Source: Nitrospirota bacterium
Lineage (GTDB): Bacteria; Nitrospirota; Nitrospiria; Nitrospirales; Nitrospiraceae
Assembly (NCBI GenBank): GCA_030684575.1
Contig: JAUXVD010000023.1
Span: 186,001 to 250,000 of the forward strand
Direction of reading: 5' to 3'
DNA: 64,000 bases
Shown one piece after another: positions 1 to 64,000 of the stretch; the stretch's first letter is position 1; every line of letters begins with the position of its first letter. A program made the translations under genes and the position numbers. Below the pieces are notes generated by a model. It worked only from the letters and a program-made list of their open reading frames with translations. It ran no database searches and had not been told where the DNA came from.

Positions 1-108
1 GCTGCACCGGCCAAAGTTGCTGCGAAGCCTGCTATCTCGAAGGTCAAGTCAAAGCCAAAGGTAAAGACGCAACCGGTCAAAGCCGCATCGCCGAAACGCA
101 AGAAATAG
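1..108 (+). CDS. C-terminal tail of a truncated Lys/Ala/Pro-rich protein
   Basis: The window opens inside a reading frame that runs from base 1 to a TAG at 106-108. The visible 35 residues are almost only Lys, Ala, Pro, Val and Ser, ending in PKRKK. Such tails occur on histone H1-like DNA-binding proteins, topoisomerases and some ribosomal or RNA-binding proteins. The functional domain lies upstream of the window, so the product cannot be named. Codon use looks like the neighbours. The next gene is convergent and ends 11 bp away. Confidence 0.6.
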   Translation, partial: AAPAKVAAKPAISKVKSKPKVKTQPVKAASPKRKK

Positions 109-119
109 CCGACGGGCGA

Positions 120-416
120 TTATTGCACAGCCACTCGTAGTCCACCGCCTGCCAACTTTGCCGCGATCTCTTCCGCTTGTGTCAGCCCCCCGGCAAACAC
201 GATGGCTTCTCCGTCATGATCGATTTTCCATGCCAGCTCGAAGGCTTTCGAGCTGGTCATGCCTGGAATATATTGGCAGAAGAGCCCAACTACTTGCTCG
301 TAGGTGTGGCATTCGCAATTGAACACGATCACTCGCGCATCGAGTCCGCTCCCGGTGACGGTACTGGCAGTTTCGATCGGGACGGGAGGTGCAAAGGGAG
401 TTTTTGTGCCGGCCAT
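120..416 (-). CDS. ClpS-like ATP-dependent Clp protease adaptor
   Basis: The protein has 98 residues from the ATG at 416; a TTG at 446 would add ten residues. The C-terminal two thirds match the ClpS fold: a strand ending VFNC, the helix TYEQVVGLF, the helix KAFELAWKI, then HDGEAIVFAG and a last helix that in ClpS begins with an EA-rich turn. ClpS docks on the ClpA/ClpC N-domain and delivers N-degron substrates. The usual pocket sequence NDD is NCE here, and the pocket histidine three residues before the conserved Gly appears to be Asp. Specificity may therefore differ from classical ClpS. No good ribosome binding site is seen at either start. No Clp ATPase gene is adjacent. Confidence 0.7.
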   Translation of the reverse strand: MAGTKTPFAPPVPIETASTVTGSGLDARVIVFNCECHTYEQVVGLFCQYIPGMTSSKAFELAWKIDHDGEAIVFAGGLTQAEEIAAKLAGGGLRVAVQ

Positions 417-554
417 GGGGACGAATATTAGCAGAGTTTGGAGCAACTTTTAACCTGGATTATTCAGGCGGGTCGTCGCGACGCGTTCGAGGACGAGCGC
501 GCTGGTGCAAGTACACCCTACGGCTGACGAGCAGGTCTGTACGAAGGGTTACGG

Positions 555-1235
555 TTAATAGCCGATACGCGTGAGCAGGTGGTTGGTTCTCACCCAATTC
601 TCCCGGGCGCAGGATTGCGCATAGAGTGTGAAATGCGCGGGAGAATCTGTGGCCGGTTGGAGTTGATGTGCCAAGGCGAGCATTTGCGTGTAGGTGAGTG
701 AGGCGGATGTCTTGACGAGGGCGAGCCCGTATTCAAAAAAATACCCCTCTTCAAGAGTCGCGCTCCGCTTCGAGAGTGTCCTCACCCGCGCGAGATCGAA
801 TGGTTCCTCCTTGAACGAATTGTCCATGAGATGGAGGAGCGCGGCAGGGCCTGGCACGAGGCTCTCGCCGATGCGAACCGCATGGGAGGGTTCGAAGAGT
901 CCACGCTGAAGACGGCGGTCACGGCACAGGGCTGCGTGAAATTGTGCGCGCCAGACGGGGTCGCGGAGATCTCGGTCGATAGCTTCTGCCACTAGTGAGG
1001 AAAGTGGTCCACTCACGTCATACCCTTGCACGAGGCGTCCCGATTCGATGAGATCCGGAAAGCTCATGCCCATTCGGTCTTGAAAGGCCGTGACGCCAGT
1101 CATGGGCGTCAATTGCATCGCCATGAAGTCGCGAAAGTGAACGGTGGCAAAGCGAGTCAGGAGCCTGGTCAGGGTCTCCGGATGGCAGAGGTGGAAGGGG
1201 TAGAACAACGCGTGGGGTGGTTGCCGGTGATTCAT
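555..1235 (-). CDS. conserved hypothetical protein, 226 aa
   Basis: I do not recognise this family. Translation from the ATG at 1235 (a TTG at 1241 is also in frame) gives a soluble, His- and Arg-rich protein without a signal peptide or membrane helices. Its N-terminus PFHLCHPETLTRLL and the clustered His/Cys residues could suggest a cofactor or metal site, but no named motif is visible. It is transcribed divergently from the Ca2+/H+ antiporter, with under 30 bp between the starts, so the two share a very short control region. Composition is like neighbouring genes and supports a real gene. Confidence 0.6.
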   Translation of the reverse strand: MNHRQPPHALFYPFHLCHPETLTRLLTRFATVHFRDFMAMQLTPMTGVTAFQDRMGMSFPDLIESGRLVQGYDVSGPLSSLVAEAIDRDLRDPVWRAQFHAALCRDRRLQRGLFEPSHAVRIGESLVPGPAALLHLMDNSFKEEPFDLARVRTLSKRSATLEEGYFFEYGLALVKTSASLTYTQMLALAHQLQPATDSPAHFTLYAQSCARENWVRTNHLLTRIGY

Positions 1236-1263
1236 CGACAAAGTCTCACAGTCATGTTAGTTT

Positions 1264-2343
1264 TTGCGTGTGAAATATCTCTTCACGTCGTGGCTTGATT
1301 ATCTGCTCATCTTCGTCCCGGTGACGATCGCACTCGAGGTGCTTCGAACCGATCCGCTACTGGTGTTCATCTCGGCCTGCCTGGCCATTATTCCACTCGC
1401 CGGCTTGCTCGGTCGAGCCACTGAACATTTAACAGCCCATGTCGGTGCTGGAGTCGGCGCGCTCCTCAATGCGTCGCTGGGCAATGCAGCAGAATTGATT
1501 ATCGCACTGGTGGCTCTCCGCGAGGGCCTTCATGACGTCGTCAAAGCGTCGCTGACCGGCTCAATCCTGGGAAACATCTTACTCGTTCTTGGCGTCTCGA
1601 TGTTTGCCGGTGGCATGAAGTATGAGCGGCAGAAGTTTAATCAAACTGCTGCCGGAACGGGTGCCAGCCTTCTGCTTCTCGCCGCTGTCGGGCTCATCAT
1701 TCCTGCACTCTTCCACTACACCGCGGCCGACCGTGGCGTGGCGATTGAGCGAGAGCTTAGCTTGGAAATATCCATCGTGTTGTTCATTATTTATATCGCA
1801 AGTCTCCTGTTTTCCTTGAAGACTCATCGCCATCTCTTTGCCGGAGAGTCGCATGATACATCGGACCTTGGAGAGCAGCCTTGGACCAAGGGTGCATCGA
1901 TTGCTGTGCTCACCGTGGCGACCTGTTTCGTGGCCCTCATGAGTGAAATATTGGTGGGGGCGCTGGAGCCTGCATCGCACACTCTCGGGCTCACGCAAGT
2001 CTTCGTGGGTGTTATCCTTGTCGCGCTTGTGGGTAATGCGGCTGAACATTCTACGGCGGTGATCGTGGCGCTCAAAAATAAGATGGATCTGGCATACGGA
2101 ATTGCGGTGGGATCTAGCCTGCAGATCGCCTTGCTCGTGGCGCCATTGCTTGTGTTTGCCAGTTATTTCTTCGGGACGCCGTTGGACCTGATTTTTACAC
2201 CCTTCGAAGTGGCTGCCGTGACCATCTCGGTCCTCATCGTCGGATTTGTCGCGATGGACGGAGAGTCTAATTGGATGGAAGGGGTGATGTTGGTCGGGGT
2301 CTATGTAATGCTTTCGATCGCCTTTTTCTTTCTGCCGGCCTAG
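1264..2343 (+). CDS. Ca2+/H+ antiporter of the CAX (CaCA) family
   Basis: This 359-residue integral membrane protein exchanges cytoplasmic Ca2+ for protons. It shows about 11 hydrophobic helices and the two diagnostic inverted-repeat signatures of the CaCA superfamily: GNAAE at residues 73-77 and again at 257-261. In this family each contains the glutamate that binds the cation. Length agrees with bacterial and fungal CAX proteins. The first codon is TTG at 1264, with GTG at 1270 as an alternative; neither has a convincing ribosome binding site. A palindromic repeat relic starts one base after the stop codon and may act as its terminator. Confidence 0.88.
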
Positions 2344-2344
2344 C

Positions 2345-2381
2345 AGGATGCTTTCGAGGCTGTGGCCTTTATGAGCATCCT
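2345..2381 (+). repeat. short deletion derivative of the ~125 bp intergenic palindrome family
   Basis: An 8 bp perfect inverted repeat (AGGATGCT at 2345-2352, AGCATCCT at 2374-2381) starts one base after the TAG of the antiporter gene. The right half, GGCCTTTATGAGCATCCT, matches the distal end of the full-length elements at 2773, 20938 and 63781; the centre is missing. It could fold as a hairpin after the stop codon, but no strong T-run follows it. Confidence 0.6.
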
Positions 2382-2472
2382 ACGAGAGTGCTCACTGACG
2401 GTCTGGCGGCATGAGCCAATGTCTTGATTCTGAACGTCTCGCTTCTCTCGCCAGTCTCGCGTGTTATCCGTC

Positions 2473-2685
2473 TCAGGCTTTGTCCATGTCGATGACTTCT
2501 GTGGCTTCCCAGAGATTTTTCAGCTCCGCATCCGCCAGATCTTTCACTCGATCTTCTTCTGTCTCCTCGCCGAATTGAGAGGCTTTTATCGGTAGCGCCT
2601 TGTCTTTATCTGAGGACGGCGTCACCGCCTCTATCGGTAAGGGCTGTCGTCTTCGCTTCTTGGCAGGATCCATATTAACGGGCAT
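2473..2685 (-). CDS. small charged hypothetical protein, 70 aa
   Basis: The ATG at 2685 has a near-perfect Shine-Dalgarno sequence (GGAGGT, spaced 5 nt), which decides the start over an upstream in-frame ATG at 2727. The product is a soluble, charged protein with a basic stretch KKRRRQ near the N-terminus and an acidic C-terminus rich in Glu and Asp. No known domain is recognised. It stands alone between the antiporter and hemW, with a repeat element between it and hemW. Confidence 0.62.
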   Translation of the reverse strand: MPVNMDPAKKRRRQPLPIEAVTPSSDKDKALPIKASQFGEETEEDRVKDLADAELKNLWEATEVIDMDKA

Positions 2686-2772
2686 GTTACCTCCGACGTG
2701 ATCTACGGCCAGTGTCCATCCAGCCAAGGAGAAAAGTCAATGATCGCTAGACTGAACTGTTGCGTTTCCCCA

Positions 2773-2897
2773 CAGGCTGTTCAAAAAGGCCGTCCGGCAA
2801 GGACGCAGTGAGGGGAGGGCCGAGGCGTGCCCTCAGGGGGACGTTGAGGGTCTGAACGATGCGAGAACGAAGCTGGAAGGATTGTTCAACGGTCTGT
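2773..2897 (-). repeat. ~125 bp intergenic palindromic repeat, copy 1
   Basis: This is a full-length member of the family also found at 20938-21062 and 63781-63905. Imperfect terminal inverted repeats (CAGGCTGTT and AACGGTCTG) bound a conserved core containing CCAGCTTCGTTCTCGCATCG, a CCTCAACG block and a central GC-rich hairpin. Read on the minus strand it begins three bases after the stop codon of hemW and ends with GGCCTTTTTGAAC, so its T-run lies distal to hemW. It has no reading frame and would be mobilised only in trans, if at all. Confidence 0.8.
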
Positions 2898-2899
2898 TT

Positions 2900-4039
2900 C
2901 TAGTACAGCTTCTCGGCGATGGTGTCGGCCTGTAGGAGGCCTTTCGCCGATAGTTTGCTGCGTTCACCGTCTTGTTCGATCAATTCTTGCGCAAGCAATT
3001 GAGCCGTGAGCGCGCTGTGTCCATAGTTCAAAGCATGTTGATACAGGTTGTGAGAGGGAATTCCTTGGATCAGTCGTAATCCGAAAATCACGGCGTCGCG
3101 GAGTTGTTCTTCTTTGGAGAGGGTGATGCGCTCTTCAATGGGGAGGAGATCTTTTGTCAGCGAGTGGTTGTAGGCATCGAGGTTTGGGACATTGCCGAAT
3201 CTTGTTCCGCCTAGATAGGACTGGGCACTGGGGCCGAATCCCAGATATTCCCCATTGGTCCAATAGAGCAGATTATGGCGGCAGGCATGTCCGGGCCTGG
3301 CATAGTTCGAGACTTCATATCGCTCATAGCCTGCGTCCGAGAGTATCCTCTGTGCAGCCTCATCCATCTCAATTTGAAGGCCTTCATTAGGCGAGGGACT
3401 CCGTTCGAGTCGAATATTTGATGCGAGCCTGGTCTCCTGTTCCACGGTGAGTGCATAGCAAGACAGGTGTGTCGGCTGCAGTGCAAGGCAATGGGTCAGA
3501 GTTTTCTTCCAACTGACCAGGCTTTGCCCAGGCAACCCATACATCAAGTCAAGGTTGATGTTTGTGAAGCCGGAGGATCTGGCCATCGCCATAGCTGTGA
3601 CGGTCTCACTGACAGTGCCGGGCCGACCGATTCTGAGGAGATCGCCATCCTCCATCGATTCTGCACCGAAGCTCAGGCGAATCACACCGGCCAGACGTAG
3701 TTGAACAAGGTCCTGCGCGGAGATTGTCGAGGGGTGGCCTTCCACGGTGACTTCACAGTCTGACGTGAGGCTAAACCGGTTCCGAATCTCGGAGAGGATG
3801 GCGATGAGCTGAGCCACGGTCAGAACCGTCGGTGTGCCACCCCCAAGATAGACGGATTGGATTGGGCGCCCCACAGCGACCTGTTGTTGTGCCGATAATC
3901 CAATCTCATGCAAGAGCGATCGGACAAAGGCGTCCGCCCGTTCCTCGCGATGGATTTCCAGATAGAACGAGCAGAAATCGCAACGCTGGCGGCAGAAGGG
4001 GATGTGGAGGTACAGGCCCAGAGGAGGGGGCATGGTCAC
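2900..4039 (-). CDS. hemW: radical SAM heme chaperone HemW
   Basis: HemW binds heme and a [4Fe-4S] cluster and is thought to insert heme into respiratory enzymes. It was formerly annotated as oxygen-independent coproporphyrinogen oxidase-like. The 379-residue protein carries HIPFC with the CxxxCxxC cluster motif (C16, C20, C23), the SAM-binding GGGTPT, a radical SAM barrel, and the HNLLYW segment linked with heme binding in HemW. The true oxidase HemN has an extra CxxxCxxCxC extension that is not seen here. The ATG overlaps the stop of the upstream 89-aa gene as ATGA, so both are co-transcribed. Confidence 0.9.
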   Translation of the reverse strand: MTMPPPLGLYLHIPFCRQRCDFCSFYLEIHREERADAFVRSLLHEIGLSAQQQVAVGRPIQSVYLGGGTPTVLTVAQLIAILSEIRNRFSLTSDCEVTVEGHPSTISAQDLVQLRLAGVIRLSFGAESMEDGDLLRIGRPGTVSETVTAMAMARSSGFTNINLDLMYGLPGQSLVSWKKTLTHCLALQPTHLSCYALTVEQETRLASNIRLERSPSPNEGLQIEMDEAAQRILSDAGYERYEVSNYARPGHACRHNLLYWTNGEYLGFGPSAQSYLGGTRFGNVPNLDAYNHSLTKDLLPIEERITLSKEEQLRDAVIFGLRLIQGIPSHNLYQHALNYGHSALTAQLLAQELIEQDGERSKLSAKGLLQADTIAEKLY

Positions 4040-4305
4040 GGCAGGCTGAATCCTTGGGGTTTAGAAAAGTCCCGCGACAGGACTATTTCTATCTCATCAG
4101 CCGGGGATTTCCCGCGATTGCGCACGTGAGGCTGCCAGGCCTTTTGTTGGCGCAACGAGTCGAAGAGCACTTTGAGTAGCTCCGGCTTGATGTGCGCTTC
4201 CCATTCCCGCACCCAGGCATGAGCCTCCTCGTCGCCCTCATAGTCGTCGGGAAAGGAGGCCTCCAGGCTGAATCGAAAAGTGAAGGTTTTTTCTTCTTGA
4301 TACAT
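4036..4305 (-). CDS. conserved hypothetical protein upstream of hemW, 89 aa
   Basis: The ATG at 4305 is preceded by GAGGA at a 7 nt spacing, which decides the start. The protein is acidic, begins MYQEEKTFTFRFSLEAS and contains a Trp-rich helix (HAWVREWEAHI). No signal peptide, membrane helix or known domain is evident. Its stop overlaps the hemW start (ATGA), suggesting translational coupling. It is divergent from the fmdB-like gene, and the 70 bp between them carries the latter's promoter. Confidence 0.65.
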   Translation of the reverse strand: MYQEEKTFTFRFSLEASFPDDYEGDEEAHAWVREWEAHIKPELLKVLFDSLRQQKAWQPHVRNRGKSPADEIEIVLSRDFSKPQGFSLP

Positions 4306-4320
4306 ACAAGTCCTCACTGA

Positions 4321-4349
4321 TTGCGAACTGGCCTGGTCGATCTTATAAT
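4321..4349 (+). promoter_or_regulatory. sigma70-type promoter of the fmdB-like gene
   Basis: TTGCGA at 4321-4326 and TATAAT at 4344-4349 are separated by 17 bp. The perfect -10 box lies about 27 bp upstream of the start codon, after which AAAGGAG at 4361-4367 forms the ribosome binding site. The same TTGCGA/TATAAT pair occurs before rph. Confidence 0.72.
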
Positions 4350-4375
4350 ACCCCTCAGATAAAGGAGTATGACTC

Positions 4376-4603
4376 ATGCCTATCTTCGAATATGTCTGCG
4401 GCGAATGCAATCATCGGTTCGAGCTCTTGGTCTATGGCTCCACGCCTGCGGCCTGTCCCAAGTGCAAGACGACGAAGCTGGAGAAGCAAATTTCTTCGTT
4501 CGGAGTCGGAGGCACGGATGGCTGGGTGTTGCCGGGTAACGGCGGCGGTTCTTGCGGAAGTTGCGGTGACCCGCGTGGCCCCGGTTCCTGTTCCACCAAT
4601 TGA
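4376..4603 (+). CDS. FmdB-family zinc ribbon regulatory protein
   Basis: The 75-residue protein has the FmdB/zinc-ribbon pattern: MPIFEYVCGECNHRFE with a first CxxC knuckle, and CPKCKT with a second about 20 residues later. A Gly/Ser/Cys-rich tail adds further cysteines. FmdB-like proteins are named after a putative regulator of formamide utilisation in Methylophilus. Their molecular role is poorly defined; nucleic-acid or metal binding is inferred. The gene has a clear promoter and an AAAGGAG ribosome site 8 nt before the ATG. The next small gene begins 2 bp after its stop. Confidence 0.82.
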   Translation: MPIFEYVCGECNHRFELLVYGSTPAACPKCKTTKLEKQISSFGVGGTDGWVLPGNGGGSCGSCGDPRGPGSCSTN

Positions 4604-4605
4604 TC

Positions 4606-4926
4606 ATGGAACCAGGCGAGCAGAACCTTCAGCGCGCGATTGCCATGATCTCTCAGTCCGACCCGATCACCAAATTGCTCGAAGAGGTAAAGTTGGGCCG
4701 GATGAAACCGACCGATGCCGGATTACGAGCCGTGACTGGTTCGTGGCTGGGGACCTATCAGAAAGTAATTGAATCCGGCGGATTGACCGGCCAGGCTTTG
4801 CGCCGTATCGACCCACAGCCTCGTTTGGCAGTTTTGATCGAGTATGGCGTATTGACGGGTGAGCAGCAGGCGGTCACGGCCCTCTGTGCGAGTTTCGAGA
4901 AGGCCGTCGCTGCAGCAACGGAGTGA
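4606..4926 (+). CDS. hypothetical protein, 106 aa
   Basis: The frame begins at the ATG at 4606, 2 bp after the fmdB-like stop; a TTG at 4600 would overlap it. The product is soluble and mostly helical by composition, with LLEEVKLGRMKPTDAGLRAV followed by IDPQPRLAVLIEYGVLT. I recognise no family. The very close spacing places it in one operon with the fmdB-like gene and probably with the exported protein that begins 9 bp after its stop. Confidence 0.6.
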   Translation: MEPGEQNLQRAIAMISQSDPITKLLEEVKLGRMKPTDAGLRAVTGSWLGTYQKVIESGGLTGQALRRIDPQPRLAVLIEYGVLTGEQQAVTALCASFEKAVAAATE

Positions 4927-4935
4927 TATCATCCC

Positions 4936-5598
4936 ATGTGGGCGTTGTCGGTCATCGCCGTCTTTCTCCTGATCATGGGGCCGATCGAGGAGGGCCGGGC
5001 AGAAGAGGGCTTCGGTACGAACGCCATCCTGACGATTGCGCCGAAGGATCTTCCTCGCATTCTGCCAGCAGAGTCCCATCTCCTGATCGATCCGCTCTCC
5101 ATTGAACAATTTCTTGATGCGCTGGATGGCGCCCCACCAGACTGGGCGATGGTCTACGGTCATGGCCATCACGATCCCGAGCATGACGAGAGATTGTTCG
5201 CATTGAACCGTGAGCGCGATGCGAACCGGGCAGGGAAGGAGGCCCTGAACTGGGCGGTAGCCTTTCGCTGGGCAGGAGAGCTGTCTCGGTTTGAGTCAGA
5301 AGTTGGCGGGTTCACTATTGCGATGGGGCCGATCTTCACTGCCACTCGATGGGGTATGGTTCGATTCAAAGCCGAAGACCTTCCAGGCAATCTCGTGGCA
5401 ATCCCCGGCGCGGGTGAGCGCGACCGCCTGCGTCGACAGGTAGAGGCCGGTCAAAAAATCGAGATTGAGATCCTGATGATTGGGCGACTCATTCCCGAGG
5501 AGTCGCTGATCTACGACTTTTCCCATGATGAAGAAGGTCTGGGGCTCATCATGCCGGTCGTGCGGGTTGAGCGAGTTGAGTATCTGTTGGCCCAGTGA
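4936..5598 (+). CDS. exported hypothetical protein with a His-rich motif
   Basis: The 220-residue product starts with a hydrophobic segment (WALSVIAVFLLIMG) ending near GRAEEG, compatible with a signal peptide, so it is probably periplasmic. A striking GHGHHDPEHDE segment around residue 75 offers several His/Asp side chains that could bind a metal. No named domain is recognised. It is third in a likely three-gene operon with the fmdB-like zinc ribbon gene, so a metal-related role is possible but only inferred from context. Confidence 0.58.
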   Translation: MWALSVIAVFLLIMGPIEEGRAEEGFGTNAILTIAPKDLPRILPAESHLLIDPLSIEQFLDALDGAPPDWAMVYGHGHHDPEHDERLFALNRERDANRAGKEALNWAVAFRWAGELSRFESEVGGFTIAMGPIFTATRWGMVRFKAEDLPGNLVAIPGAGERDRLRRQVEAGQKIEIEILMIGRLIPEESLIYDFSHDEEGLGLIMPVVRVERVEYLLAQ

Positions 5599-5684
5599 GG
5601 TTCCAAGCTCTGAACGATAGGTGCGGAACGTTGAAGCGACAATCGTTTCCATGCGTAGCGTTCATCGCTCACCGTTCAACGCTT

Positions 5685-5712
5685 CCTGCCCGGCGGGTTT
5701 TTTAGCAGCCGG
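5685..5712 (-). repeat. 5'-end relic of the intergenic repeat; weak hairpin terminator on the plus strand
   Basis: Reading leftwards from the stop of the FGE-like gene, the sequence resembles the proximal end of the ~125 bp repeats (GCTGCTAAAAAACCCGCC compared with GATGCTGAAAAATCCCGCC at 63905). The remainder of the element is missing. On the plus strand the same bases form a 5 bp GC hairpin followed by six T residues (5698-5703). That could weakly terminate the 4936-5598 gene. Confidence 0.42.
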
Positions 5713-6600
5713 CTAGAATGCATCCTTGGTACAGCGAAAGCCGGTGCCGCTTGGACGACTGTCCATCGTGCCCCAGTCGCGGTCGCCCGTGCGTAGACTG
5801 ATCGCCGGTTTCAACCAGGACCCACCGCGCATTGCTTTGATTGCGCCACGGGACGGCCCTTGAGGATCTGAGAGGGGCGCGTCTTTGTAGTAGTTTGGGT
5901 TATACCAATCCTGTATCCATTCCGCGACGTTGCCGGCCATGTCAGACAGTCCGTACGGGCTGACGCCTGCGGGAAAGCTGCCGACCGGCATCGTGAGCAC
6001 CTCACCCTTGATGCCCTTTTCTTTTGAAATCTGCGCGCCCTCTCCTTGGACCCAGAAGGCATCCCAGTCCGCTCCGCTCTGAAAGTCGATGGTGCGACCG
6101 GCCCAATAGCTGGCGCTGTTGGCCTTTCTGACATCCCACTCATTTCCCCAGGGGTAGCGACGGCCATCGGTGCCACGCGCGGCCTTTTCCCATTCCGCTT
6201 CAGTCGGCAGACGTTTGCCTATCCACGTGCAGTAGGCGACGGCATCCTCCCAACTGACATTCACCACGGGGTGGGTGCCGATGCCAGAGATGGGTAGATT
6301 GTTTTCCCATAAATTTGAGGCAGGATTAGCGTTCGCCGGCGCACGATGTCCGGTCGTTTGGACGAATCGCGCATAGGCATCGTTCGTCACTTCGTAGCGG
6401 TCGATCCAGAATGAGGTGGTCGAGATAAGGCGCTGTGGTTGTTCGTCCGGAAGATCATCGCTGCCTGCCGGATTCCCCATGAGGAATTCTCCGGCAGGAA
6501 CCAGCGCCATGTCGTCGGAAAGAAGGGCGCTGGTGGCCAATTGCGGATGGCTGATGGTCAGGACAACAGACAAGAATGCGAGAGAGATCAACGAACGCAC
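5713..6600 (-). CDS. exported FGE-sulfatase (SUMF1) fold protein, probably non-catalytic
   Basis: A signal peptide (about residues 1-25, ending in ATSA) precedes a complete formylglycine-generating-enzyme fold. Its hallmarks are MALVPAGEFLMGN, DRYEVTN, HPVVNVSWEDAVAYC, RLPTEAEWEKAARG, YPWGN, MAGNVAEW, RGGSW and GFRC. In genuine FGE two cysteines near the C-terminus bind copper. Here the segment after RGGSW reads LKPAIS, so one partner is missing and the protein more likely binds a ligand or structures a periplasmic complex. It starts with GTG 3 bp after the stop of the CADD-like gene, so the two are an operon. Confidence 0.85.
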   Translation of the reverse strand: MRSLISLAFLSVVLTISHPQLATSALLSDDMALVPAGEFLMGNPAGSDDLPDEQPQRLISTTSFWIDRYEVTNDAYARFVQTTGHRAPANANPASNLWENNLPISGIGTHPVVNVSWEDAVAYCTWIGKRLPTEAEWEKAARGTDGRRYPWGNEWDVRKANSASYWAGRTIDFQSGADWDAFWVQGEGAQISKEKGIKGEVLTMPVGSFPAGVSPYGLSDMAGNVAEWIQDWYNPNYYKDAPLSDPQGPSRGAIKAMRGGSWLKPAISLRTGDRDWGTMDSRPSGTGFRCTKDAF

Positions 6601-6603
6601 GAG

Positions 6604-7353
6604 TTAGGTCTTTTTTAGTCCACAGGCCTTGGCCACCGCATCGCGATAGGCTTGCCAGAGGGTGAGGCATTTCTTGAGACAGCTCAAGACGGCCTGTTGT
6701 TGTGTCCGTGTGGTGGCGTAGTTCACGACCATGGCATAGGCATCGTGGCGATGGCCGGCTTCGACCAGTTGGTGCGCGCGAATCAGATCCATGGCATCGG
6801 GGGAGAGGCCGTGGTATTTCACCAACGGGTGGCGCTGGACGATCGCTTCGATTTCTTCGGCGGTTTTGGGTTTGGAAGGGTCGGCAATTTCGGCGCGGTC
6901 CTTCACGCTGCCTTCGACGAAGATCGTCAGTGCCGCAGCTCCGACGACCCAGTCTTTCTTATTTGAGGCGGTGTCCAGCCAGGCGCGGTAGCGTCGACTG
7001 GCCGGGAGGAGGCGCACGGTCTCGAAGTCACGAGCCGGAAGTCCCAGGCCTGCCATCATGGTCAGAAATAATTCCGGGTGTGATTTGCCCAGCGAGAGCC
7101 CACCGGTGTCTTCTTCGTAAATATTATCGGCGAGCATTCGTCGGACCGTGGCCGGGGGATTCTGGCCGTGAATGCGGGCCAGGAAGACAGGAAAGTCTCG
7201 TACATAGACGCCATATTCCTGTTGGAAGTGGCGTTTGAGCTGCTCGACGGTGACTGTGCCGTCGGCGAATGCCGGCCAGGCCCAATGATGTTTGCGGTCC
7301 ATCAGACGCAAGAGTTCTTCGCGGAATCGGCTTTTCGTCAAGGGACGTGTCAT
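6604..7353 (-). CDS. CADD/PqqC-like iron-containing redox enzyme (TenA-type fold)
   Basis: The 249-residue helical protein matches the TenA/PqqC-like superfamily, in the branch of Chlamydia CADD, a dimetal oxygenase that makes p-aminobenzoate from its own tyrosine. Visible signatures are HHWAWP near residue 22, FQQEYGVYVRDFP, YEEDTGG with a following SHPELF, FVEGS and the His-rich LVEAGHRHDAY. The Glu and His residues are placed like the metal ligands. CADD-like pABA synthesis is known from nitrifiers, so folate synthesis is a plausible role (inference). AAGG precedes the ATG. The FGE-like gene follows directly. Confidence 0.75.
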   Translation of the reverse strand: MTRPLTKSRFREELLRLMDRKHHWAWPAFADGTVTVEQLKRHFQQEYGVYVRDFPVFLARIHGQNPPATVRRMLADNIYEEDTGGLSLGKSHPELFLTMMAGLGLPARDFETVRLLPASRRYRAWLDTASNKKDWVVGAAALTIFVEGSVKDRAEIADPSKPKTAEEIEAIVQRHPLVKYHGLSPDAMDLIRAHQLVEAGHRHDAYAMVVNYATTRTQQQAVLSCLKKCLTLWQAYRDAVAKACGLKKT

Positions 7354-7410
7354 GTCTGTTGCCTTCCTGCTGAGCGGCTCGTTACAATTTGATGGCGCGG
7401 AGGTACATCA

Positions 7411-7695
7411 ATGGATCGTGTGACGGTTCAAAACCCAGAAGACATTCTGACCATGCTGGCAGAGGTGTCGTTGCGAGGATCAGGTTTTGTGACGGACTCT
7501 CTCCTGGACTATGTGTTGGAAGAGGGCTTCACGGAGCCGATTTTTCTCAACGCCAGTGGGGAAGACCCCGATGCCTACTTTAAGGGCCAGTCGCATGCCT
7601 GGGCCGTGTATCAGGTCCGGGAATGGAAACGTGTGTTGACCATTTCTGGTGGCCCTGGCAAAGAACGCCGCGTGCAAATTACCGAAACCCCTTAG
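7411..7695 (+). CDS. small hypothetical protein, 94 aa
   Basis: A strong ribosome site (GGAGGT, 6 nt spacing) supports the ATG at 7411. The 94-residue acidic protein has no signal peptide or membrane helix and no recognised domain. It contains a helix-like DSLLDYVLEEGF and a Trp/Tyr-rich segment HAWAVYQVREWKR. It is divergent from the CADD-like gene. A 9 bp hairpin at 7737-7758 separates it from the DUF2007 gene. Confidence 0.62.
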   Translation: MDRVTVQNPEDILTMLAEVSLRGSGFVTDSLLDYVLEEGFTEPIFLNASGEDPDAYFKGQSHAWAVYQVREWKRVLTISGGPGKERRVQITETP

Positions 7696-7736
7696 CAGCC
7701 GCTGAGTGTAAGAGGGATGCGTGAAAAAAGCAACGA

Positions 7737-7758
7737 GACGAGCGGGTATCCGCTCGTC
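7737..7758. terminator. strong GC-rich hairpin between two small genes
   Basis: GACGAGCGG and CCGCTCGTC form a perfect 9 bp stem with a 4 nt loop. On the plus strand there is no T-run. On the minus strand six T residues follow after a 7 nt spacer. It may stabilise or terminate the 7411-7695 transcript, or act on antisense transcription. Confidence 0.45.
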
Positions 7759-7784
7759 AATTCTGTGACCATCGAGGGTGTACC

Positions 7785-8021
7785 ATGCCGATGATCTGTC
7801 TGGCTGAGCCGCAGAATATGGGTGAGCTGGCGATGGTCACGAGTTTGCTGGAGGGCAGCGGTATCGCGTATCTGCTTGAGAATGAACATGTCAGCAGCTT
7901 GTATCCGGGACTCCCCATTCTGAACTCGCGTGTCATGATCGACGAGCGCGATCGGCTTGCTGCGAACGTGCTGTTGAGCCGGTTGCGGCTGGACGTGCGT
8001 GATGTGTCGGGACAGGCGTAA
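7785..8021 (+). CDS. DUF2007-family putative signal-transducing protein
   Basis: The 78-residue protein matches the DUF2007 pattern: a start MICLAEPQNMGELAMVTSLLEGSGIAYL, then a turn with a surface strand (LPILNSRVMI) and a helix DERDRLAANVLLSRL. These small ferredoxin-like folds are annotated as putative signal transducers and often sit next to membrane enzymes; no biochemical role is established. It converges with the BamE-like gene, whose stop is 7 bp away. Confidence 0.72.
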   Translation: MPMICLAEPQNMGELAMVTSLLEGSGIAYLLENEHVSSLYPGLPILNSRVMIDERDRLAANVLLSRLRLDVRDVSGQA

Positions 8022-8028
8022 TCGAGGA

Positions 8029-8499
8029 CTAGCGCTGGGGCCTGGGGGCATGGGGGTTCGACGGAGTTTGAATGGGGAGGCGTTCACCGGACCCTTGAAA
8101 CCATCCGCCGATGAGACGGCCTTCTTCGATGTAGAGATAGCGGTGCTTCACCGTCGCGGCATTTTCCCAATCTTCAAAAATCCATTCTTCGCGGCGGAGG
8201 CCTTCTTTGGTGAAGGTGGTGTTGATCGTTTGGGGGCCTCCCCAGGCCTCTAATACCTGTTCTTTGGACATGCCGACCATGACGCGATGTTCTGCGATAT
8301 GTTTTTGAAAATCAGGGTCTTTGAGTTGCGCGATGAGCGGCCAGACCACCATGAGAAACATGAAGATTCCAAGCCCCGCATAAATCATGAGTCGAACGGG
8401 GCGTCGGCGGATAAAGGGTGTCTGTTCTGTGAGATCGGGGGATGAGGCGTTCATCGGTTCTTGGGTGGCGGCAGTCGTGTGATCCATGATGGTGAGCAT
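8029..8499 (-). CDS. single-pass membrane protein with a BamE/SmpA-like domain
   Basis: The protein has 156 residues from ATG 8499, or 152 from ATG 8487; neither has a clear ribosome site. A cytoplasmic basic segment (FIRRRPVR) precedes one transmembrane helix (residues about 36-59). The outer part carries HRVMVGMSKEQVLEAWGGPQTINTTFTKEG and a following strand REEWIF, the pattern of the SmpA/OmlA (BamE-like) fold. Here the anchor is a membrane helix rather than a lipobox. It probably faces the periplasm; the partner is unknown. Confidence 0.6.
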   Translation of the reverse strand: MLTIMDHTTAATQEPMNASSPDLTEQTPFIRRRPVRLMIYAGLGIFMFLMVVWPLIAQLKDPDFQKHIAEHRVMVGMSKEQVLEAWGGPQTINTTFTKEGLRREEWIFEDWENAATVKHRYLYIEEGRLIGGWFQGSGERLPIQTPSNPHAPRPQR

Positions 8500-8594
8500 G
8501 GTAGCAATGTGAATCGGAGAGAGTCAAGGAAGCAGGACTGTTTGCGTCAATTTAATCAATAAGATGTGAGTAATCGGTCGAGATCGGTATACTG

Positions 8595-9197
8595 ATGGAG
8601 ATGCGTCCATTCTGCCATGACACGATTCCTCGTGGTCAGCGAGGCTCACTTCTGCTCAATGGCAGTGCGGTTATTATTGTCGGCATCTTTCTCCTCTGGA
8701 TTAGTAGCTTCCTGTTGCCGGAGTTCGCGTCTGCCACGATCATCTATTCCTATATCGATGAACGAGGCACGGCAGTCATGACGGACAACTACGAGACCAT
8801 TCCCGAACGGTATCGTCCGAAGGTTCAGGCGACAGAACATGCTCCCCAAGCCGCCACCAATCATTCGACAGCGGTGCGGCTCCAGCAGTCGGTATTCGAT
8901 TGGGTACAGGTTGCTCGTGCGCAACTCGGTACATTCACGCCAAGTATTTCTGGATTGACCCCCTATCAGTCCCACGTGCTGACCGTCGGTGGCCTCGTTG
9001 GGGTGGTATGTCTGTTGGCCAGACTGTTTGCGCGAAGCCAAGCTATCCGCTTCCTCTCTCTCTGGTGCTTGGTCCTGTTGGGTTTGACCGTGCCTGTCTT
9101 GCTCTTTACGTCCCAAGGTTCCGCATTGGATCTCTTCACAGGTCAGGCGGTAAAAGCCCACGAGCAACAGCAGGACCGTCTCCAGCGTCTTCCCTAA
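8595..9197 (+). CDS. membrane protein with N-terminal DUF4124-like domain
   Basis: A signal or anchor helix (residues about 23-45) is followed by IIYSYIDERGTAVMTDNYETIPERYR, the typical DUF4124 pattern in which an aromatic-Asp-Glu-Gly turn precedes TDN. Two hydrophobic segments follow near residues 128-145 and 150-172. The substrate or partner is unknown; DUF4124 proteins are usually exported. The DNA upstream includes TATACT right before the ATG, but without a matching -35 element at the right spacing. It converges with the exported protein at 9240-10055. Confidence 0.6.
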   Translation: MEMRPFCHDTIPRGQRGSLLLNGSAVIIVGIFLLWISSFLLPEFASATIIYSYIDERGTAVMTDNYETIPERYRPKVQATEHAPQAATNHSTAVRLQQSVFDWVQVARAQLGTFTPSISGLTPYQSHVLTVGGLVGVVCLLARLFARSQAIRFLSLWCLVLLGLTVPVLLFTSQGSALDLFTGQAVKAHEQQQDRLQRLP

Positions 9198-9239
9198 TTT
9201 TCCCTGAACATCGCGTGGAGTCGTGACACCCAGTCGTGG

Positions 9240-10055
9240 CTAATCCGCGTACTTGGGAAGAGGAATCTTTTTGACGGTGGGCACCTGAGGGGTCAGTTGG
9301 TGTTGGGAGAATTCACGCGAGTAGGGATTCAGAATGGGTTCATGCGTATGCCGCTGGCGTTGCTTCACGAGGTCGATACTTTGCGTGCCGATTTCCATTC
9401 GATCGACGAGTGACTTGGACGTGAGGGGATCGGGCAGGCCTTGTAACGAAAACAGTTGATAGGCCAGGCTCCATTCGAGTGTATCCTTCGCGGCCTCTTT
9501 TACAATAAATCGAGCCTGTGGAGACGAAGCGCCCTTGAATAGCAGGATCCAGATGTTCGATCGGAATGAGGGAGCGGCGGGGGTCTCAGACGGGTGAAAC
9601 TCCGGGACCAGTGCCGGGATCTTGGAGAGGGGAACGGCCGGAGAAAACTCGATATCGACGAGCCGAACGAAGAGGGTTCGGTTGTCGCTTTCGTCGTTGG
9701 GATCGAAGGTGAAACTGAACGAGTAGCGGATCTCGATGCCCTCACGTGTCACGGTGTAGACATCCTCGCCGTTTTCCGGGGAAACGAGCTTCCGAAAATA
9801 CTTCTCCCAATCGGTGATGTCGTAATAGGTGAAGACACGCAGCGCGGATTTTCGATCCCGTACCGCCTGTGGCATACCGAGTTGTTGATGGAGTTCCGCT
9901 TGTGTCAGCCCGAGGTACCCATCCTCAAAATAGGGCGACGCGAAGGCTAGGGAGGGGTGGAGCCAGATGCCGGTAACCGAGGCCAGCGCGACGAGAAACG
10001 AGAGAATGGAATGGGACGCATCACGCAGGAGCACAGTGTCTCTCCAGCTAGTCAC
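9240..10055 (-). CDS. exported hypothetical protein, 271 aa
   Basis: A signal peptide ends near residue 40 (LAFASPYFE). The mature part begins YLGLTQAELHQQLGMPQAVRDRKSALRVFTYYDI, which resembles the BamE/SmpA-type motif in which GLTxxELxxxLGxP starts the fold. A region rich in aromatic residues and Arg follows, ending in a Pro/Lys-rich tail. No enzyme motif is visible. It is divergent from metH, and the 133 bp between them holds a plausible metH promoter. Confidence 0.58.
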   Translation of the reverse strand: MTSWRDTVLLRDASHSILSFLVALASVTGIWLHPSLAFASPYFEDGYLGLTQAELHQQLGMPQAVRDRKSALRVFTYYDITDWEKYFRKLVSPENGEDVYTVTREGIEIRYSFSFTFDPNDESDNRTLFVRLVDIEFSPAVPLSKIPALVPEFHPSETPAAPSFRSNIWILLFKGASSPQARFIVKEAAKDTLEWSLAYQLFSLQGLPDPLTSKSLVDRMEIGTQSIDLVKQRQRHTHEPILNPYSREFSQHQLTPQVPTVKKIPLPKYAD

Positions 10056-10107
10056 GGCATGGTATCGGCGGATTCCCGTCCTGTCAAGGCACGATGAACG
10101 GGATTGC

Positions 10108-10137
10108 TTGCTGGCGCCGGAACCGCTCGGTTATGAT
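10108..10137 (+). promoter_or_regulatory. possible sigma70 promoter of metH
   Basis: TTGCTG (10108-10113) and TATGAT (10132-10137) are spaced by 18 bp, about 50 bp before the metH ATG. No cobalamin or SAM riboswitch fold was recognised in the short leader. Confidence 0.45.
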
Positions 10138-10188
10138 GGCGATTGTTTTTTTGTCATTGAGACGTAGTCGATCACGGAGACAGGTGAT

Positions 10189-13100
10189 ATGAGTGCAAAG
10201 TTAGAAGCCCTGCTGCAGCAACGTATTCTCGTCCTCGACGGGGCGATGGGGACCATGATCCAACAGCGGAAACTGGACGAGGCGGCGTTTCGGGGCGAGC
10301 GATTCAAAGACTGGAAGCAGGATCAAAAGGGACACAACGATCTGCTGAACCTCACGCAGCCGGCCATCATCGAGGAGATTCATCGCCAGTACTTCGAGGC
10401 CGGCGCCGATATCGTGGAAACGAATACGTTCAATGCCCAAGCCATTTCTCTGGCCGACTACGGCATGGAGTCCTTGGCCTACGAGATTGCGCGGGCTGGA
10501 GGGGAATGTGCGAGGCGTGCGGCGGCACAGGTCATGGCGTCGACGCCTGGTCGGTCCTGCTTTGTGGCCGGGGCCATCGGTCCCACGACGAAAACCTCGT
10601 CGATTTCAACCGATGTCAATAATTCAGCGGCACGCGGCACGACCTACGACGAACTGGTGACGGTGTACTACGAGCAGGTTCGCGGCTTAGTGGACGGCGG
10701 CGTCGACATTTTATTGGTCGAAACCATTTTCGATACGCTCAATGCGAAAGCCGCGTTCTTTGCCATCGATACGTTTTTTGAGGATCGCCATGTGAAGCTT
10801 CCCATCATGGCGTCGGTGACGTTTATTCAAGCCGGCAGCAACCGCGGGGTCACGGGCCAAACCATTGAAGCCTTTTGGAATTCGATCTCTCATGTGCCGT
10901 TGCTCAGCGTCGGCATCAACTGCGCATTAGGGCCCAGGGAAATGCGTCCCTTAATTGAGGAGCTCTCAGGCCTGGCCCCCATCTATGTGAGCAGCCATCC
11001 GAATGCCGGACTGCCGAATCCGTTGCTGCCGACGGGATTTCCTGAGACGCCAGACAGTCTGGCGCCCCAATTGAAAGAATGGGCGCAGACCGGCTGGCTG
11101 AATATCGTGGGCGGCTGTTGTGGGACGACACCGGGGCACATCAAGATGATTGCCGAGGCCGTCCGGGGTATTCCTCCGCGCGTCCCGCAGCCCGTCGAGC
11201 CCTATACCAGGCTCAGCGGGTTGGAAGCGGTCACCCTGCGGCCTGAATCGAACTTCGTGAATATCGGTGAACGAACCAACGTCACGGGGTCACCGGCTTT
11301 TTCTAAACTGATTCTGGCTGGCGAGTATGAAGCGGCGCTCTCGGTGGCGCGGCAACAGGTCGAGGGGGGCGCTCAGATTATCGACATCAATATGGATGAA
11401 GGCATGCTCGATTCCCAGGCTGCCATGGAAAAATTTCTACGGTTGGTCGCCTCGGAACCGGATATCACTCGCGTTCCCATCATGGTGGATAGTTCGAAGT
11501 GGGACATTCTGGAGATGGGCCTGAAGAATATCCAGGGTAAGCCGGTCGTCAACAGCATCAGCCTCAAGGAAGGCGAAGCCAAGTTTCTCCATCAGGCGAA
11601 GTTGGTCCATCGCTATGGGGCGGCAGTGGTGGTCATGGCGTTCGATGAGCGTGGCCAGGCCGATACCTACGAGCGCAAGATCGAAGTCTGTGAGCGGGCC
11701 TATCGCCTCCTCACGGAGCATATTGGATTTCCCGCCCAGGACATCATCTTCGATCCGAATATCCTGACGGTGGCGACCGGTATCGAGGAGCACAACAATT
11801 ACGCGGTGAACTTCCTCGAAGCGACGCGCTGGATCAAGCAACATCTTCCGCTCGCGAACGTCAGCGGCGGCGTCAGCAATATATCCTTCTCGTTCCGCGG
11901 CAACAATCGCGTGCGCGAGGCAATGCATGCGGCATTCCTTTATCACGCCATCAAGGCTGGTCTGGACATGGGGATCGTGAACGCCGGACAGTTGGCGGTG
12001 TACGAGGAGATTCCCAAGGATTTGTTGGAACTGGTGGAAGACGTGCTGTTGAACCGTAGGCCGGATGCGACGGAGCGGTTGGTGACCTTTGCCGAGACCG
12101 TTAAACAATTGGGTAAGGTGGCAGTCAAAGACGATGAGTGGCGTTCAGGCACAGTCGAGGAGCGACTCTCCCATGCGTTGGTGAAAGGTGTGACCGACTA
12201 TATCGAGCAGGATATCGAAGAGGCTCGTCTGCAGTATGCGAAGCCGCTGCATGTGATCGAGGGACCTCTGATGGCCGGAATGAACATCGTCGGGGACCTC
12301 TTCGGGGCCGGCAAGATGTTTTTGCCGCAAGTGGTCAAGAGCGCGCGTGTCATGAAAAAGGCCGTGGCCTACCTGATGCCCTTCATGGAGGAGGAGAAGC
12401 TCAAGTCGGGAGCCTCAAGTTCGAATGGAAAAATTTTACTCGCCACGGTGAAGGGCGACGTGCACGACATCGGGAAGAACATTGTCGGAGTAGTCCTGGG
12501 CTGTAATAACTACGAGGTGATCGATCTTGGGGTGATGGTGCCCTGCGAGAAAATCCTAGCTGCCGCACGCGAGCATGGGGTTGCGATCATCGGGTTGAGT
12601 GGATTGATCACCCCGTCACTCGACGAAATGGCCCATGTGGCCCGCGAGTTAAAGCGCGAGGGTTTTGATCTGCCGCTGCTGATCGGCGGTGCGACCACGA
12701 GCAAGGCCCATACGGCCGTCAAGATAGCCCCTGGCTATCACCATTCTGTGGTGCATGTGCTGGATGCCTCCAGAGCAGTGGGTGTCGTCGGGAGTCTGGT
12801 CAATGCCGAATTGCGGGGCGAGTTTGCCAAGACGGTTCGCGCAGATTACGATTCGATCCGTCAGATCCATCACGACAAGGGGGCGAAAACCCTCTGGACG
12901 TTGGCCAAGGCGCGAGCCAATCGGTTCGAATCCAATTGGGCCGAGGTCGATATCCCAAAGCCGGTCTTCACGGGGATCAAGACCTTGCCGCAGCAACCGT
13001 TGGATCAACTCATTCCCTACATCGATTGGTCGCCTTTTTTTCACACGTGGGAATTGCGTGGACGTTACCCGTCTATTTTTGACGATCCAGTCGTAGGGCC

Positions 13101-13878
13101 AAAGGCGAAAGAATTGCATGACGACGCGTTAGCCTTGCTCCGGAAGATTGTGGAGCAACGGCTCTTCACCGCCAACGGGGTCTACGGCTTTTTCCCTGCC
13201 AACAGTGTGGAAGACGATATTGAGATCTACCGCGATGAACAGCGGACGACGGTCTTGACGACCATTCATACCCTGCGTCAGCAGTCGGAGAAGCCACAGG
13301 GGCAACCGAGTTTCGCGCTGGCGGATTTTATCGTGCCGAAAAAGTCAGGCCGGGCGGATTACGTTGGAGGCTTTGCCGTGACGACGGGAATCGGGGTCGA
13401 TCTCTTGTGTCAGGAGTTCGAACGAGACCACGACGACTATAATTCCATCATGGCCAAAGCTCTGGCCGATCGCCTCGCCGAAGCCTTTGCCGAATATCTC
13501 CATAAGCAGGCGCGTGATGCGTGGGGGTACGGCACAGAAGAGACGTTGTCGGCTGAGGATTTGATCCGTGAGAAATATCGAGGTATTCGACCGGCACCAG
13601 GCTATCCTGCCTGTCCCGATCATACAGAGAAGCGGTTACTCTTCGACCTCCTCTCTGCAGAACAGCAGACAGGCATTACCTTGACGGAAAGTTTCGCCAT
13701 GTGGCCGGCGGCCTCGGTCAGTGGATTCTACTTTGCGCATCCAGACGCCAGATATTTTGCGGTGGGGAAGATTGGGAAGGATCAGGTGCTCGACTATCAG
13801 GTGCGAAAGGGCATGCCGCTTTCAGCACTCGAACGATGGTTGGGGCCGAACCTGAACTATGAACCCACTGGTGGATAG
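10189..13878 (+). CDS. metH: cobalamin-dependent methionine synthase MetH
   Basis: MetH transfers a methyl group from 5-methyltetrahydrofolate to homocysteine through methylcobalamin. At 1229 residues it has the complete E. coli-type architecture. The homocysteine domain (about 1-325) has GINCALGP and VGGCCGTTP supplying the zinc cysteines. The folate domain (about 355-610) starts [12 protein letters not shown]. The cobalamin cap lies at about 645-740. The B12 domain holds DVHDIGKN with the cobalt ligand His759, GLSGLITPS and GGATTS. The C-terminal SAM-binding reactivation domain (about 900-1215) contains [19 protein letters not shown] precedes the ATG. It is a direct consumer of the cobalamin made or salvaged by the 29-45 kb genes. 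Confidence 0.97.
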
Positions 13879-13917
13879 TTCAGGCGAAGATTGCTCGTGG
13901 ACTGGTTCAACAGTCTA

Positions 13918-14427
13918 TTATGACACTGCGGCAAGGACTTTTGCCTGCGTCGGTGTGCCGATCGCAGCGGTCAGCGCCGTCCTCACCTGCCGATACCGTT
14001 CCTCAGCCCACCGATTCACGTCGTCTGAATCAGTAAAGACCAATTCCCAGGCCTTCGCGGCATCCAACATCAACAGTTTGTGCGGCTGAGTATTGCCAGG
14101 CAGGTAGACCACGAGCACCGCGGATTTTCCCGTCAGGCTGATATCGGTAAACACATGCAGCATGGCGCCATCAGGCAACGTGATATCGCGAGATGCGGCT
14201 TCCACGAGTGGATGGTAGAGCCGTTGAAGAAATTGCGACGTCACTTCGTAGGGGTTTGTCGTACTGAGGAGGCGTGGATTGGGTTTCTCTCCAAACAGGT
14301 TCTCGGTTAGATAGGTGGCTGCCTCCCAGGTCGGCATCGTGCCCGATGTCACCAAGGCTTCGCAGAGGTAGGCAATCCAATTGCGTGTCGCGGCTTGTTT
14401 GCGCGCAGAAATCGTCTTCTTTGCCAT
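13918..14427 (-). CDS. hypothetical protein, 169 aa
   Basis: The frame runs from ATG 14427 and converges on metH, with 39 bp between the stops. The N-terminus is basic (MAKKTISARKQAATRNW); the rest is a soluble mixed alpha/beta protein with strands such as MLHVFTDISL and SAVLVVYLPG. No family was recognised. There is no signal peptide, and no operon partner on its strand within 130 bp. Confidence 0.6.
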   Translation of the reverse strand: MAKKTISARKQAATRNWIAYLCEALVTSGTMPTWEAATYLTENLFGEKPNPRLLSTTNPYEVTSQFLQRLYHPLVEAASRDITLPDGAMLHVFTDISLTGKSAVLVVYLPGNTQPHKLLMLDAAKAWELVFTDSDDVNRWAEERYRQVRTALTAAIGTPTQAKVLAAVS

Positions 14428-14563
14428 GGTCGGCTGACCTTTCGCGGGCGTGAGATGGTGGGGTACAGGATCTGGAAATCAGCGTGGGTATCTGTACCGA
14501 TCGAGCTGAGGGAAGTATATCGGCGGGTAGAAAGCCGGTCAACGAAATGACGGAAACGGATAC

Positions 14564-15706
14564 TTATGATTCGGGAACGATTCCGGGCGATGCAGGGTCG
14601 GCATACCGGTCGTGAATGCGCTTGATGTCTTCCATCGAGGCAAAGAAGATATCGAGCAGTTCGGGGTCGAAATGTTCACCGCGATGTTTGCTCATGAGTT
14701 CGACGGCGTGATCAAGGGTGAAGGCTGGCTTGTAGACCCGTTGTGTGGTGAGTGCATCGAACGCATCGGCAATGGCCGCGATCCGTCCTTCGATGGGAAT
14801 CGCTTCGCCTTTGAGCTTTCGTGGATAGCCATTCCCATCCCAGCGTTCATGGTGAGTCCAGGCAATTAAGGCTGCCACTTTGAGGATTTCCGCATCCGAT
14901 CCGTCGAGGATGCGATAGCCGATTTCTGCATGTTGCGAGATGACGTCGAACTCTTCCGGCGTGAACTTCCCAGGCTTCAGGAGCACATGGTCCGGCGTTC
15001 CGATTTTTCCGATGTCATGCATCGGACTGGCGGTGCGGATCAACTCACAGCGTTCCGCTGAGAGCCCATATTTTCTGGCGAGCAATTCGCAATAGTGGCT
15101 CATGCGATGAATATGCTGGGCCGTGGCGCCGTCCCGGTATTCTGCGGCGATGGCCAGCCGTTGAATCGTTTCTTCTCGCGAGAGGCGCAATTCTTTTTCG
15201 CTGCGTTCGAGCCATTCGAGCGCTTGCTGCAGCGCCATCGTCCTGGTTCGCACGATGTCTTCGAGGTTCTCTCGTTGAAGACGGTTTTCCACCTCCAGGC
15301 GGCGGCGACGGAGGGCATTTGCGACATCGATCAAGACTTCATTGGACTCAAACGGCTTGACGATGTACCCGAAGGCGCCGATGTCTAACGCAGCATTTGC
15401 CAGCACGGAGCTATCGAGGCCGGTCACCATGATGACGGCGGTCGAGGGATACTGGCTCAGGATATTACGGACCAGATCCATGCCCGACTCGCCGGGCATA
15501 TTTACATCGCACAACAGCAAGGCAAAAGGTTGTTCTTCCATTTTCGCACGTGCGTCGCGCGCATCGGACGCCAGCACCGTTTCGTAGCCATGTGTCTGCA
15601 GCATATATCCCAACAGCCGACGAATGGGCTCTTCGTCATCGACGATCAGGATGCGTTTAAGTTCAAGAAGGGTTTGCTGGCTTGGTCGGTCAAGAAGTAG
15701 CGTCAT
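14564..15706 (-). CDS. response regulator with HD-GYP phosphodiesterase output
   Basis: An N-terminal receiver (about residues 18-132) has the acidic pocket DD at 23-24, phospho-acceptor D67 and conserved K117. A short coiled segment precedes an HD-GYP domain (about 180-370) with HD at 230-231 in HDIGKIG, then THHERWDGNGYP. The key residues of an active c-di-GMP phosphodiesterase are present. This RpfG-like layout hydrolyses c-di-GMP when the receiver is phosphorylated. No kinase is adjacent. It contrasts with the HD-GYP protein at 57698, where key residues are altered. Confidence 0.92.
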   Translation of the reverse strand: MTLLLDRPSQQTLLELKRILIVDDEEPIRRLLGYMLQTHGYETVLASDARDARAKMEEQPFALLLCDVNMPGESGMDLVRNILSQYPSTAVIMVTGLDSSVLANAALDIGAFGYIVKPFESNEVLIDVANALRRRRLEVENRLQRENLEDIVRTRTMALQQALEWLERSEKELRLSREETIQRLAIAAEYRDGATAQHIHRMSHYCELLARKYGLSAERCELIRTASPMHDIGKIGTPDHVLLKPGKFTPEEFDVISQHAEIGYRILDGSDAEILKVAALIAWTHHERWDGNGYPRKLKGEAIPIEGRIAAIADAFDALTTQRVYKPAFTLDHAVELMSKHRGEHFDPELLDIFFASMEDIKRIHDRYADPASPGIVPES

Positions 15707-16112
15707 AATGTGTACGGTCTGGTTGTGTGTGTGGTGATGGAAAAGATTGCCTAGGTCCAGTGAATGGTCGTTACCGTTTTCGATGTCCAGGAGGCTCTAG
15801 AGAACAGTAACGGCATGTGCACCTTTTGTGCCATCATATTGCGAAAAGCCCGCACTGCCAGCCCCTGACAACGGATGGCATCTTTATGACCGAGAAGGAG
15901 CGGAATGATGCGCTGTGACCGCATTTGAGCGGAGAGCCTGGGCATGGCATACGCGGCTTGGATGGAGTACTCAGCTGGTGTGCGAAAAGAGCTGTACAGA
16001 TTTCGCCGATCACACCGTGTATTTTTGTACAAATCGACGAGAGGAATGACCAAATGCATACAGTCGTTCCTCTCGATTCCAGTTGTCGCGTGGGGGTGCC
16101 AGGCCGGTTTCA
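15707..16112. other. gene-free region with regulatory-looking palindromes
   Basis: No convincing gene is seen; short frames here lack ribosome sites and family resemblance. Two TGTACA palindromes (15993-15998 and 16026-16031) are spaced 33 bp start to start, about three helical turns. A 13 bp inverted repeat follows (16038-16050 with 16063-16075, one G-U pair, 12 nt loop). These could be operator sites or a structured leader between the HD-GYP gene and the rph promoter. Confidence 0.45.
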
Positions 16113-16142
16113 TTGCGATTTCGCCGGGCCTTCACTTATAAT
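16113..16142 (+). promoter_or_regulatory. sigma70-type promoter of rph
   Basis: TTGCGA (16113-16118) and TATAAT (16137-16142) are separated by 18 bp, 28 bp before the rph start codon, which is itself preceded by AGGAG. Confidence 0.68.
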
Positions 16143-16170
16143 GCGCCACATCACATAACAGGAGTCACCA

Positions 16171-16914
16171 ATGAGCAGTGCAGCAGGATTATTACGTGTC
16201 GATGGGCGGCGAAAAGATCAATTGCGTCCGGTAAAGGTCACGCGAAATTTCATTAAGCATGCCGAAGGATCGGTGTTAATTGAAATGGGCGATACCAAAG
16301 TCATTTGTACGGCTTCGATTGAAGAGAAGGTGCCTCCCTTTCTGAAGGGGAAAGGGCAAGGATGGGTGACGGCAGAGTATTCGATGCTCCCTCGTTCGAC
16401 CCACGACCGATCTCCGCGTGAAGCGGTCAAAGGCAAACAAAGCGGTAGAACGTTAGAAATTCAACGTCTTGTCGGGCGAGCCCTCCGAGCCGTGACCGAT
16501 ATGGGGCAGATGGGAGAGCGGTCGATCTGGCTCGATTGCGACGTGATTCAAGCCGACGGCGGGACCAGAACCGCCTCCATTACAGGAGCCTTCATTGCGT
16601 TAGCCGATGCCTTCTCCTCGCTCAAGAAGAAGGGGCTAATCAAGAAACGTCCATTGACGGATTATCTGGCCGCGATCAGCGTCGGGAAGGTGGGCGGGGA
16701 AATCCTGCTCGATCTCGCCTATACCGAAGATTCGATGGCCGATGTCGATATGAACGTCGTCATGACGGGGCAGGGGCGCTATGTCGAAGTGCAAGGCACT
16801 GCAGAACGGACCCCCTTTGCCAAGTCTGAAATGGATGAGTTCATGGCGGTCGGATGGAGCGGGATTCAGACCCTCACCGCGCTACAGAAGGATCTGATCG
16901 GGGAATTGGAATAG
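16171..16914 (+). CDS. rph: ribonuclease PH
   Basis: RNase PH trims tRNA 3' ends phosphorolytically. The 247-residue protein has the family pattern throughout: [51 protein letters not shown], the [14 protein letters not shown]-like segment with the phosphate-binding Arg, [19 protein letters not shown] and the C-terminal [11 protein letters not shown]. Length is normal. AGGAG precedes the ATG by 7 nt. rdgB follows after 10 bp, the common rph-rdgB pairing. Confidence 0.96.
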
Positions 16915-16924
16915 GGTAGAGGCG

Positions 16925-17557
16925 ATGATCCGTGAATTGGTGCTCGCCACTCGCAACCGGCATAAAGTCATGGAACTCGTCGCCCTCTTGCGCGATCTGG
17001 GTATCACGACACGCAGCCTCGATGAGTTTCCCGATGCACCGGACGTGGTCGAAGACGGGACCACGTGTGAGGCCAATGCGATCAAGAAAGCGCGTGCGAT
17101 CGCCGAGTTCACAGGGTTGCCGGCGGTCGCCGACGATACGGGGCTCGAAGTGGACGCACTCGGCGGGCGACCCGGCGTCTATGCCGCCCGGTATGCCGGC
17201 GAAGACGCCACCTACGAAGACAATTGCCGGAAGTTGCTGCGAGAATTGACGGGCGTGCCTCGTGAACGACGAACCGCCCGCTTTCTCACCGTTGCCGCCC
17301 TCGCCCTTCCATCTGGCGAAGTACAAGTGGCACAAGGCATCTTGGACGGCACGATCACAGAAGAGGCCAGTGGCGCGTTAGGGTTCGGATACGATCCCGT
17401 GTTTTTCGTCTCGGAACTCGGGAAGACCTTGGCACAGATCTCCGCAGATCAAAAAAACACCATCAGTCATCGCGCCAAAGCCTTCACGCACATGCGCGAC
17501 ATTCTGAAAGCGCTGAATGCTGAATGCGCAGTGCTAAGCCCGTGCAAGGATTCGTGA
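16925..17557 (+). CDS. rdgB: non-canonical purine NTP pyrophosphatase (RdgB/HAM1)
   Basis: This housekeeping enzyme hydrolyses dITP, ITP and XTP to monophosphates. Signatures are LATRNRHKVMEL at the N-terminus, VEDGTTCEANAIKKA, VADDTGLEVDALGGRPGVYAARY and the C-terminal GFGYDPVFF with ISHRAKA. The last residues are encoded by a degenerate repetitive tract (GCTGAATGCTGAATG near 17519). The original 3' end may therefore have been extended by a repeat expansion; the enzyme core is intact. It is co-transcribed with rph. Confidence 0.95.
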   Translation: MIRELVLATRNRHKVMELVALLRDLGITTRSLDEFPDAPDVVEDGTTCEANAIKKARAIAEFTGLPAVADDTGLEVDALGGRPGVYAARYAGEDATYEDNCRKLLRELTGVPRERRTARFLTVAALALPSGEVQVAQGILDGTITEEASGALGFGYDPVFFVSELGKTLAQISADQKNTISHRAKAFTHMRDILKALNAECAVLSPCKDS

Positions 17558-17920
17558 TCGCTGCCGCTCAGCGCTCAGGACTCAGCATGTTGAAACGGGC
17601 GAGGCGTCGCGCCACCCGATAGGGCGCATATCTTGAGATTGCAGTACAGGGGATTGCTCCAGTCGTTGACGACCAGGGCAATCCCCTTGCTATTTCTGGT
17701 TCCGCCATCCTTCGACATCATCTCGGCGGAGCTGACTATCGGCATGATCATAGAAGGGGGCGTCTTCAAGCCCGCCAACCTCGCCGCACAGTTTCAGTAG
17801 TTCCCTCTGAGATAGTCCACACTGAATGATTTTCTGTTTGATCGTCATGGCCGCGATACGTTCAGCTATCGTCAAAGGATGTCTGCCGACCGCCTTTAGC
17901 GTTGCCCATCGCGAGATTAA
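17558..17920. other. left edge of the Rhs island: gene-poor segment with a strong nested hairpin
   Basis: No convincing gene is seen. Overlapping minus-strand frames of 67 and 78 residues lack recognisable domains and ribosome sites. A perfect 10 bp inverted repeat (AGGGGATTGC at 17648-17657, GCAATCCCCT at 17678-17687) encloses a second stem (GTCG/CGAC), giving a 40 nt two-step hairpin. The Rhs homology begins at about 17921, with a stop codon immediately before it, so this segment interrupts or replaces the upstream part of the rhs gene. Confidence 0.5.
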
Positions 17921-18916
17921 GGACACACGTTTTCCTACGATTTCAATGGCGACCTAACGAGCGTAGTCGATCCCTTGACCACCGCGACCTATAGCTGGAA
18001 TGCCCGGAATAAACTGACTGGCATTTTAGCGACCGGCTTCGCCGCCTCCTTTACCTACGATTCTTTCGGCCGACGCACCGGCAAAACTATCCAGGGAGTC
18101 ACGACGAATTTTGTCTACGATGGGCTCAATCCGGTACAGGAAAAGGCGGGAGCGACGGTCACGGCCAATCTGCTGACCGGCCTCGGCATCGATGAGTTTT
18201 TTGTCCGAACTGATGGGGTTGGGAGTCGAGCGCTTCTCCCCGACGCCCTAGGCTCAACCGTTGCATTGGGAGACAGCACGGGAAGCTTGCAGACCCAGTA
18301 CACCTATGAGCCCTTCGGCCATGCGACCCAGACCGGCCTCGCGAGTACGAGCAGCTACAAATACACGGGACGAGAAGATGATGAGACGGGGTTGGACTAC
18401 TATCGGGCACGGTACTATCATCCGAGGCTGCAGCGGTTTATCAGCGAAGACCCGATTGGGTTTGCGGGAGGAGACTTCAATCTTTACGGATATGTGCGAA
18501 ACAACCCAACACGACGGGTTGACTCTACAGGTCTTAGACCAGGTGCCCCATTCAATTGTGAGAATGACGCCTTGAAAGATGCCTTCGATTATGCATGTAC
18601 GTCTGGGACCGATGTAGAACATGGTGGGTATATATACGTCATGCCCAACGGAGCGTACTCGTATACGTTCGCCAGTGGACCACCGAACTCTGACGTGCCT
18701 GGTACATTGGGGCACGTGAATCCTCCCACTCCGCCACATAGTACGAGAGGAAAACCAACGTCCGTGTTCCACTCGCATCGTTCGAGTGGAAGGTTCGATA
18801 AAGACCGTAGCGATATAGATCAGGGGATACGAAACTATTTATTCCTACCGGAATGCAAGGGGATAGTACGGTGGGATTTTGCTCTTGAAACAGAGATGCC
18901 TGTCAGCTTCAGGTAA
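17921..18916 (+). pseudogene. 5'-truncated Rhs/YD-repeat protein tip with JAMM/DUF4329-like C-terminal domain
   Basis: From 17921 the frame reads YD-repeat sequence (SYDFNGDLTSVVDP, FTYDSFGRRTG) and the conserved Rhs core end: TQYTYEPFGHATQTG, YKYTGREDDETGLDYYRARYYHP, RFISEDPIGFAGG, NLYGYVRNNP. After the core boundary a variable domain of about 130 residues contains GGYIYVMPNGAYSYT and HSHRSSGRFDKDRSDID (18770 onward). That fits the HxH...SxxD metal pattern of JAMM/DUF4329-type toxin tips. The several hundred residues of upstream core are missing, and a TAA stands at 17918. An internal TTG at 17975 could still start translation. Most likely an orphan rhs-CT cassette. Confidence 0.78.
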
Positions 18917-18945
18917 GCCTGCGGCTACTTTAGGAGGAGCGCACC

Positions 18946-19245
18946 ATGGCAAAGTTGACTTGGTTGGCCACGGCAGTGGCAGTTCTCTCGTGTGCCTTAG
19001 CGGCGCCGGTTTGTGCTATAGCCGAGATCTCAGAACAGATCGCCATTGAGTCTGCCCATAAGGCCATAGCCAAATACGGCGTCACGCCATCCCGATGGAC
19101 CTTCTATGTCGAAAAGGATCTCCAAAGGTGGCAAGACATCAAATCCTGGTGGCAGGAGCGCTCTATAAGAGAGAGGCGACTCGGCCTAGAGGATACAGAT
19201 TTTGGGCCTTGGTTGGCGCAAATGGAATCAATGATTGAGGGATAG
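18946..19245 (+). CDS. candidate immunity or exported partner of the Rhs tip, ended by an in-frame TAG
   Basis: AGGAGGAG 6 nt before the ATG is a strong ribosome site, and the gene lies 29 bp after the Rhs tip, the usual place for an immunity gene. It encodes 99 residues: a signal peptide (cleavage near VCAIA-E) and a helical, Trp-rich mature part. The TAG at 19243-19245 is followed in the same frame by 47 more sense codons with protein-like sequence before TAA. The original protein was probably about 147 residues and is now truncated, unless the amber codon is read through. No family was recognised with confidence. Confidence 0.58.
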   Translation: MAKLTWLATAVAVLSCALAAPVCAIAEISEQIAIESAHKAIAKYGVTPSRWTFYVEKDLQRWQDIKSWWQERSIRERRLGLEDTDFGPWLAQMESMIEG

Positions 19246-19389
19246 CGCGTATGGGCCGTTGTCTACAAGCTGACCCTTGCGCCCGGCGAGAAGGCCTTCC
19301 ATCCAAACGCGATGGTATTTGTTGATGCTGACTCCGGCAGTGTTATTGCTCTCATTGAGCCGGAGGGTTCCCCACAGTTTCAAAAATAA
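19246..19389 (+). pseudogene. in-frame continuation of the 18946 gene beyond the amber codon
   Basis: Directly after TAG the same frame continues RVWAVVYKLTLAPGEKAF and ends with MVFVDADSGSVIALIEPEG before TAA at 19387. The VDADSG turn and the VIALIEPEG strand resemble the end of PepSY-like or similar small beta domains; this resemblance is weak. No start codon with a ribosome site is present, so this piece is unlikely to be translated alone. Confidence 0.5.
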
Positions 19390-19398
19390 TTCATTGCA

Positions 19399-19695
19399 CC
19401 GTATTCACCTACAAACTGGGTGATTGCGGACCTCACCAATCCGCTCGGGCAGAAGACCCCCTACACGCCGGACGCCTTGGATCGTATTACGCAACTGACC
19501 GACCTTATCAACAGGAGTATCGCCTTTACCTACGATGCCAACAATAATCTCTTGACTGTCACCGATGCCAAGAGTCAGCAGACGGTCTATACCTATTCGA
19601 GTATGAATCGGGTGAGCACGCGCAAAGATCTGCTGTTCAAGACGGAGACTTACAGCTACGATAACAGGTGCCAGATGTTGCGAAGTGGTTCAATG
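19399..19695 (+). pseudogene. internal Rhs/YD-repeat remnant
   Basis: The plus-strand frame reads YD-repeat sequence: VIADLTNPLGQKTPYTPDAL, RITQLTDL, SIAFTYDANNNLLTVTDAKS, QTVYTYSSMNRVS and TETYSYDNRCQML. It has no beginning, no conserved core end and no C-terminal tip. Homology stops at about 19695, where the toxin-antitoxin module begins on the other strand. It is a second decayed piece of rhs and shows past recombination at this locus. Confidence 0.75.
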
Positions 19696-19709
19696 GCAGG
19701 TGGCGGAGA

Positions 19710-20087
19710 TTATTGGCCGCGCCGAATTCTAATCGTTTCACGATCGATGATGACGAGTGCCCGTGCTAACTCCGTATCGGAAACTGTCTCGAGAAGGCGG
19801 TCGAGCGCATGTTGGGTTTCTTCGATACTCGTCGGCCATACCCGTAACCGGATGATGCCTGCGTGGGAACCAATTGGGAATGACCGTTGGTCTGCGAAAT
19901 CCTCATCGAATGTCAGAATCATGGCCTGCCGCTGCTGTGCCCAGGCGAATATGTCCTCGTCGGAGCGTCCGGAGAGTTCGACGTCTGAGGTATGGTAGAT
20001 GGTCCACTGTGCACGTCGAGCGCGAAGCCAGTAGGCAATTGCGCGGGGGATGTTTTGATCCAGCAGAATGATGAGGGCCTCAGGCAC
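19710..20087 (-). CDS. DUF5615 PIN-like toxin of a toxin-antitoxin pair
   Basis: The 125-residue protein has the PIN-like DUF5615 pattern: ILLDQNIPRAIAYWL at the N-terminus with the first acidic residue, then DVELSGRSDEDIFAWAQQ with acidic residues, ILTFDEDFADQR, and GIIRLRVWP before the last helix. PIN-like proteins are metal-dependent RNases; a toxic RNase role is inferred from the partner. Its start overlaps the end of the DUF433 gene by 8 bp, so the two are translated together. It lies antisense to the decayed rhs region. Confidence 0.85.
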   Translation of the reverse strand: MPEALIILLDQNIPRAIAYWLRARRAQWTIYHTSDVELSGRSDEDIFAWAQQRQAMILTFDEDFADQRSFPIGSHAGIIRLRVWPTSIEETQHALDRLLETVSDTELARALVIIDRETIRIRRGQ

Positions 20088-20304
20088 GGGGAATCACTTT
20101 GTCTTCGTCGATGACCTGGCTGACGTAGTCCAGAGCGGCTACAATATCCTCGCGCGCCAGCTCCGGGTAGGTGTGAAGAATCTGTTCGTGTGTATAGCCA
20201 GCGGCGATGAGCCCGAGGATGTTCATGACCATGATCCGAGTCCCTCGGATACAGGGCTTGCCGCTACAGGTATGCGGATCGATGCTGATTCGTTCGTAGC
20301 GCAT
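20080..20304 (-). CDS. DUF433 antitoxin
   Basis: The 74-residue protein is a textbook DUF433 domain: ISIDPHTCSGKPCIRGTRI followed by the HTH-like NILGLIAAGYTHEQILHTYP and LAREDIVAALDYV. DUF433 proteins are winged-helix-like antitoxins that pair with DUF5615 PIN-like proteins, exactly the arrangement here. It is expected to bind its own promoter in the 20305-20435 interval and to neutralise the downstream toxin. Confidence 0.87.
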   Translation of the reverse strand: MRYERISIDPHTCSGKPCIRGTRIMVMNILGLIAAGYTHEQILHTYPELAREDIVAALDYVSQVIDEDKVIPRA

Positions 20305-20435
20305 TGATGACCCTCCAGATTCTGGCTGCTTGGCTCAAGCCATGCGACCTGGTCATGATAGCAAGCTCCTCTGGGCGGGTCAAAGGATCTTGCCCTCTCT
20401 GATCGATGCGGAGCGCCGTACCGCCTATCCGACCC

Positions 20436-20464
20436 TTGCAAGCCCATTATCAGCCACTTATAAT
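20436..20464 (+). promoter_or_regulatory. sigma70 promoter of ndk
   Basis: TTGCAA (20436-20441) and a perfect TATAAT (20459-20464) are separated by 17 bp. The ndk start lies 53 bp downstream of the -10 box, preceded by GGAGG at 20501. Confidence 0.75.
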
Positions 20465-20517
20465 GCGCGAGTGCTGTTCAATCTATCCTTTAACTGTCTG
20501 GAGGAACCGTAGATCCC

Positions 20518-20937
20518 ATGAGTGAACGAACATTAGCGATTATCAAGCCTGATGCGGTCAAGAAGCATGCGATTGGCGACATTGTTGCCAGCTATGAAAA
20601 GGCCGGTCTGACGCCAGTGGCTATCCGCATGATGCAGTTTTCCAAAGCAACTGCCGAGGGGTTTTATGCCGTGCATAAGGCCCGCCCGTTTTTCGACAGC
20701 CTCTGCACGTTCATGGCGTCGGGCCCGGTCGTGGTGCTGGTCCTGCAAGGTGACAATGCGATCAAGAAGAACCGTGACTTGATGGGTGCGACCGATCCAG
20801 CCAAGGCCGAGGCCGGCACGATCCGCAAGGCGCATGGCGCGAACATTGAATTCAATGCGGTGCATGGATCCGATTCGCCGGAAACCGCCAAGTTTGAGGT
20901 GTCGTATTTCTTCCCCCAAACCGACATTGTCGGCTAG
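20518..20937 (+). CDS. ndk: nucleoside diphosphate kinase
   Basis: Ndk equilibrates nucleoside di- and triphosphates through a phosphohistidine. The 139-residue protein shows [12 protein letters not shown], the GASGP-like segment [20 protein letters not shown] and the active-site NAVHGSDS with His116. Length is normal. A GGAGG ribosome site and a strong promoter support the ATG. A ~125 bp repeat begins at the base after its TAG. Confidence 0.96.
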
Positions 20938-21062
20938 CAGGAAGCTGAAAACGGCCGCCAGCTTCGTTCTCGGCTCATCGAAATCCTCAACGTACCCCTG
21001 AGGGTACGCCTCCGGTTTCGGCTCGCCTGCAGCCTTGCTGGACGGCCATTTTGAGCTTCCTG
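20938..21062 (+). repeat. ~125 bp intergenic palindromic repeat, copy 2
   Basis: Terminal inverted repeats CAGGAAGCT and AGCTTCCTG bound a 125 bp element that starts at the base following the ndk stop codon. The core shares GCCAGCTTCGTTCTCG, CCTCAACGTACCCCTGAGGG (with its internal hairpin) and CCTTGCTGGACGGCC with copies 1 and 4. Orientation relative to the preceding gene is the same as at hemW and at the permease gene at the right edge. Confidence 0.82.
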
Positions 21063-21088
21063 TCGGAGTGTTCTCCTGTTGGGAATAA

Positions 21089-22495
21089 ATGGTTGTGCGA
21101 TTTTCGGTCCATCATTGGCCGGATGTTGTGAGATGGATTGTGGGCGTTCTGCTCATGGTTCTTTCCGGGTGCGCCGGTCTGGCGCACCAGTTTCCCGCTT
21201 CATCGCCGTCTGTTGCGTCCGGTGCCGATCCGGCATTGGACGCTCAGGCCAAGCTTCTTGAGTCCGCCTATCGGGCCTATGTGCAAGAGCGGTATCCGCT
21301 GGCCGCTATGCGCTTCCAACGATTCGTCGACTCCAATCCCAGCTCTCCCAGGTTGAGTGAAGCGCGCTGGTGGCTCGCACGTTCCCATGAAGCGCGGGGG
21401 GATCTCCCGGCTGCGCTGTCGGTCTATCGCACGGTGGTTGGGGCGGCGCCGCCATCTGTTCCGCTCACCGGCACCTATGCCTTTCATGCGCTCAATCGTC
21501 TCGACACCTTTCGCCGGAGTTTCGGCTCGACCTCTTTATTGGAACGGCGGCAGGTTGCGCTTTGGTTGCCGGACCTGGGCTGGTTCACGACGCCCGATGC
21601 CGGGCTCTGGATTGCGCAGCTGGCCGACGCCGGTGTGACATCGTTGATTCTCGAAGCAGGGGTGGCAAGTTTGATGGGGGTATCTGGTCAAACGACTAAG
21701 GCTCCGGTTGTCGCGGATCGGTTCAAGACGATCGTGCCGATCGCCCATGCCAAGGGGATGGCGGTCTTGGCGTCGCTCGATCTCCATGAGCCTGGATGGA
21801 TGGCGGTGAGTCCTGAGTGGCGTACGGTCATAACCAACGACATGGGCCAGCAGGCCGGTTCTGTCGATATCCTCCAGCCCGATTATCAGCGTGCCGTCGG
21901 GGACGTGGCGCAGGACTTGTTGCGCACCGACATCGATGGGCTGGTGGTGGGGGCGAGGAGGGCCCGGGGGTTCGCCGAAGAATGGAGCCCGATGTCGCGA
22001 CGGATGTTCGAAGGGATGGTTGGCTCTTCTCTTGATAGCCGTGACCAACCGGTCTCGCCGGACGCCTGGCGCTGGGCCGGGTGGAAGACGAGGACCTATC
22101 TCGGGTTTCTTGCGCAACTGACCAGGCAGTTGCGTCAGACGAGACCGGGGTTTGTGACGGCGGTGGCTGTGCATGAGGAGGCGGTGTTCTCTCCGGCAGA
22201 GGCATTGACGGACTATGGAGAAGATCTGCTCGAGGCCAAGCAACGAGGGTTAGATATCATCGTCCAGCCGGAGCCGGTTTCGCCTGAGCGATCGAATGAG
22301 CCAGGGGCCGGGATGGAGCGGGTGCGACAACGATTGGCGCTGACGTCTGGAGGTGAACGGCAACTCTGGATGGGTATGGCCCTGGGTGCTTCGGACCCGG
22401 CCTCGTTGGTCGCAGCGGTGCAAGCCTCCATTGCGGCAACCGTTGGGCAGGCTGGACCTCATCTGCTACTGATGAATGGACCGGCGATTCCTTGA
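21089..22495 (+). CDS. lipoprotein with TPR-like region and PgaB/GHL-like barrel domain
   Basis: A lipobox (LSGC, Cys28) after a hydrophobic signal anchors the 468-residue protein in a membrane. Residues about 50-135 resemble TPR repeats of BamD/YbgF type (AYVQERYPLAAMRFQRFVDSN, then WWLARSHEARGDLPAAL). The rest, from VALWLPDLGWF through DAGVTSLILEA, VPIAHAKGMAVLASLDLHEPGW and DIDGLVVG, looks like the glycosidase-like TIM barrel of the PgaB C-terminal half. That barrel binds or cleaves poly-beta-1,6-GlcNAc. No deacetylase domain is present. A role in exopolysaccharide handling is inferred only. Confidence 0.62.
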   Translation: MVVRFSVHHWPDVVRWIVGVLLMVLSGCAGLAHQFPASSPSVASGADPALDAQAKLLESAYRAYVQERYPLAAMRFQRFVDSNPSSPRLSEARWWLARSHEARGDLPAALSVYRTVVGAAPPSVPLTGTYAFHALNRLDTFRRSFGSTSLLERRQVALWLPDLGWFTTPDAGLWIAQLADAGVTSLILEAGVASLMGVSGQTTKAPVVADRFKTIVPIAHAKGMAVLASLDLHEPGWMAVSPEWRTVITNDMGQQAGSVDILQPDYQRAVGDVAQDLLRTDIDGLVVGARRARGFAEEWSPMSRRMFEGMVGSSLDSRDQPVSPDAWRWAGWKTRTYLGFLAQLTRQLRQTRPGFVTAVAVHEEAVFSPAEALTDYGEDLLEAKQRGLDIIVQPEPVSPERSNEPGAGMERVRQRLALTSGGERQLWMGMALGASDPASLVAAVQASIAATVGQAGPHLLLMNGPAIP

Positions 22496-22522
22496 CAAAA
22501 GAGGCGCAGGACCACTACGATT

Positions 22523-22671
22523 CCGCGACGAAATTCTATAGGTCGCGGCCAAAGGTATGAAGCGACAGGAGGGCCAGGGGCGATCACGTTGCCCGAGTCC
22601 TCCGTGAGACATGTTTGAGTAGGCTGCGGGAAAACCCGGCTCATAGAGAGAAACGGCCGAGTCTTCCGTGA
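22523..22671. other. intergenic signals before gcvH: a 7 bp inverted repeat and a 15 bp direct repeat
   Basis: CCGCGAC (22523-22529) and GTCGCGG (22542-22548) form an inverted repeat without a T-run. CCGAGTC(C/T)TCCGTGA occurs twice, at 22593-22607 and 22657-22671, with one mismatch and 64 bp start to start. The latter could be a paired regulator site for the gcvH operon. The glycine riboswitch consensus was not recognised. Confidence 0.4.
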
Positions 22672-22694
22672 TGGTGTTGGGGCTAGAATAACTT

Positions 22695-22760
22695 CAGGAT
22701 GCTCACACAGGCCAACCAGCAAGGCCGAGAACGACGCTGGTGGGCTGTTTCAACATCCTG
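22695..22760 (-). repeat. internally deleted copy of the intergenic repeat
   Basis: The 66 bp element has terminal repeats CAGGATG/CATCCTG and matches both ends of the family (CCAGCAAGGCC on one side, GAGAACGACGCTGG on the other), but the ~60 bp centre is missing. It ends 14 bp before the gcvH ATG, so it lies in the gcvH 5' leader rather than right after a stop codon. Confidence 0.68.
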
Positions 22761-22774
22761 CTAAAGGAGCGCGC

Positions 22775-23161
22775 ATGATTCCGAAAGACCTCCGGTACCA
22801 CCAAGAACATGAATGGGTGCGCGTGAGCGGCACGCAGGCCACGGTCGGCATCAGTCATTTTGCCCAGGATGCGTTGGGCGACATCGTGTTCATCGATATG
22901 CCGAAGGTCGGCGCCGTCGTGAAGGCGGGTCAGCAGATCGGCGAGGTGGAATCGACCAAGACGACTTCCACGATCTACATACCTGTGAGCGGCACGATTG
23001 CCAAGATCAATGCCGACTTGAAGGATCACCCGGAAGCCGTGAACTCCGATCCCTATGGCAAGGGTTGGATGGTGGTGATCGATCTCTCCAATGCGGGCGA
23101 AGTTGAGGGACTGATGACGGCAGCCCAGTACGAGGCCTTTCTCTCTACGCAAAAACATTGA
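22775..23161 (+). CDS. gcvH: glycine cleavage system H protein (or lipoyl carrier)
   Basis: The 128-residue lipoyl carrier shows the GcvH pattern: RYHQEHEWVRV, VGISHFAQDALGDIVFIDMPKVG and GEVESTKTTSTIYIP with the lipoylated Lys62, followed by NSDPYGKGWMVVI. AAAGGAG precedes the ATG. It is followed 9 bp later by lpdA. No gcvT or gcvP is adjacent, so it may serve glycine cleavage genes elsewhere or another lipoyl-dependent system. Confidence 0.94.
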   Translation: MIPKDLRYHQEHEWVRVSGTQATVGISHFAQDALGDIVFIDMPKVGAVVKAGQQIGEVESTKTTSTIYIPVSGTIAKINADLKDHPEAVNSDPYGKGWMVVIDLSNAGEVEGLMTAAQYEAFLSTQKH

Positions 23162-23170
23162 TTCGTTTTC

Positions 23171-24598
23171 ATGTCTAAGCACATCGTCATTATCGGTGCC
23201 GGACCTGGCGGGTATGTCGCGGCGATTCGCGCAGCCCAGCTGGGCGCCCGCGTCACGGTCATCGAATCCCACGCGCTCGGCGGCGTCTGCTTGAATTGGG
23301 GCTGCATTCCCAGCAAGGCCCTCCTCTCGGTCGTCGAGCTCGGCGACAAAGTCAAAAAATCAGCAGACATGGGCCTGCTCGTTCAAGGTCCGGTCTCGTA
23401 CGATCTTGCGAAGATGGTCGTCCGAAAGAATAAGGTGGTGGCGACGCTCGTGAAGGGCATTGCCACCCTCTTCAAGGCCTGGAATATCGAGCAGGTGCAG
23501 GGGACCGGTTCAATCCGCGACGGGCAGACAGTTACAGTGACTGCAGCCGATGGCGCGACGCGGGACATCCAGGCTGATGCGATTGTGATTGCCACCGGAT
23601 CATCCTGGCCGAATCTGCCGCAGTTCCCCATCGATGGACAGCAGTTGCTCACGAGCCAACATCTCCTGGATCTTGAGTGTATTCCTGCGAGTTTGCTGAT
23701 CGTCGGGGCTGGTGTCGAAGGCTGTGAGTTTGCGGCACTCTATAGCGGCCTTGGAACTGCGGTCACGATCGTGGAATTGATGCCACGGGTCTTATCTCTG
23801 GAAGATGAGGATATCTCCTCGACGATGGAGCGAGAGTTGAAGAAGCGCGGGGTCACGGTCGAGACCGGAACCACGGTAGAGAAATTGGAACGGTCACCGT
23901 TGACTGTCACCGCCCATTTGAAAGACGGCTCGCAGGTTGTGGCGGAGAAGTTGTTGGTATCAGTGGGGCGAGGATTCAATAGCAAAGGCATTGGACTGGA
24001 GCAGGTCGGAGTGCAGGTGGGACGGCGGGGAGAGATCCTCGTGAACGACCGGATGGAAACGACGGTGCCTGGGATCTATGCGATTGGTGACGTGGTCGGC
24101 AAAGTGATGTTGGCGCACGTCGCGTCGGCTCAAGGGAAAGTCGCAGTCGAAAATATCATGGGGCATGAGACAACGGTTCGCTATGACGTGATTCCTGCCG
24201 GAATTTTTACCCTGCCGGAGATCGGTCGCGTAGGTATCACGGAGCAGCAGGCTCGCGAACGAGCCCAGGCTGCTGGACAGAATCCTGACGAGGCGGTGAA
24301 GATCGGTCGATTTCGCTACGCCGGGTTGGGGAAGGCGCAAGCGACAGGGGATACGACTGGCCTGTTCAAGCTCATTGTCGAGGCGTCGAGCGGCAAGATT
24401 CTCGGCGTGCATATCCTTGGGGCCCATGCCGCCGACCTGGTGCATGAAGCGGCCTTGGCGATGCAAGTTGGTGCGACGGTGACGCAGATGGCCGAGATGA
24501 TCCATGCCCATCCCACGTTATCCGAGGGCTTGATGGAAGCAGCTGAAGATGTCGAAGGGAAGGCGATTCATCAGGCGCGAAAGCGGATGCCGTCATGA
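23171..24598 (+). CDS. lpdA: dihydrolipoyl dehydrogenase
   Basis: The flavoprotein reoxidises dihydrolipoamide with NAD+. The 475-residue protein has the FAD-binding GAGPGG, the redox disulfide GGVCLNWGCIPSK (C40, C45), a second dinucleotide fold (GAGVEGCEFA) and GIYAIGDVVG. The dimerisation domain ends with the active-site HAHPTLSEGLMEA, where His and Glu form the catalytic pair. It follows gcvH closely and overlaps the next gene as ATGA, indicating one operon gcvH-lpdA-comEA-tyrS. Confidence 0.95.
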   Translation: MSKHIVIIGAGPGGYVAAIRAAQLGARVTVIESHALGGVCLNWGCIPSKALLSVVELGDKVKKSADMGLLVQGPVSYDLAKMVVRKNKVVATLVKGIATLFKAWNIEQVQGTGSIRDGQTVTVTAADGATRDIQADAIVIATGSSWPNLPQFPIDGQQLLTSQHLLDLECIPASLLIVGAGVEGCEFAALYSGLGTAVTIVELMPRVLSLEDEDISSTMERELKKRGVTVETGTTVEKLERSPLTVTAHLKDGSQVVAEKLLVSVGRGFNSKGIGLEQVGVQVGRRGEILVNDRMETTVPGIYAIGDVVGKVMLAHVASAQGKVAVENIMGHETTVRYDVIPAGIFTLPEIGRVGITEQQARERAQAAGQNPDEAVKIGRFRYAGLGKAQATGDTTGLFKLIVEASSGKILGVHILGAHAADLVHEAALAMQVGATVTQMAEMIHAHPTLSEGLMEAAEDVEGKAIHQARKRMPS

Positions 24599-25071
24599 TG
24601 CAATCCTTTCTTATCAAGCTCGGGATGTTCGCCGCGACGATGGCCGTCGTGTTCTGGATCGGCTGGACCCTGCCGACCTCATTCGATCGGGACCATGATC
24701 TTGCCGCGAAATCGTTCGAAGGGACGTCGTCTGCCGATACGCTCAACCATGGGCCAGTTGCTGCGGTGAGTCTAGCCCCTGCGACCTTGACCCCAGATCC
24801 TCCTGGCATGATTCCCGCGCCGAAACGGTCTCAAAAGGGACTCCTCGATCTGAACCGTGCGACGAAACAGGATTTTGATGGGTTACCTGGGATCGGGCCC
24901 AAGTTGGCTGAGCGGATCATGGCGCATCGGCAATCGGTGGGAGCCTTTCACTCGCTCGACGAATTGCGTGCCGTCAAAGGAATTGGAAAAAAGAAGTTTG
25001 AGCGGATTCGTCCGTTGGTCACGGTGACGCCCGAGGCCTCATCTCTGGACAGAGGGAAGAAAGCGACATGA
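24595..25071 (+). CDS. membrane-anchored helix-hairpin-helix protein (ComEA-like)
   Basis: One N-terminal membrane helix (about residues 8-27) is followed by a Pro/Ala-rich linker and a C-terminal tandem helix-hairpin-helix domain. It reads [30 protein letters not shown], then [21 protein letters not shown], the ComEA DNA-binding signature. ComEA binds incoming DNA during transformation, but similar proteins are widespread in non-competent bacteria. It overlaps lpdA and tyrS by 4 bp each. Confidence 0.82.
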
Positions 25072-26279
25072 GTGAACTCTCCCGTCAACTCGATCTGATC
25101 CTCCGCGGAGTGGTGGAGGTCATTCAACGGGCCGAACTTGAATCGAAGCTGACACGTTCCTTGAAAGAGAACCGTCCGCTCCGTGTGAAAGCCGGCTTCG
25201 ATCCGACCGCGCCGGACCTGCACTTGGGCCATACGGTCTTGATCCACAAGCTCAAACATTTTCAGGAGCTGGGGCATCACGTGATCTTCTTGATCGGCGA
25301 CTTCACCGGGATGATCGGCGATCCGACCGGCCAATCCGATACAAGGGTCGCGTTGTCGAAAGAGAAAGTCTTGGAGAATGCGAAGACCTACGAGCGGCAG
25401 ATCTTCAAGATTCTCGACCCGGCCAAGACGCTGGTGGAATTTAACAGCCGGTGGATGGGTACGATGACCGCGGAAGGGTTGATCCACCTGAGTGCGCATA
25501 GCAGCGTGGCGCGGATGCTGGAGCGGGACGATTTTCACAAGCGCTATCACGAGCAGAAGCCGATCAGTATCCATGAGTTCATGTATCCCCTCGTGCAGGG
25601 CTACGATTCCGTGGCGCTCAAGTCCGATATCGAGTTGGGCGGTACCGATCAGAAATTCAATCTGCTGATGGGGCGAGAATTGCAGCGAGATTATGGGCAG
25701 GAACCGCAAGTGGTCATCACGATGCCGCTGCTCGAAGGCACGGACGGCATCAAGAAAATGAGTAAGAGCCAGGGGAACTACATTGCGTTGGAAGATGCAC
25801 CGAACGACATGTTCGGCAAGCTCATGTCTGTCAGCGATGCATTGATGCTTCGGTACTACGAGCTACTCACCACGGAAGACTTGGCCGGCGTGAAGGCCGC
25901 GCATCCGATGGAGGCGAAGCAGGCACTCGCAGCGATGATCGTGGCCCGGTATCACGGAACAGAGGCTGGCCAACAAGCAAGGTTGGCCTTTCAACAGAAA
26001 TTTTCAGAGCGAGAGTTTCCCGCAGAGCCTGACGTGCGCTTGACCCTGACCCTGGACGATTTGCGCGAGGGCCAGACCATCGGCCTGGTCGATCTGGTCG
26101 CCAAGACAGGGTTGGTTCCGAGTAAAAGCGAAGCCAGGCGGCTGATCATCCAGGGCGGGTTAGAGGTCGATGAAGCGAAGCAGAGCGATGCGAATGCCGT
26201 CTTGTCGATCGTGACGGGGAAAACATATCGACTGAAGGTTGGTCGTCGAAAGTTTGCATTGGTTGAATTGAAGGGGTAA
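25068..26279 (+). CDS. tyrS: tyrosyl-tRNA synthetase
   Basis: The 403-residue class Ic synthetase has the first ATP motif HLGH (residues 52-55), the tyrosine and tRNA pocket segments [12 protein letters not shown] and [28 protein letters not shown], the second motif KMSKS at 230-234, and a C-terminal S4 RNA-binding domain ([15 protein letters not shown]). Sequence features resemble the TyrRZ type. ATGA overlap with the ComEA-like gene places it last in the operon. A tRNA gene with its own promoter follows. Confidence 0.95.
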
Positions 26280-26292
26280 CACAAGGAGTTTC

Positions 26293-26321
26293 TTGACTTG
26301 GCCTAGAGGCCCAGGTAGGAT
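26293..26321 (+). promoter_or_regulatory. strong sigma70 promoter of tRNA-Gly
   Basis: TTGACT (26293-26298) and TAGGAT (26316-26321) are separated by exactly 17 bp; the predicted transcription start falls about 6 bp before the tRNA. Confidence 0.78.
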
Positions 26322-26333
26322 TCGGTGCAGTGA

Positions 26334-26408
26334 GCGGGCGTAGCTCAGTGGTAGAGTCCTTGCTTCCCAAGCAAGTTGTCAGGGGTTCAAATCCCCTCGC
26401 CCGCTCCA
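26334..26408 (+). tRNA. tRNA-Gly(CCC)
   Basis: The sequence folds into a complete cloverleaf. The acceptor stem is GCGGGCG/CGCCCGC. The D arm is GCTC/GAGT, with one G-T pair. The anticodon stem is CTTGC/GCAAG with loop TTCCCAA, giving anticodon CCC. The T arm carries GGTTCAAATCC. The discriminator base is T, usual for glycine tRNA, and CCA is encoded (26406-26408). It reads codon GGG. Confidence 0.95.
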
Positions 26409-26514
26409 ACATAAATACTGAAACGTGAGGCGTGACGCGTCTTACGGAAGAGATGGAGGACTTGAGAGGCATGCGCTTCCAAGTCCTTTGTTGTATCTAC
26501 ACAAAGGTGGACTG

Positions 26515-26763
26515 ATGAAACAGCCGGTCATGCTTGGATTACTGGTCTGGTGTGTCTTCACCGTCACCGGCTGCCATTACTATGAAGAATATCGGGTGCT
26601 CAAATCGACGGCGGATTTGCAGGATGAGCGAGCGGAGCTGCTGAAGGCCTATCGACTCTGTTTGGCCAAGTATCAAGATGAGCCTCCTAAGGCGAAAGAA
26701 ATGTGCGCGCCGTACACACAGTCTTTGCGGGAAATCGAAGTCAGACAGCAGCATGGGCGATAG
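26515..26763 (+). CDS. small lipoprotein, 82 aa
   Basis: The ATG at 26515 is preceded by AGGTGG. A signal peptide ends in the lipobox VTGC (Cys20), so the mature part is a lipoprotein of about 63 residues, helical and charged. It has two further cysteines (CLAKYQDEPPKAKEMC) that could form a disulfide. No family was recognised. The next gene begins 29 bp downstream and is probably co-transcribed. Confidence 0.7.
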   Translation: MKQPVMLGLLVWCVFTVTGCHYYEEYRVLKSTADLQDERAELLKAYRLCLAKYQDEPPKAKEMCAPYTQSLREIEVRQQHGR

Positions 26764-26791
26764 CCCTGTGCGATATCAACGAGGAGGCACT

Positions 26792-27106
26792 GTGAGCCGA
26801 GGCCAATTTGTATTGTTAATCGTCGTGACGTTCGTCGGTAGCATGGTCGGCGGCGCCGTCAGCGGTTGGTGGATGGCGCCGATATCTGCGAAGGCGCAGA
26901 AGGCGAATGGGGTCAATGCGGAAGAGTTTCTCCTGCTGGATCAGACTGGAAAGGCACGAGCTGGATTGGGACTTGATAAGAACGGCGAGGTCGGCTTGGT
27001 GCTGATGAGCCGTGACGGGAATCGGACGTTGGCCCTGTCGCCCGACGATCAGTTTGCCGTGAAGCTGTCCGATCAGAGCGGCCGCGTGATCTGGTCGGCC
27101 CCATAG
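26792..27106 (+). CDS. small membrane-anchored hypothetical protein
   Basis: The GTG at 26792 has a strong GAGGAGG site 5-6 nt upstream, which decides the start over upstream in-frame ATGs that would overlap the lipoprotein gene. The product of 104 residues has one N-terminal membrane helix (FVLLIVVTFVGSMVGGAVSGWW). The soluble beta-rich part has the repeats EEFLLLDQTGKARAGLGLD, GEVGLVLMSRDGN and FAVKLSDQSGRVIWS, which look like short beta-hairpin repeats. The function is unknown. Confidence 0.65.
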   Translation: MSRGQFVLLIVVTFVGSMVGGAVSGWWMAPISAKAQKANGVNAEEFLLLDQTGKARAGLGLDKNGEVGLVLMSRDGNRTLALSPDDQFAVKLSDQSGRVIWSAP

Positions 27107-27176
27107 GAGGCTGGAGGGGGAGCTCCGCGGACCCGTGCAATGAGCGAGACGAGCGGCAGGCAGATGAATGGCGATT

Positions 27177-27230
27177 CGAGGTCCGACGTTCTGGGTTTTC
27201 TTAACTTTAAACCCTGAATGTCGGACCTCG
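27177..27230. terminator. long bidirectional hairpin between convergent genes
   Basis: Two 22 nt arms (27177-27198 and 27209-27230) are complementary at 20 of 22 positions around a 10 nt loop. The hairpin separates the plus-strand membrane protein gene from rpmB on the minus strand. GTTTTC follows on the plus strand. It is probably the terminator for one or both genes. Confidence 0.7.
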
Positions 27231-27247
27231 GTTTTCGACCTGGCCAG

Positions 27248-27439
27248 CTATACGGCTTTAATGACTTTGCCGCTGCGAAGGCAGCGAGTGCAGACTCGAA
27301 GGCGCTTTGGTTGACCGTCGATCAAGGCCCGGACTGGCTGGAGATTGGGCTTGAAGACCCGCTTGGTCTTGTTATTGGCGTGACTGATGTTATTGCCGGA
27401 TTGGCGTCGTTTGGCGCAGAGGTCGCATGTAAATGCCAC
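27248..27439 (-). CDS. rpmB: 50S ribosomal protein L28
   Basis: The 63-residue protein is a clear L28: [39 protein letters not shown] and [14 protein letters not shown]. It contains four cysteines in two CxxC knuckles, the zinc-binding (C+) form of L28. It is encoded alone on the minus strand, and the segment upstream overlaps no other gene. Confidence 0.95.
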
Positions 27440-27579
27440 GGGTACACTCCTTCATCTGGTCGAATCAAGACAATATTGCGAACGGGCGAATGTACCACAG
27501 GGCTATCGGTCTTGACAAGCAGGTTGGAGGAGAACATGGGTGGTGCTTCGGGAATGTCTGGGTTGCGAATGGAGAGGGC

Positions 27580-27849
27580 ATGATGACGGGAATCGATCTG
27601 TTGGGTTTTGCGGCAGGAACGCTGACGACCTGCGCCTTCTGGCCCCAGCTGCAGAAGACCTGGACCTCAAAGTCCGCCGGCGATGTCTCGCTGGGGATGT
27701 TGGCGATCTTTACGGCAGGTGTCTGCCTCTGGTTTCTCTATGGGCTGGTGCTTCAGTCCTGGCCGATTATTTTGACCAATGCGGTGACGCTGATACTGAC
27801 GGGGGCGATATTGGTGCTCAAGATTCACTTTCGGACTAACGGCGGTTAG
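27580..27849 (+). CDS. SemiSWEET-type sugar transporter
   Basis: This 89-residue protein has the three-helix bundle of bacterial SemiSWEETs (MtN3/PQ-loop): LLGFAAGTLTTCAFWPQLQKTWTSKSA with the PQ motif that lines the pore, then SLGMLAIFTAGVCLWFLYGL and a third helix. SemiSWEETs work as dimers that move small sugars across the inner membrane. GGAGAG precedes the ATG at 27580. Its end overlaps the convergent gene at 27836 by 14 bp. Confidence 0.85.
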   Translation: MMTGIDLLGFAAGTLTTCAFWPQLQKTWTSKSAGDVSLGMLAIFTAGVCLWFLYGLVLQSWPIILTNAVTLILTGAILVLKIHFRTNGG

Positions 27850-29263
27850 TTTTTCTGGCGGGAACAACGGCGTGCGATTCCTTGGTTGTAGGTGCGAGGG
27901 TGACCACAGCCGGAACACTGACGTCGAAACTCGTATCGCCACCATCGTCGAACCGGTCTTTACCCACGCTATAGATCTTCTGCTGCGTCGGGCTCCACAA
28001 CATTGGTAATCCGCTAAATGGGTCGTAATAGGACGAGCCGACTTCCGCGAGTCGATTCGGCACGGTAGTTTGTGCGCTTGGGCGCCGCAAGACGACCTGC
28101 AATGAGGCGAGCCTCAGCCTGGCATCGGTCTCCTTCAGCTGATAGTGGAAGGGGGCCCAGTCAGGCTCGAATGGAGCGGTGTCGATGAGGCGTTCCGTCA
28201 TGCCGTGGCGTGTGGTTCCGAACAGCTCTCGGAATGTGGGTAAGGTCGTCTGTCCGGCTTCTGTCGCATGGATGATGGCATCGTAGTAGGTCGCGTACAT
28301 TTCCCAGGTCTCTCGCGTGTGTAACGGGATGCCGACCAACGAACGGCGCAGCGGATGTGCGATTCGATCAAAGGCCTGTTCGGGCAGACGGGCTGCGCCT
28401 GCCAGCCACTGTTGGGGTGTCAGGAGAGATTCGGATGGCCGTTTCGCGATGAATGTGCCTGTGCGATCGGCCTGGACGCCAAGTGTAAATTGATGTTGTA
28501 GCGGCCAGCGGAGCGACGATTCGGTTGCCGTCAGCGGGGGCGCGATGTTGGGAGTCATCGCCAGGACGGTTTTGTCGACGGTTGCTTGCGACAATAAGGT
28601 CGAGAGCAGGTGGAGATCGTCGGTGATGACGATTTGCGCCATGACTTTGGTCGCGATGGTGGTGGCATCTCGAAGGACATGTCGCCACATACGAAGGTCT
28701 TGCGTCATCCGATGCATGCCCAGGACTGTCTGGCGGGAAAATCCATCGGCGATATAGAGGCGATGGGCGAGAAACATTTCAGCAAAGCGAGGCGTGCCGC
28801 AGCGCGCGAATCCCATGTCTTCGAACGGCATCGAGAGCCATCGCTCATATCGTGTCAGAAAGGTCCGGTCGCGACCGGTCATCTGGTGGAACCATGCCTG
28901 CATATTCCGGAACTCACTCATCGGGCTCTCGGCGTTCCAGGCAGGAAGGATCTGCTCGACAGGGAGTTGAATCTGCAGTTCCGCACGTCCAGGCTTGTCG
29001 TAGTTGAAGTCGTTGCTGCACGGAGTGCCGTTGTTTTCAGTCCATATGTCATGCCCCGTCTTGGCGGGGTCGAGCGTCGCAGCTGAGGCAAAACCGAGCA
29101 AATAGAAATAACCATTTTCATAGGGATCGACGAGACGCTGTTGCGGCGGTTCCAGGAGGCGAATGAACGCGGGGCTGGGCGGTTGCCCTTTTGACGACCA
29201 GATCAGGCCTGAAATCTGGAAGAAGGCCCAGAGGATGAGCGCGCCAATGATCAGGTGTTTCAT
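27836..29263 (-). CDS. membrane-anchored hypothetical protein, 475 aa
   Basis: An N-terminal hydrophobic segment (HLIIGALILWAFFQISGLI) acts as signal anchor, so the bulk is probably periplasmic. The rest is soluble, rich in Trp, Arg and Thr, with no repeats or catalytic motif that I recognise. Two cysteines (in TPCSND and ARCGTP) are far apart. It is convergent with the SemiSWEET gene and divergent from the cobalamin riboswitch 1 operon. Confidence 0.6.
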   Translation of the reverse strand: MKHLIIGALILWAFFQISGLIWSSKGQPPSPAFIRLLEPPQQRLVDPYENGYFYLLGFASAATLDPAKTGHDIWTENNGTPCSNDFNYDKPGRAELQIQLPVEQILPAWNAESPMSEFRNMQAWFHQMTGRDRTFLTRYERWLSMPFEDMGFARCGTPRFAEMFLAHRLYIADGFSRQTVLGMHRMTQDLRMWRHVLRDATTIATKVMAQIVITDDLHLLSTLLSQATVDKTVLAMTPNIAPPLTATESSLRWPLQHQFTLGVQADRTGTFIAKRPSESLLTPQQWLAGAARLPEQAFDRIAHPLRRSLVGIPLHTRETWEMYATYYDAIIHATEAGQTTLPTFRELFGTTRHGMTERLIDTAPFEPDWAPFHYQLKETDARLRLASLQVVLRRPSAQTTVPNRLAEVGSSYYDPFSGLPMLWSPTQQKIYSVGKDRFDDGGDTSFDVSVPAVVTLAPTTKESHAVVPARKTNRR

Positions 29264-29470
29264 AGATACGTAAGTAGAAGCTGTATGTTGGGCCGGTCAG
29301 TAACCGGAGCCGAGATGTCACTTGGGATGGTCATGCAGGACAGAGGTGAGCAAGGGCTATGCCGGAAAATGGCCTGGGAAAGCCCGGTCTTTTGCTCTCT
29401 TTGTCAGAGACTTCGGATTGGCGAGAGGTCAGACGATGACGAGGGGCCTGTCGAACGGACATTAATGAAC

Positions 29471-29500
29471 TTGACAACCTTCTTCCTTGTCTCCTAGAGT
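29471..29500 (+). promoter_or_regulatory. promoter of the btuFCD transcription unit
   Basis: A perfect TTGACA (29471-29476) and TAGAGT (29495-29500) are spaced by 18 bp, just upstream of the cobalamin riboswitch. Confidence 0.72.
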
Positions 29501-29514
29501 GCCCTCCACATTGT

Positions 29515-29662
29515 GACTCCTGGTCAGGGAAGAGGGTGCAAGTCCCTCGCGGTCCCGCCGCTGTAAATGGGGACGAAACCCGTGAATGCCACTGTTCGCT
29601 TCGGCGGATGGGAAGGTACGGGGAGTAGGATGAACCATAAGCCAGAAGACCTCCCAGGATAG
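29515..29662 (+). ncRNA. cobalamin riboswitch 1
   Basis: The canonical elements appear in order: GGGAAGAGGGTGCAAGTCC, CCGCCGCTGTAAA, GATGGGAAGG and the B12 box AAGCCAGAAGACCTCCC at 29639-29655. The ends CTCCTGG and CCAGGA can pair as P1. It lies between a strong promoter and a rho-independent terminator, and it precedes btuF. Adenosylcobalamin binding is expected to switch off the uptake operon. Confidence 0.93.
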
Positions 29663-29716
29663 TTGACCGACGTTCCCTCGTGGGCTGGGGAATTGGCGAG
29701 GATGAGTTGCGGGAGC

Positions 29717-29752
29717 AATCCTCAGGGTCTGTCAGGCCTTGAGGATTTTTTA
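29717..29752 (+). terminator. rho-independent terminator of riboswitch 1, overlapping the btuF ribosome site
   Basis: AATCCTCA (29717-29724) pairs with TGAGGATT (29740-29747), extended by GG/CC inside, followed by a run of six T residues. The GAGGA in the 3' arm (29741-29745) lies 8 nt before TTG 29754. The hairpin could therefore both terminate transcription and hide the ribosome binding site. Confidence 0.82.
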
Positions 29753-29753
29753 T

Positions 29754-30758
29754 TTGCGCACCTCTGTACGGCATAGTCGATGGCGGGCTGGGCTATTGAC
29801 GAGTATGGGAATACTCGTCCTGGCGATGGTCGCTTTTGCGAATGCAGATGATGGGACGTCGGACATGGCACGTCGACAGCAGGGTATCCTCACCGGCATG
29901 CCGTTTATGGCGAACGTCTCGGCGCGCGCCTATGTGGATGATGCGGGTCGCCGCATGTATTTTGCCAAACCTCCCGCCCGAATCGTCTCGCTGGCGCCCA
30001 GCATCACGGAAATGTTGTTTGCCATGGAGGCAGGGGCACAGCTCGTCGGCGTCACAGACTTTTGCGATTACCCACCCGAAGCTCTGACAAAGCCTAAAGT
30101 CGGCTACTCCAATCCGAACTTGGAAACGTTGGTGGCGCTCCAGCCTGATCTGGTAGTGGCGCCTCACGATTTTCTTAAACCCGATATTATCGTCAAGCTT
30201 GAGCAGCTGAAGATCCCAGTATTTATCTTGGCAGACAAGAACGTCGAGGGGATTTTCGTTCACATTCAGACGCTCGGACGGATCGTCGGACATTCGGCGA
30301 AGGCCGATACCGTGGCCATGCAGCTTCGGCATCAGGTGGCTACGATCCAGCAGCGCGTTCAGGGAATGGCTCCAGTGCGGATGCTCTATGTGTTGAACAG
30401 CCAGCCGCTGATCACCGTCGGGCCTGGTAGTTTCATCGATCAGCTGATTGGAATGGCCGGAGGCGTCAATGTTGCGGCCAAGAGCGGCACGCCGTATCCG
30501 CGGCTCAGTATGGAATCTGTGCTCCAAGAGGATCCAGAAGTGTTGGTGTTTCCTGTCGGCAAAGCGGAAGGCATCTCAGAGAGCGAGCAGCAGACCTGGC
30601 GTCAGTGGACGACGATGACGGCGGTGAAGCGCAGCAGGCTGCACCAGATTTCTGCCGATTGGCTCAACCGGCCTGGTCCGCGCATCGCCCAGGGTCTTGA
30701 ATCGCTCGCCGCAATTTTACACCCGGACAACAGGCCGGGCAGTCGAACCGAACGATAA
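29754..30758 (+). CDS. btuF: cobalamin ABC transporter, periplasmic binding protein BtuF
   Basis: The cluster-A/BtuF-like substrate-binding protein captures corrinoids in the periplasm. It shows RIVSLAPSITEMLFAMEAGAQLVGVTDFCDYPPEA, PDLVVAP, the long linking helix, and a C-terminal lobe (TVGPGSFIDQLIGMAGGVN). The start is uncertain: TTG 29754 has GAGGA in the terminator arm as ribosome site and gives a good signal peptide ending near FANA. ATG 29805 lacks a ribosome site and would shorten the signal. btuC follows after 12 bp. The riboswitch and neighbours assign cobalamin rather than siderophore. Confidence 0.88.
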   Translation: MRTSVRHSRWRAGLLTSMGILVLAMVAFANADDGTSDMARRQQGILTGMPFMANVSARAYVDDAGRRMYFAKPPARIVSLAPSITEMLFAMEAGAQLVGVTDFCDYPPEALTKPKVGYSNPNLETLVALQPDLVVAPHDFLKPDIIVKLEQLKIPVFILADKNVEGIFVHIQTLGRIVGHSAKADTVAMQLRHQVATIQQRVQGMAPVRMLYVLNSQPLITVGPGSFIDQLIGMAGGVNVAAKSGTPYPRLSMESVLQEDPEVLVFPVGKAEGISESEQQTWRQWTTMTAVKRSRLHQISADWLNRPGPRIAQGLESLAAILHPDNRPGSRTER

Positions 30759-30770
30759 CGAGCACAGCGT

Positions 30771-31847
30771 ATGGCAGATAGCGTGGCATCATGGGCGCAG
30801 GCCGGCGCGGTGCTGACCGTCCAGCGATGGGTGGTGGTGATCGGTGGACTGCTGCTGGCGAGCCTGGCCGTCTTGCTGCTCTGTCTACAATTCGGCGCCA
30901 CGTCGGTCGGCATGGGAACGGTCGCGACGGCGATCGCGCGCCTGATGCGTGGTGATGAGGCCGGTTCTCCAGGTCTGGCCACGTCCGAGATCATTATGGT
31001 GCAGATTCGTTTTCCGCGAGTGCTCATGGGTTTTCTTGTGGGAGCCAGTTTGGCGGCGGTCGGTGTCACGCTTCAAGCCCTGCTGAGAAATCCGTTAGCC
31101 GATCCCTATGTGTTGGGTGTGTCGAGCGGATCCGCTTTGGGTGTTTCGGTGGCGATTCTGTTTGGCATCGGTTCCACCTTCATGCTGCTGCCGGTACTCC
31201 CGCTTTTTGGATTTGCCGGAGGCCTGTTGGCACTGGTGCTGATCTATCGGCTGGCGCAGTCAAAAGGCCGATTGCCGGTTCATAGCCTGTTGCTGGCTGG
31301 TGTAATTTTGAATGCCATTCTGACGGCCTTCATCATGTTCATCACCTCAATTATGGAGCCGAACCGTTCAGCGGGACTGATGGCGTGGCTGATGGGATCG
31401 CTGACCGCGCCAGGGTATCCGGCATTGGGCGTCTTTTTGATGTACGTCGTGGTGGTTCTTGGGGTCCTCATGCACAAGGCCCAGTCGCTCAACGTGCTCA
31501 CGTTGGGCGAAGAAACAGCTCGCTCACTGGGCGTAGAGACCGAGGGGGTGAAGAAACAGCTCTTTGTGCTCACGGCACTCCTGACCGGTGCGATTGTGTC
31601 GGTGAGCGGCATGATCGGGTTCGTCGGGATGGTGGTTCCTCATGCGGTGCGTCTACTCATCGGGTCGGACCATCGGCTGTTGCTGCCCGCGTCGGCGTTA
31701 GTCGGAGGCATGTTTCTCTCCCTGGCCGATACGATCGCCCGGACGATTATGTCTCCCGCGGAAATACCGGTGGGCATTGTGACGGCGCTCGCCGGTGGTC
31801 CCTTCTTCCTCTATCTTCTCCTCTGGCGAAAAGATCGGATGTTGTGA
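30771..31847 (+). CDS. btuC: cobalamin ABC transporter permease BtuC
   Basis: The 358-residue FecCD-family permease spans the inner membrane about ten times. Hallmarks are RFPRVLMGFLVGASLAAVG with LQALLRNPLADPYVLGVSSG, LAGVILNAIL, LGEETARSLGV and the coupling-helix region GMIGFVGMVVPHAVRLLIG. It forms the channel that BtuF loads. It is followed by the ATPase gene, whose ATG lies 1 bp after its stop. Confidence 0.92.
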   Translation: MADSVASWAQAGAVLTVQRWVVVIGGLLLASLAVLLLCLQFGATSVGMGTVATAIARLMRGDEAGSPGLATSEIIMVQIRFPRVLMGFLVGASLAAVGVTLQALLRNPLADPYVLGVSSGSALGVSVAILFGIGSTFMLLPVLPLFGFAGGLLALVLIYRLAQSKGRLPVHSLLLAGVILNAILTAFIMFITSIMEPNRSAGLMAWLMGSLTAPGYPALGVFLMYVVVVLGVLMHKAQSLNVLTLGEETARSLGVETEGVKKQLFVLTALLTGAIVSVSGMIGFVGMVVPHAVRLLIGSDHRLLLPASALVGGMFLSLADTIARTIMSPAEIPVGIVTALAGGPFFLYLLLWRKDRML

Positions 31848-31848
31848 G

Positions 31849-32724
31849 ATGACGACCCGCCAGATTGACGTCACACATTCCAGGTTATCTGAGGAGCGTC
31901 CTGCCATCGAGGTTCTTGGACTGTCGTTTCAATACCGCACGTCGGAAGGGCGAGGGAGAATGTGGACCCTCGATCATCTCTCCTTCCACGTCGATACCGG
32001 CGAGATTTTGGGCATCGTGGGCCCCAACGGGTCCGGGAAGACCTCGCTCTTGAAAGTGTTGTCCGGCCTCTTGCCGGCAGGCGAAGGCGATGTACGGTTG
32101 GGCGGCCTCTCCCTGCGGACACGGAACCAAACCGATATCGCCCGTGTGGTCGCGGTCGTGCCGCAGGAATATGTACAGGTATTCCCGTTTACTGTGGCCG
32201 AGACCGTCTTGATGGGACGGTTCCCCCATCGGACGACTCGCTGGTGGAGTCTGGGAATCGGAGATGAAACCGCGAACGATCTTGCCTGTGCGCACCAATC
32301 GATGGTTGACACCGACGTGCTCTCGCTGGCCGATCGATTGGTCTCGGACTTATCCGGCGGAGAACGGCAACGTGTCATGATCGCGCGCGCGCTTGCGCAA
32401 GAACCGAAGATCCTCCTTCTTGACGAGCCGACGGCGTTTCTCGATATCAATCACCAGATCGAGATTTGTTCGCTGATCGCGAGGCTCAAGACAGAGCGAC
32501 GGTTGACGGTGGTGTTGGTGTCGCACGATCTGAATGTCGCGAGTCAGTATTGCGATCGGGTCTTGATGCTCAAGGACGGCGGGCTGTGCCGTATCGGCTC
32601 GCCGGAGGAGACCATTCGACCTGATGTACTGCGGATGGTCTATGGCTGTGATGTGGTCGTCGACGCCCATCCTCAAACGGGCAGGCCACGTGTGACGATG
32701 CCGATGAATGTGGTTCTACAGTAG
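31849..32724 (+). CDS. btuD: cobalamin ABC transporter ATPase BtuD
   Basis: The 291-residue ATPase powers BtuC. It has Walker A GPNGSGKTS (about residues 58-66), the Q-loop PQEYVQ, the signature LSGGERQRVMIARAL (about 167), Walker B ILLLDEPTAFLD and the H-loop VSHDLN. The ATG at 31849 is chosen because it directly follows the btuC stop. It is last in the riboswitch 1 unit. Confidence 0.92.
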   Translation: MTTRQIDVTHSRLSEERPAIEVLGLSFQYRTSEGRGRMWTLDHLSFHVDTGEILGIVGPNGSGKTSLLKVLSGLLPAGEGDVRLGGLSLRTRNQTDIARVVAVVPQEYVQVFPFTVAETVLMGRFPHRTTRWWSLGIGDETANDLACAHQSMVDTDVLSLADRLVSDLSGGERQRVMIARALAQEPKILLLDEPTAFLDINHQIEICSLIARLKTERRLTVVLVSHDLNVASQYCDRVLMLKDGGLCRIGSPEETIRPDVLRMVYGCDVVVDAHPQTGRPRVTMPMNVVLQ

Positions 32725-32814
32725 AAGACAGCCAGGGTCCTGTCCCCGGCCCGGCTGTGCGTAACCAGGGGGGGCGGTTTATTTTTCATTGAGGAAAGGG
32801 CGTTTTGGAGAAGC

Positions 32815-33046
32815 GACGCGGGTGACGGGGAAGATGGTGCAAATCCATCACGGTGCCGCCACTGTAAGCGGGGAGTAATTCTGCATCGAGCCACTGTCTG
32901 GAGACGGTGAACAGTGATCAGTGAAGAGTAATGGGTGGGAATAGGGATGCCTATTCCGAACCGATCACTCTTCACACATCACTCATCACAGTGAGATGGG
33001 AAGGCGCAGAAACACGACGATCCGCAAGTCAGGAGACCCATTCCGC
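32815..33046 (+). ncRNA. cobalamin riboswitch 2 with a long peripheral insertion
   Basis: Conserved parts are GACGGGGAAGATGGTGCAAATCC, GTGCCGCCACTGTAAGCGGGGA, GCCACTGTCTGG, GATGGGAAGGCGC and the B12 box AAGTCAGGAGACCC at 33026-33039. Between GCCACTG and GGGAAGG sits an extra ~100 nt that folds back on itself: GGAATAGG/CCTATTCC at the tip, AGTGAAGAGT with ACTCTTCAC lower down. It precedes the btuB-like receptor and the whole cobalamin synthesis operon. No strong terminator is seen before btuB, so control may be at translation. Confidence 0.9.
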
Positions 33047-33087
33047 AGTTGATTCGACTCAACCCTTCGAGCACAAGGGAGATCGTT

Positions 33088-35094
33088 ATGATGTGGTTTC
33101 TTCGTTTGAGTCGTGTGTGGTGCTGTCTGCTGCCCCTGTTGGCCCTGAGCCCTCCCGTTCATGCCTCTCCGGACATCGAAGTGGCATCCGCCGATCAAGT
33201 AGATACCATTGAGACGCGGGAAGTCGTGGTCAGCGCGACAAAAACACCTATCCCTGTCACTCAACTGACCAGCGCAGTCGAGATCATTACTGAGGAAGAC
33301 CTGAAGCGTCGGCAGATCAAGATGGTGTCGGAAGCCCTCCGTCTCAGTCAGGGACTCACGGTGTTCTCGACCGGCGGACCCGGTACGAGCACAAGTGTGC
33401 GCATCCGAGGCAGCAACTCCGATCAGGTGCTGGTGTTGATTGATGGCGCCATCATGAACAGTGCCACGACGGGAAGTTTTGATTTCGCGAATCTCACAAC
33501 CGACAACATCGAACGTATTGAAATTCTCCGTGGCGCCCAAAGCATGTTGTGGGGCGCGGATGCGATGGGCGGCGTGATTAACATCACCACTAAGAGGGGC
33601 ACCGGCGCTCCCTCGGCCAACGCGTTCTTCGAGTACGGATCGTTCTCGTCCATCCGAGAAGGCGGACAAGTGTCCGGCAAAACAGGAATTGTGGACTATA
33701 GCGCGGCGATCTCACGTTGGGACTATACGGGGTTTTCTGCGGTCAACTATCGCCGTGGGGCTTCGGAGCGAGATGGATTTCACAACTGGCAAACCTCAGC
33801 ACGCCTGGGTGTGGCCCTTCCTCACGAGGGACGGCTCGACTTCAATTTTCGTCTCTTGCAAGGCAGGGCGAACATCGACAACGGTTTTTCTCCTGGATTC
33901 GATACGCTGGGAGCATTCACCAACAGCCAGCAGTTTGTGTATAGCGCTGCCTATACGCAGCCGATCACGACTTGGTGGAACCAAGTCCTCACGGTGTCTC
34001 GCCAAACGGAGGACTCTGAGTCTTTTTCTGGAACCACCCAGCGTAATCTGCAAACCGGGGTTGTCTCTACTCCATTTCTCTACCGATCGCAGATCAACAC
34101 GTTGTCAAATCGCATTGAGTGGCAACACAATATCCAGATTGCCAAGCCCTTACTCCTCAGTGCCGGATATCAGTTCCGTGAGCAGCAAGGGCAAAATCGA
34201 GACCTTCTGACAAACAATCTCGATATCCCAACCAAGATCGTTTCCAGCAATGCCGGATTTGTTCAAGCTCAACTGAATCTCTGGGAGCGAGTCTTTGGGA
34301 CGGCAGGCGTGAGATATGACGAGTACAACGTTTTCGGTGGCGCTACCACGTACCGGACGACCGCCGGTTACCTCCATCAAGAGACCGGGACTAAGATCCG
34401 GAGCAGTTATGCAACCGGGTTTCGCGCACCGACCGTCAATCAATTGTACTTTCCAGACTTTGGAAAGTTAGATCTGAAGCCTGAGCGAAGTCAGAGTATG
34501 GATATCGGGGTGGACCAGTACCTGCTCGACAATCGACTGACCCTGAGCGGAGGATATTTCTGGAGCCGTTATCGTGACATGATTGTGGCTCAACAGAGCG
34601 CAGATGCCTGCGGAAGTTCGTTCGGCTTCGCCAATTATTGTGCGCAGAATATAGGGTTGGTGAGCACGAAGGGATGGGAGGCGAGTGTCAAATATGCGGT
34701 AGTGAGGGATATGCCCTTGATCAAGAGCTTGGATGTTCAGGCTCAATATACCAATACGCTGACCAGGAATCTGGTGCAGGAACCGGGCAATCGTGCGCCT
34801 CGGATGCCGGTCGATCAATGGAGCATGATCATCAGTTATCAGCCGATCGATCCGGTCAGGGTGAACCTCGAAGGCCGCTATGTGGGGTCACGCTTCAACG
34901 ATGTCAATAATCAACAGAAAATGCGTGCGTTCGATGTGTGGAATTTATCCGCGACCTATAACGTGACGAATCGTGTGCAGACGTACGTGCGCGCCGACAA
35001 TATCTTCAATGAGAAGTATGAAGAGATTCAGTTCTACGGCACTCCTGTGCGATCGGTCTTTGTCGGGCTGAGAGTGAATTACGATGCGAAGTAA
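33088..35094 (+). CDS. btuB: TonB-dependent outer-membrane cobalamin receptor (BtuB-like)
   Basis: A signal peptide (cleavage near VHAS-P) precedes a TonB-box-like TREVVVSA. The plug domain (TPIPVTQLTSAVEIITEEDL, VRIRGSNSDQVLVLIDGA, IERIEILRGAQSMLWGADAMGGVINI) is followed by a 22-strand-type barrel with FRAPTVNQLYFPDFG and LKPERSQSMDIG. The C-terminus VFVGLRVNYDAK lacks the usual final aromatic residue. ATG 33088 is preferred over upstream in-frame ATG 33049 because GGGAGAT and the signal peptide fit it. The position behind a cobalamin riboswitch assigns corrinoid uptake. Confidence 0.9.
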   Translation: MMWFLRLSRVWCCLLPLLALSPPVHASPDIEVASADQVDTIETREVVVSATKTPIPVTQLTSAVEIITEEDLKRRQIKMVSEALRLSQGLTVFSTGGPGTSTSVRIRGSNSDQVLVLIDGAIMNSATTGSFDFANLTTDNIERIEILRGAQSMLWGADAMGGVINITTKRGTGAPSANAFFEYGSFSSIREGGQVSGKTGIVDYSAAISRWDYTGFSAVNYRRGASERDGFHNWQTSARLGVALPHEGRLDFNFRLLQGRANIDNGFSPGFDTLGAFTNSQQFVYSAAYTQPITTWWNQVLTVSRQTEDSESFSGTTQRNLQTGVVSTPFLYRSQINTLSNRIEWQHNIQIAKPLLLSAGYQFREQQGQNRDLLTNNLDIPTKIVSSNAGFVQAQLNLWERVFGTAGVRYDEYNVFGGATTYRTTAGYLHQETGTKIRSSYATGFRAPTVNQLYFPDFGKLDLKPERSQSMDIGVDQYLLDNRLTLSGGYFWSRYRDMIVAQQSADACGSSFGFANYCAQNIGLVSTKGWEASVKYAVVRDMPLIKSLDVQAQYTNTLTRNLVQEPGNRAPRMPVDQWSMIISYQPIDPVRVNLEGRYVGSRFNDVNNQQKMRAFDVWNLSATYNVTNRVQTYVRADNIFNEKYEEIQFYGTPVRSVFVGLRVNYDAK

Positions 35095-35103
35095 CAGAAT
35101 CGT

Positions 35104-36504
35104 ATGATCTGTCCACGATTGGTCATTGCCGGCACCTCCAGCGGTGTCGGCAAGACGACGGTCACCCTGGCAATCCTGGCGGCCCTGAAAGCTCGGGGCC
35201 GCCAGGTTCAGCCCTTCAAAGTCGGGCCGGACTTTATCGATCCAGGCCATCATGCTGCAGCGACTGGACGGCCATCTCGGAATCTGGATGGCTGGATGTT
35301 GGGGGAGGCTGTCAATCGCGACATTTTTTCGAAAGCTGCCTCTGCCGCGGATATCTCCATTATCGAAGGGATGATGGGCCTGTTCGACGGCAGTTCGCCG
35401 GTGAACGAAATTGGCAGTACGGCTGAACTGGCGAAACAATTGGATGCGCCGGTGCTTCTCGTCATCGATGGAAGTGCCATGGCCCGATCAGCTGCGGCGA
35501 TGGTGTCCGGATATGCGAAGTTCGATCCGGCTTTACGGGTAGCAGGGGTTCTATTCAATCGAGTCGGCAGCGACGGTCATTACAAGCTGCTAAAGGACGC
35601 GGTGGAGCAAGAAACCGATGTGGTCGCGGTCGGGTATCTACGACCGGATCCGGCAGTGACGATCTCCGATCGTCATCTTGGGCTTGTGACGGCGATGGAG
35701 CAAGGGATAGGCGAACTCTACGGTCGGCTGGCTAACGCAGCGGAAGAAACGATCGATCTGGATCGAATCGAGGCGTTGGCCCGTTCCTGTGGTGAATGGC
35801 CGTCAGCAGTTCTTCCGCCTGTGGCGAGGAGCCATGGGCGCACGATTCGAATCGGGGTGGCTCAAGATCTGGCCTTTTGTTTTTATTATCCGGATAATCT
35901 TGAGCTACTTGAAGCCGAGGGGGCGGAGGTAGTGAGATTTTCACCCATGAACGATCAGGTGCTGCCAGATGTGGATATGTTGTACCTTGGCGGGGGCTAT
36001 CCGGAACTGCATGGCGAACGGTTAGCTGGGAATATCTCGATGAGAACGGCCATTCGTCAGTTTGCCGAGCGGGGTGGGACGATTTATGCGGAATGCGGGG
36101 GGATGATGTATCTCACGCAAGCCATCCGCGATTTCGCCGGCACGTCGCATGAGATGGTCGGGCTGTTTGCGGCAGAAGCTGTGATGCGGCAGATGGGGCT
36201 TACAATGGGGTACAGAACAATGGAGCTGTCGCGCGATTGTATCCTCGGCAAGTCTGGCGCGATCGTACGAGGTCATGAGTTTCATCATTCTTCGCTGGTT
36301 CCGATCGGAACATTGGATTATGCCTGTGCGCTTCGGGATGCGGGAGGCCTATCGAAGGGGCAGGATGGACTCGCTATCGACAATGTGGTGGGGCTCTATA
36401 CGCATTTGCATTTTGCCAGCCAGCCGCAGATTGCGAAGTCGCTGGTGTCGTCGGTGCGGCGGACCTCTCCGCGATTGTCGGTGAATGGAGGAAGCGCGAG
36501 ATGA
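35104..36504 (+). CDS. cbiA: cobyrinate a,c-diamide synthase (CbiA/CobB)
   Basis: The enzyme amidates the a and c side chains of (hydrogeno)cobyrinate using glutamine and ATP. The 466-residue protein has a dethiobiotin-synthetase-like N-domain with P-loop GTSSGVGKTT, FKVGPDFIDPGHH, and IIEGMMGLFDG. The class I glutamine amidotransferase domain has DMLYLGGGYPELH and the nucleophile in YAECGGMMYL, ending with GLYTHLHF. It starts 9 bp after btuB. cobO overlaps its end by 4 bp. The anaerobic (CbiA) or aerobic (CobB) substrate cannot be told from this gene alone. Confidence 0.95.
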   Translation: MICPRLVIAGTSSGVGKTTVTLAILAALKARGRQVQPFKVGPDFIDPGHHAAATGRPSRNLDGWMLGEAVNRDIFSKAASAADISIIEGMMGLFDGSSPVNEIGSTAELAKQLDAPVLLVIDGSAMARSAAAMVSGYAKFDPALRVAGVLFNRVGSDGHYKLLKDAVEQETDVVAVGYLRPDPAVTISDRHLGLVTAMEQGIGELYGRLANAAEETIDLDRIEALARSCGEWPSAVLPPVARSHGRTIRIGVAQDLAFCFYYPDNLELLEAEGAEVVRFSPMNDQVLPDVDMLYLGGGYPELHGERLAGNISMRTAIRQFAERGGTIYAECGGMMYLTQAIRDFAGTSHEMVGLFAAEAVMRQMGLTMGYRTMELSRDCILGKSGAIVRGHEFHHSSLVPIGTLDYACALRDAGGLSKGQDGLAIDNVVGLYTHLHFASQPQIAKSLVSSVRRTSPRLSVNGGSAR

Positions 36505-37100
36505 CGGAGCAGGACGAACACAAAGCGAAGATGGAACGGCTCAAGGCCTCAGTGGATCGGCGTATTGAGGCGGCACAAGAAGAGCGAGGCCTGCTGATTG
36601 TCTACACAGGCGCTGGTAAGGGAAAGACCACGGCAGCGCTGGGTATGGCGTTACGATGTCTCGGCCATGGCATGAAGGTGGCCGTGGTGCAATTCATCAA
36701 GGGTGCGATCGACACGGCAGAGGAGCGGGTGCTGAAGTCCTTTGGCGAGCGCGTCACCTTTCTTCGCACGGGCGAAGGTTATACCTGGGACACCCAGGAT
36801 CGTGAACGGGATACGAAGTTCGCCCAAGAAGCCTGGGGTAAAGTTTGCGAGTTTTTGCACGATCCCTCCTATGCGATGGTCATCCTCGACGAATTCAATA
36901 TTGCACTCCATCATGACTATGTTTCTCTCGAAGATGTGTTGCCGGTTCTCCGTGGCCGTCCACCCATGCAGCATGTGGTGATCACCGGTCGCGGGGCTAA
37001 AGAGGCCTTGATCGAGGAGGCGGATCTGGTCACTGAAATGAAGCAGATCAAACATCCTTTTCGCAAAGGCATCAAGGCGCAGCCGGGGGTGGAGTTTTGA
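36501..37100 (+). CDS. cobO: corrinoid adenosyltransferase, CobA/CobO/BtuR type
   Basis: The 199-residue enzyme transfers the 5'-deoxyadenosyl group of ATP to Co(I) corrinoids. It has the P-loop-like IVYTGAGKGKTTAALGMALR, VVQFIKG, the segment FLRTGEGYTWDTQD, VILDEFN and the end RKGIKAQPGVEF, all diagnostic for this family. It is unrelated in fold to the PduO-type enzyme encoded 0.9 kb downstream in the same operon. ATGA overlaps connect it to its upstream neighbour. Confidence 0.95.
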   Translation: MTEQDEHKAKMERLKASVDRRIEAAQEERGLLIVYTGAGKGKTTAALGMALRCLGHGMKVAVVQFIKGAIDTAEERVLKSFGERVTFLRTGEGYTWDTQDRERDTKFAQEAWGKVCEFLHDPSYAMVILDEFNIALHHDYVSLEDVLPVLRGRPPMQHVVITGRGAKEALIEEADLVTEMKQIKHPFRKGIKAQPGVEF

Positions 37101-37312
37101 GAGGGCCGGTGACGAAGACGTGCGAACATTGCCACGATACGTTCGAGTGCCGGGGCTATCAATGCTGGTGCGGGACCCTCGGGATTACGCAGCAGCAGAT
37201 GGATTGGATCGCCGCCCGGTATAAAGAATGTCTTTGCCCCGTCTGTTTGGGCAAAGTCGCCGCCGGCGAGTTGGGACCTCAATCCACGACTCACACCGAG
37301 CGGGCGACATAA
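37097..37312 (+). CDS. cysteine-rich CWC family protein
   Basis: The 71-residue protein contains the Cys-rich CWC pattern: CEHCHDTFECRGYQCWCG with six cysteines and a later CLCPVC. This is consistent with a small zinc-binding knuckle. The first codon is TTG overlapping the cobO stop (TTGA); a GTG at 37109 is the alternative. The family has no established function. Its position between cobO and bluB in a tight operon suggests a link with cobalamin metabolism or only a conserved hitchhiker; no evidence separates these. Confidence 0.75.
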   Translation: MRGPVTKTCEHCHDTFECRGYQCWCGTLGITQQQMDWIAARYKECLCPVCLGKVAAGELGPQSTTHTERAT

Positions 37313-37328
37313 AGGAGTGCAACGAGCG

Positions 37329-38060
37329 ATGTCGGGTGATGGCCGATTTTCAGACGTGGAGCGGGACGCGGTGTATCGGGCGATTTTCGAACGACGCGAT
37401 GTCCGCAGGGATTTCTTGCCGGCGCCGATACCGGACGTGGTCTTGACGCGCGTATTAACGGCCGCGCACCATGCCGGATCGGTCGGCTTCATGCAGCCAT
37501 GGGATTTTGTGGTGGTCCGCGATCCTGTCGTTAAGGGCCTGGTCAAAGACTTGTTTCGCACGGCGAATGCCGAGGCTGCCACGAAGTATCGAGGGAAGCG
37601 AGCCGCGCTCTATCGAAGCCTCAAGCTGGAAGGCATTGAAGAAGCGCCGGTCAATATCGGTGTCACATGCAGCCGTCAGCGGGGCGGCCCGAATGTGCTG
37701 GGCCGTTCGACGGTGCGCGATACGGATCTCTATAGCACCTGTTGCGCCATCCAGAACCTCTGGCTGGCCGCACGTGCAGAAGGCATCGGGGTTGGCTGGG
37801 TCAGCATCCTGGACCATGGAGCCTTGAAACGAGTGCTCGGTATTCCACGACCGGTCACGGTGTTGGCCTATCTGTGTCTGGGGTATGTCGACGACTTTGC
37901 GGTGCAGCCTGATTTAGAGTCGGCAGGGTGGCGCGCCAGGATTCCCGTCGACCAACTCATTCACTACGAATCGTGGGGAGCCACACAACAGAGTGACAGG
38001 AGCAACGCCAATGCGCATCACGAAGGTGTACACAAGAACGGGAGACGCGGGAAAAACTAG
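37329..38060 (+). CDS. bluB: 5,6-dimethylbenzimidazole synthase BluB
   Basis: BluB cleaves reduced FMN with O2 to form DMB, the lower ligand of B12. The 243-residue nitroreductase-like protein shows YRAIFERRDVRRDFLP, TAAHHAGSVGFMQPWDFVVV, IEEAPVNIGVTC and AARAEGIGVGWVSILD, all typical of BluB. ATG 37329 is preferred to GTG 37317, which would sit on top of the GGAG ribosome site. Its last 50 bp overlap the pduO-type gene, giving BluB a basic, low-complexity C-terminal extension. Its presence implies aerobic DMB synthesis. Confidence 0.94.
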   Translation: MSGDGRFSDVERDAVYRAIFERRDVRRDFLPAPIPDVVLTRVLTAAHHAGSVGFMQPWDFVVVRDPVVKGLVKDLFRTANAEAATKYRGKRAALYRSLKLEGIEEAPVNIGVTCSRQRGGPNVLGRSTVRDTDLYSTCCAIQNLWLAARAEGIGVGWVSILDHGALKRVLGIPRPVTVLAYLCLGYVDDFAVQPDLESAGWRARIPVDQLIHYESWGATQQSDRSNANAHHEGVHKNGRRGKN

Positions 38061-38598
38061 GTTGGCTGGCGGGCAGCAGGTCTGGAAGGACAGTCTCCGG
38101 GTTGAGGCCTATGGCACTCTCGATGAGCTGAATGCAGTGGTCGGGGTGGTACGGGTGATGAATGCCGAGATGGTGGGGATGTATGAGCAGGCGGAGCAAC
38201 TCGAAGAGGATCTCCGCTGGATCCAGAACAAACTGTTCGACCTCGGTGGGATTCTAGCGACGGCCCCCGGGCAAGAGTTCAAGAACATGCCGCAGGTGAC
38301 GGGGAAAGATGTGACGAGGCTGGAGAAAATGATCGATCGCTGCCAGAAAGATCTGGCTCCGCTCAAAGAATTCATTTTGCCAGGCGGGGGAAAGGTGTCG
38401 GGGTTTTTGCATCAGGCGAGAACGGTGTGTCGCCGGGCGGAGCGGATCTGTGTGCATCTCGTGCGGGAAGAGCCGGTCGATGCGGTGCATATCAAATTCG
38501 TGAATCGGCTGAGCGATGCCTTGTTTGTGCTGGCGCGTTGGGCGGCCAAGACTCAGGGGGAGCCGGAGTTTCTCTGGCAACGTGATACAGGAAAGTGA
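38011..38598 (+). CDS. pduO: corrinoid adenosyltransferase, PduO/MMAB type
   Basis: The 195-residue trimeric-type ATP:Co(I)rrinoid adenosyltransferase has the N-terminal ATP-binding KVYTRTGDAGKTRLAGG, RVEAYGTLDELNA, the central IQNKLFDLGGILA, PGGGKVSGFLHQARTVCRRAER and the final NRLSDALFVLARWAA. AGGAG 9 nt before ATG 38011 decides the start; the reading frame begins inside bluB. It is the second, non-homologous adenosyltransferase of the operon. Confidence 0.94.
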   Translation: MRITKVYTRTGDAGKTRLAGGQQVWKDSLRVEAYGTLDELNAVVGVVRVMNAEMVGMYEQAEQLEEDLRWIQNKLFDLGGILATAPGQEFKNMPQVTGKDVTRLEKMIDRCQKDLAPLKEFILPGGGKVSGFLHQARTVCRRAERICVHLVREEPVDAVHIKFVNRLSDALFVLARWAAKTQGEPEFLWQRDTGK

Positions 38599-38615
38599 CG
38601 AGTGAGGGGTGATCG

Positions 38616-39152
38616 GTGACAGGAAAGCAACGGAGGAAGTCGCGGCTCATTCTTGTGTTGGGTGGTGCGGCATCCGGCAAGAGCCAAGTCGCACTCGACC
38701 TGGCAGGCCAGAGCGGGCCGAGGGCCTTTGTGGCGACAGGTCAGGCGTTGGATCGGGAGATGGAAGTCCGGATCGAGCGGCACCAGGCCACGCGCTCGCC
38801 CGATTGGGAGACCGCCGAGGTGCCTACTGATATTGCGATGTGGTTTCTTGGTAAAGGTGAAACCTATCAGACCGTTGTGATTGACTGCCTCACCCTATGG
38901 TTGAGTAACTTGAAGGGGCGACGCCTGCGAGATATGGACGTTGTTGAAGCCACGGCAGACCTGCTCCGTGCGATTAGGACCACGAAGGCTCGTGTCGTGA
39001 TTGTGAGCAACGAATTGGGGCTTGGGCTGGTGCCTGCGACAAAACCTGTTAGGGCGTTTCGTGATCTGGCAGGGAAGGTGAATCAGCAGGTGGCGGCAGA
39101 AGCCGATGAAGTCTATCTGACGGTCAGCGGCCTCCCGCTACGATTGAAATAA
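38616..39152 (+). CDS. cobU: adenosylcobinamide kinase / guanylyltransferase (CobU/CobP)
   Basis: The bifunctional enzyme phosphorylates adenosylcobinamide and then transfers GMP to give AdoCbi-GDP. The 178-residue protein has P-loop [18 protein letters not shown]-like [24 protein letters not shown] with the guanylylated-His region, [12 protein letters not shown] and [13 protein letters not shown]. The GTG start at 38616 follows a short AT/GTGA-rich spacer after the pduO-type gene. It is complete and of normal length. Confidence 0.93.
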
Positions 39153-39166
39153 GAGGAGTACCGAGG

Positions 39167-40222
39167 ATGTCATCCCGCGAAACCATCGACCGGATTCAGC
39201 CAACCGATCCTCGTCTGTTCGCGCAGGCGCAGGCACGCCTCGATCGATTAACGAAGCCGATCGGTAGCCTGGGTCGACTGGAAGAGTTGGCTGCACGTTA
39301 TGTCATGATCACCGGGGAGCTAAAGCCGAAGGTCCCGGCCGGAGCGGTGTTTACCTTTGCCGCCGACCATGGAGTCACGGCTGAAGGCGTAAGTGCCTAT
39401 CCCTCCGCGGTGACGCCTCAGATGGTCTTGAATTTCTTGCGAGGTGGCGCTGGCGTGAATGTGCTGGCGCGCCATGCCGGCCTTGAGGTGCGGGTGGTGG
39501 ATATCGGCGTTGATTTCGACTTTGAAGCGGTGGCAGGACTCATTCATAAGAAGGTTATGCCCGGCACAAAGAACTTCATGAAGGAATCGGCGATGAGTCC
39601 CGCGCAGGCTGAGCAAGCGATTCAAGTTGGGATAGAACTGGCCACCGAGGCCGTTCAGCAGGGCATCGGTCTGATCGGCACCGGCGAGATGGGAATCGGC
39701 AATACGACGGCGAGTTCAGCGATTACTGCCGTGATGACGGGCCGACCGGTTTCCGAGGTGACAGGACGGGGAACGGGGATTGACGATGCCAGTCATGCCC
39801 GCAAGATCAGCGTGATTCAACAGGCGCTCGCATTCCATCGGCTCGACTCAACGGATGCGATGAAGGTCCTTGCGAACGTGGGCGGATTGGAAATCGCAGG
39901 GCTGGCCGGTTTGATGCTCGGTGCAGCGGCGGCTCGTATTCCGGTCGTGTTGGACGGATTTATCGCAGGAGCTGCTGCCTTGATCGCCGTGAGGCTGCAA
40001 CCACATTGTAAAGACTATCTGATCGCCTCCCATCGGTCGGTCGAGCGAGGTCATCAGGCAATCCTGGATCATCTTGGCTTGAAGCCGCTGCTCGATCTCG
40101 ATCTTCGTCTGGGAGAGGGTACGGGTGCTTGTCTCGGCATGAGTCTGGTCTTTGCGGCGATCAAGATTCTCACGGAGATGGCTACGTTCGACGAGGCGGG
40201 TGTGTCGGAGCGCAAAGCATGA
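39167..40222 (+). CDS. cobT: nicotinate-nucleotide:DMB phosphoribosyltransferase CobT
   Basis: CobT activates the lower-ligand base to alpha-ribazole phosphate. The 351-residue protein shows [35 protein letters not shown], the [16 protein letters not shown] segment, [16 protein letters not shown] and the C-terminal [12 protein letters not shown] carrying the catalytic base at Glu317, the same number as in the Salmonella enzyme. Coupled with BluB it would build DMB-containing cobalamin. The cobS start overlaps its stop (ATGA). Confidence 0.95.
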
Positions 40223-40980
40223 CCTCCGTGCTGCGAACATTTCTGTTCGCCTGGCAGTTCCTCACGGCTGTTCCGCTCAGTCGTTCGACGCACGATGCCA
40301 AGCCGGAGGAGTTGGCTGCTTCCATGAGTTGGTATCCCTTTGTGGGGCTACTTCTTGGCGCGCTGTTAGTCACGGCAGATCTGTTCCTCTCGAAAGTCTT
40401 CTCCATCCAAATCACAAGTGTGGTCCTGATGCTTCTCCTGATCGGAATCACGCGTGGGCTCCACCAGGATGGTCTGGCCGATATGGTGGACGGTCTGGCG
40501 GGTGGCCGGACCGCTCAGTTTCGATTGGCAATTATGCGGGATGGGCGGGTCGGCGCAATCGGAGCCACGGGATTATTTCTCGCACTTGGTCTGCGGTTTG
40601 CCGGGCTCAATGCCATGCCGGCTAGCGAGCATCTCGCGTTGTTGCTTGGCATGCCGGTGGTCGGACGCTGGGCCATGGTCATGGGGGCATATCACGTGAC
40701 CTCTGCACGGTCGGAAGGGGGATTGGCCCAACCGTTCCTTACATATCTGTCCTGGCAACACCTGTGCGTTGCAACCGTCACGGCAGGGATTGTCTTGACG
40801 ATGTTGCTGGGACCCTGGGTGGGTTTGGGCTGTCTCCTGATTGGTACGGTGCTCGTACGCCTGTCTACGGCCTGGTTCCATCGCATGTTCGGTGGCGTGA
40901 CAGGTGACTTACTCGGGGCCACGAATGAAGTGGCAGAGATTCTCTTTCTCGTGATCGTGCCCGTGGTGTATTTCCGATGA
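40219..40980 (+). CDS. cobS: adenosylcobinamide-GDP ribazoletransferase (cobalamin synthase) CobS
   Basis: The 253-residue integral membrane enzyme joins AdoCbi-GDP and alpha-ribazole. Typical segments are [23 protein letters not shown], the acidic site [37 protein letters not shown] and the terminal [20 protein letters not shown]. Six to seven membrane helices are visible. ATGA overlaps on both sides couple it to cobT and cbiB. Confidence 0.95.
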
Positions 40981-41939
40981 CCGGAGGCGAATTGGCGGCG
41001 GCTTGCATCGTCGACGCGGCGGTCGGAGACCCTCGCTGGTTTCCGCACCCGGTGCGATGGATGGGAATCATCGTCAATGGGTGTGACCGGTTTGTCCATC
41101 GACTCCTCCTCTCTCCCTCCAAACAACGGATGGCAGGTATTCTGCTGGCTGCTGCATTACCAACCGGATTTTATGTAGCCGGAGCATTGCTTATTTGGTT
41201 GGGCGAGGCGATCGATCTTCTGTTGGGTAGCGTTGTCACCGTCCTCTTGGCCTGGACCACGCTTGCGGCTCGCGATCTCATGGACCATGTCCTTTCCGTA
41301 CAAATGGCACTCCAATCCCGTTCTTTACCGGAGGCTCGATCGGCCGTTGCTCAGATCGTCGGCCGCGATACGGAGGAGATGGCGGAATCTGATATCGTTC
41401 GTGCGACGGTGGAAACGATTGCGGAAAGCACGGCTGACGGCATCGTCGCGCCGTTGTTCTATCTGGTTATCGGGGGCGCACCCTTGGCGCTGGCCTATAA
41501 GGCGATCAATACCTTGGACTCGATGATCGGCCATTTGGACGATCGATACCGGTGGTTCGGCTGGGCATCGGCTCGATTGGACGACGTCGCAAATTTTATT
41601 CCGGCTCGTATCACCGCACTCTTGATGGTGTTGTCTGCGGGAATCCTGTCTCGATCATGGCCCGTGATGCAGAGTGCCTGGCGGATTTTATTGCGTGACG
41701 GAGGACAGCATCCAAGCCCGAACAGTGGACGGCCAGAAGCCGCAATGGCTGGGGCGCTCGGGGTGCAACTGGGCGGTGTCAACCGCTATGACGGTCTTTC
41801 TCATGAACGGCCTTGCCTCGGCGATCCGGTTCAGCCTTTGACGCAGGCTCACATCGGCAGGGCGTTGACCCTCATGCTCTGGACCAGTCTTATTGGACTG
41901 GTATTGGGCCTCGGATCGCTATTCATGGTGAAGGGATGA
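40977..41939 (+). CDS. cbiB: adenosylcobinamide-phosphate synthase CbiB/CobD
   Basis: The membrane enzyme attaches aminopropanol phosphate to adenosylcobyric acid. The 320-residue protein shows AACIVDAAVGDPRWFPHPVRWMG, the membrane segment LLLGSVVTVLLAWTTLAARDL, IVGRDT, VETIAESTADGIVAPLFY, KAINTLDSMIGHLDDRY and the C-terminal RDGGQHPSPNSGRPEAAMAGALGVQLGG. All hallmark motifs are present. It overlaps cobS and cobD by 4 bp. Confidence 0.95.
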   Translation: MTGGELAAACIVDAAVGDPRWFPHPVRWMGIIVNGCDRFVHRLLLSPSKQRMAGILLAAALPTGFYVAGALLIWLGEAIDLLLGSVVTVLLAWTTLAARDLMDHVLSVQMALQSRSLPEARSAVAQIVGRDTEEMAESDIVRATVETIAESTADGIVAPLFYLVIGGAPLALAYKAINTLDSMIGHLDDRYRWFGWASARLDDVANFIPARITALLMVLSAGILSRSWPVMQSAWRILLRDGGQHPSPNSGRPEAAMAGALGVQLGGVNRYDGLSHERPCLGDPVQPLTQAHIGRALTLMLWTSLIGLVLGLGSLFMVKG

Positions 41940-43030
41940 CGCAACCCATTCACGGTGGGAATGTTTACAAGGTCGCCCGAGAACAACACATTTCTGTTGG
42001 CCGCATTCTGGATTTCAGCGCCAGCATCAATCCGTTGGGGCCTCCCGCCACAGGACTTCGCGCCATTCGCGCGGCGCTCAAGCAGATCGTGCATTATCCG
42101 GATCCCGATTGTTGGCAGCTCACGCAAGAACTGGCGCAACAATGCGCGGTCGATCCGGACATGATTCTCGTCGGCAACGGTTCAGCCGAATTGATCCATC
42201 TGCTGCCACGAGCACTTAGAATGACGTCTGCGCTTGTGATGGGTCCCACGTTCGAGGAATATGCGCATGCACTGATGGACGCAGGCAGTTCGATCCGGTA
42301 CGTTCACGCTGCACCGGAAGAGCAATTTTCCCCTCCATTGAACGAAACGCTGCGGCTGTTTTCTAGTAAACGGTCCAGATTCGACGCTGTCTTCCTGTGC
42401 AATCCCAATAATCCGACCGGTCAGGTGCTCAACCGGCTGGCTGTGCGGGAGCTTGCCGAAACCGTCGAGCGGCAGCAGGGTTGGCTGATCGTGGATGAGG
42501 CCTTCATCGATTATTGTCCGGCCCAGTCTGTCATGCCGATGTTGCACGAGTATCCGCGCATGATGGTGCTACGCAGTCTGACGAAGTTCTATGCCATGCC
42601 GGGGCTGCGCATCGGCTATCTGGTTGGCGCGAGCAAAGTCGTGGAACGGGTGAAAGACCGTCAGCCTCCCTGGTCGGTTAATTCACTGGCCCAAGAGGTC
42701 TCCCGTGCTGTGTTGCGCGACCATGCCTATGCAACAAGAAGCCGCACATTTATGAAGAGCGAACGGACGCAGCTCATGCGCGGGCTTCGTCACCTATCCG
42801 GCCTCTGTTGCTATCCGTCTGCCGCGAATTTTGTGTTGATCAAACTTCCCGTCTCAACCTGTGCCGCTGAGGTGACGGCACGGTTGGCTGCTGAGAGGAT
42901 TCTGGTTCGAGACTGTTCGACGATGCCAGGCCTCACATCTCAGATGATCCGAGTTGCGGTTAAGACTAAGAAGGACAATCGGCGATTGCTGGCAGCCCTT
43001 GACGATTGCGTGGGGAAACACAAGCCATGA
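41936..43030 (+). CDS. cobD: L-threonine-O-3-phosphate decarboxylase (CobD type)
   Basis: This PLP enzyme makes (R)-1-amino-2-propanol phosphate, the arm used by CbiB. The 364-residue protein resembles histidinol-phosphate aminotransferases but starts with HGGNVYKVAREQHI, typical for the cobalamin branch. It shows DFSASINPLGPP, the PLP contacts LCNPNNPTGQ and DEAFIDYCP, and the Schiff-base lysine K217 in RSLTKFYAMPGLRIGYL. ATGA overlap with cbiB fixes the start. The context supports threonine-phosphate decarboxylase over histidine synthesis. Confidence 0.92.
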   Translation: MTQPIHGGNVYKVAREQHISVGRILDFSASINPLGPPATGLRAIRAALKQIVHYPDPDCWQLTQELAQQCAVDPDMILVGNGSAELIHLLPRALRMTSALVMGPTFEEYAHALMDAGSSIRYVHAAPEEQFSPPLNETLRLFSSKRSRFDAVFLCNPNNPTGQVLNRLAVRELAETVERQQGWLIVDEAFIDYCPAQSVMPMLHEYPRMMVLRSLTKFYAMPGLRIGYLVGASKVVERVKDRQPPWSVNSLAQEVSRAVLRDHAYATRSRTFMKSERTQLMRGLRHLSGLCCYPSAANFVLIKLPVSTCAAEVTARLAAERILVRDCSTMPGLTSQMIRVAVKTKKDNRRLLAALDDCVGKHKP

Positions 43031-43779
43031 AGATATCGAACTCAGGCGGGATGCAGACCGCCTTTAGGGTCAGCCGAAAGACGCTTATCGTCGATCTTGG
43101 GGGCCTGCGAACCGTTCTGTCCTCTGCTCCCAAGGCCGGTGGGCTCACGCGAGCCAGGTATATCTTGAACCATCAAGTCGCAGCCAATTCGATGGTAAAG
43201 GGTGATCGTGACAAGAATGTGCGATGTGCTGATCCTGCGAGAACGTTGAGTCAGCTCGCCCTCTCGCTTGATATTCGCGACCCATTCGTCGGTCTGATGA
43301 CGGCTGTTTCGCTTGCGGACTTGGTCACGGTGCGGGTGTCCCATGATGAAATGTGGGTTGAAGGATTTGTCACGGTAGGAACGTCGAATGCCGTGCGAGC
43401 AGGAGAACCGGTGATCTTGGGACGACGGATGAACAGTCAGACACAAGCCGGGACGATCAACTTGATTCTTGTGACCAATGCTCGTTTGTCTGGTTCCGCA
43501 ATGGTCGGGATGGTACAAGTCGCCACTGAAGCCAAGACCGCCGCCCTGTTGCAGGCGAATGTGAAAAGTTGGACCGGTCGCTCAGGGGCCACGGGAACGG
43601 GAACAGACGCGGTCGTGGTGGTAAGCGGGAATGGCTCTCGTCAGCGATATAGTGGGACTCACACTCTGCTCGGGGAACTCGTCGGGCGAGTGATTGGGTC
43701 GGCGGTCACAGAAGGGCTGGCCCGCTATGTACGTTGGCATGCCCGACGTTCCCCGCACAGCCCGGGGGAAAAACTATGA
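43027..43779 (+). CDS. cbiZ: adenosylcobinamide amidohydrolase CbiZ
   Basis: CbiZ cuts the nucleotide loop from adenosyl-(pseudo)cobalamin or the arm from adenosylcobinamide, giving cobyric acid. It is the salvage and remodelling enzyme. The 250-residue protein has LSSAPKAGGLTRARYILNHQV near the N-terminus, then VTVGTSNAVRAGEP, TINLILVTNARLSGSAMVGMVQVATEAKTAAL and GTGTDAVVVVSG, typical for the family. ATGA overlaps with cobD and cbiP place it firmly in the operon, indicating remodelling of imported corrinoids. Confidence 0.92.
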   Translation: MKISNSGGMQTAFRVSRKTLIVDLGGLRTVLSSAPKAGGLTRARYILNHQVAANSMVKGDRDKNVRCADPARTLSQLALSLDIRDPFVGLMTAVSLADLVTVRVSHDEMWVEGFVTVGTSNAVRAGEPVILGRRMNSQTQAGTINLILVTNARLSGSAMVGMVQVATEAKTAALLQANVKSWTGRSGATGTGTDAVVVVSGNGSRQRYSGTHTLLGELVGRVIGSAVTEGLARYVRWHARRSPHSPGEKL

Positions 43780-45314
43780 CGGCTTCGAGGGTGCCAGGCA
43801 AAAAAGCCATTGCCATTCTTGGTACCGGCTCCGATGTGGGCAAGACCCTCATCGTCGCAGGGATCTGCCGACTCTTATCACGAAGAGGCGTGCGGGTCGC
43901 GCCGTTCAAGGCGCAGAACATGGCGCTGAATTCGTTCGTCACGCTCGATGGGGGAGAGATCGGGCGTGCGCAGGCACTGCAAGCTCAAGCCTGTGGGATC
44001 GAGCCGACCGTGGACATGAATCCGATTTTGCTCAAGCCCGAGTCGGATTCCCGATCTCAGGTTGTGGTGAGAGGCAAGGTCTACGAGGCGTTGAATGCGC
44101 GTGCCTACTATGAGCGGAAAGAGACCCTCTTCACGATCGTTCGCGACTGTTATGCGCGGCTGGCTGACGAGTATGAGTGCATTGTCGTTGAAGGAGCAGG
44201 GAGCGCCGCGGAAATTAATCTTCGGGATCGAGACATGGTGAACTGGCCTGTGGTCGAGTTGGCCGATGCGGCGGTCGTCTTGGTGGCGGATATCGATCGT
44301 GGAGGAGTATTTGCACAGATCATCGGGACACTCGAATTATTAGCGCCTCACGAACGTGCGCGCGTATGCGGCGTGATTGTGAATAGGTTCCGCGGCGATC
44401 GTCGGCTGTTTGACGATGGCGTCCGTATGCTTGAGGCCCGTACAGGCCTGCCGGTGTTGGGTGTCGTGCCCTATCTGCGCGATCTTCGATTAGATCAAGA
44501 GGATAGTCTCGATCTCGTTCGTTCCCGGTCTGTTCAATTCACCCCCAATCTCATCAATGTGGCGGTGGTCCTGCTTCCCCGCATGAGCAACTTCACGGAC
44601 TTTAATGCGTTGGCGGCTGAGAAGGATGTGGCACTTCGGTTTGCCGCGTCGCCTGAAGATCTGCAAGGGGCTGACGTGGTGATGCTTCCAGGAAGCAAAA
44701 ATACGCTGGAAGATCTCGCGTATCTTGTGAAGGCAGGATTTCCTGGCATCTTGGAGTCTCACGTTCGCGAAGGGGGAGAACTCCTCGGGATTTGTGGCGG
44801 ATATCAGATGCTGGGGCAGGAGATCTCCGACCCAAAGGGATTGGAGGGGGGAGGCACCGCACCGGGGTTTGCGTTTCTCGATGTCAAGACGGAGCTCGAT
44901 GCGCCAAAGATCTGCAGGCAAGTCCATGCGTCGTCGCTGCTTCATGGCGTTGCGCCGCATTCACCGATCCGTGGTTATGAAATCCATATGGGACGCACCA
45001 GCCGAGGAGCCGTCACGCCCTGTTTTCAAATCGAGGTTGGTGAAGCCTGGTCCGGTCAGGCTGTGAGTGATGAAGGCGCGGCCAGTGAGAATGGTCGAGT
45101 CTGGGGCACCAGCATTCATGGCCTGTTCGATCAACCTGAGTTTCGTCGGAGTTGGCTAAACCGCTCGCGAGGCCGAAAGGGCCTCACTCCTATTTCGCCG
45201 CGTGAGTCTGAACTCGTGACGACACAACTTCGTGCTGAGCTGGACCGCTGGGCAGACCACCTTCAAGAGCACCTGAATATGAATCTGGTCTATGCTGCGT
45301 TAGCCGTACCGTAG
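43776..45314 (+). CDS. cbiP: adenosylcobyric acid synthase (CbiP/CobQ)
   Basis: The 512-residue glutamine-dependent enzyme amidates side chains b, d, e and g. It has P-loop ILGTGSDVGKTLIVAG, PFKAQNMALNS, the segment VVEGAGSAAEINLRDRD, VADIDRGGVFAQI, and VLPGSKNT-like MLPGSKNTLEDL. The GATase-like domain has LLGICGGYQMLG (nucleophile Cys) and GTSIHGLFD (His). Its product is what CbiZ regenerates and CbiB uses. It is the last gene of the operon; a hairpin lies 180 bp downstream. Confidence 0.95.
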   Translation: MTASRVPGKKAIAILGTGSDVGKTLIVAGICRLLSRRGVRVAPFKAQNMALNSFVTLDGGEIGRAQALQAQACGIEPTVDMNPILLKPESDSRSQVVVRGKVYEALNARAYYERKETLFTIVRDCYARLADEYECIVVEGAGSAAEINLRDRDMVNWPVVELADAAVVLVADIDRGGVFAQIIGTLELLAPHERARVCGVIVNRFRGDRRLFDDGVRMLEARTGLPVLGVVPYLRDLRLDQEDSLDLVRSRSVQFTPNLINVAVVLLPRMSNFTDFNALAAEKDVALRFAASPEDLQGADVVMLPGSKNTLEDLAYLVKAGFPGILESHVREGGELLGICGGYQMLGQEISDPKGLEGGGTAPGFAFLDVKTELDAPKICRQVHASSLLHGVAPHSPIRGYEIHMGRTSRGAVTPCFQIEVGEAWSGQAVSDEGAASENGRVWGTSIHGLFDQPEFRRSWLNRSRGRKGLTPISPRESELVTTQLRAELDRWADHLQEHLNMNLVYAALAVP

Positions 45315-46232
45315 CACGAGCATGTCCTATTATTTGCCTCGCCAGGATGCATGGTGGATAGACACTGGGATGGGTGAGTAGGAGGAACGCCCTCCGCCAG
45401 CAGCACATCCACCTTGGCTCTCCTGCCTGTGACTTCGGTATTCATTTCCGGACTGTTGATTCTTTCCTGCAATACGATTTCCCATCTATGACCGTGGGGC
45501 CAGCGGCCCCATCTTCTTTGCCTCCTATCCTTGTTTGAACCTTCTTCTGTTTCTGCTTCTCGCGACCTCGACCACTCAGGACGGTGAGGATGCCCTTTGC
45601 TCATCGGTGCCACGCGGTGGCCTCAGGGGTCAAGCCCATGTCGTCTTGTCTGTCCTTCTGATCGTGAGCCATCGAACATCCAGTTGATAGAGGACCATAG
45701 GGAGGGTGCGGCTTCGAGGTATCAGCTCTGCGCGTAGGGTCTGGTGATGGCATGGCCGGAATATCGAGAATGAAATGCCAAATCCATATTGTCTGCTACA
45801 CTTTTTACCATAGACGTGAGGCATGAGCAGAATGATGCTGATTCTCACACGATGGGGAAGGGACCGCTCCATCGAAGAGATGGTGATGCCGAAGTCTGTG
45901 CTTGTGATGTGTGATGGTCATTTTTTGCCAGGACGACATCATTTTGTCACAAGGTGAACAGTTCGGTGCTGGAGTGGCAGGAAGGATGTCTGTGAAAACA
46001 TGTGTGGGCAGATCTCAAAACTACAAGGTAATTCAAGGGGATCTGTCGTGGTGACTGCATAAGCATTCAGTTGAGCACAACCTTTGCACTGTCGCCGCGT
46101 GATGAAGCGTTCGAGTAGCGATGTTTCCCGAAGAATATGTGAGTGCGAACGGTGGCGGCTTTGCACCAAGGGGACAGGATGGCGAGTGTTGGGATGGAAT
46201 CGTATTCCGAGGCATCAAGGAGGAGAACGGGC
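45315..46232. other. 0.9 kb region without a convincing gene
   Basis: Short frames on both strands (up to about 107 residues on the minus strand) lack ribosome sites and family resemblance. It holds a hairpin at 45495-45511 and presumably the promoter of the signalling cluster, but no good -35/-10 pair was found. It separates the cobalamin operon from the chemosensory genes and may contain decayed sequence. Confidence 0.5.
45495..45511 (+). terminator. hairpin downstream of the cobalamin operon
   Basis: TGGGGCC and GGCCCCA form a perfect 7 bp stem with a 3 nt loop, followed by TCTTCTTTG. It lies 180 bp after the cbiP stop and may end the long operon; the tail is only moderately T-rich. Confidence 0.42.
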
Positions 46233-46970
46233 ATGATACAGACACGTTTGAGCTGGCGAATGGTAAGCGGGGTGACTGTGGCGGCCCTGGCACTCTATGC
46301 GAGTCCGGTCATGGCTGGGAATGAAGCGGAAGTGGCAGAGCACTTGATCGAGTTGGTCAAGATCGGCCGTGGCGTCTTGTCGGAGCAGATGAAGAATATC
46401 AATGACCCGGCCAAGGCCGACAAGGGTTTTACCGGCGATTACATGTCCAGCCAGGTCGTGGAACGGTTTAAGAAATCGACCAAACTCGATCTGCGGATTC
46501 CCAACGTCGTGCCGCAAGCGAATCTCTATCTCGCCTTAGTCCAAGCGGAGAAGGAAGTGGTGGACGAAGCCCAGCCGATCATCAACAAGCCAGGGATTTC
46601 TTTCAAGGGATTCATCCCTGCCGTGTTTGCCAGGAGAGTTGGAGAGCAGTTTTACAAGAAGTCCGGTGTCCGTATGAAGCTCACGGGAATCGATTATCGA
46701 AATGCCAATAATAAGCCGGATGACTTTGAGTCGGAAGTCTTGCGGATGTTCAACGATCCGCGTCACCCCAAGGGACAATCCTATGTCCGGAATACGATGG
46801 TGGATGGCAAGCCGGTACTTCGCATGATGGACCCGGAATATGCCGGTCCGACCTGCCTGGGTTGTCATGGTTCACCGAAAGGCGAGCGCGATGTGACCGG
46901 CATGAAGAAAGAGGGATGGAAAGAAGGGGAGTTAGCCGGGGCGATCAGCGTGGTGCTGCCGCTGAAATAG
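46233..46970 (+). CDS. periplasmic heme c protein with DUF3365 (Tll0287-like) domain
   Basis: The ATG at 46233 follows an AGGAGGAGAACGGGC leader. A signal peptide ends near VMAG-N (about residue 28). The mature domain matches DUF3365, a PAS-like heme-binding fold, with GFTGDYMSSQVVERFKKST, FARRVGEQFYKKSGV, a RNANNKPDDFE segment and a single CLGCH heme c site (C208, C211, H212). Related domains are thought to sense redox state or small gases. It lies 73 bp before the CheY-like gene and may deliver the input to the MCP (inference). Confidence 0.85.
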   Translation: MIQTRLSWRMVSGVTVAALALYASPVMAGNEAEVAEHLIELVKIGRGVLSEQMKNINDPAKADKGFTGDYMSSQVVERFKKSTKLDLRIPNVVPQANLYLALVQAEKEVVDEAQPIINKPGISFKGFIPAVFARRVGEQFYKKSGVRMKLTGIDYRNANNKPDDFESEVLRMFNDPRHPKGQSYVRNTMVDGKPVLRMMDPEYAGPTCLGCHGSPKGERDVTGMKKEGWKEGELAGAISVVLPLK

Positions 46971-47043
46971 CGACTAGAGATTGAGCCTGACGGAGAGATG
47001 AGATAGCACGCATTCACGTTACATCACCAAAGGAGCGCGCAAG

Positions 47044-47406
47044 ATGAGCAAGATTGTCGTGGTCGATGATTCGTACGCCGAGCTGCAGTTGATCGAAGGA
47101 TGCCTCAAGGCGGCCAACTACACCGTGGTGTCCTTCCCGAATACCGAGAAGCTCGAAGACAAAGTGGCCAGCGAAAAGCCTGATCTCATCGTGATGGACG
47201 TCGTGATGCCGGGCCGCAACGGGTTCCAAGCCTGTCGAGATTTAAAGGGCGATGAGCGGTGCAAGAATGTCCCGATCATTCTCTGCACCTCGAAAGGCAA
47301 TGAGAGCGATAAATTCTGGGGGCAGCAGCAAGGGGCGAACGGCCACATTGTGAAGCCATTCAAAAACGAAGAGCTGCTTGCGGCCATTAAGCGAGTGATG
47401 GGCTAA
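47044..47406 (+). CDS. stand-alone CheY/PilH-like response regulator
   Basis: The 120-residue receiver has the acidic pocket DD at 8-9, phospho-acceptor D52 in IVMDVVMPGRNGFQ, CTSKGNE with the conserved Ser/Thr position, and K104 in HIVKPFKNEEL. No output domain is present. The insertion KFWGQQQGANG is typical of PilG/PilH-like receivers of Pil-Chp systems. AAAGGAG precedes the ATG. It is followed by cheW after 4 bp. Confidence 0.92.
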   Translation: MSKIVVVDDSYAELQLIEGCLKAANYTVVSFPNTEKLEDKVASEKPDLIVMDVVMPGRNGFQACRDLKGDERCKNVPIILCTSKGNESDKFWGQQQGANGHIVKPFKNEELLAAIKRVMG

Positions 47407-47410
47407 GGCA

Positions 47411-47935
47411 ATGGCATCGATGCCGCATGTCATGACCGTGGATTCCAGCAGGCCAGCGCCTGGCACGTCAAGCTCAGGAGCCGGCCCTGGTCATTCGTCT
47501 GGATCGGCGACCATTCGTGCCGCCATCATCTCCATGGGAGGGGAACTCTTCACGATCGACCTACGAAGCGTACGCGAAGTGTTTGTCGTGGAATCCATCA
47601 CACCGGTTCCCGGGATGCCATCCGGCTTGGTGGGAGTCACGAACCTGCGCGGAACGGTCATTCCGTTGCTCGACCTGCGGATGATGTTTTCGCTCAACGC
47701 AGAAGCCACACTGCAATATGCCGTCGTCGTGAAACATGGGAATTGGCAAGTGGGTGTATTGGTCGATACGGTGCCAGAAATCCGCACCCTCTCAAAGGAC
47801 CAATTCATGCCGGCCCCAACCGGCACGGGGGAGGCCGAATTTCCCTTTGTGTCGACGGTAGTCAAACTCGAGGACCGGTTACGGGGCGTGTTAGAAACGG
47901 CAGCGGTGCTCTCGCATTTCGAGAGCGCGGGATAA
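47411..47935 (+). CDS. cheW: CheW-type coupling protein
   Basis: CheW links the receptor to the CheA kinase. The 174-residue protein has a Ser/Gly-rich N-terminal extension of about 33 residues and a full CheW domain: AAIISMGGELFTIDLRSVREVF, ITPVPGMPSGLVGVTNLRGTVIPLLDLR, GVLVDTVPEIRTL and FVSTVVKLEDRLRGVLE. ATG 47411 is the first of three in-frame ATGs. It precedes the MCP gene after an 80 bp gap containing a strong ribosome site. Confidence 0.93.
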   Translation: MASMPHVMTVDSSRPAPGTSSSGAGPGHSSGSATIRAAIISMGGELFTIDLRSVREVFVVESITPVPGMPSGLVGVTNLRGTVIPLLDLRMMFSLNAEATLQYAVVVKHGNWQVGVLVDTVPEIRTLSKDQFMPAPTGTGEAEFPFVSTVVKLEDRLRGVLETAAVLSHFESAG

Positions 47936-48015
47936 GAATGCGGAAACGTCACATGCCAGGTAGTTCACGACATGAATGCATCGATCGCTAGCTAGATAGA
48001 AGGAGGAGGTTCCCC

Positions 48016-49890
48016 ATGGTGAGGCCTACTGTACTGCAACGGTTTGAAGACTTAAAAACACAAACGAAACTCCTGACGGCCTTCGGCGTCGTCAGCGTCA
48101 TCATCGTGATCATGAGCTCGTTGGGTGTGTGGACCAATAAACGCATCAGCCAACAGACTGACGCAATCTACGTCGATTACACCGTTCCACTGATCGACTT
48201 CAATACGATGTTGTTCAATCTCAATAAGTATCATGAGACGCTCCAGGACCTGGCTCGAGCGCCTCGCGCCACGGATTTTAAAGTCGACGTCGCCAAGATC
48301 GGGCCGTATCGACAACAGATCGATCAGTTGATTGCCAAATACGAGGCGACAAGTTTACGTACCTCGAGTTCCGGTCGTGATGAAGCCAAGGACCTTGTTC
48401 AGCTCAAAGGCGCGATTGCCACATTCTTTCAACAGTCGGAGGCTGGGGTCGCCGCCATTGCTGAAAGTTTTGAGTCGAAGTCATTGTCGCCTGGACAGGC
48501 ACAACAGATGAGAGAATTGGGACAGCTTGCCTTGACGGTGAGTATTGCACCGGCCTTCGATGAAGTCAGCAGCCGCCACTCAGAACAGATTAAGACGATG
48601 CAAGAGATTGCCAAGGATCTTAGTAATGAGGCGAAGTCGCTTGCGGCAAATGCCACCCTCGCGTTGGTGATCGGCGGAGCGCTCGCGGTGCTGTTGGGAT
48701 TATCGATCGGTTACTGGGTGGCGCATAAACTGGCGCTGGGTATTGGACAGGTTGCGCACGTCGCACAGTTGGCGGCAAGTGGTAACTACCAAGCTCGCGC
48801 CAAGATCACGTCAAAGGACGAACTCGGACAGATGGCCGCGTCGTTCAATGCCATGTTGGATCGTATTACGGCCCTCGTGACGTCGGAGTCCGAGCGCGAC
48901 GACATGCAAAAACGGTTGATGAGCTTTCTGGTCTTGGTCTCGGACGTCGGTAAAGGAGATTTGACGAAACGCGGTGAGGTGACGGCAGATATGTTCGGCA
49001 ACCTTGCGGACGGATTCAACCTCATGGTGACCCGGTTCGGACAGTTGTTGAAGCAGGTTCGAGAGGCTGCCGAACGCGTCAACAAATCAGCCGGGACCCT
49101 TCGGGAAAGCGCAGGACAGATGGCTGGAACCGCGAAGCATCAGGCGGACGAATCCACCAAGACGTTAGGCGCGGTCGAACAATTGGCCACTTCCATGCGT
49201 CAGGTTGCAGAAACCGCCGGTGCCTCTTCGGAATCGGCGAAGCAAGTGTTGCAAGCGACAGAACGTGGACGAGTGGCCGTGGAAGAAACCGTGCAGGACA
49301 TGCACAGCATTCGTTCAGCCGTGCAACGTATGTCGAAGCAGGTCAAAGCGCTGGGCGACCGGTCCTTGGAAATTTCACAGATCGTGTCGACGATTCGGGA
49401 TATTGCCAATCAGACGAACTTGCTCGCGTTGAACGCCGCCATCGAGGCGGCCGGCGCCGGTGAAGCCGGAGCTCGATTCGCCGTCGTTGCCGATCAGGTC
49501 AGAAAACTGGCCGAAAGTTCGACGCAAGCGACGCGCGAAATCGCCGATCTTGTGAAGGTGATTCAGACGGAAACGCAAGACGCGGTGGTCGCGATGGAGC
49601 AGGAAACACAGGCGGTGGAAGCCGGGTCGGCCTCTGCGCTACGTACCGGTGAAGTGTTCAACGAAATTTCAGGAATTGCCCAACGTTCGTCGGAGTTGGC
49701 ACAGACCATCGCCAGCGCGGCGGTCACCCAGACCGCGTCGACGGATCAGGTGGGTCGCTCGATTAAGGACTTCTCCGGCGGTGCCGCGGCGACGCAAAAA
49801 GTGACGGACTCTGCGCGCGTGACCGTCGAAGATATGGCGAAGCTCGCCGAAGGGCTGACGTCTTCCGTCGCCCAGTTTAAATTGGTCTAG
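48016..49890 (+). CDS. methyl-accepting chemotaxis protein, PilJ-like
   Basis: The 624-residue receptor has TM1 (about 20-40), a periplasmic four-helix-bundle-type sensor (about 45-210), TM2 (about 215-238), a HAMP domain and a second HAMP-like unit (residues about 300-345, [19 protein letters not shown]). The cytoplasmic signalling tip reads [40 protein letters not shown]. The tandem HAMP recalls PilJ of Pil-Chp systems. No CheR-tethering pentapeptide ends the protein. GGAGGAGG lies 8 nt before the ATG. Confidence 0.93.
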
Positions 49891-49898
49891 GTCGGCTT

Positions 49899-49925
49899 CC
49901 CGGAGCATCCTCTGGATGCTCCGGG
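49899..49925 (+). promoter_or_regulatory. perfect 12 bp hairpin between mcp and cheA
   Basis: CCCGGAGCATCC and GGATGCTCCGGG pair perfectly around a 3 nt loop, starting 8 bp after the MCP stop and ending 15 bp before the CheA ATG. There is no T-run. It could tune the mcp/cheA transcript ratio by partial termination or by protecting the upstream RNA from decay. Confidence 0.55.
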
Positions 49926-49940
49926 TAAGAAAGGATAGGG

Positions 49941-52900
49941 ATGAGCTCCGAACTTGACCGAGACGACCTCGTCGATATATTCGTCGCTGAAGCGACGGAA
50001 GCGATGGACATCCTCACCAAGGCCTTCCATCCGTCCGATGGGACGACGCCGACTCCCGCACAACTGCAAGAACAGTATGTGTGGGCACATAAAATTCGTG
50101 GGGCATCAGGACTCTACGGATACGAGGGGTTAGCCCTGATGGGGGCCTTGATGGAATCCACCTTGGAAGAGGCGCCATCGATAGAGGCCTCACTCTGGCC
50201 GAAGGCCTTGGAGATCTTACGCGGGATGGTCACTTCGTTCGAGTCTCAATTGAAAGTTGTTGCGCAAGGCGAGCCTGAAGACCCATCCGTGGGTGCGCGA
50301 TGGAAAGCCGAAGTGGCTGGATTGTTTCCCGTTGTGCCTCAAACCGTTCATTCTGATGAATCGATTGTACTCACAGCAGACTATCTCGTGCCGACTCTCG
50401 ATATCGAGGTTCTGTCGTATTTTTCCCCGGAAGCGGAGGAGTATCTAGAGACCATCGAATCGCTCCTACATCGACTGCGGCATGATTCTCAGGATAGAGA
50501 AACGATTCAGACGCTCTACCGCACGGCCCACACCTTGAAAGGGTCTGCTCACACGATCGGGTTCAAGGTGGTCGGGGACGTGGCTCATCCGGTCGAAGAC
50601 TGCATGATCGCGGTGCGTGAAGGCCAGGTGGCCATGTCGGCTACGTTGATCGGGGCGATCAGTCGGGCGGTCGAGGTGACTCGGTTGCTCATGCGCCGAG
50701 ACGACGACAGTATCGTGCAATTACAGCATGCTGTGCCCGAAGTCATTCAAGCGCTTGAACGGATCCGCAAGGGGGAAGGTATCGCGGTAGCGGCTCCAGC
50801 GGTTGCTCCGATCGTCTCAGTGGTGCAGGTTGCGGCGGCCGTCGTCGACTGTCCCGAGCCATCGGCCATTCCAGAAGCGGAACCGTCACCCGGCTCGAAC
50901 CCATTGACGGATGAGTATCTGCTGCCGCTTCTGGATGCTGAAGTGCTGTCGTACTTTGCTCCTGAAGCCCAGGAGTATCTGGAGTCACTTGAAGCGCAAT
51001 TACTTCGCCTTGAAAAAGAACAGCACAATCCTGAAGTCATCAATCAGCTCTTTCGGACCGCGCATACGCTGAAAGGGTCTGCCTATACGGTTGGATTCCA
51101 GTCGATTGGCGATCTGACGCATTACGTCGAAGATTTTATGGGCTCGGTTCGGGAGGGGCGTGTCAAGATTCTCCCAGGGCATACGGATGTATTGTTACGA
51201 TCGGTGGATGTGGTTCGCTTGTTGATGCGTAGAGATTCTTCATCCCTCGACATGCTGCGCCAGCGATTCGCGGTCGCCTTGCAAGGACTCAAGCAGCTCG
51301 ATCAGCCTATGGCGGATCAGGCCGTTGAGGCACGGCCTACCGTTCAGTCAGTCGCGCCGCCGGTGGAGCAAGAGGCACAGGATCAGCAAGACGCCGAACC
51401 TGCCAAGACGGTGGACGGGAAAGCGGCAGAAGATCGCGAAGTCATCCGTGTGAGCCGCGATCGGTTGGAGCGACTATTGAATCTGGTCGGTGAGCTCGTG
51501 ATCGGCCGAGGACGGCTCGAGCAACGACTGCATATGCTGGAGAATCTTTCTCAGCAAGTGTTAGCGTGCAAAGGACGTTTGGTCGAATCGGTTCGTTCGT
51601 TTGAGGAGAAACATACCTTCACGCTTCCGGCTGCCTCCTCAAGCCCGGCGTCCGTCCCCTCTCAGGGTATGGCCGGTCTCAGCGATTTTGGCAGTCTTGA
51701 GTTCGACAAGTACGACGATTTCAATATTTTGGCCCGTCGAATCAGTGAGGTCACGGCAGATATTACCGAATCGATGACGCAGCTGAGCGGATCGATTCGT
51801 CGTTCGCATGAAGACATGAGTCACCTCGCACAACTCACCCTCGGGATGCGTGATGAAATTGCCCGGGCCCGTATGGTGCCGGTCGGCACCCCGTTCACCC
51901 GATTCCGTCGCGCCACACGGGAGATGGCACGGGCGACAGGGAAAGAGGTGACATTAGTCACTTCCGGTGAACATACCGAAGTGGACACGGGCGTCGTGGA
52001 GCGGCTGGTCGATCCGTTGGTGCACCTCGTGCGCAACGCGGTCTATCACGGAATCGAGCCTGCGGCGGTTCGCATGTCGAAGGGCAAGCCTGCGGCCGGG
52101 ACGATCTATCTCCATGCGGCGCATCGCGGGAATGCCGTATTGATCGAAGTGGAAGACGATGGAGCGGGGCTTGATGTTGAAAAGATCAGGGCCAAGGCGG
52201 TGGAGCGAGGGTTGATTCGCCCTGAAGTGGCCCGCGTGTTACCGGAATCAGAAGTGGTCAAGTTTATTTTCATGCCGGGATTCTCGACGGCTGATCAGAT
52301 CGGTGATCAGGCTGGGCGAGGGGTCGGCATGGATGTGGTGAAGCGCGTCATCGAAAGCATGAACGGCCACATCGATGTCGAATCCATTCGAGGTGTGGGG
52401 ACGAAGTTCACGTTGAGTCTCCCGCTGACCCTGCTGATTGCCACGGCGCTCATGGTGAAGGCCGGGAGCGAACGGTATGCGATTCCGTTGCCGTCGGTCC
52501 GCGAAGTCACCATGTTAACGGCCAACTCGCATCAACGGATGGGTGAGCGATCCATCTTGCATGTCGGTGATGAGGCGATCGAAGTACAGCCGCTCCAACA
52601 GTTGCTCACTCGGAATCGTGTGCCGGTAGAAATCGGGAGACCGGTGGTCATCGTGAGAACGGCCGCTGGTATGATCGGGTTGCTGGTTGATGAATTACTC
52701 GGTCGTCAGGAAATCGTCATTAAACCATTAGGATCGTTTAAGTCGTTGGATCGTTCCAACTTTGGTGGCGCAACCATCGATCCGGAAGGTCGCGTGGTCC
52801 TCGTGTTAGACCCGGCTCGGCTGTTGGCGCGAGAAACGCCGGTCGCAGCTGGAGCGGAATTGTCATTTGACGCGGCATCCTCAGCAGCGGCCTTGATCCC

Positions 52901-53315
52901 CTACGTGGAGGCGCCAGAGCCGAAGGCATTGGAACCGTTGATTCTTTTAATCGACGACTCCTTGAGCATTCGGAAGTTCGTCGGTCGAATGCTGGAGTCC
53001 GCCGGGTATAAAGTCGATACCGCAGTGGATGGAGAAGAGGGTCTCCGTAAAGCATCGGCGCATAACTACCGGCTAATCCTCACCGATCTTGAGATGCCGA
53101 AGCTGAATGGCTATGAAGTGATCCAGGGGTTACGCAGCCGGGCGCAGACCCAGGAGACGCCGATTATCGTGATGACGACCAGAGCCGGTGATAAACATCG
53201 GCAAATGGCGCTGAATATCGGGGCGAGCTCGTATATTCCCAAGCCGGTAGAAGAGCGGGCATTGATTCAGGAAATTGAGCGCTGGATCGGTAAAGAGGCC
53301 ACCGTGCGTCAATAG
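49941..53315 (+). CDS. cheA: hybrid CheA/ChpA-like histidine kinase with three HPt domains and a receiver
   Basis: At 1124 residues this is far longer than E. coli CheA. HPt1 (about 1-110) has AHKIRGASGLYG with His50. HPt2 and HPt3 have AHTLKGSAHTIG (His197) and AHTLKGSAYTVG (His375). They are followed by the dimerisation helix pair (about 500), and the ATPase domain with HLVRNAVYHGIEP, DDGAGLD and GRGVGMDVV. A CheW-like domain (about 830-970) and a C-terminal receiver (about 990-1115, TDLEMPKLNGYE) complete it. This layout resembles ChpA and other type IV pilus or alternative-function systems. No P2 docking domain is obvious. The next CheW-like gene follows after 65 bp. Confidence 0.94.
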   Translation: MSSELDRDDLVDIFVAEATEAMDILTKAFHPSDGTTPTPAQLQEQYVWAHKIRGASGLYGYEGLALMGALMESTLEEAPSIEASLWPKALEILRGMVTSFESQLKVVAQGEPEDPSVGARWKAEVAGLFPVVPQTVHSDESIVLTADYLVPTLDIEVLSYFSPEAEEYLETIESLLHRLRHDSQDRETIQTLYRTAHTLKGSAHTIGFKVVGDVAHPVEDCMIAVREGQVAMSATLIGAISRAVEVTRLLMRRDDDSIVQLQHAVPEVIQALERIRKGEGIAVAAPAVAPIVSVVQVAAAVVDCPEPSAIPEAEPSPGSNPLTDEYLLPLLDAEVLSYFAPEAQEYLESLEAQLLRLEKEQHNPEVINQLFRTAHTLKGSAYTVGFQSIGDLTHYVEDFMGSVREGRVKILPGHTDVLLRSVDVVRLLMRRDSSSLDMLRQRFAVALQGLKQLDQPMADQAVEARPTVQSVAPPVEQEAQDQQDAEPAKTVDGKAAEDREVIRVSRDRLERLLNLVGELVIGRGRLEQRLHMLENLSQQVLACKGRLVESVRSFEEKHTFTLPAASSSPASVPSQGMAGLSDFGSLEFDKYDDFNILARRISEVTADITESMTQLSGSIRRSHEDMSHLAQLTLGMRDEIARARMVPVGTPFTRFRRATREMARATGKEVTLVTSGEHTEVDTGVVERLVDPLVHLVRNAVYHGIEPAAVRMSKGKPAAGTIYLHAAHRGNAVLIEVEDDGAGLDVEKIRAKAVERGLIRPEVARVLPESEVVKFIFMPGFSTADQIGDQAGRGVGMDVVKRVIESMNGHIDVESIRGVGTKFTLSLPLTLLIATALMVKAGSERYAIPLPSVREVTMLTANSHQRMGERSILHVGDEAIEVQPLQQLLTRNRVPVEIGRPVVIVRTAAGMIGLLVDELLGRQEIVIKPLGSFKSLDRSNFGGATIDPEGRVVLVLDPARLLARETPVAAGAELSFDAASSAAALIPYVEAPEPKALEPLILLIDDSLSIRKFVGRMLESAGYKVDTAVDGEEGLRKASAHNYRLILTDLEMPKLNGYEVIQGLRSRAQTQETPIIVMTTRAGDKHRQMALNIGASSYIPKPVEERALIQEIERWIGKEATVRQ

Positions 53316-53380
53316 GATTTCGCGGTAGAGATTCGTCATGCGGTTCTTGGTAGCGAGCCATTGTCAGAATTGGAACGATC

Positions 53381-53899
53381 ATGAGTTTACGGGGTCATCT
53401 TAAATCGACGAATGTGCTTGTAGAGACGGCCAGCTTCTTGGTCGTTCGCCTGGGGCGCACGTATCTGGCATTGCCTGCCGATGGAGTTCGCGGCGTGCTG
53501 ACGCCAGAAGAGATCGGTCACGAACAAGCCGTCACGGCGACGGGAGCTATCTATCAATCGGTTGACCTCGCGCAGTTACTTTCTGTAATCGTCGACCTAT
53601 CCGGTCACGAGATGCGGACGGTGTTGTATTCGAACGGCCATTCGCATGGCGCGATTCGCGTTGAGCAGGTGGTCGGCTTGACGGACGTGGAACGCAAGAA
53701 CTGTCTTCCGTTGCCGCCGCAATTTCAATGCGATGAACGTCGGTGGTTTGGGGGAATGATGTTATACGAGGACCTTCTGGTGTTGATCGTGAATCCTGCC
53801 TGGATGCTGGGCGAGTTGGCCGAGGTGGTCTCTGTGGGCGCAAAGGAGACCTCGCAGCTGGTCACCGCTGGTCCACTCACAGTTGGTGGGTCGTGCTGA
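53381..53899 (+). CDS. second CheW-like domain protein
   Basis: The 172-residue protein is a divergent CheW fold: SFLVVRLGRTYLALPADGVRGVLTPEE, YQSVDLAQLLSV, a strand GAIRVEQVVGL and LPPQFQCDERRWFGGMMLYEDLLVLIVNPAWML. The canonical NLRG turn is not evident. It may compete with or replace the first CheW at the array, or bind an additional partner. It overlaps the third CheW-like gene by 7 bp. Confidence 0.8.
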   Translation: MSLRGHLKSTNVLVETASFLVVRLGRTYLALPADGVRGVLTPEEIGHEQAVTATGAIYQSVDLAQLLSVIVDLSGHEMRTVLYSNGHSHGAIRVEQVVGLTDVERKNCLPLPPQFQCDERRWFGGMMLYEDLLVLIVNPAWMLGELAEVVSVGAKETSQLVTAGPLTVGGSC

Positions 53900-54342
53900 G
53901 GGCGGCTCGAGGACAGCAGCAGACTCAGGCCACAAAACGGTCGTGGAATGTGGTGGTCTTCTCCATTGGCGGGATGAAGTTGGCCGCACGGACGGAAGAT
54001 GTGGGGGGCGTGTCACCCTGGACTGACAGTATTCCTGTGCCGAGTCAGACACCGTTCGTGCAGGCGATGCTGAAACGGGACCATCAGGTGATGCCGGTGT
54101 ATGAATTGGCGAACAGGCTGAGCCGCACCGTGGAGGGAGATCCCTTGCTGTGCCTGGTCGCTCGTCACGTCGATGGTCCGATGGCGATCTGTATTGATGC
54201 GGCGGTACCTTCTCTCGAAATGGTAGATGCTGCAGCGATTCGACCCACTATCAGCGGTGATCTTGAAACGCTCGGGTCAGTCACGATTGGTGGGGACGAC
54301 GTGACGATCGTGGCCTTGCAACGACTGGGACGGTTAGGGTAG
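53893..54342 (+). CDS. third, short CheW-like protein
   Basis: The GTG at 53893 (overlapping the preceding stop) gives 149 residues; the exact start is uncertain. WNVVVFSIGGMKLAARTEDVGGV, SQTPFVQAML, HQVMPVYELANRLS, LCLVARHVDGPMAICIDAAVPSLE and LGSVTIGGDDVTIVALQRL follow the CheW strand order but lack the classic motifs. Two tandem atypical CheW-like genes after CheA suggest a specialised coupling layer in this array. Confidence 0.68.
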   Translation: MLRAARGQQQTQATKRSWNVVVFSIGGMKLAARTEDVGGVSPWTDSIPVPSQTPFVQAMLKRDHQVMPVYELANRLSRTVEGDPLLCLVARHVDGPMAICIDAAVPSLEMVDAAAIRPTISGDLETLGSVTIGGDDVTIVALQRLGRLG

Positions 54343-54384
54343 GACCTCGTTCGAGGTTCACGGTAATGGGGAAAGGAAGCTGAG

Positions 54385-55779
54385 ATGCCAAACGTGTTGG
54401 TTGCCGATGACAGTATTGCCGTTCGGAAAGTCGCGGAGCGGTTGCTGACCGAGGCTGGATTTGGAGTCACGCTTGCTGCGAATGGTGAAGAGGCGTTGGC
54501 CTATTTGGCCAAAGAGAAGCCTGACATGGTCGTCACCGACGTGATCATGCCGGATAAGAGCGGGTACGAAGTCTGCGCCTTTGTGCGTGCGCAGAGCGGA
54601 TTGGCAAACACCCCGGTGCTCTTGATCTCCGGTATCGTCAACGAGGAGGTGACCAGGCAAGCTGAATCCTGCCACGCAGACGGAGTGCTGAAAAAACCGT
54701 TCCAGGGTACCTCTCTCAAGGATCGCGTGCTTGAGTTATTGGCCAAGAGACAAGCGCCTGTTGCTCATGCTCAGAAGCCTGTTGAGCCGGTGCCAGAGAC
54801 GGTTGAACCGATTCAGACGGCGCGTGTCAGTGACGAACAATTGGAAACATATCGGCAGACAGCTGCGCGGTTGAAACCGCTCGAGGAAGAACTTCAGGTT
54901 GAACGAGATCGATCGGCACAACTGACTCAACGCGTAACGCAGCTTGAAGGACAGTCTGGCAACATGAAGGAACTCGAGTCGATGCTGGCCCGAGAGCGCG
55001 AGCAGGCGGCTCAGTTGAAGGAAAAACTTGCAGAAGCCGAGCAGGCGACTGTTCGGGTGCAGGCGCTCGAATCTGAATTAAAAGGTGAGCGAGAGCAGGC
55101 GGCCGAGGCCAAGAAACAGGGAGTCGTGGTTGAGAGTCTGACGGCCCATGTGCAGGAACTGGAAGAGGCGCTTCAGAAAGAACGCGAGGACCGGGCACAA
55201 GAGGCCTCAAGTCTCGCCGAGGTGCAGAAACGTGCAAGTCGTGTCCAGGAGATGGAGGCGACGTTGCATGCCGAGCGCCAGGCAGCCACACAACTGGTTC
55301 AACAGATGACAGCGATGGAAAAGACCGTAGCCCTGTCTCAAGAGCTGGCGCTGCAATTGGCACAAGAACAGGAACGTACGAGCGACGTGACGCGCCGGGC
55401 TGATGAGGCTGAACGCCAGGCAGTTGCTCAACTGGCGCAGGAGCAAGCGCAAGTGCAGGAACTTTCTCGGCGTGTGGCTGAGCAAGAACAGGTTGTCGCA
55501 CGGATGGGCCTGTTGGAACAAACATTGGTTGCCGAACAGGAAAAGAATCACGACCTTGCTGCACGCCTTTCCGAGTCCCAACGTGCAGCAGAACGAGTCC
55601 AGGAGTTTGAATCGTTGCTTCAGACCGAGCGAGAACGGAATAGCCTTTTAGCCAAGCGTGCATCCGACACTGAGCAGGCCGCCGAGCAGGCGACCAAACG
55701 GTTTGAAGAAATGGCGACCAAGCTTAGCGAGATCGCAGGGTTGGCCTCTCAGCTGGGGAGTGGGAAACGGCGGTCCTGA
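54385..55779 (+). CDS. receiver domain fused to a long coiled coil
   Basis: Residues 1-120 form a receiver with DD at 8-9, phospho-acceptor D52 in VTDVIMPDKSGYEV and the conserved Lys in KKPFQG. After a Pro-rich linker (about 125-150), about 300 residues are a nearly continuous coiled coil dominated by Glu, Gln, Arg, Ala and Leu, with recurring blocks of the type ELESxLxxEREQAAQLK. No output enzyme is present. The protein could bridge or time-control the position of an array, like polar or cell-division coiled-coil proteins, under phosphorylation control (inference). Confidence 0.85.
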   Translation: MPNVLVADDSIAVRKVAERLLTEAGFGVTLAANGEEALAYLAKEKPDMVVTDVIMPDKSGYEVCAFVRAQSGLANTPVLLISGIVNEEVTRQAESCHADGVLKKPFQGTSLKDRVLELLAKRQAPVAHAQKPVEPVPETVEPIQTARVSDEQLETYRQTAARLKPLEEELQVERDRSAQLTQRVTQLEGQSGNMKELESMLAREREQAAQLKEKLAEAEQATVRVQALESELKGEREQAAEAKKQGVVVESLTAHVQELEEALQKEREDRAQEASSLAEVQKRASRVQEMEATLHAERQAATQLVQQMTAMEKTVALSQELALQLAQEQERTSDVTRRADEAERQAVAQLAQEQAQVQELSRRVAEQEQVVARMGLLEQTLVAEQEKNHDLAARLSESQRAAERVQEFESLLQTERERNSLLAKRASDTEQAAEQATKRFEEMATKLSEIAGLASQLGSGKRRS

Positions 55780-55828
55780 ATCGATAGGCCTCGCGTAAGA
55801 ACTGTCACAGTCGTGAAGGACTGAGGTT

Positions 55829-56776
55829 ATGGCTGCTGAGACGACAGATGATTTCCAGAAAGAGCTGATCGATCTTTTTGTGCAGGAGGCACAAGAATGG
55901 CTTCAGAACATCCACGTCGCCCTTGATGAATTGCAACAGGGGCCAGCGCCTGAACGGCATGCCAAACTCATCGGGATCATTTCAGCAGGAGTGACGAATC
56001 TCGGAGGATCCGCGGCCACAATCAATCTCCCGGATGTCGAGCAGGCCAGTTTCAACGCCATTCCCTTCATCGACGCTATCCGGGATCCAAACAAATCGCT
56101 TTCCGTTCAGGACTTTCTCTCCCTCTGCAAGCAGTTAGGACAGATTCATACGGCCTTGACCCAGGCCACGGGCATCTCCTTTGAAGATGACGGGAGTGGC
56201 GCCGCGGCTGAGGCCGCCTACACGAGCCTCTCATCTGCTGATTTCCTGCAAGCCTTACAGGCATTAGAGGAGAGACAGCCCTCGGTGGCCATGTCCGGAC
56301 GGAACGTGATTCGGGCCATGATCGAGCAGATAGAAGGGCAGGTTCAGGCCGGTGTTGGGCAAGTGGATGCCACGGTGATCCAGGGCTATCTGACGCGCGT
56401 GTCCGACGCGGAAGAGTTGTTTCTGCAAGCGATTGGCACGCAGGTGCCAGCGATTTCTGAGAAGCTACATGTTCTCGGGCAAGACGTACAGGAGCCCACT
56501 TCGCGTATGGCAGCCCTCGACGGGTCACTCCAGGACGTGGCACGGCTTCGAATCGAAGCGCAACAGGTGAATGCGGGGGTGGCCATGCTGTTCTTTACAG
56601 GCTTGCACAGTTTATTGACAGTGATGGCGCAGCGTCGAGTGCATCTGGCTGCCGCACGGGTGGAAACTGTGAAGGCACGGCTTCACAGCATGGGTACAGC
56701 GATCCGCGAATGGGCGGAGCATGGGCGCGCTCAGCGTGCCGCAATCAATCAGTTGCTTCCCTCCAGCCAGTCATGA
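55829..56776 (+). CDS. HPt-like signalling adaptor without phospho-histidine (paralogue A)
   Basis: The 315-residue protein has an N-terminal helical HPt-like unit: ELIDLFVQEAQEWLQNIHVALDELQQ, then GIISAGVTNLGGSAATIN where HPt domains have HTLKGSA; Thr stands at the histidine position. A second helical region ends FFTGLHSLLTVMAQRRVHLAAARVETVKARLHSM...RAAINQLLP. The same two regions occur in the C-terminal half of the HD-GYP protein at 57698, so the two are paralogues. No known family name fits the C-terminal region. It probably docks on CheA or receivers without carrying phosphate. Confidence 0.7.
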   Translation: MAAETTDDFQKELIDLFVQEAQEWLQNIHVALDELQQGPAPERHAKLIGIISAGVTNLGGSAATINLPDVEQASFNAIPFIDAIRDPNKSLSVQDFLSLCKQLGQIHTALTQATGISFEDDGSGAAAEAAYTSLSSADFLQALQALEERQPSVAMSGRNVIRAMIEQIEGQVQAGVGQVDATVIQGYLTRVSDAEELFLQAIGTQVPAISEKLHVLGQDVQEPTSRMAALDGSLQDVARLRIEAQQVNAGVAMLFFTGLHSLLTVMAQRRVHLAAARVETVKARLHSMGTAIREWAEHGRAQRAAINQLLPSSQS

Positions 56777-56853
56777 TCATGTGCCAGAGCCCCGCACAGA
56801 GTTTCGTTGGATGCTCACGGAAGTCAAAATAGACGAGCGAAGATGATGGCCCA

Positions 56854-57660
56854 ATGACGACAGACGTGGATTATACGAAGTATTGGGGGCTCCAAACCCT
56901 TCCCTTCGACAATGTGCCGGACCCGCGATTTTATGTGCCCTGCACCCAGCATGATACGGCCTATCAGTGGTTGAGTTATGGGATTCAGACCCGCAAGGGC
57001 ATGCTCCTGCTCACCGGCGACATCGGGTGCGGAAAAACGTTGCTCAGCCGCCGACTGATCAGCGGGCTGTCGTCTGCACAGTATGATATCGCGCTCGTTG
57101 CCAATCCCGCATTGTCTCCATCAGAATTATTGGATGAGGTGTTGTCGCAGTTTGGACTCGATCCCGTGCGATCCAAAGCAGGACGATTACAGCAGCTCAA
57201 TGAACGACTGCAGTCGAATGCCCAACGTGGAATCAGCTCGGTCTTGATCGTGGATGAGGCGCAAGCGATTGAACGCGTCAAAGGATTTGAGGAGCTGCGA
57301 TTACTGACGAACTTCCAACTCAATGACCGATTCTTGTTGACCGTGGTGTTGATCGGGCAGCCTGAATTGCGTCATCGTGTGGCGAACATTCCACAACTGA
57401 ACCAGCGAATTGCGGTTCGTGCCCACTTGGGCCCCTTCACGGCAGAGGAGACGGCGTCATATATGAAGGCTCGCATGGGTATCGCCACTCATCGGACAGA
57501 TGTCTTTACGAAGGAGGCCGTGGCAGCCATTTATGAGCAGACGCAAGGGATTGGGCGGCTGATCAATGCCCTCTGCGATCAGTGTCTCTTTGCCGGATCC
57601 CTCGAAAACATGGTAGAGATCGATGTCAGACTTGTTCAGCGGGTCGGTCAATGCCGATGA
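56854..57660 (+). CDS. ExeA/GspA-like AAA ATPase
   Basis: The 268-residue protein starts YWGLQTLPFDNVPDPRFYV, the typical ExeA beginning, then LLLTGDIGCGKTLLSRRL (Walker A), VLIVDEAQ (Walker B), LLTVVLIGQPELRHRV (sensor) and an arginine-rich C-terminal lid. ExeA-type ATPases help assemble secretins or regulate transposition. The C-terminal peptidoglycan-binding domain of ExeA is absent. Its place between two HPt-like paralogues suggests it remodels or positions the signalling complex (inference). Confidence 0.87.
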   Translation: MTTDVDYTKYWGLQTLPFDNVPDPRFYVPCTQHDTAYQWLSYGIQTRKGMLLLTGDIGCGKTLLSRRLISGLSSAQYDIALVANPALSPSELLDEVLSQFGLDPVRSKAGRLQQLNERLQSNAQRGISSVLIVDEAQAIERVKGFEELRLLTNFQLNDRFLLTVVLIGQPELRHRVANIPQLNQRIAVRAHLGPFTAEETASYMKARMGIATHRTDVFTKEAVAAIYEQTQGIGRLINALCDQCLFAGSLENMVEIDVRLVQRVGQCR

Positions 57661-57697
57661 TCTATTGTTGAATGTGTAAGAAGAACGACCGAAGACC

Positions 57698-59785
57698 ATG
57701 AAGGAATACAACGTGCCTGATTTGTATCAGATTGCACAGGAGCACCTGACGAGCGTGGCCTTGGCCGTCCAGCGGCAGGACGCACTCGACTTGGATCCCG
57801 TATCTACGCTGGCGACAGGTATTGTGGAGGCACTCAAGAGAAGTGATCAATTACTCGTGCAGGCGATGAGTGGGCCCGCCGGTTCTCCGCTGATTACAAA
57901 TCTCGTGAATGTCGGCATTGTCGCGACGAAGGTCGGTGCCGGATTGGGTTACCACGGGAAAGAGTTGGAGCGGTTGACGTTCGCAGCGCTCCTGCATGAC
58001 ATCGGTCTGTTTGCCGTGCCGCAGTCGGTCATCAGTAAATCCAGCCGGTTGACCCAAGATGAACGGATGTTGATCGAACAGCATCCGGATCTCGGCTATG
58101 AGGCGATTCGTAAGGCCGGTCCACAATACGAGTGGCTGGCACAAGTGGTGCGTCAAGCCCATGAGCGGTGGAACGGGCAGGGATACCCCAACAAGCTGAA
58201 GGGGCGGCAGATCAGCGAGTTTGCCCAAATCATCGGGGTGGTGGATGTCTTCGATGCCCTGGTGAGCCCACGGGGCTATCGCCGTCGATATTTTCCGCAT
58301 GAAGCGGTCCGAGAATTGATGGTGGCGGAACGAACGGCATTCCCGCGCGAGGTGCTGAAGGCCTTAGTCGAACAACTGTCTGCCTATCCGCTCGGCACCT
58401 CGGTGAGGTTGACCACCGGAGAGGTGGGGACCGTGAAGCACATCAATACGAACTACCCGCTTCGTCCGATCGTCTGGATCGAGGATGATCCAGTCCTCGG
58501 CCAGGAATCCCGGCAGCTTGATTTGAGCCTGACCCCGCTCGTGTCCATCGTTCAAACGCTTGAACCTCCTGACGTCGCGCGTTTGTCCTTTTCGACGATT
58601 GAGAAAAGTCCACAGCCATCTGCGATCGTTCCCGCGGCATCCGATCAGTTCACGTCGTTGTTGGAGGGGTTGGATGCGCTGGCCAGCGCGATTCAAGGCG
58701 CGGTCGAGGCGAAGACTCCTGGACGAGAACAGGAGTCGACGGCGTTGTTGGACGAGCGGAGATGGACTGTTGATTCTTCTGCTCAGGATCTGACGGATCC
58801 CAGCTTTGAGAAGGAAGTGATCGGGCTCTTTGCCCTCGAAGCCCATGAATGGCTAGCTCAAATTCAAGCGGCGTTGAGACAACTGGGTGAAGGGACGCAC
58901 GAAACGATGCGTCCGAAGCTCTACGGGATTCTCTTGCACGGAATTACGAATCTTGCCAAGTCCGCGTCAACGGTGCAATTCCATGCGATTGCGCAAATGG
59001 CCTCGAACCTGCTTCCCATTCTCCACGATGTGGGACGTCAGGAACCGCGTGCGATGACGGCAGCGCTGCTGTCGCTTCAAGAGGGATTGGATCGGATCAA
59101 TGTGGCGGTGCGTCGATTAGCAGGAGATCAAGCGGACGATTGCTTTGAGCAGGAGGGCGATTCTGTTGGACCGGTGGAAGACACGCAGGAGATATCTCCT
59201 GCGCTGGCAATGGATGATTCTGCGGCCTCTTTACAACTGTCCCCTGTCGCTACCGGACCTTCCAGCCCACCCCTTCTTCATGCACTACGGGATCTGCAAC
59301 AGGCTCGTGCCCGGTCGATGCAGCCAGCGCGCGATGTTCTGGAGGCCGTAATTCATCGAGCCGAGCAGAAATCCGATCATCTCGATGTGACTACCGTTGG
59401 ACAGATTTTGACGGAGCTCGATCGACTCGACGATGAGTTTCTTCACGAAGTCTGTCGCCTGGTCCCGATCATGAGTCGTACGCTTGAAGAATTACGAGCG
59501 CGAGGGCAGATGGATTTTGTGGCGGCGTCTCAGCTCGATCCAATTATCCAGCAGATCGAGGTCCTCCACGACATGGCCAACCATGTACAAGCGACGATGA
59601 TCACGATGTTTTTGCAAGGGCTGCGCTCCTTTCTCATGGTGGCGGTCTATCGGAAGACCTCGACCTTGCCGCAACGACTGGAGACGGTCCAGGGTCGAAT
59701 TCATGCGTTGATTCCCATGGCGGAGCAATGGGTCAATATCGGGCGGATCGAACGATCGGCCATCGGTAATATTTTGCCAGTCTAG
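57698..59785 (+). CDS. HD-GYP-like domain fused to the HPt-like module (paralogue B)
   Basis: Residues about 55-260 form an HD-GYP-like domain: FAALLHDIGLFAVPQ (H100, D101), IEQHPDLGYEAI, RQAHERWNGQGYPNKLKG. The usual HDIGK lysine is Leu, and the first metal histidine position appears to be Asn in LVNVGIV, so phosphodiesterase activity is doubtful. Residues about 365-695 repeat the paralogue A module: VIGLFALEAHEWLAQIQAALRQLGEG, GITNLAKSAST with no phospho-His, and FLQGLRSFLMVAVYRKTSTLP...RLETVQGRIHAL...RSAIGNILPV. It probably senses c-di-GMP or array state. It is the last gene of the cluster. Confidence 0.8.
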   Translation: MKEYNVPDLYQIAQEHLTSVALAVQRQDALDLDPVSTLATGIVEALKRSDQLLVQAMSGPAGSPLITNLVNVGIVATKVGAGLGYHGKELERLTFAALLHDIGLFAVPQSVISKSSRLTQDERMLIEQHPDLGYEAIRKAGPQYEWLAQVVRQAHERWNGQGYPNKLKGRQISEFAQIIGVVDVFDALVSPRGYRRRYFPHEAVRELMVAERTAFPREVLKALVEQLSAYPLGTSVRLTTGEVGTVKHINTNYPLRPIVWIEDDPVLGQESRQLDLSLTPLVSIVQTLEPPDVARLSFSTIEKSPQPSAIVPAASDQFTSLLEGLDALASAIQGAVEAKTPGREQESTALLDERRWTVDSSAQDLTDPSFEKEVIGLFALEAHEWLAQIQAALRQLGEGTHETMRPKLYGILLHGITNLAKSASTVQFHAIAQMASNLLPILHDVGRQEPRAMTAALLSLQEGLDRINVAVRRLAGDQADDCFEQEGDSVGPVEDTQEISPALAMDDSAASLQLSPVATGPSSPPLLHALRDLQQARARSMQPARDVLEAVIHRAEQKSDHLDVTTVGQILTELDRLDDEFLHEVCRLVPIMSRTLEELRARGQMDFVAASQLDPIIQQIEVLHDMANHVQATMITMFLQGLRSFLMVAVYRKTSTLPQRLETVQGRIHALIPMAEQWVNIGRIERSAIGNILPV

Positions 59786-60393
59786 TTTCGTCCTGCAGAT
59801 TTGCACAGTTCTGTACGACTGTTGCGAGAAAATATTTTCGATCGTCAGCAAACGGTGACTGTCCTCTCTGTATATTTCTTCGACATCATCGCATCTCCAT
59901 GGAATTGCACGGATTGTACTGCCTACCGATTGGGCAATCAGTGTGGTGGGCTGTTCCAACATCGTATTGGCCGCTCATCCACATGGTTATCCACAGGCCG
60001 TGCACATGTTTTGTGGACACCGAGCCTGTCGATCCCAACGGCCTCATGTCATCGGGCCTTTCCCAGCGCGGAACTCCATGGGACTGACAATGAACGACCG
60101 CTGGGAGAAGGTCGCTTCGCTGTCGACATCTGCCTTCATCCCGTGGACTCAGTCGCTGGGTAGCCAGCTTCTCACAATCAGCTATCCCGCCTGCGGTTGC
60201 TCTGGTGTCATCCACCATCCCTTATCTAGTCGCGTGGATTGGACGGCCAGCGCATCAGTTCGGCAGAAAAGATCGTTCTCCTCTTTCCTCGCATGCGACA
60301 AACAACAGAAGGATGGTATGATGCCGCCGATTTACGGTCTTTCTTCGTCGAGGACGAGAAGCCTGTCAGCGTAATGAGGTGGGGGAACGGCTG
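59786..60393. other. gene-free region with DnaA-box-like sites and a repeat relic
   Basis: No convincing gene is seen. A 12 bp palindrome GAAAATATTTTC lies at 59828-59839. GGTGGGCTGTTCCAACAT near 59945 matches the end of the repeat at 22695-22760. A consensus DnaA box TTATCCACA at 59987-59995 is flanked by TCATCCACA (59975-59983) and TGTGGACAC (60012-60020). Confidence 0.45.
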
Positions 60394-60915
60394 ATGCCAA
60401 AACTTGTGACAGTCTTGCGGCCCGAGAAAATTCAGGAGCAAGCTCGTATTTATGTGCGGTCATATATCCTCATGCCGTCCGGGGTGGTCGGACTGGTCTG
60501 TATGATTGGAGGGCTGGGATCGCTCGGCTATCAACTTCTGGCGAACCATACCTATACCTCGTTGACGTTTCTCGCCAGCTCGGGTCTCCTTGTGGTCGGC
60601 GCATTGTTCGGGTGGGGCCAGACGCGGTATCACCGGTATCTGTTGGCTGCCTTTCCGGAGGTGTATGCTGCGCGGATGCGAACGGCGGTGGTACAAGGCA
60701 GCAAGAAGGCCAAGGCCGCGCCGGAGATGCCGGAAATCACCCATGCCGGACGAGGCTTCGTTCCGATACTGACCGTCGCCGGAGTGGCGCTAATCTTCAG
60801 TGCATCGGCCGCAGCCATGCTGCAGGGGGACCTCGACCCGTTCCCGGCTGTGCTGATTCCCTGGGCAGGATTCTACTGGGCTAAGCTGTTTGGGTGGCGT
60901 GGAATTATCGGGTAG
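60394..60915 (+). CDS. hypothetical membrane protein, 173 aa
   Basis: The ATG at 60394 follows GGGGGAACGG; GTG 60379 would add five residues. Four hydrophobic helices are visible: residues about 28-48, 53-75, then 115-135 and 140-160, separated by a basic Lys/Arg-rich loop (GSKKAKAAPEMPE). No family was recognised. It converges with lpxD, the stops being 18 bp apart. Confidence 0.62.
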   Translation: MPKLVTVLRPEKIQEQARIYVRSYILMPSGVVGLVCMIGGLGSLGYQLLANHTYTSLTFLASSGLLVVGALFGWGQTRYHRYLLAAFPEVYAARMRTAVVQGSKKAKAAPEMPEITHAGRGFVPILTVAGVALIFSASAAAMLQGDLDPFPAVLIPWAGFYWAKLFGWRGIIG

Positions 60916-60933
60916 GGGTGGACGGCCGATCCG

Positions 60934-62022
60934 TTATTTGGTTCGCTTCTTGGGCTTCGGCTTTGAGGTTCGAGGCACCTTGCCTCGGGCCTCTATCTGC
61001 TTCATCTTTTCCTCCAATGTGCGAACCGCCTGTCGGAGTTCAGGAAGCCGTGGAATGACGGCTTGGGCTTTGACCCACACTTCATGGGGCATGACGGGAG
61101 CCCCTGAGACTATTTGATTCGGTTCAAGGTTACGGTTCACGCCCGCACGAGCGGCGACCATGACGTGATCGCCGATGACGATGTGATCAGCCACTCCTGC
61201 CTGTCCGCCGATCATGACATGATGTCCCACACGAGTACTGCCGGCGATCCCGACCTGTGAGACGAGAATTGAATGGGCGCCGATCGTCACGTTATGGGCG
61301 ATCTGGACCAGATTATCGACCTTGGTGCCCTGCTTGATCACGGTTTGGCCGATGGTGGATCGATCGATCGCGACATTGGCGCCGAGTTCGACGTCATCCT
61401 CAAGCGTGACCCCGCCGAGTTGAGGAATCTTATAGTGTCGTCCCTGATCCTGCACATAGCCGAATCCGTCGCTCCCGATGACCGTGCCACTATGAATGAT
61501 GACCCTTGCGCCGATGGTGCAGCCTTCCCTGACGACGACGTTGGGATAGAGCAGCGTATCGTCCCCGATGGTGGTGTCGTCCCCGACAAACACGCCTGGG
61601 TAGAGCCTCACTCGCGCTCCGATCTGTACACGGTCTCCAAGGGTGACTCCAGGCCAGATTGAGGCATCGGGACCGATCTGCGTATCGAGACCACGGACCA
61701 CGGTCGCGTCGATGCCTCGCGGTGGGGCGACCGGGCAAAAGAACGCGTGGGCAACTTGCGCAAACGCTAAGGTCGGATTGGCGACGACAATATGAGGATT
61801 GGAAATTTCAGCCAGGCGCCGATGGGAAAGGAGCATCCCGGCAGCGGTGGGACCGCCCACCTTGAGCATCCGGTCCCCTGTGACGAAGGTCAGGTCGTTC
61901 GGGCCGGCTTCTTCAAAACTGGCCAGGCTTGTGATGCTGGCTTGTGGCGACCCCACAAGTTCTCCGCCGACGACGTGGTGGATCTGTGCCAATGTGACGG
62001 GGGTACGTGGACGCGTGGCCAT
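60934..62022 (-). CDS. lpxD: UDP-3-O-acylglucosamine N-acyltransferase LpxD
   Basis: LpxD adds the second hydroxyacyl chain in lipid A synthesis, using acyl-ACP. The 362-residue protein has the N-terminal uridine-binding domain (VVGGELVGSPQASITSLASFEEA) and a left-handed beta helix of hexapeptide repeats with IGSDGFGYV, KIPQLGGVTLEDDVELGAN, the catalytic-histidine region QIAHNVTIGAHS and GIAGSTRVG. The C-terminus has a helix (LRQAVRTLEEKMKQIEAR) and an unusual Lys/Pro-rich tail. Start ATG 62022 lies 4 bp after the acyl carrier gene. Confidence 0.94.
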   Translation of the reverse strand: MATRPRTPVTLAQIHHVVGGELVGSPQASITSLASFEEAGPNDLTFVTGDRMLKVGGPTAAGMLLSHRRLAEISNPHIVVANPTLAFAQVAHAFFCPVAPPRGIDATVVRGLDTQIGPDASIWPGVTLGDRVQIGARVRLYPGVFVGDDTTIGDDTLLYPNVVVREGCTIGARVIIHSGTVIGSDGFGYVQDQGRHYKIPQLGGVTLEDDVELGANVAIDRSTIGQTVIKQGTKVDNLVQIAHNVTIGAHSILVSQVGIAGSTRVGHHVMIGGQAGVADHIVIGDHVMVAARAGVNRNLEPNQIVSGAPVMPHEVWVKAQAVIPRLPELRQAVRTLEEKMKQIEARGKVPRTSKPKPKKRTK

Positions 62023-62026
62023 GGTG

Positions 62027-62341
62027 TTACGATTTCTTTTTGTTTTTCGGCTTAGACGGCTTCGCCGGTTTTTTTGTCGGGGCTGCGGAGGGCGCGTTCC
62101 CCAACCGTTTTTCAACGTAAGCCACGACATGGCCCACGGTCGTCAGTCCCACAAGGTCTTGGTCAGGAATCTGGAGATCGAAGGCCTCCTCGATACGGTA
62201 GAGCAGTTCGATCACGGCCATTGAGTCGAGACCTAAATCGTCACGCAGATGTTGGGTGATGAGGATCGTTGCGGGATCGCGTTTTAAGTACTCACCCAAA
62301 GAGGTGCGGATCTTGAGCGATACAATGGGGTCGGTTGCCAT
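62027..62341 (-). CDS. acpP: acyl carrier protein with a lysine-rich tail
   Basis: The 104-residue protein has the ACP core LRDDLGLDSMAVIELLYRIEEAFDLQIPDQDL, with the phosphopantetheine serine in DSM (usual E. coli motif DSL). After about residue 82 a tail of Ala, Pro and many Lys residues is added (TKKPAKPSKPKNKKKS). Typical AcpP is about 78 residues and acidic throughout, so the basic tail is unusual. It sits between a KAS II gene and lpxD, suggesting it serves lipid A acylation or another special acyl chain. Confidence 0.88.
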   Translation of the reverse strand: MATDPIVSLKIRTSLGEYLKRDPATILITQHLRDDLGLDSMAVIELLYRIEEAFDLQIPDQDLVGLTTVGHVVAYVEKRLGNAPSAAPTKKPAKPSKPKNKKKS

Positions 62342-62365
62342 AGGTCGATTCTCTTGATGGTGTAC

Positions 62366-63622
62366 TTAGGTGGACGCCTGCTTCAATACCACAGCGGCGT
62401 TGTTGCTGCCAAATCCAAAGGCGTTCAGCATAGCGACTTTCACGCGACGTTCCTGTGCTGAGCGGGAGAGTCCTGCCAAGGCACAGGCCGGATCCGGGTC
62501 GTCATAGTTGGCGGTTGGATGAATGTGCCCAGTGTGGAGGGCTAATACCGAGGCGATGCCTCCGATGGCACCGGCGGCACCCAGCGTGTGGCCGATCAGC
62601 GACTTGGTGGCGCTGATCGCGATTTTATCCGCGCGCGATTTAAACAGTTGCCTGATCGCTTTGGCTTCGACGGCGTCGCCGATCGATGTCGACGTGGCAT
62701 GCGCATTGATGTAATCCACCTGCCCGGGGGTCATGCCGGCGTCCGCGAGAGCCAGCTTCATCGTATTGGCCACTTCCAGGCCGTCTTCACGAGGGATGAC
62801 CATATGATAGGCCTCGCTGGTCGCGGCATACCCTGCAATTTCGGCATAGACTTTCGCTTTGCGCTTCTTGGCATGTGTGGCCGATTCCAAGATCAGCGAA
62901 CCGGCGCCTTCCCCCATCACGAAGCCGTCGCGCAACCGATCGAACGGCCGTGAAGCCTTGTCCGGTTGGTCGTTGAATTTAGACGAGAGGGCACGCAGGG
63001 AGCAGAAGCCTGCGAAGACCAGCGGGGTGATGCTGGCATCGGCTCCGACGACGATGACGACATCGGCCCGGCCCTCGCGGATACAATGGAGCGCTTGTCC
63101 GAGGGCATGGGCGCTGGAGGAGCAGGCGGTGGAAATCGTCAGATTCGGACCTTTGGCGCCATAGGCCATCGCGATAATGCCGGAGGCAGAATTGAGGGTG
63201 ATGGTAGGAATGAAGTTCGGATGGACGCGATGGGGCTTCTGGTGCTGGTAGAGTTGCGTGATTTCACGTTCGCCCATCACCATTCCACCCATGCCGGCTC
63301 CCACGATCACGCCGACGCGGTGAGGATTCTCTTTCGTCATCTGGAGTCCTGAATCGGCCAGCGATTCCTTTGCCGCCACAAGGGCAAACTGGGCATACCG
63401 GTCGACCCGATCGCCATAGGCGTTGTCGAGTAACCGTTCGACCGCGAAGTCACGCACTTGGCCGGCGACTTTCGAGCGATAACCATCCATGGGAAATGGG
63501 TCGAACGACGTAATCGCCGTGATTCCGGATTGGCCGGCGAGGGCCGCCTTCCAAAACGCACCGACCCCGATACCGATCGGAGATACGACCCCTAACCCTG
63601 TGACGACAACACGCGCGCGCAT
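62366..63622 (-). CDS. fabF: beta-ketoacyl-ACP synthase II (FabF-like)
   Basis: The enzyme condenses malonyl-ACP with acyl-ACP. The 418-residue thiolase-fold protein has the nucleophile Cys167 in TISTACSSSAHALGQA, His in INAHATSTSIGDAVEA and His in SLIGHTLGAAGAIGG. ATG 63622 is preferred because AAGGA lies upstream; TTG 63643 is in frame. The order fabF-acpP-lpxD on one strand with short gaps indicates one operon. A general fatty-acid FabF may exist elsewhere; the dedicated ACP suggests a special substrate. Confidence 0.93.
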   Translation of the reverse strand: MRARVVVTGLGVVSPIGIGVGAFWKAALAGQSGITAITSFDPFPMDGYRSKVAGQVRDFAVERLLDNAYGDRVDRYAQFALVAAKESLADSGLQMTKENPHRVGVIVGAGMGGMVMGEREITQLYQHQKPHRVHPNFIPTITLNSASGIIAMAYGAKGPNLTISTACSSSAHALGQALHCIREGRADVVIVVGADASITPLVFAGFCSLRALSSKFNDQPDKASRPFDRLRDGFVMGEGAGSLILESATHAKKRKAKVYAEIAGYAATSEAYHMVIPREDGLEVANTMKLALADAGMTPGQVDYINAHATSTSIGDAVEAKAIRQLFKSRADKIAISATKSLIGHTLGAAGAIGGIASVLALHTGHIHPTANYDDPDPACALAGLSRSAQERRVKVAMLNAFGFGSNNAAVVLKQAST

Positions 63623-63780
63623 CTTCTTGAAATCCTTTTGCAAATGAACTGCTTCTACTTACCGGAAGCGCCTGGATCAGTCAACCGGCTGATCCGAGAG
63701 GGTAGCAGACTGCTGAGTCATTCTGGGAGTCCACAAAATATTTACTGGCTGGCCTGTCCATGGAAGCAGGAGCATATCAT

Positions 63781-63905
63781 GCGGGATGCTCAAAAAGGCC
63801 GCCCAGCAAGGCCGCAGCGAGCGAAGAGGCGAGGCGTACCCTCTGGGTACGTTGAGCCTCTGAGCGATGCGAGAACGAAGCTGGCGGGATTTTTCAGCAT
63901 CCCGC
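63781..63905 (-). repeat. ~125 bp intergenic palindromic repeat, copy 4
   Basis: Perfect 10 bp terminal inverted repeats (GCGGGATGCT and AGCATCCCGC) bound a 125 bp element with the central hairpin GTACCC/GGGTAC and the conserved GCCAGCTTCGTTCTCGCATCG block. Read on the minus strand it begins two bases after the stop codon of the permease gene and ends with GGCCTTTTTGAGC. Its orientation relative to the upstream gene is the same as for copies 1 and 2. Confidence 0.85.
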
Positions 63906-63906
63906 T

Positions 63907-64000
63907 CTAATAGCGTACTTTGAGCATTAAATAGAGGCCAAAACTCAAAAAGAGCATATTCGCCATCCATCCGGCAATCAGCGGCGTCAAGACCCCGCCG
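63907..64000 (-). CDS. C-terminal end of an LptF/LptG-like permease (partial)
   Basis: The minus-strand frame enters at the window edge and ends with TAG at 63909-63907. The visible residues GVLTPLIAGWMANMLFLSFG followed by LYLMLKVRY form the last membrane helix pattern of LptF/LptG proteins (a P-x-x-A-x-W-x-x-N-x-x-F motif). These form the inner-membrane part of the lipopolysaccharide exporter. A location next to the lipid A genes fits. Only about 30 residues are visible, so the assignment is tentative. Confidence 0.6.
   Translation of the reverse strand, partial: GGVLTPLIAGWMANMLFLSFGLYLMLKVRY

Follow-up and report, generated by a model that had tools for sequence, protein, structure and literature searches.

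Hpt-related proteins lacking the phosphotransfer histidine in a chemosensory operon of Nitrospiraceae

INTRODUCTION

What does an Hpt domain do once its phosphotransfer histidine has gone? The question is raised by two genes in a 64 000-nucleotide stretch of a Nitrospirota genome (contig JAUXVD010000023.1, positions 186 001–250 000), referred to here as ‘the window’. One gene encodes a stand-alone protein, which we call HptA; the other encodes a fusion, in which a similar region follows an HD-GYP-like half. An earlier note, made from the DNA sequence alone, had read the segment 54385–59785 as a signalling module built around a duplicated, histidine-less adaptor tied to CheA or to receivers, with a REC-coiled-coil protein and an ExeA-type ATPase as partners. 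We have re-examined this segment in its genomic and family context. Our answer, given with moderate confidence, is that HptA and the C-terminal half of the fusion are derivatives of CheA P1-type Hpt domains that have lost the histidine and would dock on receivers, the fusion passing the signal to a probably dead HD-GYP domain.

THE OPERON AND ITS DISTRIBUTION

The genes of the segment 54385–59785 are present as described earlier, but the true unit reaches upstream to about 46143 (Table 1); the earlier note overlooked a complete CheA chemosensory operon around the module. The conserved order is (Tll0287-like)-REC-CheW-MCP-CheA-CheW-CheW-REC-coiled-coil-HptA, of which the first gene is missing from some loci. 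The phospho-histidines of the three CheA Hpt domains (His50, His197 and His375) are kept in 43/43, 37/37 and 43/43 of the homologues in which the position is present. The receiver of the REC-coiled-coil (REC-cc) protein is also intact: Asp8, Asp9 and Asp52 are unchanged in every aligned relative that has the position. By domain composition and gene order, the system is putatively of the Tfp (Pil-Chp-like) class; its CheA has several Hpt domains, no P2 domain and a C-terminal receiver, and the operon neighbours of CheA are PilG/PilI/PilJ-like, as in Tfp-class systems. The true start of the third CheW gene is probably downstream of that of the listed ORF, because the CheW domain begins near residue 70. 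Promoter and terminator scans gave no excess over shuffled sequence.

Table 1. Coordinates of the chemosensory genes and adjoining features in the window
Feature	Coordinates	Strand	Evidence
Tll0287-like (DUF3365) protein, CxxCH haem motif (CLGCH)	46143..46970	+	Pfam PF11845 (E 7.6e-26), synteny
Single receiver-domain protein, CheY/PilG-like	47044..47406	+	PF00072, synteny
CheW 1	47411..47935	+	PF01584 (E 5.5e-30)
Chemoreceptor, 4HB-HAMP-MCPsignal	48016..49890	+	PF00015, PF12729, PF00672
CheA: three Hpt, dimerisation, ATPase, CheW and C-terminal receiver domains	49941..53315	+	Pfam
CheW 2	53381..53899	+	PF01584 (E 7.5e-8)
CheW 3	53743..54342 (ORF as listed)	+	PF01584 (E 3.8e-7, residues 70-192)
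REC-coiled-coil (REC-cc) protein	54385..55779	+	PF00072 (E 6.3e-23)
HptA, stand-alone pseudo-Hpt	55829..56776	+	Paralogy, Hpt profile and fold comparison, site census
AAA_22 ATPase, nearest TIGR03015, accessory	56854..57660	+	PF13401 (E 8.2e-25)
HD-GYP half of fusion, degenerate, residues 1-309	57698..58624	+	PF13487 (E 4.6e-30)
Pseudo-Hpt half of fusion, residues 361-695	58778..59785	+	Alignment with HptA, site census, fold match

HptA lies directly downstream of REC-cc in every readable locus. The survey of gene neighbourhoods that the earlier note had recommended bears out the association with REC-cc and places it within the CheA operon. The supposed ExeA-type ATPase does not hold its place: its nearest family is TIGR03015 (the XrtA/PEP-CTERM ATPase), which it matches at 217.6 bits, below the cut-off of 324.5, and a substantial proportion of loci do not have it adjacent. 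As it is not constant at the locus, we rejected it as a core member; like the HD-GYP gene, it is an addition to the core operon.

HptA is present in 101 of 110 Nitrospiraceae genomes. Sampled genomes of the family without HptA gave no strong match to the operon's CheA, and one genome (G102) holds HptA only as a stop-interrupted remnant and has no such CheA. One scan of genome contigs, seeded with a single sequence, returned only records named as Nitrospira, Nitrospiraceae or Nitrospirota, and plasmids gave no match to HptA; more distant relatives may exist in other phyla. Three other families of the phylum yielded weak profile matches, short and over the N-domain, in frames of 640–780 aa. These are probably genuine Hpts in CheA-like proteins.

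PARALOGUES WITHOUT THE HISTIDINE

HptA and the C-terminal half of 57698–59785 are full-length paralogues (93/334 identities, 28%; E 7e-34), figures on which we rejected chance likeness, and all of the motif pairs by which they had first been linked fall into place on one collinear alignment. HptA comprises an N-terminal Hpt-like bundle (residues 8–116) and a C-terminal four-helix bundle (residues about 181–309). As proposed earlier, threonine stands in place of the phospho-histidine in both proteins: in alignment with Thermotoga CheA P1, Thr56 of HptA falls opposite the phospho-His, and the same site is Thr in the fusion. Among 95 relatives the site is Thr in 78, Ala in 10, Met in three, Ser in two, and Ile and Asn in one each, but His in none (0/95); nor does any column of the HptA family alignment contain a universally conserved His. 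Since Thr is not invariant (17/95 are without it), a conserved Thr-phosphotransfer site was rejected as a family rule. The canonical +3 Lys of Hpt is lost, too. The +4 Gly position is Lys in the fusion, and Lys or Arg in 20/21 of the fused copies, which form a monophyletic clade. Asn occupies position +1 in 64/74 stand-alone members (eight others have Ser) and in 21/21 fused copies, and Ser occupies +5 in 93/95 of the family. Few stretches of the N-domain are as well conserved as the NLGGSAAT helix around the old active site.

Is the N-domain an Hpt at all? By itself the window's protein scores 15.2 bits against Pfam Hpt (PF01627), under the cut-off of 24.6, and it is at the level of the family that the Hpt-like character ascribed to it emerges. 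Pfam Hpt is matched by 37/48 family members at E up to 1 (best E 8.7e-6). The N-domain profile matches those of CheA Hpt2 and Hpt3 at 96–97% probability (E 3e-9 and 4e-10), versus at most 1.2% for negative-control profiles. The top two PDB sequence matches of the family profile are CheA P1 chains, and the HptA-family HMM recovers the CheA Hpts of divergent operons. Structure prediction, which the earlier note had recommended, gave the expected four-helix bundle in both proteins: over aligned ranges, the HptA N-domain model superposes on CheA P1 (1tqg) with Z 13.0 at 2.5 Å, and fusion residues 369–476 do so with Z 15.9 at 2.0 Å over 104 residues. Fold scores are weak taken alone, because four-helix bundles match many unrelated chains; a Foldseek search with the whole HptA model returned nothing under E 0.001, the best matches being generic bundles (designed repeat proteins and BRIL-fused receptors). 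From the profile comparison and the CheA P1 chains heading the PDB matches, we conclude that the N-domain shares descent with Hpt.

The C-terminal module of HptA is itself a CheA P1-like four-helix bundle, a feature missed at first reading. It superposes on CheA P1 (1i5n) with Z 10.8 at 2.0 Å, and within it Gly258 and Arg284 are invariant and Trp295 nearly so. Profiles of the N- and C-domains match at 32–48% over 96 columns (0/60 block shuffles scored as high, and a reversed control reached 14%); in profile comparison with the CheA Hpts, the C-domain stays under 2%. Common descent of this second bundle with Hpt is suggestive only.

THE DEGENERATE HD-GYP HALF

The window's fusion protein does contain the HD-GYP-like domain reported for it, but this domain is degenerate, and the fusion is missing in many relatives, where the corresponding gene holds the HD-GYP part alone, with no pseudo-Hpt half. 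Active HD-GYP domains have a set of metal ligands that, in the numbering of PmGH (4mcw), comprises H189, H221, D222, H250, H276, H277 and D305, plus K225; the operon family departs from it at three positions. In the fusion, N68, L104 and A154 stand for H189, K225 and H276. Each of the three is replaced in 59/60 aligned relatives covering the positions: within the operon family, H189 becomes Asn (or is deleted), H276 becomes Ala or Val, and K225, the Lys of HDIGK, becomes Leu or Ile. Alanine at any one of these positions abolishes or nearly abolishes the activity of PmGH (PMC4159591). The lost His ligands are retained in 6/7 other HD-GYPs of the same genome. The fused HD-GYP, judged by these residues, is probably inactive. 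The closest solved fold for its first 228 residues is that of Bd1817 (Z 23.1, 2.9 Å over 213 residues), an unconventional Bdellovibrio HD-GYP protein described as enzymatically inactive (PMC4159591).

WHAT MIGHT PSEUDO-HPTS DO?

Because every family member lacks the phosphotransfer His, these are probably docking or decoy proteins rather than enzymes. Hpt homology, the His count of 0/95, the fixed place in the operon and the monophyly of the fused clade together uphold the earlier proposal of a duplicated adaptor without phospho-His, tied to CheA or receivers. Plausibly, the pseudo-Hpt docks on receivers of the CheA system without phosphotransfer. The Hpt scaffold would then have been retained because receiver docking persists, the likeliest receivers being that of the adjacent REC-cc, that of the single-REC protein or the one at the C terminus of CheA. 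The effect might be competition with phosphotransfer from the genuine CheA Hpts, gating of that transfer, or a readout of the receiver's phosphorylation state. The +4 Gly helps receivers approach real Hpts, and the Lys or Arg found there in fused copies could hinder the canonical docking mode. The fusion, for its part, would relay receiver state to the probably dead HD-GYP domain, which would bind either a nucleotide or a partner protein. What the Pil-Chp-like system controls is probably surface or pilus behaviour; the basis for this link is the set of domains that the operon encodes, together with PilB/PilT-type ATPases elsewhere in the genome, not linkage. A tentative extension, possible but hardly probable, is that tandem pseudo-Hpts read receiver phosphorylation by binding and, via the pseudo-HD-GYP, couple it to c-di-GMP sensing.

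Alternatively, HptA could be an array or scaffold protein that acts off receiver active sites. Its binding partner would be CheA, CheW or the REC-cc coiled coil, and it would keep REC-cc and the HD-GYP protein in place at the chemosensory array or at the pole. Its constant position beside the gene for a long coiled-coil receiver protein would suit such a role, as would the disappearance of the His (and of the +4 Gly in the fused clade) and the conserved Gly, Arg and Trp of the second bundle. Against this, the NLGGSAAT helix is still so well conserved that its surface is apparently still in use, and we regard the scaffold role as unlikely.

Less likely again, and doubtful in our view, is that HptA is a receiver phosphatase or stabiliser, in which Asn57 (+1) and Ser61 (+5) replace phosphotransfer. 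Both residues are strongly conserved, and no protein of the operon has a Pfam match to a CheZ, CheC or CheX family. However, Asn57 is not where the receiver Asp is faced in Hpt complexes, and it may be structural, because canonical Hpts are likewise polar (Thr) at +1; the C-terminal receiver of CheA, moreover, offers an alternative phosphate sink.

That HptA is a TPt-type domain, with Thr56 taking phosphate instead of His, we consider very improbable. Thr predominates at the site, and the receiver of ChpA, a CheA of Pseudomonas aeruginosa, has been discussed as a possible phosphate source for its own His-less Hpts (PMC10782961), but 17 members have Ala, Met, Ile, Ser or Asn instead, and the His-less ChpA domains were unphosphorylated in vitro (PMC10782961). 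Scarcely credible, finally, is that HptA is no Hpt but a generic four-helix bundle similar by chance: the single-sequence Pfam match does fall below cut-off, and designed bundles and receptor fusions do equal CheA P1 in fold score, but the sequence-profile evidence is specific and collinear, and the family HMM picks up CheA Hpts of divergent operons.

COMPARISON WITH KNOWN SYSTEMS

Were tandem pseudo-Hpts to read receiver phosphorylation and couple it to c-di-GMP sensing, they and the pseudo-HD-GYP would make up an output module of inactivated signalling domains, and a side arm of a two-component pathway that works by binding alone. The pseudo-HD-GYP joins the pathway in a manner that hints at binding of c-di-GMP, not turnover. 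As HptA is a small separate protein, receiver binding, and its dependence on phosphorylation, can be tested with purified proteins. Our literature search found no paper on the Nitrospira operon or on any Hpt/HD-GYP fusion.

The closest relatives are the CheA P1/Hpt domains (PF01627; Thermotoga 1tqg and 2ld6), with which the HptA family shares the four-helix bundle, a collinear profile and the L-x-x-S-A motif of helix B around the active site. The family differs in lacking the phospho-His (0/95) and the canonical +3 Lys, and whereas P1 is part of a kinase, its members are free-standing or fused to HD-GYP. Of the HD-GYP proteins, the c-di-GMP phosphodiesterase PmGH (4mcw) shares with the fusion the HD motif, H250, H277, D305, D308 and GYP, but not H189 (Asn or deleted in the operon family), H276 (Ala/Val) or K225 (Leu/Ile). 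Bd1817 (3tm8–3tmd) is the best fold match of this half, likened by overall fold rather than residue by residue; identity is only 18%, and Bd1817 has no Hpt fusion.

Hpts without the histidine have precedents. ChpA, a Tfp-class CheA, contains Hpt domains without the conserved His, whose role is undetermined (PMC10782961). It resembles the present case in having His-less Hpts within a chemosensory system, and in being a CheA that carries multiple Hpts and ends in a receiver (PMC10782961), but its His-less domains are inside CheA. Here they are encoded by a gene of their own and as part of a fusion, and their conservation extends over a bacterial family. AHP6 of Arabidopsis is, like HptA, a free-standing phosphotransfer-type protein without His, and has been proposed to compete with true Hpts and in that way interfere with the phosphorelay (PMC4076795). 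It is eukaryotic and belongs to a plant hormone pathway, with neither a fusion nor a chemosensory operon, and so serves as an analogy only. His-less Hpts as such are thus already known from ChpA and AHP6; what is new is a separate, fixed His-less protein, small and, in Nitrospira and related bacteria, always beside one particular receiver gene, together with the fusion to a pseudo-HD-GYP.

Genomic setting and distribution

HptA, a stand-alone pseudo-Hpt protein, is a descendant of Hpt that has lost its phospho-acceptor and keeps a fixed genetic partner. The source genome (3.79 Mb in 23 contigs) has Nitrospira assemblies as its nearest named relatives. A chemosensory operon carries at its 3' end HptA and a second gene, encoding an HD-GYP-like domain joined to an HptA-like pseudo-Hpt half (the 'fusion'). 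The operon CheA has three Hpt domains (His50, His197 and His375) and a receiver at its C-terminal end; a domain search detected no P2 domain in it. This arrangement has been described for Tfp-class CheA proteins (PMC10782961). The Tll0287-like (DUF3365) protein, encoded by the first gene here and in many relatives, contains a CxxCH haem motif; it may sense redox state or a gas through haem and signal to the chemoreceptor. Two cobalamin riboswitches occur elsewhere in the window, 5' of an apparent cobalamin biosynthesis gene cluster that extends to about 45300.

Features of the chemosensory operon, in gene order, and riboswitches of the window
Feature	Position	Remark
Tll0287-like protein	46143-46970	operon gene 1
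Receiver		
CheW		
Chemoreceptor		
CheA		
CheW		
CheW		
Receiver-coiled-coil	54385-55779	directly 5' of HptA
HptA	55829-56776	
AAA ATPase	56854-57660	between HptA and fusion
HD-GYP fusion	57698-59785	last listed operon gene
Cobalamin riboswitch	29504-29672	
Cobalamin riboswitch	32778-33058	

The HptA family profile matches 101 of 110 sampled Nitrospiraceae genomes, and three genomes from another family of the same order. The earlier note had combined the pseudo-Hpt proteins with a receiver-coiled-coil protein and an ATPase. The former partnership holds throughout: the receiver-coiled-coil gene lies directly 5' of HptA in every locus with upstream contig present (42/42, 30/30 and 14/14 loci, in sets that overlap in species). 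The ATPase, however, accompanies HptA in many loci, not all. The same is true of the downstream HD-GYP gene, which in many genomes has no Hpt half. The nine sampled Nitrospiraceae genomes without HptA have no strong match to the operon CheA, and a 2.0 Mb Nitrospiraceae genome, G102, in which HptA is a remnant with stop codons (G102:C1:115145-115494; L093, L096), is without this CheA; HptA thus goes with the operon CheA.

Descent and paralogy

HptA and the C-terminal half of the fusion are indeed paralogous, as had been proposed: one alignment (28% identity, E 7e-34) spans both from end to end and contains all of the motif pairs first noticed, and both have Thr at the Hpt histidine site. Against the window's HptA alone, Pfam Hpt scores 15.2 bits, under the 24.6 cut-off; weak matches occur in 37/48 family members (best E 8.7e-6). 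At the level of the family, the sequence case for descent from Hpt is strong. In profile–profile comparisons, residues 1-122 match the Hpt domains of the operon CheA at 73%, 96% and 97% over 95-98 columns, and control profiles (chemoreceptor, receiver, coiled-coil, dimerisation) at ≤1.2%. The top two matches of the family profile among all PDB sequences are Thermotoga CheA P1, with Thr56 aligned to the phospho-His. The AlphaFold model (mean pLDDT 82.6) has the anticipated four-helix N-domain, which superposes on CheA P1 (1tqg; Z 13.0, 2.5 Å, 105 residues), as does that of the fusion model (Z 15.9, 2.0 Å over 104 residues). Fold matches of helical bundles are unspecific, many unrelated chains scoring too, so the Hpt claim is based on the profiles, with which the fold agrees.

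Residues about 181-309 are modelled as a second four-helix bundle, which superposes on CheA P1 (1i5n, Z 10.8, 2.0 Å over 106 residues; 3kyj, Z 10.3) and likewise on FliS-type bundles. The N- and C-domain profiles match one another at 32-48% over 96 collinear columns, more than in all 60 block shuffles, but the reversed profile still gives 14%, and the C-domain profile matches CheA Hpts at <2%. That HptA is a tandem pseudo-Hpt is thus no more than a possibility.

The missing histidine

Among 95 relatives (74 stand-alone, 21 fused), the phospho-His site is Thr in 78, Ala in 10, Met in 3, Ser in 2, and Ile and Asn in one each. No column of their alignment is universally His; the commonest, His29 (65/95), is almost missing from the fused clade. 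The three CheA Hpt histidines in HptA-bearing operons are kept in every homologue covering the position, the receiver Asp residues of the receiver-coiled-coil protein are intact, and the remainder of the old active-site helix, N-L-G-G-S-A-A-T, is among the family's best-conserved stretches. The loss is therefore specific, and this conservation suggests that selection acts on the helix surface. The fused copies have Ala or Gly in place of the canonical +3 Lys, and Lys or Arg in place of the canonical +4 Gly (20/21). They group in one clade (support 0.999), consistent with the fusion having arisen once within the sample. Two divergent operons, L104 (10905-11930) and L110 (6788-7885), have HptA without the N-L-G-G-S-A motif (AEIGACA and AGIRESA, respectively) and a shorter CheA.

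The HD-GYP half

The N-terminal half of the fusion matches Pfam HD_5 (4.6e-30). Its nearest solved fold is Bd1817 (Z 23.1), an HD-GYP protein described as inactive (PMC4159591), with the active phosphodiesterase PmGH behind (Z 16.9). PmGH residues H221, D222, H250, H277, D305 and D308 are retained in the family, and in 59/60 relatives covering the positions three are replaced: H189 by Asn (or a gap in one alignment), H276 by Ala or Val, and K225 by Leu or Ile. Alanine at any of these essentially abolishes PmGH activity (PMC4159591). Each of the two His ligands, H189 and H276, is retained in 6/7 other HD-GYP proteins of the genome; loss of K225 carries less weight, as this residue is also missing from several of these proteins. 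From these residues we infer a non-catalytic domain. A second HD-GYP protein in the genome, L002 (G000:C15:42613-43455; 45% identity to this half), has Asn and Glu at the H189 and H276 equivalents and retains the Asp of HHExxD.

Proposed working

We infer that the pseudo-Hpts of HptA and the fusion bind receivers, the likeliest partner of HptA being the adjoining receiver-coiled-coil protein. They could act as decoys that compete with the CheA Hpts, much as plant AHP6 is proposed to compete with true Hpts (PMC4076795), or they might instead read the receiver's phosphorylated state. The fusion would carry the read-out to its HD-GYP domain, whose role would be binding, not cleavage. The main rival to receiver binding of either kind is a pure scaffold role for HptA. 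The CheA is of Pil-Chp type and the genome encodes PilB/PilT-type ATPases; on this indirect evidence, the probable output of the system is pilus or surface behaviour.

Comparison with known systems

Our literature search, in which few subscription papers were covered, turned up neither an account of a free-standing His-less Hpt family in a bacterial chemosensory operon nor one of an Hpt/HD-GYP fusion. ChpA is known to contain His-less Hpt domains, which showed no phosphorylation (PMC10782961). Those, however, are domains within a CheA, whereas HptA is a separate gene product.
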